Source of the DNA: an uncultured Alphaproteobacteria bacterium
Lineage (GTDB): Bacteria; Pseudomonadota; Alphaproteobacteria; HIMB59; GCA-002718135
Length of the DNA stretch: 64,000 nt
Assembly: GCA_902540265.1 (NCBI GenBank)
Contig: CACBLW010000003.1
Coordinates: forward strand, 1-64,000
Direction: 5' to 3'
How positions within the stretch are numbered: position 1 is the first letter of the stretch; every line of letters starts with the position of its first letter. Both the position numbers and the translations under genes were made by a program. The notes beneath the pieces were generated by a model, which was not told the DNA's origin, did not search any database, and was given only the letters and a program-made list of their open reading frames with translations. Positions 1-64,000 of this stretch are shown piece after piece.

Positions 1-1
1 C

Positions 2-697
2 GATGATGAATTTTATGTTTCTTTATTAAACAATCTTAAGTGGTTTATATTTAGCTTACTTGCAATTCCATTAGGCTTATTGTTGGCCCTATTCTTAAAT
101 CAAAATATTTTTGGGATGAGGTACATTAAATCCTTTTTTTATTTCCCCTTTGTAATTAATGCTGTTGTTATAGGTGTAATATTTTCATGGTTTTATAATC
201 CTAAATATGGTTCGTTAGCTTACCTACTAAATATTTTCGGATTAGATCCGATACCTGTTCTCTCAGATGAAGTTTTAGCAACCTACGGAATAATTGCTGC
301 ATCATTTTTCCCAGGAATAGCATATACAATGATATTATACATAACTGGTTTGACATCTGTAAGTAAGGAGATGGTAGAAGCAGGAAGAATAGACGGTGCT
401 TCAGGCTTAACAATGTTATGGCACATAATTATACCTCAGTTAAGGCCAGCAACTTTAATTGCCGTTGTTGTTACTATTGTTGGAGCTTTAAGAAGTTTTG
501 ATTTAATTGCTGTAATGACGCTTGGAGGTCCCTGGGGTAGTACTAAAGTTTTAGCATACAAAATGTATGAAGAAGCATTATTTAATTTTCGTATGGGATA
601 TGGTGCTGCAATAGCAGTAATACTTTTTTTATTAATGAGTATTTATATAGCTTGGTTTTTATATAGATTGTTTAAACAAGAAAAAGGTGAAAAATAA
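2..697 (+). CDS. Sugar ABC transporter permease (MalF/UgpA-like), 5'-truncated by window start
   Basis: Reading frame is open back to position 2 (DDEFYVSLLNNLKWFIFSLLAIPLGLLLALFLNQ...); EAGRIDGASGLTMLWHIIIPQLRP EAA-loop of binding-protein-dependent permeases. Confidence 0.9.
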   Translation, partial: DDEFYVSLLNNLKWFIFSLLAIPLGLLLALFLNQNIFGMRYIKSFFYFPFVINAVVIGVIFSWFYNPKYGSLAYLLNIFGLDPIPVLSDEVLATYGIIAASFFPGIAYTMILYITGLTSVSKEMVEAGRIDGASGLTMLWHIIIPQLRPATLIAVVVTIVGALRSFDLIAVMTLGGPWGSTKVLAYKMYEEALFNFRMGYGAAIAVILFLLMSIYIAWFLYRLFKQEKGEK

Positions 698-1548
698 TGT
701 TTCCAACACCTATTCAAAACTATTCATTAACAACAAATATAATTTATAGAATTTTACTAGGAGTTACACTTTTCATATGGCTGCTTCCACTAATAGCCGT
801 GATGTTAACTTCAATTAGAACATTTGAAGATATTTTGGTTGGAGATTATTGGAGTTGGCCAGAAGAAACTGCAATAATTTCAAATTATACTGCTATTTTT
901 GAAAGTGGTAAAATGTCGAGATTTTTTTTGAATAGTGTCATAATAACCTTACCAACAGTTTTTGGTACTCTGTTTCTTAGTTCTATGGCAGGATATTCAC
1001 TAGCAGTTCATAAATTTAAATTAAATCTTCTTCTTTTTTGTATGTTTATAGCTGGTAATTTTGTTCCATTTCAAATTTTAATGATACCTGTAAGAATGCT
1101 TACAATAGATTTAGGCATTTATAACTCACACTTTGGGTTAATTATTTTTCATATTGCTTTTCAGACTGGATTTTGTACATTCTTCTTAAGAAATTTTATT
1201 AAAGAGTTACCATTTGAATTAATTGAAGCTGCTAGAGCTGATGGTGCTTCAGAGTGGCTAATTTATAGAAAAATAATTTTACCTTTACTGACTCCTTCTT
1301 TAGCGGCTCTTGGAGTTCTTGAATTTACTTTTATTTGGAATGATTATTTTTGGGCATTAATATTAACACAAGGTGATAATGTTAAGCCGATCACTATTGG
1401 ATTAGATATGCTTAGAGGACAATGGGTTGCTACATACAATTTAATTGCGGCAGGTTCAGTTTTAGCAGCCTTACCTCCAGTAATAATGTTTTTTGCAATG
1501 CAAAGACATTTTATAATGGGTTTAACTTTTGGTGCAGTTAAAGGATAA
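697..1548 (+). CDS. Sugar ABC transporter permease (MalG/UgpE-like)
   Basis: EAARADGASEWLIYRKIILPLLTPSLAALGVLEFTFIWNDYFWAL, typical MalG-type EAA motif; overlaps previous gene. Confidence 0.92.
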   Translation: MFPTPIQNYSLTTNIIYRILLGVTLFIWLLPLIAVMLTSIRTFEDILVGDYWSWPEETAIISNYTAIFESGKMSRFFLNSVIITLPTVFGTLFLSSMAGYSLAVHKFKLNLLLFCMFIAGNFVPFQILMIPVRMLTIDLGIYNSHFGLIIFHIAFQTGFCTFFLRNFIKELPFELIEAARADGASEWLIYRKIILPLLTPSLAALGVLEFTFIWNDYFWALILTQGDNVKPITIGLDMLRGQWVATYNLIAAGSVLAALPPVIMFFAMQRHFIMGLTFGAVKG

Positions 1549-1586
1549 TTAGTTGCATTTGAATTGTTAAAATATAAAAGAACTCA

Positions 1587-2651
1587 ATGTCTTTAATTTC
1601 TCTTAGACAACTCTTAGATCACGCAGCTGAAAATGATTATGGTGTACCTGCATTCAATGTAAATAATTTAGAAGCAATTAGAGCAATAATGGAAGGGGCT
1701 AAAGAATTGAATAGTCCCGTAATACTTCAAGCTTCAGGTGCTGCAAGGAAATATGCTGGACCAATCTTTGTGAAAAAACTAGTTGAAGCAGCAATGGATG
1801 AATTTTCAGAAATTCCAACAGTTTTGCACCAAGACCATGGTGGTTCTCCAAAAGATTGTAAAAATTGCATAGAACTCGGTTTTACATCTGTGATGATGGA
1901 TGGTTCGCTATTAGATGACCAAAAAACTCCTTCAGATTTTGAATATAATGTAAGAGTTACAAAAGAAACAACTGATATGGCTCATGCATTAGGAGTTTCA
2001 GTAGAAGGGGAGATAGGCTGTTTAGGTTCTTTAGAGACTGGAACAGGTGAAAAAGAAGATGGGGTTGGTGCTGAAGGTAAACTTGATCATGATCAACTAT
2101 TAACTGATCCTGATGAAGCTTCAGATTTCGTTAAAGCTACAAATGTTGATGCATTAGCTATTGCTATTGGTACTAGCCACGGTGCTTATAAATTTTCTAG
2201 ACCACCAACTGGAGATATTTTAGCAATAGATAGAATAAAAGAAATACATTCAAGACTTCCAAACACACATTTAGTTATGCATGGCTCATCTTCGGTTCCA
2301 CAAGATTTAATAAAAAAAATTAATGAATATGGTGGAAAAATTAAAGAGACATACGGTGTTCCAGTTTCTGAAATTCAAGAAGGCATAAAACATGGCGTAA
2401 GAAAAGTTAACGTTGATACTGATTTAAGATTAGCTGCTACTGCTGCAGTAAGAAAATACTTCCATGAGAATCCTTCACAATTCGATCCTCGTAAATATTT
2501 ATTACTCTCTAAGGATGCTATGAAAGAAGTTGTTAAAAGTAGATTGCAAGAATTTGGAACTGCAGGAAATGCTTCTTCTATTAATGCAATTTCTCTGGGC
2601 GCAATGGCTACAAAATATAAATCTGGAGAGTTTACAGCAGTCATAAATTAA
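1587..2651 (+). CDS. fba: Class II fructose-bisphosphate aldolase
   Basis: [42 protein letters not shown] motifs. Confidence 0.93.
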
Positions 2652-2696
2652 AATTTTTTTATTGAAAAAATAAATTTTTTATTTCACAATATTTTA

Positions 2697-3530
2697 ATGA
2701 AAAAAATTTCAAAACTTGATGAATATCTTTTTGATTTAAATGGATACCTTATTATAAATAATGCATTAAATAAAAAAGAACTAAAAGATCTTAATAATAT
2801 TCTTGATAAGTTAAAAAATATTAAAAACGATGAATGGGCAGGCCATGTTCATGGTCATAATTATGGTGGAAAAGAGGGTTTAAATCTTCAGCAAATATAT
2901 GAAGCTGGAAAACCATTTGAAAAATTAATTGATCATCCATCATGGATAAATCATATGTTACATTTTGTTGGAGGAAAGGGTACTTTTGATCATCTTCATG
3001 GACCCCTTTTTATTGATGAAAACTTTGCCAATATTCGTGGACCTGGTGAAGCTATTGGTATTCATTCCGGCAATCCTGAGGGTTTGCAAAGAAATCATTA
3101 TAGGTATCAAAATGGAAAATTTCATTGTTCACAAGTCAATATTCTTCTTGCACTAACAAATATTGGTCCAGGTGATGGTGGAACTGTTATAATTCCATCT
3201 TCACATAAATCAAATATTGTACATCCAGAATTTAAAGATAATAAAATGTTAAAAGGAGGCAAAGTATCTTCAGCAGAAGGAATGACAGGAGCTAAAGAAG
3301 TTTATATGAAAGCTGGAGATGCTCTTTTATTTGTTGATTCACTCTGTCATGGATCAGCAAAAAGAATAAATAAAGGTGAAAGAAGAATAGTTGTTTATAG
3401 ATATGGACCTTCTTGGGGTTTCTTTAGACATCCATACAGACCATCTAAAGACCTTCTATCAAGACTATCAAAATTTCAAAAAAAAATAGTTATGCCTCAT
3501 CAAAATGTGTTAACACCTAATTATAAATAA
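2697..3530 (+). CDS. Phytanoyl-CoA dioxygenase (PhyH) family protein
   Basis: LNGYLIINNALNKKEL start; ALTNIGPGDGGTVIIPSSHKSN and DSLCHGSAKRINKGERRIVVYRYGPSW pattern. Confidence 0.85.
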   Translation: MKKISKLDEYLFDLNGYLIINNALNKKELKDLNNILDKLKNIKNDEWAGHVHGHNYGGKEGLNLQQIYEAGKPFEKLIDHPSWINHMLHFVGGKGTFDHLHGPLFIDENFANIRGPGEAIGIHSGNPEGLQRNHYRYQNGKFHCSQVNILLALTNIGPGDGGTVIIPSSHKSNIVHPEFKDNKMLKGGKVSSAEGMTGAKEVYMKAGDALLFVDSLCHGSAKRINKGERRIVVYRYGPSWGFFRHPYRPSKDLLSRLSKFQKKIVMPHQNVLTPNYK

Positions 3531-3531
3531 A

Positions 3532-4575
3532 ATGGAAAAAATTAAATGGGGTATCATTGGCCCTGGAAATATTGCAAATAATTTTGCTGATGGATTAAAA
3601 GGTTCCTATTCTGGACAATTAGTTAGCATAGCGAGTAAAAGTGAAGATCGCAGGAAAAATTTTGGGGATAAATATGATATTCATCCTGATTTTAGATTTG
3701 ATTCTTATGAAGATATAATAAATTCAGAACATATAGATGCTATATATATTTCCACACCTCATACTCTACATGCTGAATGGACATTAAAAGCTGCCGGTAA
3801 AGGCAAACACATTCTTTGTGAGAAACCAGGAGCTTTAAATTTTAATGAAGGAAAGGAAGTTATTGATGAGGTAAGAGAAGCCGGTGTTTTTTATATGGAG
3901 GGTTTTATGTATCGTTGCCATCCACAAATTCCAAAACTAGTTGATATAATTAAAAACAAAATGATAGGAGATGTCATATCTATTGAAACCTCTTTTGGTT
4001 TTGATATGGGTAAGACAATACCTCATCACAGGTTATTTAATAAAAATTTAGCAGGTGGAGGCATACTCGATGTTGGCCTATATCCAATTTCCTTTTCTAG
4101 ACTAATAGCAGGAGTAGCAACAGGAGATAAATTTTCAGAACCAAAATTTTTAGATGCTGAAGCAACAATAGGAGAAACAGGTGTTGATGAAATTGCTCAT
4201 GCAAATTTAGAATTTAAAAATGGTATTAAAGCAAAAGTATCTACGGCTATTAGAGAAACTATGAAAAATAATGCTATTATTATAGGCTCAGAGGGAGAAA
4301 TTGAATTACCAGATCCATGGATACCAGGTAGAGATGGTGGTCCATACCATGCAAAAATTATTATTAATAAAAATGGAAATGAAGAAATAGTTGATGTCAA
4401 AGGACCTGAACATCTCTTTTTCTTTGAGGGAGAACTTGCGAGTCAATGTATTGCAAAAGAAAAAACTGAACCTCCTCATCCAGCAATGACTTGGGAAGAT
4501 ACATTAGGAAATCTTAAAGCTCTTGATACTTGGAGAGAGAAAGTAAATTATAAACTACCACAGGATGAAATATGA
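3532..4575 (+). CDS. Gfo/Idh/MocA-family oxidoreductase
   Basis: KWGIIGPGNIANNFADGL Rossmann motif; ISTPHTLHAEWTLKAAGKGKHILCEKP. Confidence 0.93.
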   Translation: MEKIKWGIIGPGNIANNFADGLKGSYSGQLVSIASKSEDRRKNFGDKYDIHPDFRFDSYEDIINSEHIDAIYISTPHTLHAEWTLKAAGKGKHILCEKPGALNFNEGKEVIDEVREAGVFYMEGFMYRCHPQIPKLVDIIKNKMIGDVISIETSFGFDMGKTIPHHRLFNKNLAGGGILDVGLYPISFSRLIAGVATGDKFSEPKFLDAEATIGETGVDEIAHANLEFKNGIKAKVSTAIRETMKNNAIIIGSEGEIELPDPWIPGRDGGPYHAKIIINKNGNEEIVDVKGPEHLFFFEGELASQCIAKEKTEPPHPAMTWEDTLGNLKALDTWREKVNYKLPQDEI

Positions 4576-5531
4576 AGTACGATAGAATAGAAGGAATAGA
4601 CAAAGACATATCTAAACTTGTAATGGGATGTGATAATCAAGATGACATCAGTGAGGCTTCAAAGTTATGGGATCATTGGATTGAAGTTGGTGGAAACATG
4701 TTTGATACAGCTTTTATTTATGGCGGTGGTAACCATGAAAAAGTTTTAGGACAATGGCTAACAAATAATAATAATAGAGATGATGTTCTAATTTTGGGTA
4801 AAGGTGCTCACACACCTGACTGTAACCCTGAAGCTATCTCAAAACAGTTAACTATATCTCTTGAAAGAATGAATACAGATTATGTGGACATTTATATTAT
4901 GCATCGAGATAATAATGAATATCCAGTTGATGAGTTTATTGATGTTTTAAATGAAGAAAAAGAAAAGGGAAGAATTAAAATATTTGGAGGTTCTAATTGG
5001 ACTATTGAAAGATTCAAAAAGGGAAATGAATGGGCACAAAAAAATAATAAACAAGAAATGTCTATATTAAATAATAATTTAGCTCTTGCTAAAATGATTA
5101 ATCCACTTTGGAATGGATGTTTATCATCAAATGATAATGAAATTTTGGATTATCTAAATACTACTCAAAAATCCCATATGTCATGGTCAAGCCAAGCAAG
5201 AGGCTATTTTTTAGATGATAATCTTACCAATGAAATAGAAAGAAAAATTACAAAGGCTGAGTCATCCTGGAGAAAACCAGGTGAAAATTCTAGTGGACCT
5301 ATTAGTTGTTATGATAGCGACGATAATAAGGAGAGAAAAAAAAGAGCTAGAGAATTAGCAGAAAAAAAAGGATGCTCTGCAAATAATATTGCAGCAAGTT
5401 GGACTTTAAGCCAATCTTTTCCATCTTTTGCTTTAATAGGCCCTAGATCAATTAGTGAGTTGGATACCACTCTTCCTTGTTTAGATATAGAATTAAATAA
5501 AGAAGAGATAAACTGGTTAAATTTAAATTAA
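4572..5531 (+). CDS. Aldo/keto reductase
   Basis: DTAFIYGGGNHEKVLGQWL, YVDIYIMHRDN, GGSNW, IGPRSISELDTTL. Confidence 0.92.
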   Translation: MKYDRIEGIDKDISKLVMGCDNQDDISEASKLWDHWIEVGGNMFDTAFIYGGGNHEKVLGQWLTNNNNRDDVLILGKGAHTPDCNPEAISKQLTISLERMNTDYVDIYIMHRDNNEYPVDEFIDVLNEEKEKGRIKIFGGSNWTIERFKKGNEWAQKNNKQEMSILNNNLALAKMINPLWNGCLSSNDNEILDYLNTTQKSHMSWSSQARGYFLDDNLTNEIERKITKAESSWRKPGENSSGPISCYDSDDNKERKKRARELAEKKGCSANNIAASWTLSQSFPSFALIGPRSISELDTTLPCLDIELNKEEINWLNLN

Positions 5532-5546
5532 TGGAGAAAATTTAAA

Positions 5547-6320
5547 ATGGAAAAAAAAGAAATATCAATGCAACTCTTTACTACAAGACACTTTCAACCT
5601 TATGAACCAATACTAAAATTTTTATCAGATTCAGGTATTGTTAATATTGAACTTTTTGGTTTAGAATTGATGAAAATAGATGAATTTAAATCAATGATGG
5701 ATCAATCAAATATAACATCTAAGTCTACTCATGTTAGTTATGAATCTTTAACTGATCCAAGTGATATCATTGATCGTGCAAAAAAAATGAATATCAAACA
5801 TATTATTGTACCAGCTCCTCCAGCTAGAAAAGATACTGAATTTAAAAATACATTTAATATGAATGAAGAAGAGTGGATGGATTTTGGAACAAAATTATCT
5901 TCGTATGTAAGTATTTTTGAAGATTCTGGATTGACACTTGGTTATCATAATCATTCTTATGAATTTAAAGCACTGCCGAGTGGAAAGTTACCTATTGAAT
6001 GTATGATGGATCATAATGAAAATTTGAAGTTAGAAATTGATCTGGGATGGACAATTGCAGGTGGTGCAGATCCTGTTCCCTGGATACAAAAATATTCAAA
6101 TAAAATCATCGGATGTCACTTAAAAGATTTTTACGATAAAAGTAAAAATTTATTAGAACATGATGAGCAATCTCCTGTTGGAGAAGGTTTTATAGATTGG
6201 CCAACAATAATTTCAGAAGTTAAAAAAACACCATGTGATGTATTTATTTTAGAACATGATGATCCAAAAGATTATAAAGAATACACGAGAAAATCTTTAG
6301 AATATTTAGAGACAATTTAA
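5547..6320 (+). CDS. Sugar phosphate isomerase/epimerase (xylose isomerase-like TIM barrel)
   Basis: LGYHNHSYEFK, LEIDLGWTIAGGADPVPWIQKY, GCHLKDF, VGEGFIDW. Confidence 0.9.
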   Translation: MEKKEISMQLFTTRHFQPYEPILKFLSDSGIVNIELFGLELMKIDEFKSMMDQSNITSKSTHVSYESLTDPSDIIDRAKKMNIKHIIVPAPPARKDTEFKNTFNMNEEEWMDFGTKLSSYVSIFEDSGLTLGYHNHSYEFKALPSGKLPIECMMDHNENLKLEIDLGWTIAGGADPVPWIQKYSNKIIGCHLKDFYDKSKNLLEHDEQSPVGEGFIDWPTIISEVKKTPCDVFILEHDDPKDYKEYTRKSLEYLETI

Positions 6321-7444
6321 TGAATATTGGTATTGTAGGTTGTGGAAATATTTCTGAGACTTATTTTGAGTGTCAAAAAATATTTAATAATTTTAAGATA
6401 GTTGCTTGTGCAGATATAAATAAAGAAGCTGCATCCAGTACTGCATCTAAATTTAAAGTTAAAGCTTTATCAGTAGAGGAAATCTTTGATAATAATGAAA
6501 TTGATTTAATAATTAATTTAACAATTCCTGCAGCTCATAAAGAAATTATTGCAAAATCACTACAAAATGGAAAGCACTGTTTTAGTGAAAAGCCATTAGC
6601 AATGAACTTTCAAGAGGGTTTAGAAATACAAAAACTAGCAAATGAAAAAGGGTTGTATGTTGGTTGTGCTCCAGATACATTTTTAGGAGCGGCAGGGCAA
6701 AGAGCTAGAAAATTAATTGAAGATAATAAAATAGGTAAAATTGTTCTGGGAACTTTTAATTTAATGTCTCATGGAATGGAGCATTGGCACCCTAATCCAG
6801 ATTTTTTCTTTAAACCTGGTGCTGGACCAGTTTTTGATCTTGGTGTTTATTATATTACTCAATTAGTTAACTTAATTGGACCAGTTAAACAAATAAATGC
6901 AATCAGTGGAACTGCTACAAATGAGAGAACAATAACTAGTCAGCCAAGATATGGTGATAAAATTAAGGTTGAAACACCAACAACCCTTATGGGTTCTTTA
7001 GAGTTCATAAATAATGCTAAGATCCAGTTTTTTTGTACCTGGGATGTCTGGAAAAATAACCATTCAACAATTGAACTTTATGGACTTGATGGCTCAATGA
7101 TTGTTCCTGATCCTAATTTTTTTAGTGGTGATTTATTAATTTCTCAAAAAGATAGTGATTGGGAAACAATTAATAATGATAAAATGTTGTTAGGTATTCC
7201 TAATAAAAGTGATGGAGAAGGTAATAAAAAAGCAAATTATAGAGGAATAGGTCTCTCAGAAATGATTGATTCTATAACCAATAATCGTAAAGCAAGATGT
7301 TCTCTTGAATTATCTCTTCATGTTCTTGAGATAATGGATGGAATTATAAAATCTGCTGAAGAAAATAAATCTTATCAATTATCTACTACTCCCAATCAGC
7401 CTGAAATATTGACAGAAGAAGAAATAAAAAATCTAAAATCATAA
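6320..7444 (+). CDS. Gfo/Idh/MocA-family oxidoreductase
   Basis: MNIGIVGCGNISETYF; NLTIPAAHKEIIAKSLQNGKHCFSEKPLAM; GPVFDLGVYYI. Confidence 0.93.
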   Translation: MNIGIVGCGNISETYFECQKIFNNFKIVACADINKEAASSTASKFKVKALSVEEIFDNNEIDLIINLTIPAAHKEIIAKSLQNGKHCFSEKPLAMNFQEGLEIQKLANEKGLYVGCAPDTFLGAAGQRARKLIEDNKIGKIVLGTFNLMSHGMEHWHPNPDFFFKPGAGPVFDLGVYYITQLVNLIGPVKQINAISGTATNERTITSQPRYGDKIKVETPTTLMGSLEFINNAKIQFFCTWDVWKNNHSTIELYGLDGSMIVPDPNFFSGDLLISQKDSDWETINNDKMLLGIPNKSDGEGNKKANYRGIGLSEMIDSITNNRKARCSLELSLHVLEIMDGIIKSAEENKSYQLSTTPNQPEILTEEEIKNLKS

Positions 7445-7468
7445 TTACAAATAAAATTTAATATGATG

Positions 7469-8071
7469 TTATTCAGTAATTTTTTGATAACTTAATTGAT
7501 TTTGATCAAATAAAACTTCATTAAATTTTGTAAGATCATTATCAACTTTTTTTAACATTGAGTTAAACTCCGATCTTTTTGTTACTACTAATGAAATATC
7601 AGCAACAATTAAATCAATAACAAAAAATCTATCTTTTGATTCTTTTACCCTCCATGTTACAACAACTGAACCAGTGTCTGAAAAGATCTCCATATCAATT
7701 AGAGTAACTTGATTTTTTTGATCGTATTTTGATTTTGTTAATTCATAGGTCTGGTCTGAATATCCTTGCATCATTGAAGCTATATTTAAAGCTAGATGTC
7801 TTTTAAAATTTTCGATGTAGATCTTTTTTGTATTTTTATCTGATTTTTTCCAAGCTTCTCCTGCAACAAATTTAGCAATACCTGTACCAGCAAAATTATT
7901 ATTTATTGTTTTTTCAATTAGAAGAAATCTTTTTTCATTTGAGAGATTTTGATTTTTATAAGCTTCAAGAATAATATCTATTTCTCTTTTTAGCCATTCT
8001 GAAGTTTCACCAGAATATAAATTTTTTGAAATAAAGATTATAAAAAAAAATACAATTAACTTAAACTTCAT
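7469..8071 (-). CDS. mlaC: MlaC/Ttg2D-family phospholipid-binding periplasmic protein
   Basis: Signal peptide; ~200 aa; NFAGTGIAKFVAGEAWKKSDKN..YIENFKRHL pattern; abuts mlaA. Confidence 0.85.
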   Translation of the reverse strand: MKFKLIVFFFIIFISKNLYSGETSEWLKREIDIILEAYKNQNLSNEKRFLLIEKTINNNFAGTGIAKFVAGEAWKKSDKNTKKIYIENFKRHLALNIASMMQGYSDQTYELTKSKYDQKNQVTLIDMEIFSDTGSVVVTWRVKESKDRFFVIDLIVADISLVVTKRSEFNSMLKKVDNDLTKFNEVLFDQNQLSYQKITE

Positions 8072-8856
8072 TATTCGAATTCAATACTAATTAGAGGTAG
8101 GGGTGTTAATTCTGAGTCATCTACATTGTTTATTGCTGCCTTTCGGTTTTGATAATAAGAACTTCTTACTGCTGCATAATAATCTACTGAATTATCTCTT
8201 AATGCATTAACTTCATCAATTATTTGTGATCTTGTATCAACTGCATTAACTGCAGTTCTCATTGGCACTAGCCAAGCTTCTCCTTCACTTACTGCATATG
8301 CATTAATTGGATCTGTTAACATTGTTAATACCATGCCTGATGTGTCTCTTAGATTTGAAGGCCCAAATAATGGAAGTACAATATAAAAACCATCTCCAAC
8401 ACCCCAAGTTGCAAGTGTTTGCCCATAATCTTCTTCTTTTTCTTCAAGTCCAATCTTTTCAGCAATATCAAATAAACCAAATACACCTACGGTACTATTA
8501 ACAATAAATCTTCCTGAAGATTGAACAGCGTTTTCAGATTGACCTTGTAATATTTGATTAATTACAACTAATGGAGCTCTTAAATTACTTAAAAAATTAT
8601 TTATTCCACTTTGTACTGGAGAAGGTAATTTTTTGTATCCTTTTGCAATTGGTTCTAAAACAATTCTATCGGCTACATTATTAAAACTAAATATAGCTCT
8701 ATTTAATGGTTCAAAAGGATCATATATTTCATCTTCTATAGTGGTTGTTTCAAAGTCCTCAGAATCAGTATTTACCTGATCTGCATCACTGGCAACTACC
8801 TTATATGATAGTAAACTAAAAAATAGAAAAAACAGAATTATAATTTTTTTGCTCAT
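8071..8856 (-). CDS. mlaA: MlaA/VacJ-family lipid-asymmetry protein
   Basis: YDPFEPLNRAIFSFNNVADRIVLEPIAKGYKKLPSPVQSGINNFLSNLRAP..VNSTVGVFGLFDIA..EDYGQTLATWGVGDGFYIVLPLFGPSNLRD. Confidence 0.95.
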   Translation of the reverse strand: MSKKIIILFFLFFSLLSYKVVASDADQVNTDSEDFETTTIEDEIYDPFEPLNRAIFSFNNVADRIVLEPIAKGYKKLPSPVQSGINNFLSNLRAPLVVINQILQGQSENAVQSSGRFIVNSTVGVFGLFDIAEKIGLEEKEEDYGQTLATWGVGDGFYIVLPLFGPSNLRDTSGMVLTMLTDPINAYAVSEGEAWLVPMRTAVNAVDTRSQIIDEVNALRDNSVDYYAAVRSSYYQNRKAAINNVDDSELTPLPLISIEFE

Positions 8857-8935
8857 AGGCTAACAACTAATATCTAAACTATTATTTAATATAGTTTATA
8901 AATTACATTATATATATCTCTATTATAGCAAAAAA

Positions 8936-13966
<5,031 letters not shown>

Positions 13967-13999
13967 AACTTATTTATATATTTTAATTAAGAAATTTGA

Positions 14000-14746
14000 A
14001 TGAAATATATAACTAAATATAAATCTCCTAATTACAATTCAAGAAAAAAATCTAAAATACAGTTCATAATAATTCATTATACTGCATTAAGAAATACTAA
14101 AGAAGCTATTACATATTTGTGTACAAGGGAGAAAAAAGTAAGCGCACATTATTTAATTTCTCAAAATGGTGTAATTTATTGTTTAGTAGATGAAAAATTC
14201 AGAGCATGGCACGCAGGTCAATCATACTGGCAAGATATTGTTGATATAAACTCTTTTTCAATAGGAATTGAACTTGATTATAATCCGTATGGAAAAAATA
14301 ATAAATTTTCTTCTAAAATGATATCTTCATTAAAAAAGTTAATTCTTAAAATAAAAGATAAATATAAGATTAACAAAAAAAATATTTTAGCACATTCTGA
14401 TGTAGCGCCATTTAGAAAAAAGGATCCTGGCAAATATTTTCCCTGGAAATTATTAGAAAATGAAAATATCATCTTAAACTTTCAAAATATAACAATAAAT
14501 GAAATAAAAATAATTCAAGATTGGTTTATCAAATATAATATTAGATCAAAAAAAAGAATTATAATTTTTGCACTTTCATTAATTGGGTATGATACGGGTC
14601 AAGTTCATAAAAATTTAAAACATTATAATAGGTTAATTACGGCTTATAAAAGTAGACATCTAAATGAATTCACTTATGTAAATCAAGAAATTGTTTATAC
14701 TAGTATAATTAAGCAATTATTGAAAAATTTATTGACGAAAAATTAA
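14000..14746 (+). CDS. N-acetylmuramoyl-L-alanine amidase (Amidase_2, AmiD-like)
   Basis: FIIIHYTALRNTKEAITYLCTREKKVSAHYLISQNGVIYCLVDE..AWHAGQS..SIGIELDY..HSDVAPFRKKDPGKYFPWK. Confidence 0.93.
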   Translation: MKYITKYKSPNYNSRKKSKIQFIIIHYTALRNTKEAITYLCTREKKVSAHYLISQNGVIYCLVDEKFRAWHAGQSYWQDIVDINSFSIGIELDYNPYGKNNKFSSKMISSLKKLILKIKDKYKINKKNILAHSDVAPFRKKDPGKYFPWKLLENENIILNFQNITINEIKIIQDWFIKYNIRSKKRIIIFALSLIGYDTGQVHKNLKHYNRLITAYKSRHLNEFTYVNQEIVYTSIIKQLLKNLLTKN

Positions 14747-14765
14747 ATAGATTTATTACACCACT

Positions 14766-15102
14766 TGATGGTGCGATGATCGCTTGAGAAATCAAGAGGA
14801 AAGTCCGGGCTCCACTGGAAAAAAAACCAGGTAACACCTGGCAAGTGTAAGCTTAGGGAAAGTGCAACAGAAAATATACCGCCTGCAAAGGTAAGGGTGA
14901 AATGGTAAGGTAAGAGCTTACCGCTTTTTTGGTAACAAAAAAGGCATTGCAAACCCTTTTTGGAGCAAGGTCAAATAGGAATAGCAATCAGTTCCAGCTG
15001 AGTTATTCGGGTAGACTGCTTGAAACAAATGGCAACGTTTGTTCTAGATTAATGATCATCAATTTTTAATAAATTACAGAACCCGGCTTATGCACCATCT
15101 AT
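14766..15102 (+). ncRNA. rnpB: RNase P RNA (bacterial type A)
   Basis: GAGGAAAGTCCGGGCTCC core near 5' end; ACAGAACCCGGCTTATGCACCATC at 3' end pairing with 5' GATGGTGC; no coding potential; boundaries approximate. Confidence 0.95.
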
Positions 15103-15146
15103 AATTATTGAGAACATACAAAGAACATTTATGAATAATTCATATA

Positions 15147-15180
15147 CCCATTGACGCCCATATAATCCCATGATAACCCA
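15147..15180 (+). promoter_or_regulatory. Putative MraZ operator: four CCCA (TGGG) boxes at exact 10-bp spacing, enclosing a TATAAT
   Basis: CCCA at 15147-15150, 15157-15160, 15167-15170, 15177-15180; TATAAT at 15161-15166; mraZ ATG at 15187. Confidence 0.85.
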
Positions 15181-15186
15181 TTTTAA

Positions 15187-15648
15187 ATGGATTTATTTGT
15201 ATCTAAATATTTTAATAAAATAGATAAAAAGGGAAGGATTTCTCTACCTTCTAGTTTTAGAAATGTTCTTCCTAAAGCTAACAGAAATGAAATAATTTTA
15301 TACAAATCTATAAAATCACCATCTATTGAAGGATGCGGTGTTGGACGATTAAAAGAAATTGCAAAAAGAATTAACAACCTAGATTTTTTCTCGGAAGATT
15401 ATGATGATTTCTCAACATCAATATTTTCTGAAATAGTCACAACTAATGTTGATAAAGAAGGAAGGTTTTTAATACCTGAAGCATTAAAATTATATGCAGG
15501 AATAAAAACAGAAGCCGCTTTTTTTGGTCAAGGACATTTTTTTCAGATATGGGAACCTAAACAAGGTCTAAAAAATACTGAGGATTCAAGAAAACGTTTA
15601 TTAAAAGAAAAAAAATCATTACGAATGATGTTAACACAACAAAAATGA
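15187..15648 (+). CDS. mraZ: Transcriptional regulator MraZ
   Basis: KIDKKGRISLPSSFRNVL and VDKEGRFLIPEALKLYAG double AbrB-like motif; first gene of dcw cluster. Confidence 0.95.
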   Translation: MDLFVSKYFNKIDKKGRISLPSSFRNVLPKANRNEIILYKSIKSPSIEGCGVGRLKEIAKRINNLDFFSEDYDDFSTSIFSEIVTTNVDKEGRFLIPEALKLYAGIKTEAAFFGQGHFFQIWEPKQGLKNTEDSRKRLLKEKKSLRMMLTQQK

Positions 15649-15649
15649 T

Positions 15650-16588
15650 ATGAAAAATTTACATAAGTCAGTAATGATTAATGAAATAATATCTTTTCTA
15701 CCATTAACAAAATCAATAAATATAATAGATGCAACTTTTGGTGGTGGCGGTTATTCAAAAACTATTCTTGAAAAATTTAATGTAAATCATTTATTAGCAA
15801 TAGATAGGGATCCAATTTCAAAAATATTTGCAAAAGAATTAGAAATTAAATTTCCAAATTTTACTCTAATAAATGATAAATTTAGTAAAATTGAAGAAAT
15901 AGTAAATAACACAAAGTTTAAAGATAAAAAATTTGACATTATTCTTTTTGATATAGGCACAAGCTCAAATCAAATAGATAATGCACAAAGAGGTTTTTCA
16001 TTCAACAAATCCGGACCGCTTGATATGCGAATGGGTGTTTCAGATAAAAATGCTTACGATATAATTAATAATTATGAAGAAAAAAATTTAGCTGATATAA
16101 TTTATCAATATGGAGAAGAACGTTATTCAAGAGTTATTGCAAAAGAAATAGTAAAAAATAGAAAAATAAAATTTATAAACAATACGATAGAATTATCAAA
16201 TATTGTTAAAAAATGTTTACCAAAAAAGAATCAATTAAAAAATAAGATTCATCCAGCAACAAAAACATTTCAGGCAATTAGAATTTATGTAAATGATGAG
16301 TTAAGTGAACTTAAGATGAGTTTAGAAAAAACTCTAAAAATTTTAAATAAAGATGGTTTAATTTTAGTAGTTTCTTTCCAAAGTCTAGAAGATAGAATTG
16401 TGAAAGATTTTTTTAACCACAATAGTGGTAAACGATGGCGTTCCTCCCGCCACTACCCGGAGTTACCTGATAAACTGGCAACTCAACTTAAAATAATCAC
16501 CAAAAAACCAATATTGCCATCAGCTTCTGAGATTTTAGAAAATCCCAGATCTAGATCAGCAAAACTTCGGGTAGCTCAGAAAATTTAA
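15650..16588 (+). CDS. rsmH: 16S rRNA (cytosine(1402)-N(4))-methyltransferase
   Basis: HKSVMINEIISFL; DATFGGGGYSKTIL; GPLDMRMG; HPATKTFQAIRIYVNDEL; SFQSLEDRIVKDFF. Confidence 0.97.
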   Translation: MKNLHKSVMINEIISFLPLTKSINIIDATFGGGGYSKTILEKFNVNHLLAIDRDPISKIFAKELEIKFPNFTLINDKFSKIEEIVNNTKFKDKKFDIILFDIGTSSNQIDNAQRGFSFNKSGPLDMRMGVSDKNAYDIINNYEEKNLADIIYQYGEERYSRVIAKEIVKNRKIKFINNTIELSNIVKKCLPKKNQLKNKIHPATKTFQAIRIYVNDELSELKMSLEKTLKILNKDGLILVVSFQSLEDRIVKDFFNHNSGKRWRSSRHYPELPDKLATQLKIITKKPILPSASEILENPRSRSAKLRVAQKI

Positions 16589-16590
16589 TA

Positions 16591-16905
16591 ATGAAGTATA
16601 CTAAATCAATTATATTCTTTTTAATTCTTAATTTAATACTAATTTTTTCAATGATTTTTATTGCTAACAATACAAGAGAAATCGAAAAAAATAATCTTAA
16701 TCTGAAAATGAATATTTCTAAGATTTCAGAAAACTTAAAAATCAATAAGATTGAACTAGCTGCTCATCAAAAAAGCTCATATTTAAAAACACTATATGAA
16801 TTGTATTTTTATGAAACTCAAAACAATAATGTCCCTCTTATTGTAAAAATGAAAGAACTTTCAAATCAAGATAAAAATATTAAGCTTGTTAGTTCAAATA
16901 ATTAA
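16591..16905 (+). CDS. ftsL: FtsL-like small bitopic division protein
   Basis: 104 aa, one N-terminal TM helix, coiled-coil-like; between rsmH and ftsI. Confidence 0.7.
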   Translation: MKYTKSIIFFLILNLILIFSMIFIANNTREIEKNNLNLKMNISKISENLKINKIELAAHQKSSYLKTLYELYFYETQNNNVPLIVKMKELSNQDKNIKLVSSNN

Positions 16906-16908
16906 TTA

Positions 16909-18558
16909 ATGTTAAGTAAACTAAAATTATTTGATAGTGATTCTTTAAAATTACTTCATAGAAGAGTTTTTTTTTCAATTACAATTTTTATCTTTGTCTA
17001 TTTTATTTCTATTTATAGAATCTCGTCAATTATGCTCTTTCCTGATCTGAATGATGATACCACTAATTATATAAAAAAAGATATTAGGGGCAGTATTTAT
17101 GACAGGAATGGCACTACAATTGCTACTTCAATTGAAAGTATCTCTTTATCAATTAACCCTAATAAGATAAAAAATAAAAAAGAACTAGCCTATAAATTGG
17201 GATTAATTCTTGATTTAGATATAAAAAAAATAGAAAAAAAATTATTATCAACAAGTAAATTTATTTGGATAAAAAGAAATATATCTCCAGTTGAATATCA
17301 AGAAATAATTAATCTTGGTGAAATAAACATCAAAGCTCATAAGGAATTTAAAAGAATATATCCTTATAAGAATACGTTGTCACATATTCTTGGATATGTA
17401 GATATTGATCAAATTGGTCAGAGTGGAATTGAGAGGTATTTTGAAGATGATCTCGCAAAATCACAGGATATAATTATTAGTATTGATACTAATTTACAGC
17501 AGTTGGTTAGAGAAAATCTCTTAAAAACTATAAATAATTATAAAGCTGAATCCGGTTTAGCTATAGTTATGGATATTACTAACGGTCAAATCTTATCATC
17601 AGTAAGCTTACCTGATTATAATCCTGAGGACAAATCTTCATATAATAACAATAATTTAATGAATAGAGTTTTTCAGTCTAATTATGAAATGGGATCAACT
17701 TTCAAACCAATAACTGCCACTATTGGATTTGATTTAGATATTATAGATCCTCAAATGACTTTTGATGTTACAAAAAAATATTTAAATATAAGTGATCATG
17801 ATAAATACAAAGATAATGGTATTTATGATGTTGAAAAAATAATTGTTGAATCATCCAATATTGGTACAGCTCAGATTGCTACTTTGATTGGAAAAAAAAA
17901 CCAAATAGAATTTTTTGAAAAAATAGGTTTCAATAAAAAAATAAATATAGAAAATAAAGAAAGCTCAGCTCCTTTAGGAAATAAATATAATTGGGGTAAG
18001 CTAGAAACAGCAACGATAGGATTTGGACATGGATTTGCAATTACACCTCTTCATTTAGTTAAAGCTTATGCTTCATTAGCGAATAATGGAAATGAGGTTT
18101 TTCCTACACTTCAATTAAACAAACAATTTGAACAAAATCAAATTTTTAATAATAAAGAATCATCTAAATTCTTTATCAATTTATTAAATTCTGTCGTTCT
18201 CAAGACCGAATACACTGGTCCTAGAGTAAAAGTAGATGGTTATTCTGTAGGAGGTAAAACTGGAACATCAGAATTACTAAATCCAAATGGTGGATATTAT
18301 AAGGATAGAAACTTAACGTCCTTTATTGGAATATTTCCAACAAATAATCCAAAATATGTAGTTTACACTGCTATTGAGTATCCAAAAAAGGAAACAGGAA
18401 CTAAACAAAGAATGACTGGAGCAAGAGTAAATGCACCCTTGGTAAAAGATATTATTATTAATATTATAAGCCTCTTTAATATTTCAAAAGATAAAAATGA
18501 TGATCTTCTAAAAGTAGACACAAATTTTTTATATAGAAAATTGAATGCTACTGTCTAA
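16909..18558 (+). CDS. ftsI: Peptidoglycan transpeptidase FtsI (PBP3)
   Basis: DIRGSIYDRNG; GSTFKP; SSN; GGKTGTSE; dcw position. Confidence 0.96.
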   Translation: MLSKLKLFDSDSLKLLHRRVFFSITIFIFVYFISIYRISSIMLFPDLNDDTTNYIKKDIRGSIYDRNGTTIATSIESISLSINPNKIKNKKELAYKLGLILDLDIKKIEKKLLSTSKFIWIKRNISPVEYQEIINLGEINIKAHKEFKRIYPYKNTLSHILGYVDIDQIGQSGIERYFEDDLAKSQDIIISIDTNLQQLVRENLLKTINNYKAESGLAIVMDITNGQILSSVSLPDYNPEDKSSYNNNNLMNRVFQSNYEMGSTFKPITATIGFDLDIIDPQMTFDVTKKYLNISDHDKYKDNGIYDVEKIIVESSNIGTAQIATLIGKKNQIEFFEKIGFNKKINIENKESSAPLGNKYNWGKLETATIGFGHGFAITPLHLVKAYASLANNGNEVFPTLQLNKQFEQNQIFNNKESSKFFINLLNSVVLKTEYTGPRVKVDGYSVGGKTGTSELLNPNGGYYKDRNLTSFIGIFPTNNPKYVVYTAIEYPKKETGTKQRMTGARVNAPLVKDIIINIISLFNISKDKNDDLLKVDTNFLYRKLNATV

Positions 18559-19963
18559 TTTATCAAAAGTTATAAGAGTAAATAAATCGTACAACTTTAA
18601 TAAAAATAAATATTTCTCTGCAATTACCTCTAACTCAAAATTTACTAATAACAAAACGTTGTTTGTTTATGACAAAAATACAAATGTAAAAAAGATTTAT
18701 TTTGATGAAGTACTTAAGAATAAAACTCCTGCTATAATTTCAAATAAATATATTAAAAACTTAAAAATTCCTCAATTTGTTGTATCTAATATTAATTTTG
18801 AGATATATTATTTATTAAATAAACTTCATAGTAATCTTCCCTTTAAAACACTAGCAGTTACAGGCACCAATGGAAAGACATCAGTTGTTTGGTATATTTC
18901 AAAGATTCTTAATTCACTAAAATATAATAATACAATAGTTGGTACTTTAGGACATTTTGTAAACGGAAAAAAAATAAATGATATAAATTTAACAACACCT
19001 GCCTATGAAGAATTATTTAGATATGGATCTTCAAATAAAAAAGAAAAAAATATTTTCATTTTTGAAGCTTCAAGTCACGCTCTAGAACAAAACAGGTTAA
19101 GAAATTATCCTATAAATATTGCAGCTATTACAAACATCTCAAAAGATCATCTTGATTACCATAAAACATTCTCAAATTATAAAAAATCTAAAATTAAACT
19201 TTTCTCTAAACATTTAGTAAATTCTGGATCTGCTGTAATTAATTCAAGATTAAAAATCTTATCTGAATTAAAAAAAACATTGATAAAAAAAAACGTAAAA
19301 TTAAAATATTTCGGAAATAAAAATATAAAATTAATAAAAATAAATGATTTTGTATATTTGAATATTAACAATAATAAATATAAACTAGAAAATCTAAAAC
19401 TTAAAACAAATATAGAATTAGAAAATTTAGAATGCGCAATTACTTGTTGCTTAGCACTTAATATTGGTCAAAGTAAAATTATAAGAGTATTATCAAAAGT
19501 TACAAATCCATCAGGTCGTTTGCAGACAATTGAGTATAAGAAAAAAAAATCAAAAATTATTATTGATTATGCACATACACCTGATGCTTTGAAAAAAATT
19601 TTACTTGCTTATAAAATAAAAAAAATGAAACCTTCAATTTTATTTGGTTGTGGCGGTGATAGAGATAAAAGTAAGCGAAAATCTATGGCATTAATTGCAA
19701 ATAAATATGCTGATAAAATTTATATAACGGATGACAATCCTAGAAATGAAAATCCATCTAAAATAAGGAAAAATATTCTAAAGTATTGTTCTAGAGCTAT
19801 GGAAGTATCTAATAGAAGAAAAGCAATTAAATTAGCTATTAAAGAATTAAAAATGAATGAAATTTTAATAGTAGCAGGTAAAGGGCACGAAAAATTTCAA
19901 GTTTTAAAAAATAAAACAATTAAGTTTGATGATTTTACAGTTGTAAAACAATTATTAAATTAA
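18545..19963 (+). CDS. murE: UDP-N-acetylmuramoyl-tripeptide synthetase MurE
   Basis: VTGTNGKTSVVW P-loop; ITNISKDHLDYH; TDDNPRNENP (DNPR motif, mDAP-type). Confidence 0.95.
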   Translation: MLLSNLSKVIRVNKSYNFNKNKYFSAITSNSKFTNNKTLFVYDKNTNVKKIYFDEVLKNKTPAIISNKYIKNLKIPQFVVSNINFEIYYLLNKLHSNLPFKTLAVTGTNGKTSVVWYISKILNSLKYNNTIVGTLGHFVNGKKINDINLTTPAYEELFRYGSSNKKEKNIFIFEASSHALEQNRLRNYPINIAAITNISKDHLDYHKTFSNYKKSKIKLFSKHLVNSGSAVINSRLKILSELKKTLIKKNVKLKYFGNKNIKLIKINDFVYLNINNNKYKLENLKLKTNIELENLECAITCCLALNIGQSKIIRVLSKVTNPSGRLQTIEYKKKKSKIIIDYAHTPDALKKILLAYKIKKMKPSILFGCGGDRDKSKRKSMALIANKYADKIYITDDNPRNENPSKIRKNILKYCSRAMEVSNRRKAIKLAIKELKMNEILIVAGKGHEKFQVLKNKTIKFDDFTVVKQLLN

Positions 19964-21327
19964 TGATCGAATTATATAAATTAGAGAAATATATAATATC
20001 TAAAAAAGATAAAATTCAAATATCAAGTAAAGATATTAAAAGTGGTGATATATTTCTTGCTTTAAAAGGTAAAAGGTTTCATGGAAACAAGTTTTTAAAT
20101 GAAGCAATAGATAGAGGTGCAAAGTTTTGTGTAACTGATAATAAAAATTTCAAAAAAAATAAAAAAATTTTATATGTAAATAATATTTATAAATATCTTT
20201 CAAAAATAGCAAAAACGAAACGAGATTTATACAAAGGTAAAGTAATAGGCATTACTGGCAGTGCTGGTAAAACTACTTTAAAAGAAACTTTAGCATTTTT
20301 CTTAAAAAAAAATCATACGATTTCTTACTCAAAGAAAAGTTATAATAATCAGTTAGGTGTATTAATTTCTTTACTAAATTTAAATTTAAAATCAAATTAT
20401 GCAATTTTTGAAATTGGAACAAATAATTTTGGTGAGATAAAATTTCTTAGTAATTTAGTCAAACCATCAGAGGTATTTATTACAAATATACAATCTACTC
20501 ACCTTGAAAATTTTCAAACTAAAAATAATATTGCCAGAGAAAAAGCTGATATATTTATTTCTAAATATAATAATAATAGAAAAAAGCTATATCTTAATGT
20601 TTCTTCTAAATCTGAAAATATTTTAATCACAAAAGCAAAAAAAGAAAAAAATCTTAAAATAATTCGTATTGATAATTCTTCAAAAAAATATTTTATTAAA
20701 AAAATATCTCCCTATAAAAAATTGCATAAAGTAACTTTATCAATTAATAAAAAAAAGGTTAACATTGTTACTGATGCAATAGTAATGCATAGATTAAATA
20801 ACTTATTATTTTGTCTTGCATTTTATAATGAAAATTCTCTAAACATCAAATCAGTTATAAATCGATTCAAGTTTTTAAAACCAGTGGAAGGTAGGGGATT
20901 AGTTCATAAAATTTCTTTAAATAAAAAAAAAATAAATATTATTGATGAATCTTATAATGCTAATCCTGATACAATGTTGCAAAGCATAAAAAACTTAGAA
21001 AATATCAAAGTAAAAAATAATAAAAAAATAATAATCCTAGGGACAATGAATGAATTAGGAAATAATTCTTATAAAATTCATTATAAATTACTACAACAAT
21101 TAGATGCCACTATTTTTAAATTTGTAATTTTATGTGGCGAATTCTTTGAATTATCTGTAAAAAATTTAAATCCAAATAATGAATTTATCCATTTTAAAAA
21201 TACAAATAAAATTATGCAATTTTTAAAAGAGAAAGTGCATAATAATGACATTATTTTAATTAAATGTTCTAATTCGACAAAAATAAATAAGTTTGCAAAA
21301 ATACTATTAAAACAGGTATCGATTTGA
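19963..21327 (+). CDS. murF: MurF (UDP-MurNAc-tripeptide:D-Ala-D-Ala ligase)
   Basis: GITGSAGKTTLKE; YNNQLGVLISLL; DESYNANPDTM. Confidence 0.95.
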   Translation: MIELYKLEKYIISKKDKIQISSKDIKSGDIFLALKGKRFHGNKFLNEAIDRGAKFCVTDNKNFKKNKKILYVNNIYKYLSKIAKTKRDLYKGKVIGITGSAGKTTLKETLAFFLKKNHTISYSKKSYNNQLGVLISLLNLNLKSNYAIFEIGTNNFGEIKFLSNLVKPSEVFITNIQSTHLENFQTKNNIAREKADIFISKYNNNRKKLYLNVSSKSENILITKAKKEKNLKIIRIDNSSKKYFIKKISPYKKLHKVTLSINKKKVNIVTDAIVMHRLNNLLFCLAFYNENSLNIKSVINRFKFLKPVEGRGLVHKISLNKKKINIIDESYNANPDTMLQSIKNLENIKVKNNKKIIILGTMNELGNNSYKIHYKLLQQLDATIFKFVILCGEFFELSVKNLNPNNEFIHFKNTNKIMQFLKEKVHNNDIILIKCSNSTKINKFAKILLKQVSI

Positions 21328-22412
21328 TTAAATATTTGGCCTTTGAATACCAATCTTTATTTAGTTTTCTAAATATTTTTAATTATATAACATTTAGAAC
21401 TGGCGCCTCTATTCTTACTGGATTATTTTTTTCTCTCATATTTGGAAATTATATTATTAACAAATTATCAAATGTTCAGCCAACTGGCCAGCCAATAAGA
21501 GATGATGGTCCAGAGTCACATATAATTGCAAAAAAAGGTACTCCTACAATGGGTGGCCTGTTGATTATTCTAAGTGTTTTTGTTTCAACAATTATTTGGG
21601 CTGATTTACAAAATATTTTTATATGGATTTTACTTTTAACTATTTTAATTTTTGGATCTATTGGTTTTGCAGATGACTACAGTAAAATAAAATCAAATAC
21701 AAGTAAGGGTATTTCATCAAAAATAAGAATTATATTTCAAATCATTTTTTCTTTTTTCATTACATATTTAATTCTTATAAATTTAGATCCAAGTATAAGC
21801 AAATCTATGACATTTCCTTTCTTTAAAAATTTAATTATAGATTTTGGAATATTTTATTTTCTAATTTCCATATTTATAATTATTGGATCAGCTAATGCAG
21901 TAAATCTAACTGACGGACTTGATGGTTTAGCAATTGTCCCTGTAATGATAGTTGCTATGTCTTTTGCTTTCATAGCTTATGTTTCAGGTAATATAGTTTT
22001 TTCTAATTATTTACTTATCCAATATATTCCTGGAACCGGTGAATTAGCAGTTTTTTGTGGTTCTTTAATTGGAGCCGCTTTAGGTTTTCTTTGGTTTAAC
22101 GCACCACCTGCCAAAGTTTTTATGGGTGATACAGGATCTTTAGCATTAGGCGGCTCTTTAGGCTCAGTCGCAATAATATGCAAGCATGAAATTCTTCTTG
22201 CAATAATAGGAGGTTTATTTGTTGTAGAAACCTTGTCTGTAGTAATCCAAGTATTCATTTTTAAAATGACAGGAAGAAGGGTTTTTTTAATGGCTCCACT
22301 ACATCATCATTTTGAAAAAAAGGGATGGCCTGAGTCAACAATAGTTATTCGTTTTTGGATAATTACTATTGTATTAGCTTTGATAGGTCTTGCAACTTTA
22401 AGAATAAGATAA
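21324..22412 (+). CDS. mraY: Phospho-N-acetylmuramoyl-pentapeptide transferase
   Basis: KKGTPTMGGLLI; FADDYSKI; NLTDGLDGLAI; APLHHHFEKKGWPE. Confidence 0.97.
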   Translation: MIKYLAFEYQSLFSFLNIFNYITFRTGASILTGLFFSLIFGNYIINKLSNVQPTGQPIRDDGPESHIIAKKGTPTMGGLLIILSVFVSTIIWADLQNIFIWILLLTILIFGSIGFADDYSKIKSNTSKGISSKIRIIFQIIFSFFITYLILINLDPSISKSMTFPFFKNLIIDFGIFYFLISIFIIIGSANAVNLTDGLDGLAIVPVMIVAMSFAFIAYVSGNIVFSNYLLIQYIPGTGELAVFCGSLIGAALGFLWFNAPPAKVFMGDTGSLALGGSLGSVAIICKHEILLAIIGGLFVVETLSVVIQVFIFKMTGRRVFLMAPLHHHFEKKGWPESTIVIRFWIITIVLALIGLATLRIR

Positions 22413-23728
22413 TGTATTTAATTTATGGAATTCAAAAATCAGGACTTTCTATAATAAATTATTTTGAAAATAAAAAAATAAAATTTAAGATGTGGGATGA
22501 TAATCCAATAGTAAGAAAGGCTATAAAAAAAAATTACAATAAAGATTATTTTTTTAATATAAAAAAAGATAATTTGAATGATTTTAAAAAAATTTTTGTT
22601 AGCCCCGGAATATCTTTAAGACAAAAAAAATTTAAAAGAAAAAATATATCTAAAAAAGTAAATAGAGATTTAAATTTATATATTTCCAATTTAACAAATC
22701 AAAAGATTGTAGCTATTACTGGCACAAATGGGAAATCAACAACTACCAAGTTAATAGGAGACATTTTAAAAAAAAATAATATTAAAACATTTGTTGGGGG
22801 CAACATTGGAGAATCATTATGCAATGTTTTTCTTCTTAAAAAAAAATATAAAGTTCATGTTATCGAATTAAGTTCTTTTCAATTAGAAACAGTTAAGTCA
22901 CTTGATAGTAAAATATCAGTAATAACAAATTTATCTGGTGATCATTTAGATAGGTACAAAGGAATTAGTGATTATGTTAGTCAGAAGAAAAATATTATTT
23001 CTAAAAACGGAATTAATTTGTTATCAATTGATGATATTTATTCAAGAAAGATATTTAATCAAAAAAAAATTAAAAATAAAATTAGTTTTTCTTTAGTCAA
23101 TAAATCAGCTGATTGTTTTGCTAACAATGATTATATTCTTGATAATTACTTCAAAAAAAACAAAAAATTATTTATAAAAAAAATCTCAAAAGATTTAGAG
23201 GGTAATTTTAATATTCAAAATATTTTAATAGCATACATATGTAGCAAAATATTAAAAATTCCAGAATCTAATTTTCTTAAGGTTATTAAAACATTTAAGG
23301 GTCTGCCATTTAGATCATCTACAATTTTTACAAATAATAAATTAAAAATAGTAAATAATAGTAAATCTACTAATTTAAATTCAACAATAAATTCAGTTGT
23401 AAATTATAATAATATTTACCTAATCTTAGGGGGCATAGCTAAAGAAAAAAATTTTGAAATTCTTCTAAAATATAAAAATAAAATTAGCTGTGTATATACT
23501 TACGGAAAATCAGGAAATTTTATTGAAAAAAAATTAAAAAAAGAATTAGTTGTAAAAAAATTGGCAAATTTAAAATCAGTTATTAAAGAAACCTTCAAGG
23601 ATATTAAAAAAAATTCAAATCAATCAACTATTTTGTTCGCTCCTGCATGTGCCTCTTATGATCAATACAAAAATTTTGAAGAAAGAGGCATACATTTTAA
23701 TAAATTAATTAAAAATTATATAAGTTAA
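22412..23728 (+). CDS. murD: UDP-N-acetylmuramoylalanine-D-glutamate ligase
   Basis: VAITGTNGKSTTTKLIGDIL; ELSSFQLE; SGDHLDRYKG. ATG at 22412 overlaps mraY stop and is a more likely start than the tracked 22355. Confidence 0.93.
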   Translation: MYLIYGIQKSGLSIINYFENKKIKFKMWDDNPIVRKAIKKNYNKDYFFNIKKDNLNDFKKIFVSPGISLRQKKFKRKNISKKVNRDLNLYISNLTNQKIVAITGTNGKSTTTKLIGDILKKNNIKTFVGGNIGESLCNVFLLKKKYKVHVIELSSFQLETVKSLDSKISVITNLSGDHLDRYKGISDYVSQKKNIISKNGINLLSIDDIYSRKIFNQKKIKNKISFSLVNKSADCFANNDYILDNYFKKNKKLFIKKISKDLEGNFNIQNILIAYICSKILKIPESNFLKVIKTFKGLPFRSSTIFTNNKLKIVNNSKSTNLNSTINSVVNYNNIYLILGGIAKEKNFEILLKYKNKISCVYTYGKSGNFIEKKLKKELVVKKLANLKSVIKETFKDIKKNSNQSTILFAPACASYDQYKNFEERGIHFNKLIKNYIS

Positions 23729-23730
23729 CC

Positions 23731-24792
23731 ATGAAATATTTAAAGAATTGGTGGAGTTCAATTGATAGAATTAACATTATATTAATATTTTCATTGGGTT
23801 TTACGGGATTAATACTTTCATTTTCCATAGATGAAAATTTATCCATAAATAGACACTCTATTTTTTTTCTTCTTTCAGTTTTCTTACTAATTACGTTATC
23901 AGACTTAGATAGTAAAAATATAAGAAGAATTTCATTATTTTCATTTATTATTTTATTAATAATAATACTGCTAATACTTTTTTTAGATTACGAAGTTAAA
24001 GGCGCTAAGAGATGGTTTCAAATATTTAACTTTACACTTCAACCTTCAGAGATAATTAAGCCTATTTTTGTCATATTGACAGCATGGTGTATAAGTAAAT
24101 CTATAGAAGATAAAAAATTTTATTTACCTTTACTGTTTGTTTTTTTCTTCTTGCTTTTATCTTTAATACTTATGCAGCCTGATTTGGGAATGACAGTTTT
24201 ACTGTCAGCAACTTTTTTTTGCCAGTTATTCGTTGCTGGTTTATCAATTTTTTTAGTTATAGTTGCATTTTTATTTATATTAGGAATTTCAATTTTTTCT
24301 TATTTTATTTTTGATCATGTTCAATCAAGAATTAATTCATTTCTTGGCGGATTAGGCGGGACTGATACATATCAAATAGATTTAAGTATTCAAGCTTTCA
24401 AAAATGGCGGGCTACTTGGAAAGGGTCCAGGGCAAGGTATTTTAAAAGAAAAAATTCCTGATGCTAACACTGATTTTATTTTTGCTGTTGCTGGAGAAGA
24501 ATTAGGATTTATTTTTTGTTTAATAATTATTTTTATAATTCTATCTATTATAATAAGAAGCTTATTAAAAGTTCTACAACTTGAAGATCCATATAAAATT
24601 ATAGCAATTAGTGGTTTAATTTGCTCATTTGGATTACAATGCTTAATTAATATCTTTAGCTCGCTGGGCCTTATACCAACAAAGGGTATGACACTGCCAT
24701 TTGTAAGTTATGGAGGTTCTTCCATGATATCAGTAGCAATTTTATTTGGTTTTTTATTATCTCTTACAAACAAAAAAAATGAAGAATTATGA
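23731..24792 (+). CDS. ftsW: FtsW (SEDS glycosyltransferase)
   Basis: GAKRWFQIFNFTLQPSEIIKP; QPDLGMTVLL; VAGEELGFI; GMTLPFVSYGGSS. Confidence 0.95.
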   Translation: MKYLKNWWSSIDRINIILIFSLGFTGLILSFSIDENLSINRHSIFFLLSVFLLITLSDLDSKNIRRISLFSFIILLIIILLILFLDYEVKGAKRWFQIFNFTLQPSEIIKPIFVILTAWCISKSIEDKKFYLPLLFVFFFLLLSLILMQPDLGMTVLLSATFFCQLFVAGLSIFLVIVAFLFILGISIFSYFIFDHVQSRINSFLGGLGGTDTYQIDLSIQAFKNGGLLGKGPGQGILKEKIPDANTDFIFAVAGEELGFIFCLIIIFIILSIIIRSLLKVLQLEDPYKIIAISGLICSFGLQCLINIFSSLGLIPTKGMTLPFVSYGGSSMISVAILFGFLLSLTNKKNEEL

Positions 24793-25874
24793 AAGAAAAT
24801 TTTTTACTAATTACAGGAGGAACAGGTGGACATGTTATACCAGCAAAAAATTTTGCCAATTATTTATCTGTTAAAAATATAAATTGCTCAATTATAACTG
24901 ACAAAAGAGGTTATAAATATTTTGAAAATTATAATGGAAAAATTTATATAATTAGCTCGTCAAATTTGAATGGAAATCTAATATTTAAAATCTTTGGCAT
25001 ATTTCAAATTTTATTAGGATTAATTCAATCATTCATTATTATATTTTTATTAAAACCATCCCATTCTATTTCTTTTGGAAGTTATGCTTCGTTTTCTCCA
25101 ATGTTAACATGTATGTTATTTAAACCAATTTATAAAGTTAAACTTTATATACATGAACAAAATTCAATAATAGGAAGAACGAATAAATTTTTTTTGAATT
25201 TTTCAAATAAATTATTTTTAAATTTTGATATTAAATCTAAAATCAATTCAAAGTTTAAAGATAAAATATTTGTAGTTGGTTCTCCAGAAAATAATTTTCA
25301 AAAAAATAATAACATAAGCAATAAAAATTCTGATAGTAAATTTACATTTTTTATTTCTGGTGGCAGTCAAGGATCAGAATTTGTATCAAATTTTGCAATA
25401 AATCTAATTAAAATTATAGATGATGAAAAAATTATAAAAGCTAAATTTATATTTCAGTGTTCTAAACATTTGATAAAAAAATATGAAGCAAAATTACAAA
25501 ATATTAAATCACCAATAATTTTTAAAGATTTTTTTATAAATGTAGATGAAATACTAGCTAAATCTAATTTAGCAATATGCAGAGCTGGAGCAGGAACAAT
25601 TGTTGATTTAATTAACTATAAACTTCCCTCAATATTAATTCCATTACCTTCTTCAAAAGACAATCATCAATTTTTTAATGCTAAAATATTAGCTAAACAT
25701 GACTTAGCCATAATTATTGATCAAAATAATGACGATTTAGAAAAAGCAAAAAGATATATATATGAAACATATAATAATCCAAAAAAATTAGAATCAATGA
25801 ACAAGAAATTTGATATGATTCAAGTTAAAAACTCTAACACTTTGATTTATAAATTAATTCTAAATGAAAATTAA
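24789..25874 (+). CDS. murG: MurG glycosyltransferase
   Basis: ITGGTGGHVIPA; HEQNSIIGRTN; SGGSQGSEF; CRAGAGTIVDLI. Confidence 0.95.
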   Translation: MKENFLLITGGTGGHVIPAKNFANYLSVKNINCSIITDKRGYKYFENYNGKIYIISSSNLNGNLIFKIFGIFQILLGLIQSFIIIFLLKPSHSISFGSYASFSPMLTCMLFKPIYKVKLYIHEQNSIIGRTNKFFLNFSNKLFLNFDIKSKINSKFKDKIFVVGSPENNFQKNNNISNKNSDSKFTFFISGGSQGSEFVSNFAINLIKIIDDEKIIKAKFIFQCSKHLIKKYEAKLQNIKSPIIFKDFFINVDEILAKSNLAICRAGAGTIVDLINYKLPSILIPLPSSKDNHQFFNAKILAKHDLAIIIDQNNDDLEKAKRYIYETYNNPKKLESMNKKFDMIQVKNSNTLIYKLILNEN

Positions 25875-27234
25875 CAGTAAAATTCATTTTATAGGTATTT
25901 CAGGAATAGGAATGTCTGGTATTGCAGAATTGATGTTAGATAAAGGATATTCGATTCAGGGTAGTGATATATCAGAAAACGACAACACAAAAAGATTAAA
26001 GAAAAAAGGTATTAAATTTTTTTTAGGACATAATAAAAAAAATATTAAATATGCCCATGTTGTTGTTTATTCATCAGCTATAAAAAAAAATAATCCTGAA
26101 ATAAGAGAAGCATATATTAAGAAAGTCCCTGTTCTTTCTAGAGCTGATATGCTTTCAGAATTAATGAAAAATAAAAAATCTATTGCCATAGCTGGATCTC
26201 ATGGGAAAACCACCACCACTAGTTTGGTAGGAAACATTTTCAATGAAGCAGGTTTAGACCCTACTATTGTTAATGGTGGGATCATAAACTCTTTTTCTAA
26301 TAATAATCGTTATGGAAAAGGGGAGTGGATGATTGTTGAAGCAGACGAAAGTGATGGTACTTTTTTAAAGCTCCCACATCAAATATCAATTATTACTAAT
26401 TTAGATATTGAACATATGGATTTTTATAAATCAAAGAAAAATTTAATTAATGCGTTTGAAAAATTTATAAACCTGCTTCCGTTTTATGGAACCACAATAA
26501 TGTGTTATGATGATAAGAATCTAAAATTACTTATTAACAAAATAAAAACTAGAAATATTTTGACTTATTCAATAAAAAATAAAAAAGCAGATGTATTAAT
26601 TTTTGATATTATACAAAATAAACTAAAAACCTCTTTTAAATTAAAAATTAATAATAAAATTATTCATAATTCTAATTATAAATTTACTATTAATGCAATT
26701 GGAAATCACAATATTTTAAATGCAACTGCAAGTATTGTTGCAGCCAAACTAAATGGAATAAAAAATAAAGATATTAATAACGCGTTGAAAAATTATGTAG
26801 GTGTAAAAAGAAGATTCTCATTTATTGGAAAAAAAAATAAATCCTTTGTGTACGATGATTACGCACATCATCCAACAGAAATTGCAGCTACATTAAGTGC
26901 AGCTAAAAGTTTAAAAAATAAAGTAATAGTTGTTTTTCAACCACACAGATACTCTAGAACTAAAATATTGATTGGTGAATTTATAAAAGTTTTATCTAAA
27001 GTTGATCATTTATTTTTATTAGAAACCTATTCAGCTGGAGAAAAAATTATCAAGGGCGCAACTTCAAAAGATATATATTCTAAAATATTAAAAAAAAATA
27101 AAAATACTAAATATTTAAAGAATATAGGTAATTTAAATAAATTAATGAAACCTCATACAATGAATCAAAATACTATTGTTTTTATGGGTGCGGGTTCAAT
27201 ATCAAGTATTGCAAAAAAATATTTGAATAACTAA
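25864..27234 (+). CDS. murC: UDP-N-acetylmuramate-alanine ligase
   Basis: HFIGISGIGMSGIAELML; AGSHGKTTTTSLV; VEADESDGTFL; DDYAHHPTEI; FQPHRYSRT. Confidence 0.97.
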   Translation: MKINSKIHFIGISGIGMSGIAELMLDKGYSIQGSDISENDNTKRLKKKGIKFFLGHNKKNIKYAHVVVYSSAIKKNNPEIREAYIKKVPVLSRADMLSELMKNKKSIAIAGSHGKTTTTSLVGNIFNEAGLDPTIVNGGIINSFSNNNRYGKGEWMIVEADESDGTFLKLPHQISIITNLDIEHMDFYKSKKNLINAFEKFINLLPFYGTTIMCYDDKNLKLLINKIKTRNILTYSIKNKKADVLIFDIIQNKLKTSFKLKINNKIIHNSNYKFTINAIGNHNILNATASIVAAKLNGIKNKDINNALKNYVGVKRRFSFIGKKNKSFVYDDYAHHPTEIAATLSAAKSLKNKVIVVFQPHRYSRTKILIGEFIKVLSKVDHLFLLETYSAGEKIIKGATSKDIYSKILKKNKNTKYLKNIGNLNKLMKPHTMNQNTIVFMGAGSISSIAKKYLNN

Positions 27235-28127
27235 TGTCAAAAAATATTATAGAATTAGCCAATAAGCTTAAAAGTAAAATTTACTTTGATTATAATGCTG
27301 GTAAGAATACTTGGTTCAGAACAGGAGGTAATGCAAAAATATTTGCTATAGTTGAAGATAATTTAGAGTTAGAAATTATACTAAATGAAATAAATAATGA
27401 AAATTTTTACATAATAGGCTCAGGTTCAAATCTTTTAATTAGAGATAATGGTTATAATGGAACTCTTATAAAATTAGGCAAAGGTTTTAATTCTATTAAA
27501 ATTAATGATAACAAACTTGAAGTTGGTGCTAGCATTTTAGATATTAATTTATCAAATTATGCATTGAGACAAAATATAGAGGGTTTTGAATTTTATAGTG
27601 GTATTCCAGGATCAGTAGGTGGAGCAGTTAAAATGAATGCAGGTTGTTATGGTTCGGAAACTGTAGATGTTATAAATAGTATAGAAATTTGTGATAATTT
27701 AGGTCAAAGAAAAACAATTACAAAAGATAAGTTAAATCTAAAATATAGATCTTCAAAAATAAAAAATACAGATATAGTTACAAAAGCTATATTTAATTTT
27801 AATTATGGAGATCAAAATTTAATTAAAGACAAGATTAATGAAATAAAGAATAGACGTTTAGAATCTCAGCCAATTAAAAATAAAACTTCTGGTAGCACTT
27901 TCAAAAATCCTAAAAATCTTCATGCAGCAAAACTAATTGAGGAAGCAGGATGTAAAGGAGCCAATTATGGAGATGCATATGTAAGTGATAAACATGCAAA
28001 TTTTTTAATAAATAGGGGAAGTGCTTCAGCAAAAGATATAGAAAACCTAGGTAAAAGTATTGTTGAAAAAGTATATGCCAAATTCAATGTAAAATTAGAA
28101 TGGGAGGTAAAAATAATAGGTGAGTAG
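27234..28127 (+). CDS. murB: UDP-N-acetylenolpyruvoylglucosamine reductase
   Basis: NTWFRTGGNA; GSGSNLLIRD; GIPGSVGGAVKMNAGCYG; SGSTFKNP. Confidence 0.97.
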   Translation: MSKNIIELANKLKSKIYFDYNAGKNTWFRTGGNAKIFAIVEDNLELEIILNEINNENFYIIGSGSNLLIRDNGYNGTLIKLGKGFNSIKINDNKLEVGASILDINLSNYALRQNIEGFEFYSGIPGSVGGAVKMNAGCYGSETVDVINSIEICDNLGQRKTITKDKLNLKYRSSKIKNTDIVTKAIFNFNYGDQNLIKDKINEIKNRRLESQPIKNKTSGSTFKNPKNLHAAKLIEEAGCKGANYGDAYVSDKHANFLINRGSASAKDIENLGKSIVEKVYAKFNVKLEWEVKIIGE

Positions 28128-29070
28128 TAAAAAAATTTTAATTTTAGAAGGTGGTAATAATGAAGAGCATGATGTATCTTTAGAAACCTCTAGAGAAATT
28201 CAAAAAATTCTTAATCAAAATAAATTGAAGTTTAAGACATTAAGAGTCAATCCTAAAAACTTTCATAAAAAAATAATTAATTATAAAAATTTTGTTTGCA
28301 TTAATGCTTTGCACGGACCTTTTGGTGAAGATGGACAAACTCAAAAAATTTTAAAAAAAAATAAAATTCCTTTTTCTCATTCAAATATAAAATCATCTAG
28401 TCTATGTTTTAATAAATCTGCGTCTAAGAAAGAAATTATAAAAAATAAATTAATGTCTCCAAAATATTATCTATTAAATATAAATGACTTAAATGAGAAG
28501 AAATTAATTACTATTAAAAGTAAGTTTAAAAAATTTGTTATTAAGCCCAATAGAAGTGGTTCAAGTTTTGGTATAAATATAGTTAAAAATAAAAAAGAAT
28601 TTGATATTTTTATTTCTAATTTAGAGGAATTTAAAAGCAAACTTAATAATCACAAAGAAATTTTAATAGAAGAGTATATATCTGGAAGGGAGCTCACAGT
28701 TTCAACTATTAAATTAGATAAAAAAATTCACGCTCTTGCTGTTACAGAAATAAAATCAAAAAATAACTTTTTTGATTATAAAGCAAAATATTCAAAAGGT
28801 TATGCTAAACATATTTTGCCAGCTAAGTTAAATAAAATAAATTATTCTAAATGTCTTATGTTTGCTACTAAAGCTCATAAACTCTTAGGTTGTAATTCAC
28901 TTGCAAGAACTGATTTTATTTTTGATGAAAAAAGAAATAAAATTTTCTTTTTAGAAACAAATACTCAACCTGGCCTTACTCCTATATCTCTATTACCCGA
29001 ACAAGCTAATTATAAAGGTTTTTCTTTTTCAGAAATCATTTTTATTTTGATCAAAAATTTAAATTATTAG
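28120..29070 (+). CDS. ddl: D-alanine-D-alanine ligase (GTG start)
   Basis: LHGPFGEDGQTQ; KPNRSGSSFGI; LARTDFIFD; ETNTQPGLTPISLLPEQA. Confidence 0.95.
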   Translation: MSSKKILILEGGNNEEHDVSLETSREIQKILNQNKLKFKTLRVNPKNFHKKIINYKNFVCINALHGPFGEDGQTQKILKKNKIPFSHSNIKSSSLCFNKSASKKEIIKNKLMSPKYYLLNINDLNEKKLITIKSKFKKFVIKPNRSGSSFGINIVKNKKEFDIFISNLEEFKSKLNNHKEILIEEYISGRELTVSTIKLDKKIHALAVTEIKSKNNFFDYKAKYSKGYAKHILPAKLNKINYSKCLMFATKAHKLLGCNSLARTDFIFDEKRNKIFFLETNTQPGLTPISLLPEQANYKGFSFSEIIFILIKNLNY

Positions 29071-29071
29071 T

Positions 29072-29845
29072 ATGAACAATATTAATAGAAGAAGATATGT
29101 CTTAAGTTTAAGATCATTCACTTATTTTTGTATTTTTTTATTTATAATTATTTTTTCTTTTTTAGTATATTTTAACAAAAATAGTTTAATTGAGACTTCT
29201 AAGAATATAATTCAGATTTTTTCAGAAAACTTCCAATATCAATTTACAAAATTTGATATTACAGGTTTGGAAAAAATTGAATTAAAATTTATAGAGCATA
29301 AACTGCAAAATTATATAGGGTCTTCAATTTTTTTATTACCGTTGGATCAAATTAATGACTCAATAAAAGAAAATAATTGGGTCAAAGATATATTTATAAA
29401 AACAAATTACAAAGATACTCTATTTATTAGGATTGCAGAATATAAACCAATAGGAATTTATTTTTTTAACGAGAAATACTTTGTTTTTGATGAAAATGGA
29501 AAAATTATAGATCAAATTTACATTACAGATTTTACTCATCATTCATTATTAATTTTTAAGGGTAGTTCTTCAAACTTAAAAGCTAATTCATTAATTAATA
29601 TTTTAAAAAATAATAATTTTGAAAAAAAATATCAAATAGAGAGTTTGGAATTTATTAATAAAAGAAGATGGGATATAAATTTATACAGCGATGTGAAATT
29701 AATGCTTTCAGAAGAAGACCCAAATAAATCTATTCAGAATTTTATAATGATTCAAAATAAACTTAGCGAAACAGATATTAATAATATACAAACATATGAT
29801 TTAAGAAATTTAAAAAAAACAATCTTAATAAATTTAAATGATTAA
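29072..29845 (+). CDS. ftsQ: FtsQ division protein
   Basis: N-terminal TM helix, POTRA-like FDITGLEKIE; between ddl and ftsA. Confidence 0.88.
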   Translation: MNNINRRRYVLSLRSFTYFCIFLFIIIFSFLVYFNKNSLIETSKNIIQIFSENFQYQFTKFDITGLEKIELKFIEHKLQNYIGSSIFLLPLDQINDSIKENNWVKDIFIKTNYKDTLFIRIAEYKPIGIYFFNEKYFVFDENGKIIDQIYITDFTHHSLLIFKGSSSNLKANSLINILKNNNFEKKYQIESLEFINKRRWDINLYSDVKLMLSEEDPNKSIQNFIMIQNKLSETDINNIQTYDLRNLKKTILINLND

Positions 29846-31058
29846 AGCTGGTTTAGATATAGGTAATTCAAAAATATCATGTGTAATTGCTGATTATAAG
29901 AATACTGAAAATATTAATATTTTATCAATTGCTAGTGTTCCTAATAATAATATTAAAAAAAATATTATTTTAAATTTTGAAAATTTACATGATCAGATTA
30001 AATCTTTAGTATTAGAAGCTGAAAAACAATCTCAAACTAAATTAAATTCTATTAATCTTAATTTATCTCTATTGCATTCTAATTCTCATTATTACAACTC
30101 AGAAATAGAATTAAAAAATGAGAAAATTTCTGAGTTACATCTGAAAAAAATAATTAATCAATCAGAATATTTTAATAACCAAAGTGAAAAATTTGATATA
30201 TATAATAATATAACTTCGTATGATATAGATAATAATCTGTACTTTAATGCTCCGATTGGAAATTATTCAGATCATATTAAAATAAACTTTTATAAAATAC
30301 ATATTCAAAAAAAATATTCAGATAATATTTCTAGTATTATCAAAAAATTGAAACTTAATATTGATAATTATATTCCCTCCCCATTATCATCATCTTTATC
30401 ATCACTTACAAATGATGAAAAAGAACTTGGAACTATTTGTATAGATTTAGGACATTCAACATCTTCTATATCAGTTTTTGAGAATAATAAATTTGTGTAT
30501 GGAGATGCAATAGGTATTGGTAGTAATAACGTTACATTGGATATTGCTAGAGGTTTATCAACTACAATTTCAAGTGCTGAAAGGTTAAAAACATTATATG
30601 GTTCTTTGGTTTCATCACCAGGTGATGATCATGAAATAATTGAAATACCAATTATTTCAGGTGATAAAAATACATTTAAACAAATAACAAGATCAAGTTT
30701 AAACGCCATTATTAAACCGCGTATTGAAGAAACGTTAGAAATGATATGGCAAAAAATTAAAGACAACAATTTAAAAAATAAAAAATTAAACAATGTAGTT
30801 CTAACCGGCGGTGGGGCAATGATGGATAATATTGAAAAATATGTTGAAACAATTTTTGCAAGTGGCGTAAGAGTGTCGAGTCCCATAGAACAATTAAATT
30901 TGGATAATAATTTTAAAAAACCAAATTTTTGCGACATTATTGGATCTATATTGTATGACCAAGATTTATTTAAAATTGATTTTTTAACAAAACAATCAAA
31001 AAATTCTAAAAAACGTGGAATTTCAAGCTTTTTTACTTGGCTTGATCAGTATATTTAG
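29838..31058 (+). CDS. ftsA: FtsA actin-like division protein
   Basis: AGLDIGNSKISCVIAD; TICIDLGHSTSSISVFENN; VVLTGGGAMMDNIE; C-terminal amphipathic tail. Confidence 0.93.
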   Translation: MIKAGLDIGNSKISCVIADYKNTENINILSIASVPNNNIKKNIILNFENLHDQIKSLVLEAEKQSQTKLNSINLNLSLLHSNSHYYNSEIELKNEKISELHLKKIINQSEYFNNQSEKFDIYNNITSYDIDNNLYFNAPIGNYSDHIKINFYKIHIQKKYSDNISSIIKKLKLNIDNYIPSPLSSSLSSLTNDEKELGTICIDLGHSTSSISVFENNKFVYGDAIGIGSNNVTLDIARGLSTTISSAERLKTLYGSLVSSPGDDHEIIEIPIISGDKNTFKQITRSSLNAIIKPRIEETLEMIWQKIKDNNLKNKKLNNVVLTGGGAMMDNIEKYVETIFASGVRVSSPIEQLNLDNNFKKPNFCDIIGSILYDQDLFKIDFLTKQSKNSKKRGISSFFTWLDQYI

Positions 31059-31083
31059 ATAATACTATATGTAGTAAATTATA

Positions 31084-31112
31084 TTGACGATTTCGAATAT
31101 AAATCGTTAAAT
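31084..31112 (+). promoter_or_regulatory. Putative ftsZ sigma70-type promoter (TTGACG-N17-TTAAAT) with an embedded inverted repeat
   Basis: TTGACG 31084-31089, TTAAAT 31107-31112; ACGATTT-cgaatat-AAATCGT at 31087-31107. Confidence 0.55.
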
Positions 31113-31137
31113 ACTTATTTAAACGGCGGAGATTACA

Positions 31138-32784
31138 ATGACTATCAATATTTCAATACAAGATGTAGAGCAAAACTTACATCCCAAAATTACTGTTTTA
31201 GGAGTAGGTGGATCTGGCGGAAATGCAGTTAACAATATGATTAATGCTAATTTGGAAGGTGTAGATTTTTTAATAGCTAACACAGATGCACAAGCTTTAC
31301 AAATTTCAAGTTGTCCAAATAAAATTCAATTAGGATTAAACAGCACTAAAGGTTTAGGTGCGGGAATGAGACCTGATATAGGGAGAAAGGCAGCTGAAGA
31401 AGCAATTCAAGATCTAAGTGAAAAGTTTGAAGGTAGTCATATGCTTTTTATAGCAGCTGGAATGGGCGGTGGTACTGGTACAGGAGCTGCACCAGTAATT
31501 GCTAAACTAGCAAGAGAAAAAGGAATACTAACTGTAGGTGTAGTCACTAAACCTTTTCATTTTGAAGGCACTCAAAGGATGAAGTTAGCTGAGAAAGGAA
31601 TTGAAGAATTGCAACAGTATGTTGACACATTACTAACAATACCTAATCAAAATTTATTTAGAATTGCTAATGAAAAAACAACTTTTTCTGATGCTTTTAA
31701 AATGGCAGACGATGTTTTATATGCAGGTGTCAGGGGAGTAACTGATCTTATGGTTCAGCCTGGAATGATAAATTTAGATTTCTCAGATATCAAGACTGTA
31801 ATGTCTGAAATGGGTAAAGCTATGATGGGTACTGGTGAAGCACAAGGTGAAGGTAGAGCAATTGCAGCTGCTGAAGCAGCTATTGCAAACCCATTAATTG
31901 ATGACGTTTCTCTTAAAGGTGCAAAAGGTCTAATAATTAATATTACTGGTGGTAAAGACATTACATTGTATGAAGTTGATGAAGCAGCAAATAGAATCAA
32001 ACAAGAAGTTGATGAAGAAGCAAATATTATCTATGGAACAACATGTGATGATAGGCTTGAAGGTGTTGTTAGAGTTAGTATTGTAGCCACTGGCATTGAT
32101 GCAAATAATAATATATCAGCTAAACCGATTGAAAACTTTGCTCCAATAAATATAAATAATGATATTTACAAACAAGATATAGAAAAGCCCGTGTCATTGA
32201 CTGAAAGTACGGCACTTAATGAACATTCATTACAAGATGGAAGCAACTTAGACGAAGAGATTAATGGAATTTCAAATGAAGAAATTCACAATAATCAAAA
32301 TTCTGAAAATTTTGATTTAGATGAGCAAACAAATATTAATCAAATAGAGACTTCAAGTTTAGAACAAAATATTGATTCTATAGATGATAAAGCATTTGAA
32401 CAAAATGAAGTTTCAGAAGCTGAAGACCAAATTGAAACTGATGATATTTCTGAGAAAGTATCAAGTTCATCTTCACATATTGAAAAACCAAATGAAACGA
32501 GTGTAAGAAGATTGAGCTTATTTGATACTCTATCAACTGAAAATAAATCTGAAGATACTTATTCAGAAAATGAGGTACTAGGGAAAACTGAACCTATTTT
32601 TGCATCTTCAGAAAAAAATGAATCAGAAGATAAAAACTCTGAAAATAATAATTCAAGCATCGATGAAAAAGAGGAATTTAGTGCTGAAGAGATTGAGTCT
32701 TCTGAAATTGATGATGAGTTCAATCAGGAAACAGAGGAAGAGCTTCTGGATATACCTACCTTTCTTAGAAGACAAGCTAACTAG
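31138..32784 (+). CDS. ftsZ: FtsZ
   Basis: [26 protein letters not shown] tubulin signature; conserved C-terminal peptide [10 protein letters not shown]. Confidence 0.98.
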
Positions 32785-32853
32785 TAATTAGAGTATTATT
32801 TGCAATATTTTGAAATATTAGGTTAGTTGTTAAGATCGCCAAAAATATATATT

Positions 32854-32884
32854 AAAAAAAGTGCTGTTTTTAGCACTTTTTTTT
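32854..32884 (+). terminator. Rho-independent terminator-like hairpin between ftsZ and lpxC
   Basis: AAAAAAAGTGCT-GTTTTT-AGCACTTTTTTTT; 12-bp potential stem followed by T tract, ending 3 nt before the lpxC ATG. Confidence 0.8.
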
Positions 32885-32887
32885 ATA

Positions 32888-33763
32888 ATGATAGACATAT
32901 CAAATACATCTAGCAATCAACAACAGACTATTGGTAAACCAGTATCTATAAAAGGAATTGGACTACATACGGGAGCTGAAGTAACTATGAAATTATATCC
33001 CGCTAAAGCTGATTACGGAATAAAGTTTATTCGAAAAGATATCAAAGATAATAATGTGATTGAGGCTTTATGGTCGAATGTAAGCAGCACAAAACTAAGT
33101 ACAACTATAAGCAATCAAAAAGGTACTAGTGTATCAACTATAGAGCATTTAATGAGCGCTTTATCAGGACTACATATAGATAATATTAAAATTGAGATCG
33201 ACGGACCAGAGGTACCAATCATGGACGGTAGTTCAATAAAGTTTGTTGATCTTATTGATCAAACTTCTACTCAAATTTTAAATAAAAGAAGAAAAATTTT
33301 AAAAATTAAAAAAAATATTAAAGTTGAAAATAATGATTCATCTGTACAATTAAAACCTAACAACCAGTTTTCAATTGATTTCGAAATCGATTTTCCTAGT
33401 AAGATAGTTAGTAAACAAAGCTGTCATTTACAATTAGTAAATGGAAATTATAAAACTGATATTGCCTCTGCCCGTACTTTTGGATTTGAAAGAGATGTTG
33501 ATATGCTAAGATCAAATGGCTTAGCACTTGGTGGCTCTTTAGATAATGCTGTTGTTGTTGGAGAAAGTAAAATACTAAATTCAGATGGTTTACGTTTTAA
33601 GGATGAGTTTGTGAGACATAAAATTCTTGATTCTATCGGAGATTTGTATTTAGCAGGAGCACCAATTCAAGGTTATTTTTTAGGAAATAAATCAGGCCAT
33701 CATCTAAATAACTTACTATTAAGATCTTTGTTTGCTGATAAAAATAATTACGAATATATATAG
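32888..33763 (+). CDS. lpxC: UDP-3-O-acyl-N-acetylglucosamine deacetylase
   Basis: GIGLHTGAEVTM; EHLMSALSGLHIDN; EIDGPEVPIMDGSS; RHKILDSIGDLYLAG. ATG at 32888 preferred over tracked 32861, which lies inside the hairpin. Confidence 0.95.
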   Translation: MIDISNTSSNQQQTIGKPVSIKGIGLHTGAEVTMKLYPAKADYGIKFIRKDIKDNNVIEALWSNVSSTKLSTTISNQKGTSVSTIEHLMSALSGLHIDNIKIEIDGPEVPIMDGSSIKFVDLIDQTSTQILNKRRKILKIKKNIKVENNDSSVQLKPNNQFSIDFEIDFPSKIVSKQSCHLQLVNGNYKTDIASARTFGFERDVDMLRSNGLALGGSLDNAVVVGESKILNSDGLRFKDEFVRHKILDSIGDLYLAGAPIQGYFLGNKSGHHLNNLLLRSLFADKNNYEYI

Positions 33764-35149
33764 TTAAATCATTTTTTTTGGATCAACTATTTTATCAAAA
33801 TCTTTTTCAGAAATTAATTTCAATTTTAAGGCCGCTTCCTTAAGAGTTAAATTCTCATTAAAGGCTTTTTTTGCAATTTTTGCAGCATTATCATATCCAA
33901 TATTTTTATTTAAAGCAGTAACAAGCATTAAAGAATTATTTAAATGAGTATCAATAATTTCTTTATTGGCTTTCAATCCCTTTAAGCAATTATTACAAAA
34001 ACTTTTAATCCCATCATTAAGAAGGTTTACTGACTGAATAATATTAAAAGCAATAACTGGTTTATAGGTATTTAATTGAAAATGACCATTGGATCCTGCA
34101 AAATCTACAGTAGTACTATTGCCAATTACCTGAACACACACCATACTTAGTGCTTCAATTTGTGTTGGATTTACCTTGCCAGGCATAATTGATGATCCAG
34201 GTTCATTAGCAGGTAAAGTTAACTCTCCCAAACCAGATCTAGGTCCAGATGCTAAAAACCTAATATCATTTATTATTTTTAATATTGAAAGTGATAATGT
34301 TTTTAAAGAATTCGAAAAATTAATTAATGGATCATGAGAAGCTAATGACTCAAATTTATTTGGAGAAGGTTTGTAATTATCTTTAGTCTGTTTATTCAAA
34401 TATTTGCAAAATACTTTATCAAATTTTTTTGGAGCATTAATACCTGAGCCTACAGCAGTTCCACCTTGAGCAAGATATTTTAATTCTGATTTTGCAATTT
34501 CTATTCTTTTTAAACAAGTTTGTAATTGAGAACAAAACGCTGAGAATTCATCACCTAAAGTAATTGGAGTTGCATCTTGTGTATGAGTTCTTCCTATTTT
34601 AATTATTTTTTGAAAAATTTTTTTCTTTTTTTGAAACTCTTTTATTAAAATTTTTAGATTTGGAATTAATTCTTTTGTTGCCAATTCATTAATTGCAACA
34701 TGCATTATTGTTGGAAAAGTATCATTTGATGATTGAGATAAATTCACGTGATCATTTGGATGAATAGGCTCTTTACTTCCAATTTTACCTCCTAATTTTT
34801 TTATTATATAATTGCTAATTACTTCATTAGCGTTCATATTTGTCTGAGTACCAGATCCAGTTTGCCATACTACTAAAGGAAACTCTTCTATAAGTTTTAA
34901 ATTAATTATATCATTGCAAGCTTTTATAATTAGTGTTCCTAATTTTTTGTTTAAGACACCAAGTTCAATATTAGCTTCTGCAGCAGCTTTTTTTTGTTGT
35001 CCTAATGCAATAATTAATTCAACAGGAATTTTTTCACTACCAATTTTAAAATTCTCAAGAGATCTTTGCGTTTGAGCTCCCCAAAGCTTATTTTTATCAA
35101 TTTTTTTTGAACCTAGGCTATCAAATTCTATTCTTTTTTTATTTTTCAT
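33764..35149 (-). CDS. fumC: Class II fumarate hydratase
   Basis: WGAQTQRSLENFKIG; GSGTQTNMNANEVI; GSSIMPGKVNPTQ. Confidence 0.97.
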   Translation of the reverse strand: MKNKKRIEFDSLGSKKIDKNKLWGAQTQRSLENFKIGSEKIPVELIIALGQQKKAAAEANIELGVLNKKLGTLIIKACNDIINLKLIEEFPLVVWQTGSGTQTNMNANEVISNYIIKKLGGKIGSKEPIHPNDHVNLSQSSNDTFPTIMHVAINELATKELIPNLKILIKEFQKKKKIFQKIIKIGRTHTQDATPITLGDEFSAFCSQLQTCLKRIEIAKSELKYLAQGGTAVGSGINAPKKFDKVFCKYLNKQTKDNYKPSPNKFESLASHDPLINFSNSLKTLSLSILKIINDIRFLASGPRSGLGELTLPANEPGSSIMPGKVNPTQIEALSMVCVQVIGNSTTVDFAGSNGHFQLNTYKPVIAFNIIQSVNLLNDGIKSFCNNCLKGLKANKEIIDTHLNNSLMLVTALNKNIGYDNAAKIAKKAFNENLTLKEAALKLKLISEKDFDKIVDPKKMI

Positions 35150-35181
35150 TAATTATTAACAAATTTACTATAACATATTAT

Positions 35182-35820
35182 ATGCAACATATGAACAAAC
35201 TTGTTTTACTTAGGCATGGTCAAAGTAAGTGGAATTTAGAAAATAAATTTACTGGCTGGAAAGATGTTCCATTAACTGAAAAAGGTGTAAATGAAGCAAA
35301 TAATGCAGGCCTTTTATTAAAAAAAAATAATATAAAAATTGATAAAATTTTTAGTAGTGTTCTAGAAAGAGCAAACAAAACAGCAGAAATTGCAATCATG
35401 GCATCAGAAATAGAAAATTTACATAAAAATGGAATTCTTATTTATGAAAAAGATCAAAGACTAAATGAGAGAGATTATGGTGATTTAGTTGGTTTAAATA
35501 AAGCAGAAACTGCTGAAAAATTTGGAAAAGAACAAGTGCATATTTGGAGACGATCATATGACACACCGCCACCTAACGGCGAAAGTCTTAAGGATGTCGT
35601 AAACAGAGTTTCACCATATTTTACTAAAACAATCCAACCATTTATCTTAGATAAGAAAAATGTTCTAATTGCAGCACATGGTAATTCTCTAAGAGCAATA
35701 ATGATTAAAGTTGGCATGTATAAGCCTGAAGAAATATCCTCGATAGAACTTCCTACAGGAAGTCCGCTGTGCTTAGATTATGATAATGGGCAATTACAAA
35801 GACATTATTATTTAGATTAA
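35182..35820 (+). CDS. gpmA: 2,3-bisphosphoglycerate-dependent phosphoglycerate mutase
   Basis: LVLLRHGQSKWNLENKFTGWKDVPLTEKG; RLNERDYGDLVGLNK; AAHGNSLRA. Start likely 35182 or 35191 rather than tracked 35107. Confidence 0.95.
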   Translation: MQHMNKLVLLRHGQSKWNLENKFTGWKDVPLTEKGVNEANNAGLLLKKNNIKIDKIFSSVLERANKTAEIAIMASEIENLHKNGILIYEKDQRLNERDYGDLVGLNKAETAEKFGKEQVHIWRRSYDTPPPNGESLKDVVNRVSPYFTKTIQPFILDKKNVLIAAHGNSLRAIMIKVGMYKPEEISSIELPTGSPLCLDYDNGQLQRHYYLD

Positions 35821-36248
35821 TTTTTTTTATAATTAGAAAAATTAATTACATTATTTTTGTTTAATTTTTTCTTTTCAACTTTTTTATTTACTTTCTTTTG
35901 AATTTTATTTTTTTGCAAAATTAATCCAAAATTAGCTGAAGGATCTGCAAAGGAGATGACAGAATTATAATCTATTTTTAAATTTGTTTTTACATCATTA
36001 AATGAAAGTGAAATAGAAAAATTATTTTGATTTATTTCAAGATCATAATATTCGTATTGAATTACTATAGTCATTTCTTCTGGATATTTTTCTCTTAACC
36101 AATTTGGCAGTTCAACATTTTGATGATTAGTAGAAAATGTAACATAGAGGTGATTATTATTTGTGAGTCCTTTATCTCTGATATTAATCAGAATATCTTT
36201 AAGTACGTTTAATATATTTTTATCTAATATATTTTGATATTCAATCAT
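35817..36248 (-). CDS. sspB: SspB-family ClpXP adaptor (alphaproteobacterial type)
   Basis: HLYVTFSTNHQNVELPNWLREKYPEEMTIVIQYEYYDLEI..FSISLSFNDVKTNLKIDYNSVISFADPSANFGLIL fold signature. Confidence 0.85.
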   Translation of the reverse strand: MIEYQNILDKNILNVLKDILINIRDKGLTNNNHLYVTFSTNHQNVELPNWLREKYPEEMTIVIQYEYYDLEINQNNFSISLSFNDVKTNLKIDYNSVISFADPSANFGLILQKNKIQKKVNKKVEKKKLNKNNVINFSNYKKN

Positions 36249-36652
36249 TTTAAGCTTTCTATGTAAGACAAAAAATTATTAATTTCTACAAACTTACACA
36301 ATCCAATTGGAAACATTTCTCTCGTTGTAAATCCACCACCAGTCATAGTCCAAACATCAACTCGCAATGAGTTAAGTTCAATAGAATAAACTCTATCTCT
36401 AATATTATTTTCATTCGAAAATATGTTAACGTATGATAGTTCTAAATCTACATCATAATAATACTCATTAATAGATGTAATTTTATTAAGGTTTGTATTA
36501 ATGACTTTGACTTTATTTGATGAAATAAAATCAAATCCCCATAATAATGTTGGACATAATAGTTGATTATTTGAAAAATCATATTTTTTAAGAGCTATAG
36601 ATGAGGACGAATAAATAAATAAAAATATAAAAATAAATAATTTCTTTATCAT
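36245..36652 (-). CDS. Hypothetical exported protein
   Basis: 135-aa ORF with clear signal peptide (MIKKLFIFIFLFIYSSSSIA); overlaps sspB start. Confidence 0.65.
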   Translation of the reverse strand: MIKKLFIFIFLFIYSSSSIALKKYDFSNNQLLCPTLLWGFDFISSNKVKVINTNLNKITSINEYYYDVDLELSYVNIFSNENNIRDRVYSIELNSLRVDVWTMTGGGFTTREMFPIGLCKFVEINNFLSYIESLK

Positions 36653-36725
36653 ATCAAAAGAGTAATACAGTTCTTTTCTGATTTTAACTTTTTAATTCAA
36701 AACTTATTAATTTAATTCAATAAAA

Positions 36726-37091
36726 TTATTTTTTTAGTTTTTCCCATTCAGCCATACCACCAGAAATATTCTTTACATTCTTAATGCCCATGTCATGCAT
36801 TGTTTTAGTTGATAAAGTTCCTTGCCCACCAACACCACAAAATACAACATATTCTTTATTAGGATTTTCTTTAAAAAATTTATTTTCTAAGGGACTACCT
36901 TCTGCTAAATAAAATTCAAGAAAAGCTCTATCCAAATGTATTGCATTTCCTATTGTTCCTTTATCAAAACTGTCTTTATCTCTTACATCAATAAATTGTA
37001 CATTTGGATCATTGAGCTTTTCCCTTGCTTCTGTTGCAGAAATATTTTCAATTTCATTTTTAACACTCATCAATTCTTCAAATTTTTTCAT
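36726..37091 (-). CDS. Rhodanese-domain protein
   Basis: FIDVRDKDSFDKGTIGNAIHLDR; VVFCGVGGQGTLSTKTMHDMGIKNVKNISGGMAEWEK (CGVGGQG active-site loop). Confidence 0.9.
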   Translation of the reverse strand: MKKFEELMSVKNEIENISATEAREKLNDPNVQFIDVRDKDSFDKGTIGNAIHLDRAFLEFYLAEGSPLENKFFKENPNKEYVVFCGVGGQGTLSTKTMHDMGIKNVKNISGGMAEWEKLKK

Positions 37092-37112
37092 TTTTTTCTT
37101 ACCTTATTTGTG

Positions 37113-37136
37113 TGGGGCGTTCTGTTGCTCAGTGCC
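37113..37136 (+). repeat. Distal copy of the tmRNA 3' end (putative att site)
   Basis: TGGGGCGTTCTGTTGCTCAGTGCC, 23/24 identical to 39730-39753 inside ssrA. Confidence 0.85.
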
Positions 37137-37324
37137 AGAACAAGTCCTCATTAAATTACACATACCCAAACACCCAATAGTTTAAGCATTTCCTACTGTT
37201 ATCACTCATTCTTTCTTTAAAACTTATATCATATTTATTTTGAGAACAGAGAATTTTTAATTATTTTACACACGATATATAATAATTTAATAAAGTTATT
37301 TAAAAATTTATTGTATGTTTAATT

Positions 37325-37681
37325 ATGTTTTTAAACTTAATAAAAAAAATCACAGTCTTCTTATTTTTTGTTAATCCTGCTCTAGCTTTTCATGATGTAG
37401 AAGTTTCTAATGAGGATATAGCTACTTTAGGAGGATTATGGGTTCAAATATTTGTTTATGAAGAAAACTGTATAGATAATCAATATTACACTTTAATAAT
37501 AGAAAGATTACAAGAAAGTCCAAGATTTGAAAGATACTCATCAGAGATAGATCATTTAACTGAAAGCCAAGAATTGGCTTGGGAAAATGGTGCTGAAGGC
37601 GCAGCTTTAGTAATTGAATCAGGTGGAACAAGCTGTGATATTATAGCCGAAGTTATTTGGGAATGGTTTGGTGAAAATTAG
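37325..37681 (+). CDS. Hypothetical exported protein (cassette 1 cargo)
   Basis: 118 aa, signal peptide MFLNLIKKITVFLFFVNPALA, acidic mature domain. Confidence 0.65.
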   Translation: MFLNLIKKITVFLFFVNPALAFHDVEVSNEDIATLGGLWVQIFVYEENCIDNQYYTLIIERLQESPRFERYSSEIDHLTESQELAWENGAEGAALVIESGGTSCDIIAEVIWEWFGEN

Positions 37682-37698
37682 AAAAATTTTAATTTATT

Positions 37699-37720
37699 TA
37701 CGCACATATTACGCACAAAT
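37699..37720 (+). repeat. Two 11-bp direct iterons TACGCACATAT/TACGCACAAAT
   Basis: Adjacent copies at 37699-37709 and 37710-37720, ~51 bp from the core at 37772. Confidence 0.7.
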
Positions 37721-37771
37721 TTAGAGCAACTTAAAAAAACAAAAAAAATGAATCAAAATTTAAGAATATGG

Positions 37772-37906
37772 TGGGGTGTTCTGTATAACGACTACTAAAT
37801 CATTATTAACAGAAAATAAGGACTTTTGGAAACTTCTTCGTATAAACTTCGTAGTAAGTTTTCATTATTCGTCAGATTTCTTGTTTTAGTTCCTCGTAGT
37901 TTTTTG
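37772..37906 (+). repeat. Cassette left-end repeat, copy A (starts with core TGGGGTGTTCTGT)
   Basis: Nearly identical with small indels to 38930-39062: ...ACTAAATCATTATTAACAGAAAATAAGGACTTTTGGAAACTTCTTCGTATAAACTTCGTAGTAAGTTTTC...GTCAGATTTCTTGTTTTAGTTC.TCGTAGT. Confidence 0.9.
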
Positions 37907-37928
37907 TTATAAAAAAAAACTAATAAAT

Positions 37929-38810
37929 ATGAAACTACAAAATATATTAATTTATTTCAACATTAGTATTTTTTTTATTTTGCTATCTTCTAGTTTAAAA
38001 GCGGAAATAAAATTAAATGATTTTGTCCCAAGTCAATTTCATGGTGTCTGGAGTGAAGATTGTGAAATTCAAGAATTTACTTGGCGAATTGATGAATATA
38101 CAAGTTTAGAAATTACTGAAAATAATTTCTATTTAGATTTTTTGAAAACTAATCAGATTAATACTTACACAGTTTCAAAATACCATCAAGAATGGGAACC
38201 GGGAAAACCATGGTATTTTTTTATGAAAATAGAAAATGAAAAACTTGTATACAAAGATATGCCCTCTGAATGGAATGAAAAAGACTTTAGTTTCTTATTA
38301 GATTCTACATATGATGACACAACTGTTTTTGAAAAATGTGAGTTAGGTATAAAAAATGAATACAAAATAATTTTAAATACACTTTTAGAAATATTAGACT
38401 CAGACATCATTAAAATTTGTAGTGAAAGTAACTTTCAAAATATTAATTGCTATAAAAGTTTTTTTAATTTTTTTGACATAAATAGAGATAGAGAATTAAC
38501 AATTGCAGAACTATCATTCTTTTCTAAATTTTTAATAAATTTTATATACCTTAATGGTAATATAAATGCCGATTATAATGAAAGTTTAATGCAAGATAAT
38601 TTTTTAATAATTAATGGAACATCATTTGTTTTTGCACCATATTTTTCACAATTACTTGTATTAAATTATGATTTTGATAATTCTAATTCTCTATCAATTG
38701 ATGAAATACTAAATGAAAATTCTGAAATTATAACAAGTATTCCACTTTTATTAAATAGCGATATAAATTCATTACAAGATTTATTCACTAAATTTAACAA
38801 TATCTTTTAA
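37929..38810 (+). CDS. Hypothetical exported protein with two EF-hand-like loops (cassette 2 cargo)
   Basis: Signal-peptide-like N-terminus; DINRDRELTIAE and DFDNSNSLSIDE calcium-loop patterns. Confidence 0.7.
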   Translation: MKLQNILIYFNISIFFILLSSSLKAEIKLNDFVPSQFHGVWSEDCEIQEFTWRIDEYTSLEITENNFYLDFLKTNQINTYTVSKYHQEWEPGKPWYFFMKIENEKLVYKDMPSEWNEKDFSFLLDSTYDDTTVFEKCELGIKNEYKIILNTLLEILDSDIIKICSESNFQNINCYKSFFNFFDINRDRELTIAELSFFSKFLINFIYLNGNINADYNESLMQDNFLIINGTSFVFAPYFSQLLVLNYDFDNSNSLSIDEILNENSEIITSIPLLLNSDINSLQDLFTKFNNIF

Positions 38811-38848
38811 ATCTAATAGTTTTAGTTGGTATAAATATTTTCTTAAAT

Positions 38849-38929
38849 ACTTCGTAGTAACTTCGTAGTAAACTTCGTAGAAAGATTTTTATAAAAAATT
38901 ATTGATATTACTAGATAATATTAAAAAAG
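38849..38929 (+). repeat. Cassette right-end repeat, copy A with three CTTCGTAG iterons
   Basis: ACTTCGTAGTAACTTCGTAGTAAACTTCGTAG...ATTATTGAT..TAGATAATATT.AAAAAAG; matches 39650-39729; followed directly by core TGGGGCGTTCTGT. Confidence 0.9.
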
Positions 38930-39062
38930 TGGGGCGTTCTGTAGAACGATCACTAAATCATATTAACAGAAAATAAGAAATTTTGGAAACTTCTTCGTAG
39001 AAACTTCGTAGTAAGTTTTCTTTATTTGTCAGATTTCTTGTTTTAGTTCTTCGTAGTCTTTT
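38930..39062 (+). repeat. Cassette left-end repeat, copy B (starts with core TGGGGCGTTCTGT)
   Basis: Match to 37772-37906; core followed by perfect inverted repeat CGTTCT-GT-AGAACG (38935-38948). Confidence 0.9.
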
Positions 39063-39590
39063 TTATTCTTTAATTAAGGATAATAATTTCTTTGCTAGTC
39101 TAGAAACTGCCTTTCTTCTATCTTTTGAAAGTTTTTTAATAATTTTTATATTTTCTTTTATTGTTTTATTATCAATTTTATTGAAAGTTATTAGAGCATT
39201 CATTGATTGACACAAAACAATCCAATCACTGGAATTATTAAGATAATCAGATACAATTTTTTTTGCTTTTTTTTGTTCTTTATTTTCTAATTGATTAACT
39301 AATTCTGAAAATAATTGAGCGCAGGTCCATTGTGTGGAAGATTGTTTTATTTTTGAAATTTTGTTTAAGAAAATATGTTTAAAATCTAAAAACCATTCTG
39401 GTTTTTGTCTAAATATTCTTTTAAAAGCATTTGATGTTCTTAATCTTACTATTTGGTCTGTGCTTGAATAACACTTAATTAATGGATTAATTCTATTTTT
39501 TTTAACAATAACATGTTCAACAACTTTTATTGTATTACCTAGTGAATTTGGATGACCTCCAGTTAGTTCAGACTCATAATTCATTATCAA
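39063..39590 (-). CDS. HEAT-repeat-like protein (cassette 3 cargo)
   Basis: 175 aa, all-alpha repeat character; ESELTGGHPNSLGNT N-terminus, VRLRTSNAFKRIFRQKPEW. Confidence 0.7.
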   Translation of the reverse strand: MIMNYESELTGGHPNSLGNTIKVVEHVIVKKNRINPLIKCYSSTDQIVRLRTSNAFKRIFRQKPEWFLDFKHIFLNKISKIKQSSTQWTCAQLFSELVNQLENKEQKKAKKIVSDYLNNSSDWIVLCQSMNALITFNKIDNKTIKENIKIIKKLSKDRRKAVSRLAKKLLSLIKE

Positions 39591-39649
39591 TTAATTTGTT
39601 TAAATAAATCTGACAATTAACATTACCTAATAATAAATTATATATTTTC

Positions 39650-39729
39650 CTTCGTAGTAACTTCGTAGTAAACTTCGTAGAGAGGTTTTTAAAAGAAATT
39701 GTTGATTTGATTAGATAATATTTAAAAAA
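39650..39729 (+). repeat. Cassette right-end repeat, copy B with three CTTCGTAG iterons, abutting the tmRNA 3' end
   Basis: CCTTCGTAGTAACTTCGTAGTAAACTTCGTAGAGAGGTTTTTAAAAGAAATTGTTGATTTGATTAGATAATATTTAAAAAA, then TGGGGCGTTCTGT of ssrA. Confidence 0.9.
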
Positions 39730-39730
39730 T

Positions 39731-39960
39731 GGGGCGTTCTGTTGCTCGGTGCCCCTGACCGCGCTCACCTAGAATCTAGGCAGCAAGTGCTAATCTATTA
39801 TCGTTAGCGTTTATAAAATAGCCCGATAACGGTGGTACAATACCGGATAAAGTCTTTGTCTTTGAATTACCGTCAAACCTATTTCGTCCCCATATTGGTG
39901 GAGACGCCGGGTACCGCCCCCGGGTCCGAATAACTTATTGCACAAAGCATTTATTATCTT
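39731..39960 (-). ncRNA. ssrA: tmRNA, circularly permuted (two-piece); proteolysis tag ANDNRLALAA
   Basis: Minus strand: T-arm CCGGG-GGCGGTA-CCCGG, acceptor CGTCTCC + ACCA (39896), ATAT spacer, 5' GGGGACG (from 39891) pairing with CGTCTCC; GCT AAC GAT AAT AGA TTA GCA CTT GCT GCC TAG = ANDNRLALAA*; terminal GGGGC...GCCCC hairpin followed by ATTTTTT. The 5' boundary of the acceptor piece is approximate. Confidence 0.93.
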
Positions 39961-39980
39961 AGTTGCAAAGCAACATTTTC

Positions 39981-40008
39981 ATTATACCTTAAACTAATAA
40001 TACTTGAA
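39981..40008 (-). promoter_or_regulatory. Putative ssrA promoter (TTCAAG-N16-TATAAT)
   Basis: On the minus strand TATAAT at 39986-39981 and TTCAAG at 40008-40003. Confidence 0.45.
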
Positions 40009-40077
40009 AGTTTTGTCTTGAAACCTAGCAATTAAAAAAAAAAATTGTTACTAATTAAAACATAAAATAAAAGAAAT

Positions 40078-40566
40078 ATGATCAAAGCAATAATGGCAGT
40101 GGATGAAAAAGGAGGGATAAGTAAGGGCCAAAGTATGCCCTGGCCCAAAAATTCAATTGACTTAAAATGGTTCAAAGAAAATACTCTAAATAATGTCGTT
40201 GTAATGGGAAGGAAGACTTGGGAAGATCCTTTTATGCCTACACCTCTTAAATCAAGGATAAATGTTCTTATTACAAGTAAAGATAAAGAAATAATAGAAG
40301 GGGCAGATTATTACTTTAGTGGAAACATAAATGATCAAATTCAAAATCTTCAATCAAAATATAAAGATATGGATATTTTTATAATTGGAGGTTCAGAAAT
40401 AATAAATTTAACTTTTAAATCCATAGAACAATTTTATCTCACTAGAATCTACGGTAATTACAATTGTGAAAAATTTATAGATATTACTTCTATAGAAAAT
40501 AATATGAAAATGATTAAAAAAATAAATGGAGACTCAACTTGCCATTTTGAGATTTGGAAAAGATGA
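40078..40566 (+). CDS. folA: Dihydrofolate reductase
   Basis: IMAVDEKGGISKGQSMPWPK; VVMGRKTWE; IFIIGGSEI. Confidence 0.95.
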   Translation: MIKAIMAVDEKGGISKGQSMPWPKNSIDLKWFKENTLNNVVVMGRKTWEDPFMPTPLKSRINVLITSKDKEIIEGADYYFSGNINDQIQNLQSKYKDMDIFIIGGSEIINLTFKSIEQFYLTRIYGNYNCEKFIDITSIENNMKMIKKINGDSTCHFEIWKR

Positions 40567-41393
40567 AACAATACCTAGATGCTTTGAGATATTGTTATGA
40601 TAATGGCTCTGATGTTGAAAGTAGAGCGGGTGGTGTTAGAAAGTCTTTTGGTTATCAAATGCATTATGATCTATCAAAAGGTTTTCCTGCAATAACGACT
40701 AAAAAACTTGCATGGAAATCTGTAGTATCAGAGTTATTGTGGTTTATCGAAGGTTCAGACGATGAGAGAAGACTTGCTGAAATTTTATACAATGATTCAA
40801 GAGAAAATTTAAAAGATAAAAAAACTATTTGGACCCAAAATGCTCAAGCAGATTACTGGAAATCACAAGCTCGGTTTGAAGGAGATGTTGGTAAAATATA
40901 TGGAGTTCAATGGAGAAATTTTAATGGAGAAGATCAAGTCTTAAATCTAATCAAAGGACTCAAAGAAGATCCAAATGGAAGGCGCCATATTATTTCAGCT
41001 TGGAATCCTCCAGAGATTAAAAATATGTCATTGCCAGCATGTCATGCATTTTCACAATTTTTTATTTCTAATAACAAATTAAGTTGCCAATTATATCAAA
41101 GATCATGTGATATGTTTTTAGGAGTCCCCTTTAACATAGCTAGTTATAGTCTTTTAACTCATATGTTGGCAAGAGAGTGTAAATTAGAAGTTGGAACATT
41201 TATTCATTCTTTAGGAGATTTTCACATTTATAAAGAACATTTTAAGCAAGTTAAAATCCAATTAGAAAGAGCGCCTAAAAAATTACCTGAGCTTCAATTC
41301 GAAACAAAAGATTTTTTTAAATACAACGTAAATGATTTTAAATTAATAAACTATCAGCATCATGAAAAAATTGATGCTCTGATGAATGTTTAA
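40563..41393 (+). CDS. thyA: Thymidylate synthase
   Basis: GKIYGVQWRNF; LPACHAFSQFF; QLYQRSCDMFLGVPFNIASY; SLGDFHIY. Start ATG 40563 preferred. Confidence 0.97.
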   Translation: MKQYLDALRYCYDNGSDVESRAGGVRKSFGYQMHYDLSKGFPAITTKKLAWKSVVSELLWFIEGSDDERRLAEILYNDSRENLKDKKTIWTQNAQADYWKSQARFEGDVGKIYGVQWRNFNGEDQVLNLIKGLKEDPNGRRHIISAWNPPEIKNMSLPACHAFSQFFISNNKLSCQLYQRSCDMFLGVPFNIASYSLLTHMLARECKLEVGTFIHSLGDFHIYKEHFKQVKIQLERAPKKLPELQFETKDFFKYNVNDFKLINYQHHEKIDALMNV

Positions 41394-42433
41394 TCAAGAG
41401 ATTTTTTTAAGTTTTTTGCAATTGATATAAATTTTTTTGAAATTTCACCATCTGGATCATCTATCAAAGTAGGTATTCCATTGTCCGATTGAATTCTTAA
41501 ATTTGTATCAATAGGAATTTCTCCTAAAAAAGGTATTTTAGATTTTTCAGCTTCTTTTTTCACGCCATCTTTTGAAAATATATAATGTTTTTGATTACAA
41601 TTATCACAAATGAAATAACTCATGTTTTCCACAATACCAAGAATATCAACATTAACTTTTTTAAACATATTTATTCCTTTTCTTGCATCAGTAAGAGCTA
41701 CATCTTGAGGTGTAGAAATTATAATTGATCCTGAAAGTTTTGAACTTTGAGCCAAAGTAAGCTGCGCATCTCCAGTGCCTGGTGGCAGATCTATTATAAG
41801 GTAATCTAGTTCACCCCATTCAACTCCATTAAACATTTGCTCTAATGCTTTCATGACCATTGGTCCTCTCCAAATTGTTGGGGCCTCAGAGTCAAGAATA
41901 AAGCCAATAGACATCAATTTTATTCCATAATTTTCTAAAGGTATAAGTTTATTATTTTCATTCATTATAGGTTTTTTTGAAATACCCATCATTCTAGGAA
42001 TACTAGGACCATAGATATCTGCATCAAGTAAGCCAATTTTAAGATCTAGTGAGTTTAATGCTGTGGCAAGATTTACCGAAAATGTTGATTTGCCAACTCC
42101 ACCCTTTCCGCTGGCAATTGCTAAAATATTTTTTGCATCAATTTTAAATCTTTTATTATCATTATTATTTGTTTTATTACTTTCCACATCGGAGTTTATA
42201 ATTACATTCACAGAAAGTATTCCAGAAATTTGCTCAACATTATTTTTCAGCAATCTTGCTATATTTAGATAAAGATCTTCTTTTTGACCTTTTACAAGTA
42301 AGGAAATGTTTACATTGCCATCTTTTACAACTGCTGAAATATTTTGATTTTTAGGATCAAAACTAAGACTTGTTTCAGGATCACTAAATTTCTTAGAAAA
42401 TGTATAAATTAAAGATAAAATTTCATCAGACAT
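41390..42433 (-). CDS. mrp: Mrp/ApbC Fe-S cluster carrier ATPase
   Basis: ASGKGGVGKSTFSVNLATAL; DADIYGPSIPRMMG; IIDLPPGTGDAQLTL; ENMSYFICDNC. Confidence 0.96.
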   Translation of the reverse strand: MSDEILSLIYTFSKKFSDPETSLSFDPKNQNISAVVKDGNVNISLLVKGQKEDLYLNIARLLKNNVEQISGILSVNVIINSDVESNKTNNNDNKRFKIDAKNILAIASGKGGVGKSTFSVNLATALNSLDLKIGLLDADIYGPSIPRMMGISKKPIMNENNKLIPLENYGIKLMSIGFILDSEAPTIWRGPMVMKALEQMFNGVEWGELDYLIIDLPPGTGDAQLTLAQSSKLSGSIIISTPQDVALTDARKGINMFKKVNVDILGIVENMSYFICDNCNQKHYIFSKDGVKKEAEKSKIPFLGEIPIDTNLRIQSDNGIPTLIDDPDGEISKKFISIAKNLKKSLD

Positions 42434-42519
42434 ACTTGATTTTTCCAGATTTACTCAAATATTAGTTATTAAATAATATAATTAGTGTTAGTAGATAGAG
42501 CCAATATTATCAATAATAT

Positions 42520-43626
42520 ATGAACTGGAATAAAAATAACAACGAAAACAATCCTTGGGGATCAGGTGGAAATAACAATCCTTGGGGTTCAGGAGGGTCT
42601 GGAGACGGTCCAAACAGAAGAGATTTCGAAGATTCCATTAGAAAAGCAAAAGATAGATTTGGCAATTTTAAATTTGGTGGCAGACGTAACTTTTCAATAT
42701 TTATAATAGTAGCTGTTTTACTATGGTTAGCTACTGGTTTTTATAGAGTTGAGCCTGATGAGCAAGGTGTAGAGCTTTTATTTGGAAGATGGAATGGTCA
42801 AACAACAGAGCCTGGATTACATTACTTTTTTCCAACTCCAATCGGTCAAACTGTTACACCTAAAGTTGAAGTAATTAGAAAAATTAACGTTGGATTTAGA
42901 AGTGCAAGTGATCTTGGTTTTGGCTCAAATTCAAATGCAGAGCGAAAAGTAATTGAAGAAAGTTTAATGCTTACGGGTGATCAAAATATAGCAGATGTTG
43001 CATTTACAGTACTATACAAAATAAAAGATGCTGGAAATTTTCTATTCAAGCTTAGAAATCCAGAACTCACCGTTAAAGATATGTCTGAAAGTGTTGTGCG
43101 TGAAGTTGTTGGTCAAAGAGATCTTCAATTCTTACTTACAGAAGGTCGTCAAGAAGTTGAACAAGTTGTAAGAAATGAATTACAACTAGTTTTAGACTCT
43201 TATGAAAGTGGTGTTTTAATTCAATCAGTACAGCTTCAAAGTGTCGATCCGCCGGATCAAGTAATTGATGCTTTCGATGAAGTTCAAAGAGCAAGACAAG
43301 ATAAAGAAAGATTAGTTAACGAAGCAAACACTTATTTAAATAGAATTGTACCTAATGCTCGTGGTGAAGCAGCCAAACTCGTTGAAGCAGCTACAGCATA
43401 TAAAGAGCAGGTGGTTAAACAAGCAGAAGGTGTGGCACAAAACTTTATTGATGTTTATAATAGTTATAAAGATGCGAAAGAAGTAACTAAAAGAAGAATT
43501 TATTTAGAAACCTTAAGGGAAGTCTTAGAAGGTAAGAATAAAATAATTTTAGATGATACTGGAAATGGACAAGGCGTGGTTCCTTACCTTCCATTGAATG
43601 AACTTAAAAAGTCGGGAAATAATTAA
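42520..43626 (+). CDS. hflK: Membrane protease regulatory subunit HflK
   Basis: NNPWGSGG N-terminus; band-7/SPFH domain VEPDEQGVELLFGRW; adjacent hflC. Confidence 0.95.
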   Translation: MNWNKNNNENNPWGSGGNNNPWGSGGSGDGPNRRDFEDSIRKAKDRFGNFKFGGRRNFSIFIIVAVLLWLATGFYRVEPDEQGVELLFGRWNGQTTEPGLHYFFPTPIGQTVTPKVEVIRKINVGFRSASDLGFGSNSNAERKVIEESLMLTGDQNIADVAFTVLYKIKDAGNFLFKLRNPELTVKDMSESVVREVVGQRDLQFLLTEGRQEVEQVVRNELQLVLDSYESGVLIQSVQLQSVDPPDQVIDAFDEVQRARQDKERLVNEANTYLNRIVPNARGEAAKLVEAATAYKEQVVKQAEGVAQNFIDVYNSYKDAKEVTKRRIYLETLREVLEGKNKIILDDTGNGQGVVPYLPLNELKKSGNN

Positions 43627-43627
43627 T

Positions 43628-44503
43628 ATGAGATTTAGCGCAAGAAATTTACTTATAGTTTTAGTTTTATTTATTCTATTCCTTACTTTCACTGGAGCTT
43701 TTTTTATTGTAAATGAAACTAAGCAAGCTTTAGTGCTTCAATTTGGTGATCCAAGAAAAGTTGTTACAAAACCTGGCCTTCAATTTAAAATTCCATTTAT
43801 TCAAGATGCTGTTTTTTTAGATTCTAGATTACTTAATCTCGATCCCCAACCTGAAGAAATGATACTTTCAGATCAAAAAAGAATTATTGTTGATTCATTT
43901 GCTAGATACAACATTGTTGATCCTCTAAAGTTTTATCAGACAGTTAGAAATGAAACTACTTTTTCAGATAGATTTGGAAGAATTATAAATGCGGCTGTTA
44001 GAGGTGTAATTGCACAATACTCATTAACATCACTACTGAGTGATGAACGTATTAATATTATGAATGAAATTGAAAAACAAATTAAGGTTAATGAGAATTC
44101 TTTTGGCGTTAAAATTGTAGATATTAGAATTGGAAGAACAGATTTGACCGAACAAGTATCTAATAACGTTTATCAAAGAATGCGTTCTGAACGTGAAAAA
44201 GAGGCAAATTTATTAAGAGCAGAAGGTGAAGAACTTTCTAAAGAAATTGTTGCATCAGCAGATAGACAACAAACTGTAATTCTAGCCGAAGCTGAAAGAA
44301 CTTCGTCAATATTAAGAGGTGAAGGAGATGCAGCTAAAAATAGAATATTAGGTGATGCTTATAGCCTTGATGAAGAATTTTTTGATTTCTTAAGAACAAT
44401 GCAAGCTTGTAAAGATACTTTTGGAGATACAGAAATGTCTATGGTAATTGCTCCTGGGGAAGTTTGTGAAAAATTTTTTGGTGAAATAGATATCCAAAAT
44501 TAA
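43628..44503 (+). CDS. hflC: Membrane protease regulatory subunit HflC
   Basis: FFIVNETKQALVLQFGDPRKVVTKPGLQFKIPFIQ; MRSEREKEANLLRAEGEE. Confidence 0.95.
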   Translation: MRFSARNLLIVLVLFILFLTFTGAFFIVNETKQALVLQFGDPRKVVTKPGLQFKIPFIQDAVFLDSRLLNLDPQPEEMILSDQKRIIVDSFARYNIVDPLKFYQTVRNETTFSDRFGRIINAAVRGVIAQYSLTSLLSDERINIMNEIEKQIKVNENSFGVKIVDIRIGRTDLTEQVSNNVYQRMRSEREKEANLLRAEGEELSKEIVASADRQQTVILAEAERTSSILRGEGDAAKNRILGDAYSLDEEFFDFLRTMQACKDTFGDTEMSMVIAPGEVCEKFFGEIDIQN

Positions 44504-44703
44504 TGTTTGAAATATTACTAATAAGCATAGGTCTAGTGCTGATCATTGAAGGTGTATTCTATTTTTTCTTAGCGAACAATTTAAAGAAATATCTAGAAAT
44601 GCTATCTCTTTTTAATCCACAAACTGTAAAAAATGTTAGTTTATTTTTTGCTCTTCTAGGACTATGCCTTATTTATTTCACGTTCAAATACTATGACAAT
44701 TAA
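44503..44703 (+). CDS. DUF2065 (YjeT-like) small membrane protein
   Basis: 66 aa, two TM segments, IEGVFYFFLANNLKKYLEML; between hflC and degP-like gene. Confidence 0.75.
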   Translation: MFEILLISIGLVLIIEGVFYFFLANNLKKYLEMLSLFNPQTVKNVSLFFALLGLCLIYFTFKYYDN

Positions 44704-44704
44704 T

Positions 44705-46066
44705 ATGAGAATTAAATTTTTATTCTTAATTTCTATTTTATTTTCAAAACCATTACTTGCTGTACCTGAGAGTTTTGCTGATTTAGTAGAACAATTATCT
44801 CCTGCAGTAGTCAGTATTGCATCAACTACTATTGTTGAAAATAATAACCAAAATCAAATACCACAATTTCCAGAGGGATCTCCTTTTGATGATTTTTTTA
44901 AAGAATATTTTGATCGTGATCAAAGACGATCACAACGACCAATGACAGGACTCGGTTCCGGTTTTATAATAAGTGAAGATGGTATAGTTGTTACAAATAA
45001 TCATGTAATTGAAGGAGCTGATGAAATAACCGTTATTCTAAATGATGAAACAGAGTTTACAGCTGAATTACTTGGAAGAGATCCCAAAGCAGACATAGCT
45101 GTATTGAAAATTGATCCAAAAAACAAAAAACTTACATATGTTGGTTGGGGAGACTCGGATAAGATGAGAGTTGGAGATTGGTCAATTGCAATTGGAAATC
45201 CTCTTGGTTTAGGAGGAACCGTGACAGCAGGAATTATATCTGCAATCTCAAGAGATTTAGGCAGTGGACCATATGTTAAATTTTTACAAACAGATGCATC
45301 TATTAACCGTGGTAATTCTGGTGGACCATTATTTAATTTAGATGGAGAAGTAATAGGAATTAATACGGCAATTGTTTCACAAACAGGTGGAAGTATTGGT
45401 TTAGGATTTGCAATACCTGCGAACAGTGCTAAAAAAATAGTACAACAATTAAAAGATTTTGGAAAAACTAAGAGAGGCTGGTTAGGTGTACAAATTCAAC
45501 CCGTTACAAAGGATTTTGCGGAAAGTCTTGGATTGCCTGATCAAAAAGGTGCATTCATATCCAATGTCAATCCTAATGGCCCCTCAAAAACTGCTGGATT
45601 AGAACCAGGCGATGTAATTTTAAAATTTAATAATATAGAAATTAAAAAGATGCCTGATCTACCAAGAGTTGTTGCAGAGTCAGATGTAGGTTCTACTGCA
45701 ATATTAGAAGTTTGGAGAAAAAATAAAAAAATTCGTATTGAGGTAATATTAGGAGAATTACCTGGAGAGGTAGTTACGGAAAGAAAAACAACTCCAAATA
45801 TTGAAAAAAATTTAAAAATCGAGTCTTTAGGAATTACTATTGAAGATCATGAAAGTGGAGTTAAAGTAATTTCAATTGACGACATTGATAGTAGTTTGCA
45901 AAATGGAGATATAATTACAGAAGTTAATAGAGAGGTTATTAACAACATGAATTCATTTAAAGAATTAGTAAATTCTTTAGAAAAAACAGGTAGATCCTCA
46001 TTATTACTAAAAATAATTAGAAATGATGAACAAAATTGGGTAACAATTAAATTTAAGAATAATTGA
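44705..46066 (+). CDS. DegP/DegQ-type Do serine endoprotease
   Basis: GSGFIISEDGIVVTNNHVIEGADEI; ADIAVLKI; TDASINRGNSGGPLFN; two PDZ domains. Confidence 0.95.
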   Translation: MRIKFLFLISILFSKPLLAVPESFADLVEQLSPAVVSIASTTIVENNNQNQIPQFPEGSPFDDFFKEYFDRDQRRSQRPMTGLGSGFIISEDGIVVTNNHVIEGADEITVILNDETEFTAELLGRDPKADIAVLKIDPKNKKLTYVGWGDSDKMRVGDWSIAIGNPLGLGGTVTAGIISAISRDLGSGPYVKFLQTDASINRGNSGGPLFNLDGEVIGINTAIVSQTGGSIGLGFAIPANSAKKIVQQLKDFGKTKRGWLGVQIQPVTKDFAESLGLPDQKGAFISNVNPNGPSKTAGLEPGDVILKFNNIEIKKMPDLPRVVAESDVGSTAILEVWRKNKKIRIEVILGELPGEVVTERKTTPNIEKNLKIESLGITIEDHESGVKVISIDDIDSSLQNGDIITEVNREVINNMNSFKELVNSLEKTGRSSLLLKIIRNDEQNWVTIKFKNN

Positions 46067-46986
46067 AACCTCAAATCTATTTTGTATTAGGACCCACTGC
46101 ATCAGGAAAATCAAAATTTGCTTTAAGTCTAGCTAACAAACTAAATGGTGAGATTATAAATGCTGATAGTATGCAGATTTATCATGAATTAAGAATCTTA
46201 ACTGCTAGACCAACTATAAATGATCAAAAAAAAATCAATCACCATCTTTATGGTTTTGTAAAAGGTGATGTAAGATTTAATGTCCAAAAATGGTGCGAGG
46301 AAGCATCAAAAAAAATAAATTATTTGGTTGATCAAAATATAACACCTATTTTAGTTGGAGGTACAGGTCTTTACATAGAATCTTTAATTAATGGAATAGT
46401 TTCAATTCCATATATTCCAGAAAAAGTAAAAATAGAGTCAGATAAAATGATTTTAAAAATTGGTAAGGAAAATTTTTTTAACTTAGTTAAAGAGCTTGAC
46501 AGTGATGCAATGGTTAATATTGACCCGAACGATATTCAAAGAATAAGAAGAATATGGGAAGTAAATTTTTTCACTAAGAAAAAATTTAGTGACTGGAAAA
46601 AAAGTAAAAATAAAAATTTTATTAATTTAAAAAGTTACAAAATATTATTATTTCTTCCAGACAGAAAAGAAAACTATAGAAGAGTAGATAATAGAACACA
46701 TTTAATGATGGAAGATGGTGCGATAGAGGAAGTCAAAAATTTGCTTAAATTAAATTATAATAAAAGTTTACCAATAATGAAAGCTCACGGAGTTCCTGAA
46801 ATTCAATCTTATCTTAATAACGAAGTATCAATTGATGAATGTATTTCTAAAATACAGCAAGTAACAAGAAACTATGTAAAAAGACAACATACTTGGTGGA
46901 GATCTTCAAAACTTAATATTTTTAAAAAATTTAATCAATTTCCAGACGAAATTGAGTTAAAATCCATTAATTTAGAGCAAAATTGA
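46063..46986 (+). CDS. miaA: tRNA dimethylallyltransferase (TTG start)
   Basis: FVLGPTASGKSKFALSLA; NADSMQIYHELRILTARPT; GGTGLYIESLINGI; YVKRQHTWWR. Confidence 0.95.
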   Translation: MKPQIYFVLGPTASGKSKFALSLANKLNGEIINADSMQIYHELRILTARPTINDQKKINHHLYGFVKGDVRFNVQKWCEEASKKINYLVDQNITPILVGGTGLYIESLINGIVSIPYIPEKVKIESDKMILKIGKENFFNLVKELDSDAMVNIDPNDIQRIRRIWEVNFFTKKKFSDWKKSKNKNFINLKSYKILLFLPDRKENYRRVDNRTHLMMEDGAIEEVKNLLKLNYNKSLPIMKAHGVPEIQSYLNNEVSIDECISKIQQVTRNYVKRQHTWWRSSKLNIFKKFNQFPDEIELKSINLEQN

Positions 46987-47033
46987 ACTAATTTATTGAT
47001 TTTATTTTATCCACAGCCTATGAGCTAAAATCA

Positions 47034-48799
47034 ATGAATAATGAAATAACAGGTGCTGAAATTGTCTTAAAAAGCTTAACTGAACAAGGCGTAGAAGTTG
47101 TATTTGGATATCCTGGCGGTGCAGTATTACCGATATACGATACTTTATTTAAACAAAATTCAATTAAGCATGTTTTAGTAAGACAAGAAGGTGGCGCCAT
47201 ACATGCAGCGGAGGGTTATGCTAGGTCTACAGGTAAAACTGGAGTAGTTCTTGTAACATCAGGACCTGGTGCAACAAATGTTGTAACTGGTTTAACTGAT
47301 GCAATGATGGATAGTGTGCCTATCGTATGTATAACTGGGCAGGTACCACAACACTTAATTGGCAGTGATGCATTTCAAGAATGTGACACGACAGGTATAA
47401 CCAGACCTTGTACTAAACATAATTACTTAGTTAAGGATGTTAATAAATTATCTTCTGTATTTCATGAGGCATTTACTATTGCTCAAAATGGAAGACCGGG
47501 GCCTGTATTAATTGATATACCAAAAGATGTTCAATTTGCTTCCGGAACTTATGAAGAAAAAAATAAAATTATTATCCCTTCTCATAGACTATTTGAGCCA
47601 AGTCCTGATTTTGAAAAGAATAAAATTGAAGAAGCAGTAAAATTAATTTCAAATGCTAAAAAACCAATTTTTTATATTGGTGGTGGATGTATTAACTCTG
47701 GTCCAAAAGCTTCAAAATTAGTTAGAGAGTTTATAAATATGGTTGGGTCACCAGTTACAATGACATTAATGGGTCTAGGTGTAGTAGGTTCATCAGATAA
47801 AAACTCACTTGGCATGCTTGGTATGCACGGAATGTATGAAGCTAATATGGCAATGCATGAATGTGATGTCATGATTAATATTGGTGCAAGATTCGATGAT
47901 CGTGTTACAGGAAGACTTGATGCGTTCTCACCAAATTCAAAAAAAATCCATGTAGACATTGATGAAAGTAATATTAATAAAACTATAAATGTCGATGTTC
48001 CAATAATAGGTGATGTAAAACAGGTCGTAGAAAAGATGATCACAGTTTGGAAAGAAAAGAAATTTCAAATAGATGATAAAGCACTTAAATTATGGTGGGG
48101 CAAAATAAATAAATGGAAAGAAGTAGATTGTTTAAATTATAATAATGAAGGTAAACAGATTAAACCTCAATATGCAGTGCAAAGACTCTATGAATTAACA
48201 AAAAATACAAAAACATTTATTACTACTGAAGTAGGTCAACATCAAATGTGGGCTGCTCAATTTTATAAATTTGAAGAACCAAACAGATGGCTGACATCAG
48301 GGGGTTTGGGAACCATGGGATATGGCTTTCCTGCTGCTATTGGTGCGCAAGTTGGGCATCCAGATGCTCTAGTAGTCGATATAGCAGGCGATGCCTCTAT
48401 ACTCATGAACATTCAAGAAATGAGCACGGCTGTTCAATATAGACTGCCTGTAAAAATATTTATTTTAAATAATGAATACATGGGAATGGTAAGGCAATGG
48501 CAAGAACTTTTACATGGTGGAAGATATTCTGAAAGTTATACTGATAGTTTACCTGATTTTGTAAAGTTAGCTGAGAGTTATAAAGCAGTTGGCTTAAGAG
48601 CAAAAACAACTGATGACCTTGATGATGTTATAAATCAAATGATAGAAACAAAAAATACAGTAATTGCAGATATTTGGGTAACTAAAGAAGAGAATTGTTT
48701 TCCTATGATTCAAAGTGGCTCTGCTCATAATGAAATGATGTTAAGTAAAGGTCAAAAACAAGATAAAAAATCAGCCGAAAAAGGAAAAATTTTAGTTTA

Positions 48800-48800
<1 letters not shown>
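47034..48800 (+). CDS. ilvB: Acetolactate synthase large subunit
   Basis: VFGYPGGAVLPIYD; VTSGPGATNVVTGL; TPP-binding GDASILMNIQEMSTAVQYRLPVKIFILNNEYMGMVRQWQ. Confidence 0.97.
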
Positions 48801-50361
<1,561 letters not shown>

Positions 50362-50404
50362 ATGAAAGTTTAATAAAATTTTGATTAGTGTATAATTAAA
50401 AAAA

Positions 50405-51961
50405 ATGACTGAAAAAATTTATATTTTTGACACAACTCTTAGGGACGGAGAGCAGTCTCCGGGGGCATCTATGAATTTAGATGAAAAACTTCAAATTGCT
50501 GAAGTACTTGATTCTATGAAGGTTGATATTATTGAAGCAGGATTTCCAATAGCATCCAATGGAGATTTTGAAGCAGTCTCTGAAGTTAGTAAACAGGTAA
50601 AAAATTCAACGATAGCTGGTTTAGCAAGAGCAAGTTTTAAAGATATTGATCGTGCTTGGGAAGCTGTACAGCATGCTAAGTCTCCAAGAATTCATACTTT
50701 TATTGCAACAAGTCCTCTACATATGAAATATAAATTAAAGAAAACTAAAGAAGAAGTATTAGAGGCTATTCAAAAGACTGTTTCTCACGCAAGAAATCTT
50801 TGTGATAATATTGAGTGGAGTTGTGAAGATGGTGGAAGATCAGAGTTAGAATTTTTATATCAATGCATCGAGCTAGCTATTAATTCTGGTGCTTCAACTA
50901 TCAATATTCCTGATACTGTTGGTTATACATTACCAGAAGAGTTTGGTAAAATTTTTAGAAATGTAAAAAATAATGTTTCAAATATAGATAAAGCAATCCT
51001 TTCAACGCATACTCATAATGATTTAGGTTTAGCAACAGCAAATAATGTTGCTGCTATTAAAGAAGGCGCAAGACAAGTTGAGTGTACAATTAATGGTATG
51101 GGTGAAAGAGCTGGAAATTCATCATTAGAAGAAATTGTCATGACTCTAAAAGTTAAAAAAGATCTAATGCCTTTTCATACAGATATTAAAACAGGATCCA
51201 TTATGAAAGCTTCTAGATTAGTATCTTCAATAACAGGTTTTCCAGTTCAGCCAAATAAAGCGATAGTTGGGGCAAATGCTTTTGCTCATGAAGCAGGAAT
51301 ACATCAAGATGGTATGCTAAAACATTCTGGAACATATGAAATTATGACGCCTGAATCAATAGGGCTTAATAAATCTTCACTAGTTCTAGGAAAGCATTCA
51401 GGCAAACATGCTTTTTCGGAAAAATTAAAAGAACTTGGCTATGAAGTAGGTGATAATGCCTTAATGGAACTATTTGGAAGATTTAAAGATCTAGCAGATA
51501 AGAAAAAAGAAATTTTTGAAGAAGATTTAATTGCATTGGCAGAAGACAGAACTTCGTCATATGATGAACACATTAAATTTGTATCTTTAGAAGTAAATGC
51601 TGGATCTGTTGAAAAAGCTGAAGCTAAATTAAAAATAGCAATTTATAATAAAGTGGAAAATACTAAAATTAGTGGTAATGGCCCTGTTGATGCTACATTT
51701 AACGCAATAAAAAAACTTACTAATACAGAATTTAGGCTTAAACTTTACCAAGTAAACGCAATCACTGCAGGGACTGATGCACAAGGAGAAGTTACTGTTA
51801 GACTTGAAGATGATAATTTATCATCACAAGCAAAAGGAAGCGATCCTGATATCATTGTTGCATCAGCAAAAGCTTATATTAATGCATTAAACAGATTGAT
51901 ATTTAAAAAAACTAAATCTATTAAAGAGAATACAGCAAGTTTACAAATAGAAGGGGTTTAA
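50405..51961 (+). CDS. leuA: 2-isopropylmalate synthase
   Basis: FDTTLRDGEQSPGASM; STHTHNDLGLATANNVAAIKEGARQVECTINGMGERAGN; HQDGMLKH. Confidence 0.97.
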   Translation: MTEKIYIFDTTLRDGEQSPGASMNLDEKLQIAEVLDSMKVDIIEAGFPIASNGDFEAVSEVSKQVKNSTIAGLARASFKDIDRAWEAVQHAKSPRIHTFIATSPLHMKYKLKKTKEEVLEAIQKTVSHARNLCDNIEWSCEDGGRSELEFLYQCIELAINSGASTINIPDTVGYTLPEEFGKIFRNVKNNVSNIDKAILSTHTHNDLGLATANNVAAIKEGARQVECTINGMGERAGNSSLEEIVMTLKVKKDLMPFHTDIKTGSIMKASRLVSSITGFPVQPNKAIVGANAFAHEAGIHQDGMLKHSGTYEIMTPESIGLNKSSLVLGKHSGKHAFSEKLKELGYEVGDNALMELFGRFKDLADKKKEIFEEDLIALAEDRTSSYDEHIKFVSLEVNAGSVEKAEAKLKIAIYNKVENTKISGNGPVDATFNAIKKLTNTEFRLKLYQVNAITAGTDAQGEVTVRLEDDNLSSQAKGSDPDIIVASAKAYINALNRLIFKKTKSIKENTASLQIEGV

Positions 51962-53005
<1,044 letters not shown>

Positions 53006-53013
53006 AAATAAAA

Positions 53014-53835
53014 ATGGCACCTAAGTTTCAAATAAAGGTTTTTCAATTATCAAGATTTTTAAAAAACTTTACAATTATTTCTGTTATTTCCCTTTCATTT
53101 CTTTTAGTCTTTTTTTCAAAAACTGATTATTATGTTATTTATGGGATAAAAAATATATCAAGTTCTGTAGTTATTCCAGTTACTAGATTTATTTCAGCCC
53201 CTATAAACGCCTTCTCAAATTTTGTTGATGAATATAATCAATTTAAAAGTTTAAAATTTGAAAATAAAATTCTTCAAGAAGAAATAATACGTTTAAAAAA
53301 ATGGCAAACATTAGCAATACAAAATTCAAGAGAGAATAAAGTTTTAAAAAAATTATTAAATGCAACTGATAATAATCTAATTTTAATCAAAACTGCATCT
53401 CTTATTAATAGAAATGATACTATTTATAGTAAGCTTATAAATCTGAATGCTGGTTATGAAGATAAAATTAAGAAAAATATGTCAGCTATCAATGAACGAG
53501 GATTAGTTGGAAAGGTAATTGACACAACTGCTAAAAATTCAAGAGTAATACTTTTAACTGATCCCAATTTATCTATTTCAGTAAAATCGATATCGGATGG
53601 TATTTTTTCTTTACTTACTGGCAATGGAGATGGCAAATATCTAGTAAGTGCTTTTGTGAAAGAAAATAAAATGCCAAGATTAGGCGATATTGTAGTAACA
53701 AGTGGTACAGCGCAAATTTTCCCCGTAGATTTATTAGTTGGTAAAGTTGCTAAAGTTGAAAAAAATAGATTTTTTGTTCTACCGTTTGTTGATTTTGAAA
53801 ATATTGATTATCTTCAAATAGTTACATCAAAATAA
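53014..53835 (+). CDS. mreC: Rod-shape-determining protein MreC
   Basis: N-terminal TM and coiled coil; NERGLVGKVIDTTAKNSRVILLTDPNLSISV; adjacent mreB. Confidence 0.93.
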   Translation: MAPKFQIKVFQLSRFLKNFTIISVISLSFLLVFFSKTDYYVIYGIKNISSSVVIPVTRFISAPINAFSNFVDEYNQFKSLKFENKILQEEIIRLKKWQTLAIQNSRENKVLKKLLNATDNNLILIKTASLINRNDTIYSKLINLNAGYEDKIKKNMSAINERGLVGKVIDTTAKNSRVILLTDPNLSISVKSISDGIFSLLTGNGDGKYLVSAFVKENKMPRLGDIVVTSGTAQIFPVDLLVGKVAKVEKNRFFVLPFVDFENIDYLQIVTSK

Positions 53836-54320
53836 TGGAGTTTCCCAAATTCCTTAATTCCTCTTTAAAGCTAAATATTATTTTAATTATAAGTTTTTCA
53901 ATTTCTGTAAATTCTTTTATTTTATTTCCCAGTGTAAATAATGCATTCTATGTACTTTTCCACTTAACTTTTATCTATCTTATTTTTTACCACTATCATT
54001 ACTATCTTTATGTTGTTGCATTAGTATATGGAATTTTATTTGATATATTATTATTAAATTATATTGGAGCACACTTAATTACTTTTTTATCTCTTTTAAT
54101 TTTTTTTGTTTTACTTAAAAAATATTTAATTAAGCTATCTTACTATCAAATAATTTTTATTTATTTTATAACTTTAATAGTTTTACTTCTATTTGAACAA
54201 TTTTTAGCAAACATCATATATAACTATAAGTTTAACGTATTTTTAATTTTAAATTTCTTTTTAATATCTTTAATTATTTTTATTCCTACTATATTTTTAT
54301 TTAATAAATTAGATAAGTAA
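53835..54320 (+). CDS. mreD: MreD-like membrane protein
   Basis: 161-aa polytopic protein between mreC and mrdA. Confidence 0.82.
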   Translation: MEFPKFLNSSLKLNIILIISFSISVNSFILFPSVNNAFYVLFHLTFIYLIFYHYHYYLYVVALVYGILFDILLLNYIGAHLITFLSLLIFFVLLKKYLIKLSYYQIIFIYFITLIVLLLFEQFLANIIYNYKFNVFLILNFFLISLIIFIPTIFLFNKLDK

Positions 54321-54321
54321 T

Positions 54322-56124
54322 ATGTTCTATTCTGATGATAAAAAACAATATTCAGTACTTAACAGGAGGACTTTTTTATTATATTTATTAAAGGTTTCTT
54401 TTTTTGGTATTGTAGGATGGAGACTATACGATATTCAAATAAAAAATTCTGAAAAATATAAAACTCTTTCTAAAAATAATCAAATAGATGTGGAAATTAT
54501 ATACCCCCTTAGAGGAAAGATTTATGATATTAATAATAAGATTTTAGCATCTAATATTAAAGTATTTGATGTATATATAATTCCTGAAAATACAAAAAAT
54601 ATAAATAAATCTCTAAACGAATTAAATCAAATTATAAAAATAAATTTTAGTGATAGAAGAAAAATAATAGAGTTATCTAAAAAAGTTAAAAAATTTGAAA
54701 AAATAAAAGTTTTAGAAAACATTAATTGGTCTGAACTTGAAAAAATTGAAGCTAATAAACTTAATATTGAGGGAATATTTATTTCTCAAGATTATATGAG
54801 AATTTACCAACATAATAATACTGTTTCACATTTAATTGGTTATACAAATAAACCTAATCGAGAAGAAGTAGAATTACCCTTTATTGTAAATATGCCTAAT
54901 TTAGAAATAGGAAAAGCTGGAATTGAAAAAAGTTTTAATCCAAATCTCATTGGCAAGTCAGGACAAAGAGAGATTGAAGTAAACTCTTATGGGAGAGTAA
55001 TACGTGAAATATCTAGGCAAGATAGTCAAAAGGGGAATGATATTCATCTTACTATTGATCTGAGAATACAAAAATATGCTTTGAATTTATTAAAAGAACA
55101 TAAAGCAGGATCAACAGTACTTATGGATATTAACAATGGAAACATCCTATGTATGGCTTCTACCCCATCTTATAATCCTAATAAAATTATACAAAAACCA
55201 AATAAAGAATATTGGGACTCAATTTTAGAGAATGAGCTTTCCCCACTTACATATAGATGTACTCAGGGTTTGTACGCCCCAGGCTCAACTTTTAAAATGG
55301 TTGTTGCGATTGCTGGAATAGTGCACGGGGTAATAGACACTAAAACAAAACATTTTTGTAGCGGAAAAATTGGTTTGGGCGATAGACTTTATCATTGTTG
55401 GAAAAATAATGGTCATGGTTTAATGAATGTAAGTGACTCTATTAAAGAATCATGTGATGTTTTTTTCTATGAAATCTCACAAAACATTGGCATAGATAAA
55501 ATTGCGAAAGTTGCTGAAGATTTTGGTTTAGGAAAAATTTATGATGTGCCGTTACCTAATCAAAAAAAAGGAATTATTCCTTCTCGTGATTGGAAAAAGA
55601 AAAAATATGATGAAAGTTGGTATCCTGGAGAGACTTTAATCTCAGCAATTGGACAGGGTTTTGTATTAACTAATCCACTACAACTTGCTGTCATGACTTC
55701 CATTATTGCTTCTAATGGAAAAAATGTAAAACCAAATATTATTAAACAAAATACTAACATTGTATTTGAAAAATTAGAAAAATACCAAAATGCAATTAAT
55801 ATTATTAAAAGTTCAATGTTTAAAGTAGTTAATGACAATAAAGGTACAGCTTATAATTCAAGATCTGAATCTGCTCCTTTTGCAGGCAAAACAGGAACCT
55901 CACAAGTTAGAAGAATAACTGTGGCTGAAAGAGAAAGTGAAGATTTTAGGAAAAAAGAAGTAGAGTGGAAAAAAAGAGATCACGCTTTATTTGTTGGATA
56001 TATGCCTGTTGAAAACCCTAGATATGCTGTTTCAGTTGTTATTGAGCATGGAGGTTCAGGTGCATCAACTGCTGCACCTATAGCAAAAGAAATTTTTCAA
56101 TTTACAAAAAAATTAGAAACATAA
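54322..56124 (+). CDS. mrdA: Penicillin-binding protein 2
   Basis: PLRGKIYDINNKILASN; APGSTFKMV; SCDVFFYEIS; GKTGTSQVR. Confidence 0.96.
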   Translation: MFYSDDKKQYSVLNRRTFLLYLLKVSFFGIVGWRLYDIQIKNSEKYKTLSKNNQIDVEIIYPLRGKIYDINNKILASNIKVFDVYIIPENTKNINKSLNELNQIIKINFSDRRKIIELSKKVKKFEKIKVLENINWSELEKIEANKLNIEGIFISQDYMRIYQHNNTVSHLIGYTNKPNREEVELPFIVNMPNLEIGKAGIEKSFNPNLIGKSGQREIEVNSYGRVIREISRQDSQKGNDIHLTIDLRIQKYALNLLKEHKAGSTVLMDINNGNILCMASTPSYNPNKIIQKPNKEYWDSILENELSPLTYRCTQGLYAPGSTFKMVVAIAGIVHGVIDTKTKHFCSGKIGLGDRLYHCWKNNGHGLMNVSDSIKESCDVFFYEISQNIGIDKIAKVAEDFGLGKIYDVPLPNQKKGIIPSRDWKKKKYDESWYPGETLISAIGQGFVLTNPLQLAVMTSIIASNGKNVKPNIIKQNTNIVFEKLEKYQNAINIIKSSMFKVVNDNKGTAYNSRSESAPFAGKTGTSQVRRITVAERESEDFRKKEVEWKKRDHALFVGYMPVENPRYAVSVVIEHGGSGASTAAPIAKEIFQFTKKLET

Positions 56125-57221
56125 TGTTAACTAAAATTCAAAACTTAAATTATTTATTAATTTTTTTAGTAATATTAATTTCATTTATTGGAGCAGCAGG
56201 ATTATATTCTGCTGCAGGAGGATCATATAGTCCTTGGGCATCAAGACATTTAATTAGATTAACCTTTTTTATTTTTTTAGCAGTTATTCTAGCCTTAATA
56301 AATATCAAGTATATTTATCAATTTGCCTATGTCTTTTTTATCTTATCTTTGTTACTTTTGCTATCTGTTGAATTAATTGGAGTTTTTGGTAAGGGCGCAA
56401 CTAGATGGATAAATCTATTTGGTTTTAGCATTCAACCATCAGAATTAATAAAAATAACTATAATATTAGCCTTAGCAAGATTTTATCATGATTTAAAGTT
56501 TGATGAAATTAAGCAAATAAAAAATTTATTTTTTCCAATATTAATTTTATTTCTACCGTTTGCTCTAGTCGTTATTCAACCAGATCTTGGAACTGCTTTA
56601 AGCATTGCAATGCTTGGAATTCTTATTCTATTTGCAAGTGGAATAAGAATTTGGAAGTTTGTATTAGGATTATTTGTTCTGATTTTATCTATTCCTTTGT
56701 CACTAAATTATTTACAACCATATCAAAAAGATAGAATTTTTTCTTTTTTAAATCCTGAAGCAGATGCTCTTGGGAGAGGATATCAACTCATACAATCTAA
56801 AATTGCTTTAGGATCCGGTGGTTTAACGGGTAAAGGATTTTTGGAAGGCTCTCAATCTTATCTACAATATTTACCTGAAAAACAAACTGATTTCATATTT
56901 ACGTTAATTGGAGAAGAATTTGGTTTTATTGGCACTATGTTTATAATTTTACTATTTCTTTTGTTAATATCTGTGTGTTTTTACATAAGTATAAAATCAA
57001 ATCATATTTTTGGCAGGATCCTTTCTATCGGAGTTGGGAGCAATTTATTTATATATGTGATAATGAACATATCTATGGTATCTGGATTGATGCCTGTTGT
57101 TGGGATTCCTTTACCTTTAGTTTCTTATGGGGGATCAGCAATGCTTGCTATAATTATGTCTCTAGGATTAGTTCTTAATGTAGAATTGAATGGAAATTTA
57201 AAAAAATTACATAATGCTTGA
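56124..57221 (+). CDS. rodA: RodA SEDS glycosyltransferase
   Basis: GATRWINLFGFSIQPSELIKI; QPDLGTALSIA; LPEKQTDFIFTLIGEEFGFIG; VGIPLPLVSYGGSAM. Confidence 0.96.
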   Translation: MLTKIQNLNYLLIFLVILISFIGAAGLYSAAGGSYSPWASRHLIRLTFFIFLAVILALINIKYIYQFAYVFFILSLLLLLSVELIGVFGKGATRWINLFGFSIQPSELIKITIILALARFYHDLKFDEIKQIKNLFFPILILFLPFALVVIQPDLGTALSIAMLGILILFASGIRIWKFVLGLFVLILSIPLSLNYLQPYQKDRIFSFLNPEADALGRGYQLIQSKIALGSGGLTGKGFLEGSQSYLQYLPEKQTDFIFTLIGEEFGFIGTMFIILLFLLLISVCFYISIKSNHIFGRILSIGVGSNLFIYVIMNISMVSGLMPVVGIPLPLVSYGGSAMLAIIMSLGLVLNVELNGNLKKLHNA

Positions 57222-57981
57222 AATAAATAAGGTTAATAAATTTTTTGGAGGATTAAAAGCAGTCCATAAAGCGTCAATGAAAGTTGAAATGGGTTCCATT
57301 ACAGGTTTAATAGGTCCAAATGGAGCAGGAAAAACAACATTATTTAATACTATCGCAGGATTATATGACCCAGATGAAGGAAATATAATTCTTAATAATG
57401 AAGATATTTCTTTTTTAAAACCTCACGAATTATTTGCTAAAGGAGTTCTAAGGACCTTTCAAATTGCCCATGAATTTTCGACTTTAACTGTTCTAGAAAA
57501 TTTAATGATGGTACCACCAAATCAATTTGGTGAAAAATTATCATATGCTTTATTAAGTAATGCTAAAGTAAAACAACAAGAAGAAAAAATAAGACAAAAA
57601 GCTATAGAAGTAATAAATTTTTTAAATTTAAGTCACTTAACCCAAGAACTTGCAGGCAACTTATCTGGTGGTCAAAAAAAACTACTTGAGTTAGGAAGAA
57701 CCATGATGGTTGATCCTAAAATTGTTTTACTTGATGAGGTAGGAGCAGGGGTTAATAGAACACTTCTTAATGAAATTACGGATGCAATATTAAGATTGAA
57801 TAAAGAAAAAAATTATACTTTCTTCGTAATTGAACATGACATGGATCTCATCGAAAAAATTTGTGATCCTGTCATTGTGATGGCGGAAGGTTCAGTTTTA
57901 TTTAAAGGAAATTTTAATGAAGTAAAAAACAACGATACAGTTATAGAAGCTTATTTAGGAAAAGGTATTAATAAAAATTAG
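57214..57981 (+). CDS. livG: Branched-chain amino-acid ABC transporter ATPase (LivG-like)
   Basis: GLIGPNGAGKTTLFNTIAGLYDPDEG; NLSGGQKKLLELGRTMMVDPKIVLLDE. Confidence 0.92.
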   Translation: MLEINKVNKFFGGLKAVHKASMKVEMGSITGLIGPNGAGKTTLFNTIAGLYDPDEGNIILNNEDISFLKPHELFAKGVLRTFQIAHEFSTLTVLENLMMVPPNQFGEKLSYALLSNAKVKQQEEKIRQKAIEVINFLNLSHLTQELAGNLSGGQKKLLELGRTMMVDPKIVLLDEVGAGVNRTLLNEITDAILRLNKEKNYTFFVIEHDMDLIEKICDPVIVMAEGSVLFKGNFNEVKNNDTVIEAYLGKGINKN

Positions 57982-57987
57982 AATTCT

Positions 57988-58692
57988 ATGAAAAATTTAA
58001 TTGGTAAAAATTTAACAGCTGGATATGGAGGGGTTGATATAATTAAAGATATTAATCTAGAAGTTAACGAGGGTGAAATTGTTGTCATTGTTGGTCCAAA
58101 TGGAGCAGGGAAATCAACAGCAATGAAAGCATTGCTTGGCATGTTAAGATTATCTTCAGGTTCTGTTGAATATTCAAATGAAGAAATTTCTTCAATGCTA
58201 CCTCAAAACAGAATTAATTTAGGATTGGCATTCGTTCCTCAAACAAACAATGTGTTTACTGGTATGACAGTAGAAGAAAATTTAGAAATGGGAGGGTTTT
58301 TAAGAGAGGATGACATTATTCATACCATTAATGATGTTTATGATCTTTTTCCTATTTTAAAAGAAAAAAGAAATCAAAGTGCAGGAGAATTATCTGGAGG
58401 TCAGAGACAACAAGTAGCTTTTGGGAGAGCACTTATGACTAAACCAAAAATTTTAATGTTAGATGAACCAACTGCAGGAGTATCACCAATAGTAATGGAT
58501 GAGTTATTTTCAAGAATCATAGAAGTTCGTAAAACTGGTGTTGGGATACTAATGGTTGAACAAAATGCAAAACAAGCACTTGGTATTGCTGATAGAGGAT
58601 ACGTATTAGTAAATGGGAAAAATAGTAGAGAGGGTACAGGAAAAGAATTATTAAATAATCCGGAAGTTAGAAAGTCTTTCTTAGGAGGTTAA
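57988..58692 (+). CDS. livF: Branched-chain amino-acid ABC transporter ATPase (LivF-like)
   Basis: IVGPNGAGKSTAMKALLGML; ELSGGQRQQVAFGRALMTKPKILMLDEPTAGVSP. Confidence 0.93.
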   Translation: MKNLIGKNLTAGYGGVDIIKDINLEVNEGEIVVIVGPNGAGKSTAMKALLGMLRLSSGSVEYSNEEISSMLPQNRINLGLAFVPQTNNVFTGMTVEENLEMGGFLREDDIIHTINDVYDLFPILKEKRNQSAGELSGGQRQQVAFGRALMTKPKILMLDEPTAGVSPIVMDELFSRIIEVRKTGVGILMVEQNAKQALGIADRGYVLVNGKNSREGTGKELLNNPEVRKSFLGG

Positions 58693-59706
58693 ATGATTGA
58701 TTTTCTTAATTCTTTAATTGTACTTCTGAATTTTATTATCATTCCAGGTATTTCTTATGGATCTCAACTTGCACTTGGAGCACTTGGAGTTACATTCGTT
58801 TATGCCATACTTCGTTTTGCTAATTTTGCACACGGTGAAATCATGTCATTTGGAGCGATGATAACAATTTTATTTACCTGGTTTTTTCAATCACAAAATA
58901 TTGGTTTAGGAATTCTACCAACTGCCTTGTTAGCTTTACCTGTAGGAATAATAGCAACAATTATTTTATGCATTATTTCTGATAAATTTGTTTTTCAATA
59001 TTATAGATATCAAAAAAGTGTTCCTGTTGTTTTAGCAATGGTTTCAATAGGGGTTATGTTCGTAATAAATGCAATAATAAGAATCATAATTGGAACAGAA
59101 ACTATAAAATTTTCTGATGGGCAGAAATTTATAATGAAAGCGAAACAGTTTAAAGTAATGACAGGTTTAAATGAGGGATTAGCATTAAAATCATCTCAAG
59201 TTATTACAATATTAATTACAATTTTGCTTTTAACTTTTACTTTCTGGTTTTTGCAAAAAACAAAAACTGGAAAATCAATGAGAGCATTTTCTGATAATGA
59301 AGATTTAGCATTATTGTCTGGCATTAATCCTGATAGAGTAGTTTTTACTACATGGATTATCGTGGGTGTTTTAGCATGCGTTGCGGGTACACTTTACGGT
59401 TTAGATAAAAGTTATAAGCCAATTATTTATCTTAATTTAGTATTACCAATATTTGCATCAGCAATTGTTGGAGGGATTGGAAGTCCTTTTGGTGCTGTAG
59501 TAGGCGGTTATGTCATTGCGTTTTCAGAGATTATGGTCACCTATGCTTATAAGAAATTTTTTGTCTATCTACTTCCAAGTTCGATAGAGCCAACTGGTCT
59601 AGTACAATTACTTTCAACAGATTATAAATTTGCTGTATCATTTTCAATTTTAGTCATCGTTTTATTGATTAGACCATCAGGTATATTTAAGGGAAGAGTC
59701 TTATGA
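58693..59706 (+). CDS. livH: Branched-chain amino-acid ABC permease (LivH-like)
   Basis: LALGALGVTFVYAILRFANFAHGEIMSFGAM; LPIFASAIVGGIGSPFGAVVGGYVIAFSE. Confidence 0.93.
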   Translation: MIDFLNSLIVLLNFIIIPGISYGSQLALGALGVTFVYAILRFANFAHGEIMSFGAMITILFTWFFQSQNIGLGILPTALLALPVGIIATIILCIISDKFVFQYYRYQKSVPVVLAMVSIGVMFVINAIIRIIIGTETIKFSDGQKFIMKAKQFKVMTGLNEGLALKSSQVITILITILLLTFTFWFLQKTKTGKSMRAFSDNEDLALLSGINPDRVVFTTWIIVGVLACVAGTLYGLDKSYKPIIYLNLVLPIFASAIVGGIGSPFGAVVGGYVIAFSEIMVTYAYKKFFVYLLPSSIEPTGLVQLLSTDYKFAVSFSILVIVLLIRPSGIFKGRVL

Positions 59707-61076
59707 TGAAGTTTGAGAGATATGAATGGTTAGCTATTGCAATCATGATTTCCTTATTTATTTTTGTAGGTTTCATTCAAGGGTGGTCAGTAAGTTTAGT
59801 AATTTTAAACATGTGTATTATTTCAGCAATAATGACGATGGGAGTTAATATTTCATGGGGTTATGCAGGAGTAATTAATTTTGGGGTAATGGGTTTTCTT
59901 GCCATGGGTGGATTAGCAGCAGTGCTTGTTTCTTACCCTCCCATTACAGAGTCATGGCAGGCCGGAGGTAGGGGGCTAGGTATTAGTTTTGCTTTGCTTG
60001 TCGTATTAGTAATAGCTGTAATGTATATTAATAAAACGGTAATCCAAAAAAGAAATAGGTATATTTTAAATTCTCTTATAATTTTTTTTGGTATTTTAAT
60101 TATCAGACATTTTTATTTAAATGCTACACATAATATTGAAGATGTTAATCCCGCAATAGCAGGGTTTTTAGGTGGACTTGGATTACCAATAATTTTCTCT
60201 TGGATAGTAGGAGGTTTATTTGCTGCAGGTGTTGCATTTGTAATTGGTAAGGTAGCTCTTGGATTACGATCTGATTATCTTGCTATTGTTACTCTTGGTA
60301 TTTCAGAAATAGTTGTTAGTGTTTTAAAACATGAAGAATGGTTGTCCAGAGGAGTAAAAAATGTCATCGGTTTAAAGAGACCAGTTCCTTATGAAATTGA
60401 TTTACAAAATGCTGATTGGTTTATTAATTTAATTACATATCTCAATTCATCAAAGTTAAATAACATTATTGATGTAAGTGACAGACAACAATTATTAAAT
60501 AATCTTATTATTGATGGTTCAGGAATATTTGTAAAATTATCTTACGCTATTTTATTTCTGATTGTTATGTTGATAATTTTTTATTTTGCTAATAAAGCTC
60601 AATTATCTCCATGGGGAAGAATGATGAGAGCTATAAGAGACAATGAAACAGCTGCAAATGCAATGGGAAAAGATGTTGTGAAGCAACATTTAATTATTTT
60701 TGTAATAGGAGCTGCAATTGTAGGTGTTGCGGGAGCAATGCTTGTAACTTTGGATGGATTATTCACTCCTTCAGGATATCGACCACTTCGGTTCACTTTT
60801 ATTATTTGGATTATGGTAATTGTAGGCGGTAGTGGAAATAATTTAGGTGCTATATTTGGCGGTTTTGTCATATGGTTTTCTTGGATTGAAGCAGCACCAC
60901 TTACAACATTTATTATTAATCAACTTACAGTAGGTTTAGAGCCAACTAATGCTTTAAAAATACATTTACTAGATAGCGTTCCTTACTTTAGATATTTATT
61001 TATGGGTTTAATTTTATTACTAATTTTACGCTATAGGCCTAAAGGAATAATACCTGAAAAAGTTAGACACTCTTAA
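59703..61076 (+). CDS. livM: Branched-chain amino-acid ABC permease (LivM-like), with extra loop sequence
   Basis: GVNISWGYAGVINFGVMGFLAMGG; SDYLAIVTLGISEI; WGRMMRAIRDNETAANAMGKD; IVGGSGNNLGAIFGGFVI. Confidence 0.92.
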   Translation: MMKFERYEWLAIAIMISLFIFVGFIQGWSVSLVILNMCIISAIMTMGVNISWGYAGVINFGVMGFLAMGGLAAVLVSYPPITESWQAGGRGLGISFALLVVLVIAVMYINKTVIQKRNRYILNSLIIFFGILIIRHFYLNATHNIEDVNPAIAGFLGGLGLPIIFSWIVGGLFAAGVAFVIGKVALGLRSDYLAIVTLGISEIVVSVLKHEEWLSRGVKNVIGLKRPVPYEIDLQNADWFINLITYLNSSKLNNIIDVSDRQQLLNNLIIDGSGIFVKLSYAILFLIVMLIIFYFANKAQLSPWGRMMRAIRDNETAANAMGKDVVKQHLIIFVIGAAIVGVAGAMLVTLDGLFTPSGYRPLRFTFIIWIMVIVGGSGNNLGAIFGGFVIWFSWIEAAPLTTFIINQLTVGLEPTNALKIHLLDSVPYFRYLFMGLILLLILRYRPKGIIPEKVRHS

Positions 61077-61077
61077 T

Positions 61078-61677
61078 TTAAGGTAGTAAAATTTCTTCAC
61101 CTTTTTTTAAATTTAAAACGGTTATACCTTCCACTTCTTTTATCAATTGTTTAAAGCTAATTCCTCTAGGTTTTAGGTACTTTGCTCTCAGTGGGCTCAT
61201 TAGAGCATTATATTTATTATTAATATTTTCATCTTTAAAATCTTTCAAAAATAATACATCATCACTTATCATTGATATATCTTTGTAAGGATAGTCATTC
61301 ATAAAAATAGCAGCAACAGGTTTAATACTAAGATCTAAATCTGTTTTGCATAATTTAGGGATAAGCATGAACACTATATCTTTATAATTAATATGATCTA
61401 TCCCAATAATACTATAGCATTCCTTGCAGTATATTCTTGTTGAGCTTGAATTATTACGTAATTGATATGCATGCATATATTTAATTCCCTCAACATCTTT
61501 TATATCAGATCGCACATAAATTAATTTTTGTAATCTATCAGGTAAAGGACCTCCCTTAGAATACCCCCATTGTCCAGCTTGACGACAATCCTCACAACCG
61601 CAAAATAAAGAGTAGTAAATTTTATTTTTATTTAAAAATATTTTACATTTCTCACAATTGCATTTTATTACAGACAT
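61078..61677 (-). CDS. GFA/CENP-V-like zinc-binding protein
   Basis: CNCEKCKIFL...FCGCEDCRQ...RIYCKECYSIIGID cysteine pattern. Confidence 0.7.
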   Translation of the reverse strand: MSVIKCNCEKCKIFLNKNKIYYSLFCGCEDCRQAGQWGYSKGGPLPDRLQKLIYVRSDIKDVEGIKYMHAYQLRNNSSSTRIYCKECYSIIGIDHINYKDIVFMLIPKLCKTDLDLSIKPVAAIFMNDYPYKDISMISDDVLFLKDFKDENINNKYNALMSPLRAKYLKPRGISFKQLIKEVEGITVLNLKKGEEILLP

Positions 61678-61718
61678 AACTAATTCACTTTAACATTATT
61701 AATTTTTTATCAAATAAA

Positions 61719-61744
61719 AAAACCCCGGTAAAAAACCGGGGTTA
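61719..61744 (-). terminator. Rho-independent terminator for the binding-protein gene
   Basis: AACCCCGG-TAAAAAA-CCGGGGTT perfect 8-bp stem; T tract on the minus-strand side. Confidence 0.88.
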
Positions 61745-61766
61745 TGTAAAATATATTTAGCTAATT

Positions 61767-62948
61767 TTAAAGAGCACCAACAGTAACGAATTCGCCACCA
61801 CTAACTTCTAACTCTTTAAACGCACCAGCTGCATCACCAAACGCATTAAATTCTACGTCTGTTGCACCTTGGTAATCAATATCTTTACCAGCAGCTAACA
61901 TTTGTAAGCCGTATGATAATTGACCAGGGTTAATTACAATACCTGGAGCGTTAGATACTTTAGCAATATTGTTTAAGATTGATTGCTTATCAGCAGATCC
62001 ACCAGCTTGAATTGCAAGAGCAATAATTGCTGCAGCATCATAAGACTCTCCAACATATGGAGCACTTCCATCCATGCCATTTGCAGCTGCTAGTTCGCCA
62101 AACTTAGCTGAACCTTTTGAAATTGCACCTGGCATAGAACCAAATGATCCTTCAAGATCAGCACCAATATTATCTACAATTGATTGACCAATCATACCAT
62201 CAGAAAGAACAAAAGTGTCAAACGCACCTGAATCTAGAGATGCTTCGATCATTCCTTTTCCACCATCATCGATATAACCAATTACTAGTAGTGCGTCTCC
62301 ACCAGCTGATGCAAGAACACCAACTTCTGATGAATAATCTGCTTTACCATCTTCGTGTGCAGCTGATGCTGTAATAGTTCCACCACCACGAGCAAATGAA
62401 GCTTCAAATACTTCAGCTAAACCTTTTCCGTAGTCATTGTTAGTATACGTTACAGCTATACTTTCAATTCCTCTGCTTAAAGCAAGTTTAGCTAATACTT
62501 GACCACCTTTTGCATCAGATGGAGCAGTACGCCAAAAAGTTCCATTATCAGGAACTTTACTTAAACCTGGTGAAGTTGCAGATGGAGATACCATTAAGAT
62601 ACCATTTGGTACAGCAACGTTTGCATTAATCGCACCTGTTACACCTGAGCAGTCAGCACCCATAATAGCAGTTACACCTTGTGCAACTAGATCCTCAGCA
62701 GCAGCAGTTGCAGCAGCAGAGTCTACACAAGTCGAGTCAGCTTCTAAGATAGTAATTGATTCACCACCTAAAAGATTTCCAGAGTTTGATGCCTCATCAA
62801 ATGCCATTCTAGCACCATCTCTCATAGCAGGAGTTAAAGATTCAATTGGTCCTGTAAAACCAAGAATAATTCCTACTTTAATTTCTGCTAATGCAGCAGT
62901 CGTTACAGTCGACAAACTTACAATAACAGCTAGAAGTAATTTTTTCAT
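61767..62948 (-). CDS. Branched-chain amino-acid/amide ABC transporter substrate-binding protein
   Basis: Signal peptide; EIKVGIILGFTGPIESLTPAMRDGARMAFDEAS; Leu/Ile/Val-binding fold. Confidence 0.93.
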   Translation of the reverse strand: MKKLLLAVIVSLSTVTTAALAEIKVGIILGFTGPIESLTPAMRDGARMAFDEASNSGNLLGGESITILEADSTCVDSAAATAAAEDLVAQGVTAIMGADCSGVTGAINANVAVPNGILMVSPSATSPGLSKVPDNGTFWRTAPSDAKGGQVLAKLALSRGIESIAVTYTNNDYGKGLAEVFEASFARGGGTITASAAHEDGKADYSSEVGVLASAGGDALLVIGYIDDGGKGMIEASLDSGAFDTFVLSDGMIGQSIVDNIGADLEGSFGSMPGAISKGSAKFGELAAANGMDGSAPYVGESYDAAAIIALAIQAGGSADKQSILNNIAKVSNAPGIVINPGQLSYGLQMLAAGKDIDYQGATDVEFNAFGDAAGAFKELEVSGGEFVTVGAL

Positions 62949-63098
62949 ATTTCCTCCAAAAAAGTATACTTTTTATATAGGCTACCTCATATACTAGTTC
63001 CAAAAATCAATCATGCAGTTTTTTCATAAAAATACCCAAGATTTTAGCCAAAAACCATAAATTGACTTCATTTGACTCACCGGATAAAGATCAAACGT

Positions 63099-64000
63099 AT
63101 GACAATTGGAATTTTAGGCGGAGGAATTTGGGGGAGTGCACTTGCCCGAGTATTAAGTAATAATAAAGTTATCATTTATGCTCGAGATGAAAAAATTGTT
63201 AAATCAATAAATGAACATAAAATTAATCCAAAATTAAAATACAGCTCATTTAATGAAAATGTAACTGCTACTACTTCTTTGAAAGAAATTAGAAATGTTA
63301 AATTTTTATTTATAACATTACCTGCACAAAACATCAGGGAGGTGATTAAGGATTCATCATTACATAATAAAAAACATCATATTATTATATGTTCTAAAGG
63401 GATTGAAATATCGTCATCAAAATTTTTAACAGATGTATTTCAAGAAATGATGCCGTTTAAATCAATTAGTATTTTATCAGGCCCATCTTTTTCAAATGAA
63501 GTATCTCAAAGTTTACCAACTGCAGTGACACTTGCAACAAAAGATAAAAAAGATTTTGAGAATATTTCTAAACTTATACCTAACAAAGAATTTAGAATTT
63601 ATTATTCAAATGATTTAATCGGAACGCAAATAGGTGGAGCGTTAAAGAATATATATGCGATAGCAGCCGGTGTTGCAGAAGGATTGAATTTAGGCGAAAA
63701 TGCTAAAAGCGCACTCATTTCAAGATCTTTTGCAGAAATGACAAGATACGCAAAAAAATTTAAAGCTGATAAAAATACACTATTTGGTTTATCCGGGCTT
63801 GGTGATCTAATTTTAACATGTAGCTCTAAAAATTCTCGTAATACACAGTTTGGTATTAAATTAGCTTCTTCAAAATATGATAATTTTTTAGATCTTTTAA
63901 AATCGCAAGAAGTAACAGAGGGTTATTATACAGTTAAAGCAGTCTATAATATTTCACAGAAAAAAAATATTGATATGCCAATTATGGAGTCTGTATACAA
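63099..64000 (+). CDS. gpsA: Glycerol-3-phosphate dehydrogenase [NAD(P)+], 3'-truncated by window end
   Basis: Not in the ORF track because no stop is in the window; reads MTIGILGGGIWGSALARVLSNN...LSGPSFSNEVSQSLPTAVTLA...GGALKNIYAIAAGVAEGLNLGENAKSALISRSFAEM...GLSGLGDLILTCSSKNSRN. Confidence 0.96.
   Translation, partial: MTIGILGGGIWGSALARVLSNNKVIIYARDEKIVKSINEHKINPKLKYSSFNENVTATTSLKEIRNVKFLFITLPAQNIREVIKDSSLHNKKHHIIICSKGIEISSSKFLTDVFQEMMPFKSISILSGPSFSNEVSQSLPTAVTLATKDKKDFENISKLIPNKEFRIYYSNDLIGTQIGGALKNIYAIAAGVAEGLNLGENAKSALISRSFAEMTRYAKKFKADKNTLFGLSGLGDLILTCSSKNSRNTQFGIKLASSKYDNFLDLLKSQEVTEGYYTVKAVYNISQKKNIDMPIMESVY

Follow-up and report, generated by a model that had tools for sequence, protein, structure and literature searches.

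Integrative elements that have lost their integration genes, retain both attachment ends and stack in tandem by further site-specific insertion are described as CIMEs in PMC5704250, which derives them from ICEs or IMEs and, citing Pavlovic 2004 and Bellanger 2011, gives the ICESt1-related elements of Streptococcus thermophilus as an example of tandem accretion. In Dehalococcoides, tandem islands of variable number lie downstream of ssrA, with copies of its 3′ end as their boundaries; about half have no integration module. Their integrase gene, at attL, encodes DsiB, a CcrB-like serine recombinase (PMC3146451). Excerpts on the additive islands of Methylophilaceae (PMC10872708) and Ca. Actinomarinales (PMC7771536) describe variable inserts, from 330 bp upward, bounded by repeats of a tRNA 3′ end in streamlined aquatic bacteria. 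The tycheposons of Prochlorococcus and the VEIMEs are presented as marine, cargo-carrying tyrosine-recombinase elements at tRNA-type genes (PMC11389934, PMC10872708), while integron arrays and CALINs are tandem one-gene cassettes that have no integrase of their own and are mobilised in trans (PMC11389934).

The array that we describe here, in a 64,000-nucleotide window (the whole stretch of DNA analysed) from an uncultured alphaproteobacterium, is related to CIMEs, to the Dehalococcoides ssrA islands and to the additive islands, and differs from them in being miniature, in combining several end families and in holding one gene per unit. As in CIMEs, we find paired ends with cores, no recombinase in the window cassettes, and integrase relics; compared with the CIMEs described there, however, the units across arrays measure 0.12–3.7 kb and mostly hold one gene, several end families share a site, single units appear to spread alone, and no conjugation gene was recognised among the scanned proteins of the parent-like element. 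The Dehalococcoides islands share with our locus a tandem layout with ssrA 3′-end boundaries, but they carry larger cargo (PMC3146451), whereas here the ssrA is permuted, the units are miniature, and the ends bear arm-type repeats and integrase relics. Where DsiB lies at attL, the end protein here is of the tyrosine family, and the serine resolvase of the related element is internal. The additive islands are anchored at tRNA rather than tmRNA genes, and the excerpts cited do not describe their ends, arm repeats, integrase relics or a helper element (PMC10872708, PMC7771536). Tycheposons and VEIMEs are given as much larger (4–200 kb, PMC10872708) and recombinase-bearing, whereas the window cassettes have no tyrosine recombinase of their own; the candidate helper elements do carry one, and the 10.4-kb example resembles a tycheposon- or VEIME-type satellite in having a clamp loader, a resolvase and no recognised structural genes. 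The tandem one-gene layout, the missing integrase and a presumed mobilisation in trans recall integron arrays and CALINs, but there is no attC and no IntI, the boundary is an ssrA end, and several recombinase specificities are implied.

Array layout and the ssrA anchor

The host of the array is a streamlined ocean bacterium. The anchor is ssrA, a circularly permuted alphaproteobacterial tmRNA gene on the reverse strand (39,728–40,013; Rfam RF01849, alpha_tmRNA, 217 bits, E = 1.1e-62; ARAGORN permuted tmRNA). A 13-bp core, TGGGGYGTTCTGT, from the 3′ end of the permuted ssrA transcript is present in four copies on the same (forward) strand and splits the rhodanese–ssrA interval into three one-gene cassettes. 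Core copy 1 (37,113–37,136) has extended ssrA similarity, matching 39,730–39,753 at 23 of 24 positions (96%), and closes the array on its outer side, where the rhodanese start is 21 bp away. Copy 2 (TGGGGTGTTCTGT, 37,772–37,784) separates cassettes 1 and 2, copy 3 (38,930–38,942) separates cassettes 2 and 3, and copy 4 (39,730–39,742) is the ssrA transcript 3′ end itself, an attB-like core that would be restored after each insertion. The initial annotation had placed repeats of the tmRNA 3′ sequence at 37,113, 37,772 and 38,930 in one orientation, and all of these coordinates are confirmed. It is indeed an ssrA end that has been copied; because the gene is circularly permuted, however, the copied sequence corresponds to the tag-coding piece of the primary transcript, at its 3′ end, and not to the CCA acceptor end that a one-piece tmRNA would have. 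The whole-stretch folding energy at the ssrA 3′ end was no better than chance (z = 0.09), and so we claim no terminator there. Scanned with at most one mismatch, the window gives four core matches, whereas 100 dinucleotide shuffles gave none, and the whole 1.41-Mb assembly holds only these four, with none beyond the ssrA locus.

Both boundaries are fixed. The rhodanese gene (36,726–37,091, reverse strand; PF00581, E = 1.4e-20) is the outer neighbour, lies outside the array and is the boundary in 25 delimited loci; its spacing from core copy 1 recurs, at 18–30 bp, in 24 other delimited loci. At the inner side, the equivalent of core copy 4 is intact (0–1 mismatch) in 43 of the 43 loci checked.

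The three cassettes are 659, 1158 and 800 bp long with one substantial ORF each, in line with the earlier estimate of about 0.66, 1.16 and 0.80 kb. Cassette 1 (37,113–37,771; end family L1/R1), which is rhodanese-proximal, encodes a 118-aa exported protein (37,325–37,681, forward) for which profile searches gave no confident family match; this cargo family is also found in G028, G047 and G052. The exported protein of cassette 2 (37,772–38,929; L0/R0) has 293 aa and a signal-like N-terminus (37,929–38,810, forward), and its single weak EF-hand match (EF-hand_6, E = 0.012) falls below the cut-off. Cassette 3 (38,930–39,729; L0/R0), which is ssrA-proximal, carries on the other strand a 175-aa ORF (39,063–39,590) with weak HEAT-like similarity (Cnd1, E = 0.004, below cut-off). 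Intervals 2 and 3 are alike at their left (~135 bp) and right (~80–95 bp) ends, a resemblance that the initial annotation had reported and that alignment bears out (93% over 102 nt, 88% over 33 nt and 89% over 93 nt). It had also described the array as without a recombinase of its own; none was found among the ORFs and profile matches of the array in the window, although cassette 3 does keep an integrase relic.

Variation among relatives

Between the same two boundaries, relatives carry from 0 to 7 cassettes. The genomes compared are mostly incomplete, being SAGs or MAGs (single-cell or metagenome assemblies) according to their titles. Where an array is delimited, the site is empty in six and holds one cassette in nine, two in seven, three in two and four in one; the arrays of other relatives reach up to seven. 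Near gene-less end pairs of only 120–152 bp also occur. The nearest relative of the window, G023, is 99.1% identical across dfrA–thyA, yet it has a different array. A fixed vertical gene cluster is rejected, as near-identical relatives differ in their arrays, and so is a reading of the repeats as dispersed, as the core and the arm pairs described below occur only at ssrA in the window's genome. The initial annotation had proposed a comparison of the ssrA–rhodanese regions of relatives and had named these two outcomes, the same ORFs and repeats in fixed order or ends scattered as ordinary repeats, as contrary to it; neither was seen, and cassette number and content both vary.

End families and arm-type repeats

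The ends of the cassettes carry repeats that had been overlooked. The octamer CTTCGTAG is found in 10 exact copies in the window, against 0.27 expected, and all lie within the array. Each end of cassettes 2 and 3 contains three octamers of this type, all on the forward strand. In cassette 2, these are CTTCGTAT at 37,836, CTTCGTAG at 37,847 and CCTCGTAG at 37,892 on the left (37,836–37,899) and CTTCGTAG at 38,850, 38,861 and 38,873 on the right (38,850–38,880); in cassette 3, CTTCGTAG lies at 38,993, 39,004 and 39,049 on the left (38,993–39,056) and at 39,650, 39,661 and 39,673 on the right (39,650–39,680). The right end of cassette 1, of family R1, contains TACGCACA twice (37,699–37,717, forward). 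We consider the octamers to be putative integrase arm sites. A further repeat, GCTTCGGC, represents the arms listed with the G006-type integrase.

Left and right end families are paired in 71 of 121 cassettes (shuffle mean 24.5, maximum 41; 20,000 shuffles), and leaving out the HEAT cassettes gives 42 of 92 (mean 11.4, maximum 27). The two ends of a cassette also share more arm heptamers than in shuffles within the family: 5.76 versus 1.93 for L1 (maximum 4.05), 6.38 versus 2.90 for L3 (maximum 5.77), and p = 0.0026 for L2. The L0 family gives p = 0.145, its arm repeats being too uniform for the test to discriminate. In several end families, then, the paired left and right ends have arm-type repeats of their own in common, as would be expected of integrase binding sites. 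At least four end families use the one ssrA site, which implies several recombinase specificities.

A related integrase-bearing element and integrase relics

A 10.4-kb (10,384-bp) element, which we term type B, is present in two Pelagibacteraceae and has the same ends as cassettes 2 and 3 of the window. Its arms are the same as those of the window L0/R0 ends and stand at the same distances, the left arms of cassette 3 included, and a divergent tyrosine recombinase is encoded beside the ends. The element is 99.86% identical between the two hosts, whose left flanks are 83% identical. It encodes a clamp loader and an internal serine resolvase; structural genes were not recognised, and no relaxase or conjugation family turned up among those of its proteins that were scanned. 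The integrase itself has no significant Pfam match; weak matches to PF00589 and PF13102 come from its homologues (best E about 9e-4). A single-sequence AlphaFold2 model was uninformative (pLDDT 37), and a profile search of solved chains was marginal. R239, K274, R357 and Y389 are invariant in six homologues, and across the family the R, E, K, R and Y positions are conserved; judged by these conserved catalytic positions, the putative helper protein is a tyrosine recombinase. SAR11 homologues also sit at the core, with the stop codon 89–93 bp away and with different arm repeats. The type-B integrase is absent from the phage records and viral contigs searched, and exact scans of IMG/VR viral contigs for the core and end sequences gave no match. 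A looser arm-pair scan returned at least 120 matches on the arms alone, which we do not take as evidence.

The left end of cassette 3 retains a trace of this integrase (39,025–39,063, reverse strand), as 11 of the 13 residues in KKTTKN*NKKSDK are identical to the 3′ end of the type-B integrase gene. The match is weak alone (E = 0.18) but gains support from longer relics at the same position in other genomes: 58 aa in G114, 28 aa (93%) in G050 and 27 aa in G055, against the 13 aa of the HEAT cassettes. N-terminal relics of another integrase are present in G008 and G062. Graded and position-matched, the relics support the view that the cassettes probably derive from integrase-bearing elements by internal loss. 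The 13-residue relic could persist owing to the arm site that overlaps it.

Probable origin and movement of the cassettes

The HEAT cassette (787–802 bp) is present in 29 genomes. Its 800-bp copy in G113, a member of the Pelagibacteraceae, is 99.6% identical to those in three genomes of the window's genus, while the flanks are 14–45% identical and identity collapses at the cores. Across 24 genomes, HEAT and host distances are uncorrelated (r = −0.08). This comparison shows that the cassette has passed between two lineages of marine alphaproteobacteria and that the cores bounded what was transferred.

With core-bounded units, empty sites, turnover, paired ends, arm repeats shared within units, an autonomous element with the same ends, graded relics and transfer between lineages all visible by sequence comparison, we put at roughly 80% the probability that the array consists of decayed, non-autonomous integrative elements that tyrosine recombinases inserted one after another at ssrA. 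A unit would comprise an ssrA-end core, left and right ends whose arm repeats are recognised by the same tyrosine recombinase and, in most cases, a single gene of cargo. Autonomous ancestors would have carried the integrase just inside one end (left for L0, right for L1 and L2), and core-to-core recombination at ssrA would insert the element and restore the ssrA end with every insertion. Deletion and replacement of internal sequence would then strip the integrase and leave both ends, so that units could survive as cassettes movable by a helper integrase of the same arm specificity, which would excise and insert them. New insertions beside the intact ssrA core would produce stacking as outer units decay, and the array probably grows mainly at its ssrA side. 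The serial site-specific insertion of minimal cassettes put forward in the initial annotation gains support from the empty sites, the turnover and the paired ends. Its suggestion of mobilisation in trans is probably right: single cassettes are likely to be moved by helper integrases, as a matching integrase element exists in other marine alphaproteobacteria. A search of 110 genomes from the window's family, however, turned up no type-B integrase that was intact, and local mobility may therefore now be low.

Alternatively, full integrative elements may have decayed in place, their remnants spreading by homologous recombination or by cis-mobilisation with a new neighbour and not in trans. Decay is visible, with a mean of 2.4 mismatches in the outermost cores against 0.07 at ssrA; integrases are broken or gone, with no helper found in the clade, and CIMEs offer a documented case of decayed elements that accrete (PMC5704250). 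The near-identity of the HEAT cassette alone across two marine lineages, without neighbours or flanks, and the independence of its distances from those of the hosts speak against this account, and repeated decay to one 800-bp length in 29 genomes is hard to explain. We regard it as the less likely account. A dedicated cellular recombinase that shuffles cassettes at ssrA, in the manner of an integron, seems highly improbable. A chromosomal tyrosine recombinase of 352–365 aa is conserved at another locus in most of the genus, and the arrays do resemble integrons; yet the end families have different arms, each better explained by its own integrase, element-type integrases are found inside arrays, and the same ends occur in genomes of other lineages. 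Membership of the integrons proper is rejected, as there is no attC between cassettes and the boundaries are 13-bp ssrA-end copies in one orientation; at E = 0.01, none of the integron-integrase subfamily models matches the sole PF00589 protein of the window's genome, which scores 55 bits, far under the 220-bit XerA/integron-integrase equivalog cut-off. Chimeric joins at ssrA repeats, which misassembly of SAGs and MAGs could favour, are rejected as having a negligible chance of explaining the array, since independent assemblies repeatedly show the same core-bounded units (29 HEAT cassettes) with paired ends, as well as empty sites and flanks that are fixed on both the outer and the inner side.

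Discussion

It is possible, though we offer this only tentatively, that streamlined marine alphaproteobacteria share a widespread cassette system with an integron-like role, in which tyrosine-integrase ends and not attC define movable one-gene cassettes, several unrelated integrase specificities land at the permuted tmRNA end as a common platform, satellite-like elements bring helpers that are later lost again, and neighbour genes can be captured between cores.

To our knowledge, few routes have been described by which very small ocean genomes can gain single genes rapidly. The ssrA locus provides a fixed address at which one-gene units can be swapped between species and major lineages, at a cost of about 200 bp of ends, and for each cassette the arm repeats give a prediction of the integrase that moves it. 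The series that runs from the 10.4-kb integrase-bearing element through relics of 58, 28 and 13 residues to near gene-less end pairs can be read in order, and it shows a path by which autonomous integrative elements can be reduced to minimal hitchhikers; for MITEs and CALINs, such an origin is usually only argued.

Organization of the ssrA-linked array

The array lies between a rhodanese gene (36726–37091, minus strand), its outer neighbour, and ssrA (39728–40013, minus strand; Rfam alpha_tmRNA, 217 bits), with three intervals between the two and, beyond ssrA on the side away from the array, dfrA-like and thyA-like genes that were named from their translations. The intervals are bounded by four copies of TGGGGYGTTCTGT in a single orientation (0 expected by chance), and a whole-genome search returned no further copies in the rest of the window's genome. 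On the tmRNA strand the repeated end, ACAGAACGCCCC, aligns with the terminus of the Rfam model and, as ssrA is circularly permuted in alphaproteobacteria, it represents the 3′ terminus of the tag-coding piece rather than the CCA end. We term each 13-bp copy a core, and the DNA between successive cores a cassette or unit. Intervals 2 and 3 carry CTTCGTAG octamers in their ends, at fixed distances from the cores; the window has 10 exact copies against 0.27 expected, all of them within the array.

Array content varies among relatives

We fetched ssrA loci from relatives, most of which are represented by incomplete single-cell or metagenome assemblies, and treated an array as delimited when rhodanese and ssrA share one piece and the outer core lies 18–30 bp from the rhodanese start (n = 25). 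Six of these sites are empty (G011, G014, G031, G043, G074 and G090), while nine arrays hold one cassette, seven hold two, two hold three and one holds four; the largest array found, in G066, has seven. By dfrA-thyA, the relative closest to the window is G023 (99.1%), which holds one unrelated cassette. A further 18 loci have extra DNA beyond the outermost recognised core, and in their rhodanese-adjacent stretch a decayed core and recognisable left end are often visible. The outermost cores of occupied arrays carry 2.4 mismatches on average versus 0.07 for ssrA cores, with 0–1 at empty sites. The contrast does no more than hint at growth on the ssrA side, because ssrA cores are also constrained by the tmRNA.

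The 800-bp cassette encoding a HEAT-like protein (window cassette 3) occurs in 29 genomes, and its distances are uncorrelated with those of dfrA-thyA (r = −0.08, 24 genomes). The copy in G113, a member of the Pelagibacteraceae, shares 99.6% identity with those in three genomes of the window's genus (G089, G085 and G041). Over the 400 bp on each side identity is 14–45%, and the mrp genes of G113 and the window are 59.6% identical. Identity begins and ends at the cores, which supports the view that a single cassette was transferred site-specifically.

Paired ends and diverse cargo

Of 121 core-bounded units (median 820 bp), two of them copies of a 10.4-kb element described below, 90 contain exactly one ORF of ≥60 aa. 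Left ends form four main families (51, 21, 15 and 15 units), and right ends group into partner families. Partners co-occur in 71 of the 121 units, versus a mean of 24.5 and a maximum of 41 over 20,000 shuffles; without the frequent HEAT cassette the pairing is 42 of 92 (shuffle mean 11.4, maximum 27). In left-end families L1, L2 and L3, short repeats are shared by both ends of one unit more than across units, such as ACGCGT, ACGCAC, AGTCGC or ACGGCAC in L1. Arm-type sites of different integrases would give this pattern, and we infer such a role for the end repeats. Some units are nearly or wholly non-coding, including almost bare end pairs of 120 bp (G041), 152 bp (G010) and 129 bp (G081).

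The units encode 109 protein families, the 10.4-kb element's own genes included, and certain cargo families are paired with more than one end family. Pfam names among the cargo include GNAT acetyltransferases, methyltransferases, trypsin-like protease, glucose/sorbosone dehydrogenase, permease, bactofilin, endonuclease/exonuclease/phosphatase, HNH and cytosine DNA methylase; profile searches gave no confident family for the three window cargos. Matches to a defence library are few, mostly to one type II methyltransferase. A 3352-bp cassette in G106 (L222) carries a cytosine DNA methylase and three more genes, and is possibly a restriction-modification or defence unit. Separately, a gene for a 135-aa exported protein (36245–36652, minus strand) usually sits beside rhodanese, outside the array; in G056, G058 and G061 it lies between cores beside ssrA (84–85% identical; L228:13102–13503, L231 and L210), and the pieces fetched from these genomes contain no other copy. 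It is a candidate for a neighbour captured as cargo, or else for a rearrangement.

An integrase-bearing element with matching ends

In the Pelagibacteraceae AG-359-P21 (G110; L284:1580–11977) and AG-447-G05 (G111), 10,384 bp at ssrA are enclosed by ends of the type found on window cassettes 2 and 3. Arms of this type-B element lie at +64, +75 and +120 and at −79, −68 and −56 from the cores, and the window positions agree within 1 bp. The two copies are 99.86% identical while their left flanks (1.5 kb) are 83% identical, which indicates that the element is mobile. It encodes a T4-type clamp-loader homologue, a serine resolvase and proteins of unassigned family, with no structural genes recognised, and in gene content it resembles a phage satellite. 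A 469-aa protein shows, by eye only, a motif like that of ADP-ribosyltransferases. The type-B left end was found at 35 loci across named genomes, all titled alphaproteobacteria and Pelagibacteraceae single cells among these; it is rare in the Pelagibacteraceae/SAR11 family (1 of 397 genomes).

A 429-aa protein, a putative integrase, is encoded next to the left end, and 93 bp separate its stop codon from the core. It has no Pfam match itself, but R, E, K, R and Y positions are kept in it and in five SAR11 homologues; with E values up to 0.5 counted, Phage_int_SAM_5 is matched by four of these six proteins and Phage_integrase by three (best E about 9e-4). The homologues in G375 and G426 also lie at an ssrA-type core, their stop codons at 89 and 93 bp from it, but beside other arm repeats (GGTACATAG and CTTCGTTGAG) than those of type B. 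SAR11 proper also has ssrA arrays, with four cores in 1.1 kb in G375 (L297), and a degraded type-B-family integrase lies near ssrA in G410 (L301). Most of 110 relatives have one conserved tyrosine recombinase of 352–365 aa at a single locus (G000:C4:84776–85357, L005), which scores far under the XerC and XerD equivalog cut-offs; PF00589 searches of these relatives found no separate XerC/XerD pair.

Cassettes as probable remnants of mobile elements

Related arrangements are known. Tandem ssrA islands of Dehalococcoides have ssrA-repeat boundaries and a serine integrase, and many lack the integration module (PMC3146451). Additive islands in which repeats of a tRNA end recur have been described in Methylophilaceae, with sizes from 330 bp (PMC10872708), and in Ca. 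Actinomarinales (PMC7771536), and accretion of decayed elements has been described for CIMEs (PMC5704250). A HIMB59 genomic-island paper (PMC10734472) mentions neither tmRNA nor ssrA; an earlier description outside the open-access literature is possible.

Cassettes of the L0 family, to which window cassettes 2 and 3 belong, retain in-frame pieces of the type-B integrase gene at a shared position within the left end. G114 has 58 residues of it, interrupted by one stop; G050 has 28 (93%), G055 has 27, again with one stop, and HEAT cassettes have 13 (KKTTKN*NKKSDK at 39025–39063 in the window). The longer relics are significant; the 13-residue relic is not significant by itself and overlaps an arm site. 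At the right end, a second integrase type is intact in G006, split into two frames in G048 and reduced to 26 residues in G008 and 47 in G062. The relics of two integrase types imply that at least two kinds of cassette descend from integrase-bearing elements, and mobilisation of the cassettes would be in trans, as we infer.

Follow-up and report, generated by a model that had tools for sequence, protein, structure and literature searches.

Results and Discussion

Three Tandem Units between ssrA and the Rhodanese Gene

The stretch of DNA analysed, hereafter the window, comprises 64,000 nucleotides from an uncultured alphaproteobacterium of the HIMB59 lineage; the host genome is low in GC and its relatives are mostly marine single-cell assemblies. 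The locus is framed by ssrA, a permuted alphaproteobacterial tmRNA gene on the minus strand at 39728–40013 (ARAGORN; Rfam RF01849, 217 bits, E 1.8e-61) with the tag ANDNRLALAA, and by a gene for a rhodanese-domain protein (Pfam PF00581), the host flank, on the same strand at 36726–37091. Between these genes lie three tandem units, each bounded by GGGG(C/T)GTTCTGT, with one ORF and without a recombinase. The unit next to ssrA, U3 (38930–39729), is an 800-bp cassette with a 175-aa cargo that recurs in about 30 genomes, and U2 (37772–38929) is a 1158-bp cassette with a 293-aa cargo; both belong to the class with the arm word CTTCGTAG. The left-most unit, U1 (37113–37771), is a partly decayed 659-bp cassette of the TACGCAC arm class with a 118-aa cargo, and the unit of L189 has a 118-aa ORF and five TACGCAC copies. 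The initial annotation had recognised U2 and U3 and counted two units in all, to which U1 has to be added.

The boundaries of each unit are direct repeats of the tmRNA 3′ end, which is the attachment core. The tmRNA-proximal core, TGGGGCGTTCTGTTGCTCGGTGCCCC (39730–39755), is attR-like and corresponds to the regenerated tmRNA 3′ end; the identical sequence adjoins the rhodanese gene in empty-site genomes. Sequence and repeat analysis placed further cores at the junctions of U2 with U3 (TGGGGCGTTCTGT, 38930–38942) and of U1 with U2 (TGGGGTGTTCTGT, 37772–37784). The distal, attL-like core at 37113–37136 is a displaced remnant of the tmRNA 3′ end, TGGGGCGTTCTGTTGCTCAGTGCC, which belongs to repeat family D4 and aligns with the G090/L204 empty site. 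The TGGGG core noticed earlier is the tmRNA 3′ terminus and not a free-standing element. Elsewhere in the window, a short 91% direct repeat of family D19, AACAATCCTTGGGG(A/T)TCAGG(T/A)GG, was observed at 42547–42596, at the start of the gene at 42520.

An empty site, with the rhodanese gene 25–27 bp from an intact tmRNA core, was found in seven relatives (L159, L161, L173, L178, L198, L204 and L205). By sequence comparison, the window equals the L204 empty site plus 2617 bp. The L204 empty site reads ...ACCTTATTTGTATGGGGCGTTCTGTTGCTCGGTGCCCC, and the boundaries in the window read ...ACCTTATTTGTGTGGGGCGTTCTGTTGCTCAGTGCC on the left and end in TGGGGCGTTCTGTTGCTCGGTGCCCC on the right; it follows that the 2617 bp are an insertion with the tmRNA 3′ end directly repeated at its two borders, and that this 3′ end was restored by the inserted DNA. 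The insertion at ssrA is precise.

The cargo of U3 is encoded on the minus strand at 39063–39590, its start being probably the ATG two codons in. The 175-aa protein gave weak HEAT/alphaRep-like matches, and it is probably all-helical according to a structural model of poor quality (pLDDT 51). The 293-aa protein of U2 (37929–38810, plus strand) gave a sub-threshold EF-hand match, and the 118-aa protein of U1 (37325–37681, plus strand) has homologues of 87–94% in L131 and L145. The gene for the latter recurs beside ssrA in L131, L145, L186 and L206, with the TACGCAC arm class where arms survive. No recombinase was detected among the ORFs of U1–U3 by Pfam, PADLOC or PHROGs, nor was a CcrB-like serine recombinase of the DsiB type found among the ORFs of the window units.

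Arm Words at the Unit Ends

The right arms of U2 (38850–38880, plus strand) and U3 (39650–39680, plus strand) each contain three CTTCGTAG sites spaced 11 and 12 bp, which begin at 38850, 38861 and 38873 and at 39650, 39661 and 39673, respectively. The three direct copies of 11–12 bp period that the initial annotation had described at both right ends were thus recovered, the first copy starting at 38850 and not at 38849. Their proximity to the TGGGG core was likewise borne out, TGGGGCGTTCTGT at 38930 and 39730 standing 57 bp past the start of the last right-arm copy, and the further copies reported for the left ends were found as CTTCTTCGTA(G/T)AAACTTCGTAGTAAG at 37832–37858 and about 38989–39015 and as TTC(C/T)TCGTAG at 37890 and 39047. 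The left arm of U2 (37834–37897, plus strand) consists of TTCTTCGTAT from 37834, CTTCGTAG at 37847 and TTCCTCGTAG from 37890, and that of U3 (38993–39056, plus strand) of CTTCGTAG at 38993, 39004 and 39049; in both, two sites lie 11–13 bp apart, with the third located about 43 bp inward of them. In U1, the right arm (37699–37716, plus strand) retains two copies of TACGCAC at 37699 and 37710, which match the right ends of the L189 and L195 units. A core at the target with iterated arm-type sites on both sides is the lambda-type attachment layout, and it is present here. Most units also have an IHF-like site with one mismatch, whose position within the right arm is constant but which is not significant in such AT-rich DNA (p about 0.2).

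Ten exact copies of CTTCGTAG occur in the window, all within the ends of U2 and U3, as compared with 0.27 expected and a maximum of three in 100 shuffles. Across the genome of 1.41 Mb, the U2 and U3 ends are the sole locations of the paired word CTTCGTAGTAA-N(0-2)-CTTCGTAG (four overlapping matches; reversed control, 0), the motif not being spread through the genome away from the cores. Iterated words one helical turn apart are typical of replication iterons and regulator operators as well, and the CTTCGTAG repeats could be the sites of a host factor (a regulator, or a replication or partition protein) carried by chance in mobile DNA. This origin is very improbable, the genome having no second location of the CTTCGTAG pair and the word being found on both sides of unrelated cargo at a fixed distance to the ssrA core. 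Replication iterons were dropped, with no second genomic site and no replication gene in the units, and so were integron attC sites, the unit ends being organised differently and arm-iterated. CRISPR-like repeats were considered and dropped.

One End Type on Many Cargos

The aligned CTTCGTAG units encode proteins of 107, 163, 175 (with a 182-aa homologue), 198, 227, 232, 264, 293, 607 and 881 aa. Their ends are conserved over about 120 bp on the left and about 90 bp on the right (the latter in all but the eroded 198-aa unit), and the similarity ends at the cargo; among the ten cargos BLASTP detected no similarity at E ≤ 1e-3. Annotation of the cargos is sparse, with Sel1 repeats in the 198-aa protein and no match for most.

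The tmRNA neighbourhoods of about 80 family genomes were the source of a catalogue of 92 core-bounded units at ssrA, ranging from 0.25 to 6 kb with a median of 819 bp. A tyrosine integrase, which is broken, was found in one unit, and the other 91 are without one. In 53 of the 92, some 7-mer is repeated at the two ends in excess of what dinucleotide shuffles give (p < 0.01). Many of these genomes are incomplete single-cell assemblies, and the assemblies do not separate circular forms from tandem junctions. The longest array seen, in L162 (G066), has seven tandem core-bounded units at ssrA and contains several arm classes (GTGTGCA, GTGTGTA).

Spread of the 175-aa Cassette

The initial annotation had proposed a motif search near integrase genes of related genomes or viruses. 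Of the 110 genomes of the family, 28 have the paired word, and in almost every case it adjoins either the ssrA core or a copy of this core that has been displaced; an integrase with CTTCGTAG arms was not encountered. The 175-aa ORFs of G057 (L041) and the window show a pairwise dS of 0, as compared with 1.12 for thyA. The medians over pairs were 0.06 for the ORF and 0.41 for thyA, with a cargo dN/dS of about 0.08, and these dS medians are indicative, the set having some genomes twice under two locus names. Over 13 distinct genomes, the median identity was 0.965 for the cassette versus 0.922 for thyA, the cassette being higher in 71 of the 78 pairs, and cassette identity did not track thyA identity (r = −0.11).

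The CTTCGTAG class is also carried by four records labelled Pelagibacteraceae, three of which (L064, L065 and L068) have the SAR11-type tmRNA tag ANESYALAA on the same contig. The 800-bp cassette of L068, a Pelagibacteraceae single-cell genome, differs by 2 nt from those of L146, L191 and L196 of the window's family. The thyA yardstick had no match in any of the four SAR11 genomes, the distance of which rests on the record labels and the different tmRNA tag. The paired word appears to be rare in the SAR11 family, since it was found in one of 397 sampled genomes.

The left neighbour of the 175-aa cassette varies (bare rhodanese gene, U2, 881-aa cassette or integrase unit), and the cassette therefore moves as a unit. 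The flanks of the SAR11 copies differ as well. These comparisons indicate a recent spread of the cassette that is independent of host lineage. Copies of the 175-aa cassette whose left end is eroded were also observed away from the tmRNA in L130, L133 and L143, near a tRNA-Gly and adjoining an element with CTTCACTGAG arms.

The units could alternatively be decayed cis-mobilizable elements (CIMEs) that lost their recombinase and are not recognised in trans, moving only with an excising intact neighbour or by homologous recombination between flanks. Tandem accretion with integrase loss is the standard scenario for CIMEs (PMC5704250), U1 and several other units are visibly eroded, with arm copies lost in U1, and the L129 unit that bears the integrase is broken too. 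Against this, the 175-aa cassette has kept intact arms and an intact coding sequence, with the dN/dS given above, while spreading across hosts with a thyA dS above 1 and into SAR11, with differing left neighbours, and the different flanks of the SAR11 copies cannot be explained by flank homologous recombination. We thus consider decay of this kind unlikely as an account of the units.

Concerted Arm Words in a Sister Scaffold

A second end-scaffold (GTTCTGTTGCTCGGTGCGTGAAC...CACCCAAAAGTTTAAGC...) is common to 16 units. Its five arm positions are occupied by GACGCGT, TACGCGT, TACGCAC, ACGGCAC or AGTCGCC, with essentially one word at all five positions in each element. Arm words were taken by hand from the alignment, and a script confirmed each in the stated end. 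Agreement of the words within an element was 0.93 for the 16 sister units versus 0.54 after shuffling, a value reached in none of 5000 shuffles. Because related elements count repeatedly in the 16-unit test, a five-class test with one unit per class is also given, in which agreement was 0.99 versus 0.50 (0 of 5000 shuffles). A variant of the CTTCGTAG scaffold is seen in L143, where an element with the same left-end layout, as compared by eye, has CTTCACTGA at the three left positions. The joint change of arm words in the sister scaffold is what sites with one cognate reader protein would show; it would not result from one host factor, since the word changes at every position of an element.

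Integrases near ssrA and the Search for a Helper

ACGGCAC is the one arm-word class with an in-unit integrase: the ends of the L129 unit, which has a tyrosine integrase, are homologous to those of the L149 and L194 units, which lack it. Units with and without an integrase that share their ends were found for this class and not for CTTCGTAG. The L129 (G048) unit extends from 10171 to 13606, and its integrase, adjoining the right end, is split in two (181 and 142 aa). The same unit has, at 11081–12438, ORFs of 105 and 347 aa, which, judged by eye, resemble a small regulator of the ArsR type and a membrane permease.

In G006 (L155), an intact tyrosine integrase of 340 aa adjoins the tmRNA. It is 51–58% identical to the G048 pieces, has a complete catalytic set (R209, K234, H287, R290, H313 and Y322), and is accompanied by arm-like GCTTCGGC repeats 11 bp apart; among solved structures, HP1 integrase and a XerC-like enzyme are its nearest relatives. 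The integrases found next to this tmRNA gene belong to the phage-integrase type of tyrosine recombinases.

No integrase with CTTCGTAG arms was detected beside about 40 integrase loci of family and SAR11 genomes, among related viral integrases, in the phage and plasmid records searched for a CTTCGTAG helper, or, in IMG/VR pattern searches, among the matches listed. A pattern scan of genomes from 84,980 species likewise yielded no such integrase, the relevant matches being all cassettes. The IMG/VR matches L033 and L034, and other pattern matches listed, were rejected as helpers, being chance or unrelated tandem repeats. As no integrase with CTTCGTAG arms was found in these collections, which include incomplete genomes, the helper of this class is inferred. 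Eight IMG/VR contigs catalogued as viral (L409, L410, L411, L414, L416, L417, L419 and L421) encode a permuted tmRNA of their own, with the core again present in its 3′ end, TGGGGCGTTCTGTTGCCAGGTGCCCC. None of these eight contains a cassette; a tmRNA of this viral kind might act both as attachment site and as vehicle for cassettes.

Another enzyme might move the cassettes, either the host Xer recombinase or a serine recombinase. An Xer-like conserved tyrosine recombinase of about 365 aa is indeed present in most genomes, but Xer and serine integrases are not known to use iterated arm sites, and the integrases next to this tmRNA are of the type described above. The serine recombinase DsiB acts in the Dehalococcoides ssrA islands (PMC3146451). 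On balance, we consider movement by an enzyme of either kind highly unlikely.

Proposed Mechanism

Taken as candidate recombinase arm sites, as they were initially, the CTTCGTAG words find support in the ends shared by ten unrelated cargos, the precise insertion at ssrA, the covarying arm words of the sister class and the tyrosine integrase of the sister scaffold. We consider it likely that the units are non-autonomous integrative cassettes with lambda-like att sites, which are moved by an integrase acting in trans. Each unit would consist of one (sometimes two) cargo gene(s) between the two halves of a lambda-type attP. The joined att site would read: three CTTCGTAG arm sites, about 50 bp, the core GGGGCGTTCTGT, about 55 bp, two arm sites, about 35 bp and one arm site. 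The tyrosine recombinase of another element would bind the arm words with its arm-binding domain and the core with its core and catalytic domains, and would join the cassette to the tmRNA 3′ end, with the crossover presumably inside the shared GTTCTGT or adjoining it. The right end of the cassette would restore the tmRNA 3′ end, and for this reason the tmRNA would stay functional and the site free for the next cassette. Successive insertion would lead to tandem arrays, the newest members usually being next to the tmRNA. Phages, vesicles and transformation are candidate routes between cells.

Comparison with Known Systems

Recombinase-less single-gene modules between site-specific recombination sites also occur in Acinetobacter plasmids, in the form of pdif (Xer) modules; their boundaries are XerC/XerD sites that have no iterated arms, in which they differ from the cassettes described here. 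Earlier work has described insertion at ssrA, tandem accretion, islands that lack an integrase and the additive cassettes of RNA genes (PMC3146451, PMC5704250, PMC10872708, PMC7771536). According to PMC3146451, the Dehalococcoides ssrA islands lie in tandem at the tmRNA 3′ end with direct repeats of it, 15 of them have no integration module and have been proposed as cis-mobilizable, and the module, where present, has six genes including the serine recombinase DsiB. They resemble the HIMB59 units in ssrA integration, direct repeat, tandem arrangement and integrase-less members; however, their recombinase is a serine enzyme and the description consulted reports no iterated arm words, whereas the HIMB59 units have conserved arm arrays with tyrosine integrases nearby and are mostly of 0.5–3 kb and mostly single-gene.

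CIMEs share with the cassettes att sites at both ends, the lack of integration and transfer genes and tandem placement at one target. They are described as decayed remnants of ICEs or IMEs (PMC5704250), whereas the cassettes are near-identical, have one end type on many unrelated cargos and are spread between species and orders. The additive flexible islands of streamlined plankton (tRNA-Lys repeats, PMC10872708; Actinomarinales, PMC7771536) are also small cassettes added at RNA genes and recognisable by the directly repeated gene end, with sizes from 330 bp up; the descriptions consulted give no arm-site architecture, end classes or pairing of integrase-bearing with non-autonomous elements. 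Tycheposons are likewise marine integrative elements at RNA genes with tyrosine recombinases, but as described in PMC10872708 they span 4–200 kb and have their own recombinase, unlike the window units of 0.66–1.16 kb, which are without one. Integron cassette arrays and CALINs (PMC11389934) are similar in that cassettes lacking a recombinase, most of them with a single gene, are lined up at one site, and differ in depending on attC sites and IntI, whereas the cassettes have lambda-like double-strand att ends and the tmRNA as target. A study of HIMB59 islands found no tRNA at island boundaries and favoured homologous recombination (PMC10734472).

In a limited search of the open-access literature, no description was found of single-gene integrase-less cassettes with conserved lambda-like ends, no account of diversified arm codes that share a target and no mention of this system for HIMB59, which is weak evidence of novelty. 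To a wider proposal we give about an even chance: an integron-like system on double-stranded lambda-type att sites, in which minimal cassettes of many classes, distinguished by class-specific arm-word codes, would share one target, ssrA, and would be served in trans by integrases of matching code from rare helper elements, single genes circulating in this way between HIMB59-type and SAR11 plankton. The concerted arm words represent a natural code-breaking set, with five or more words on one scaffold, from which the arm-binding specificity of integrases could be read. Part of the additive flexible islands gains a defined and testable att architecture, and a concrete mechanism is offered for the exchange of single genes across species, and even orders, in streamlined ocean bacteria.
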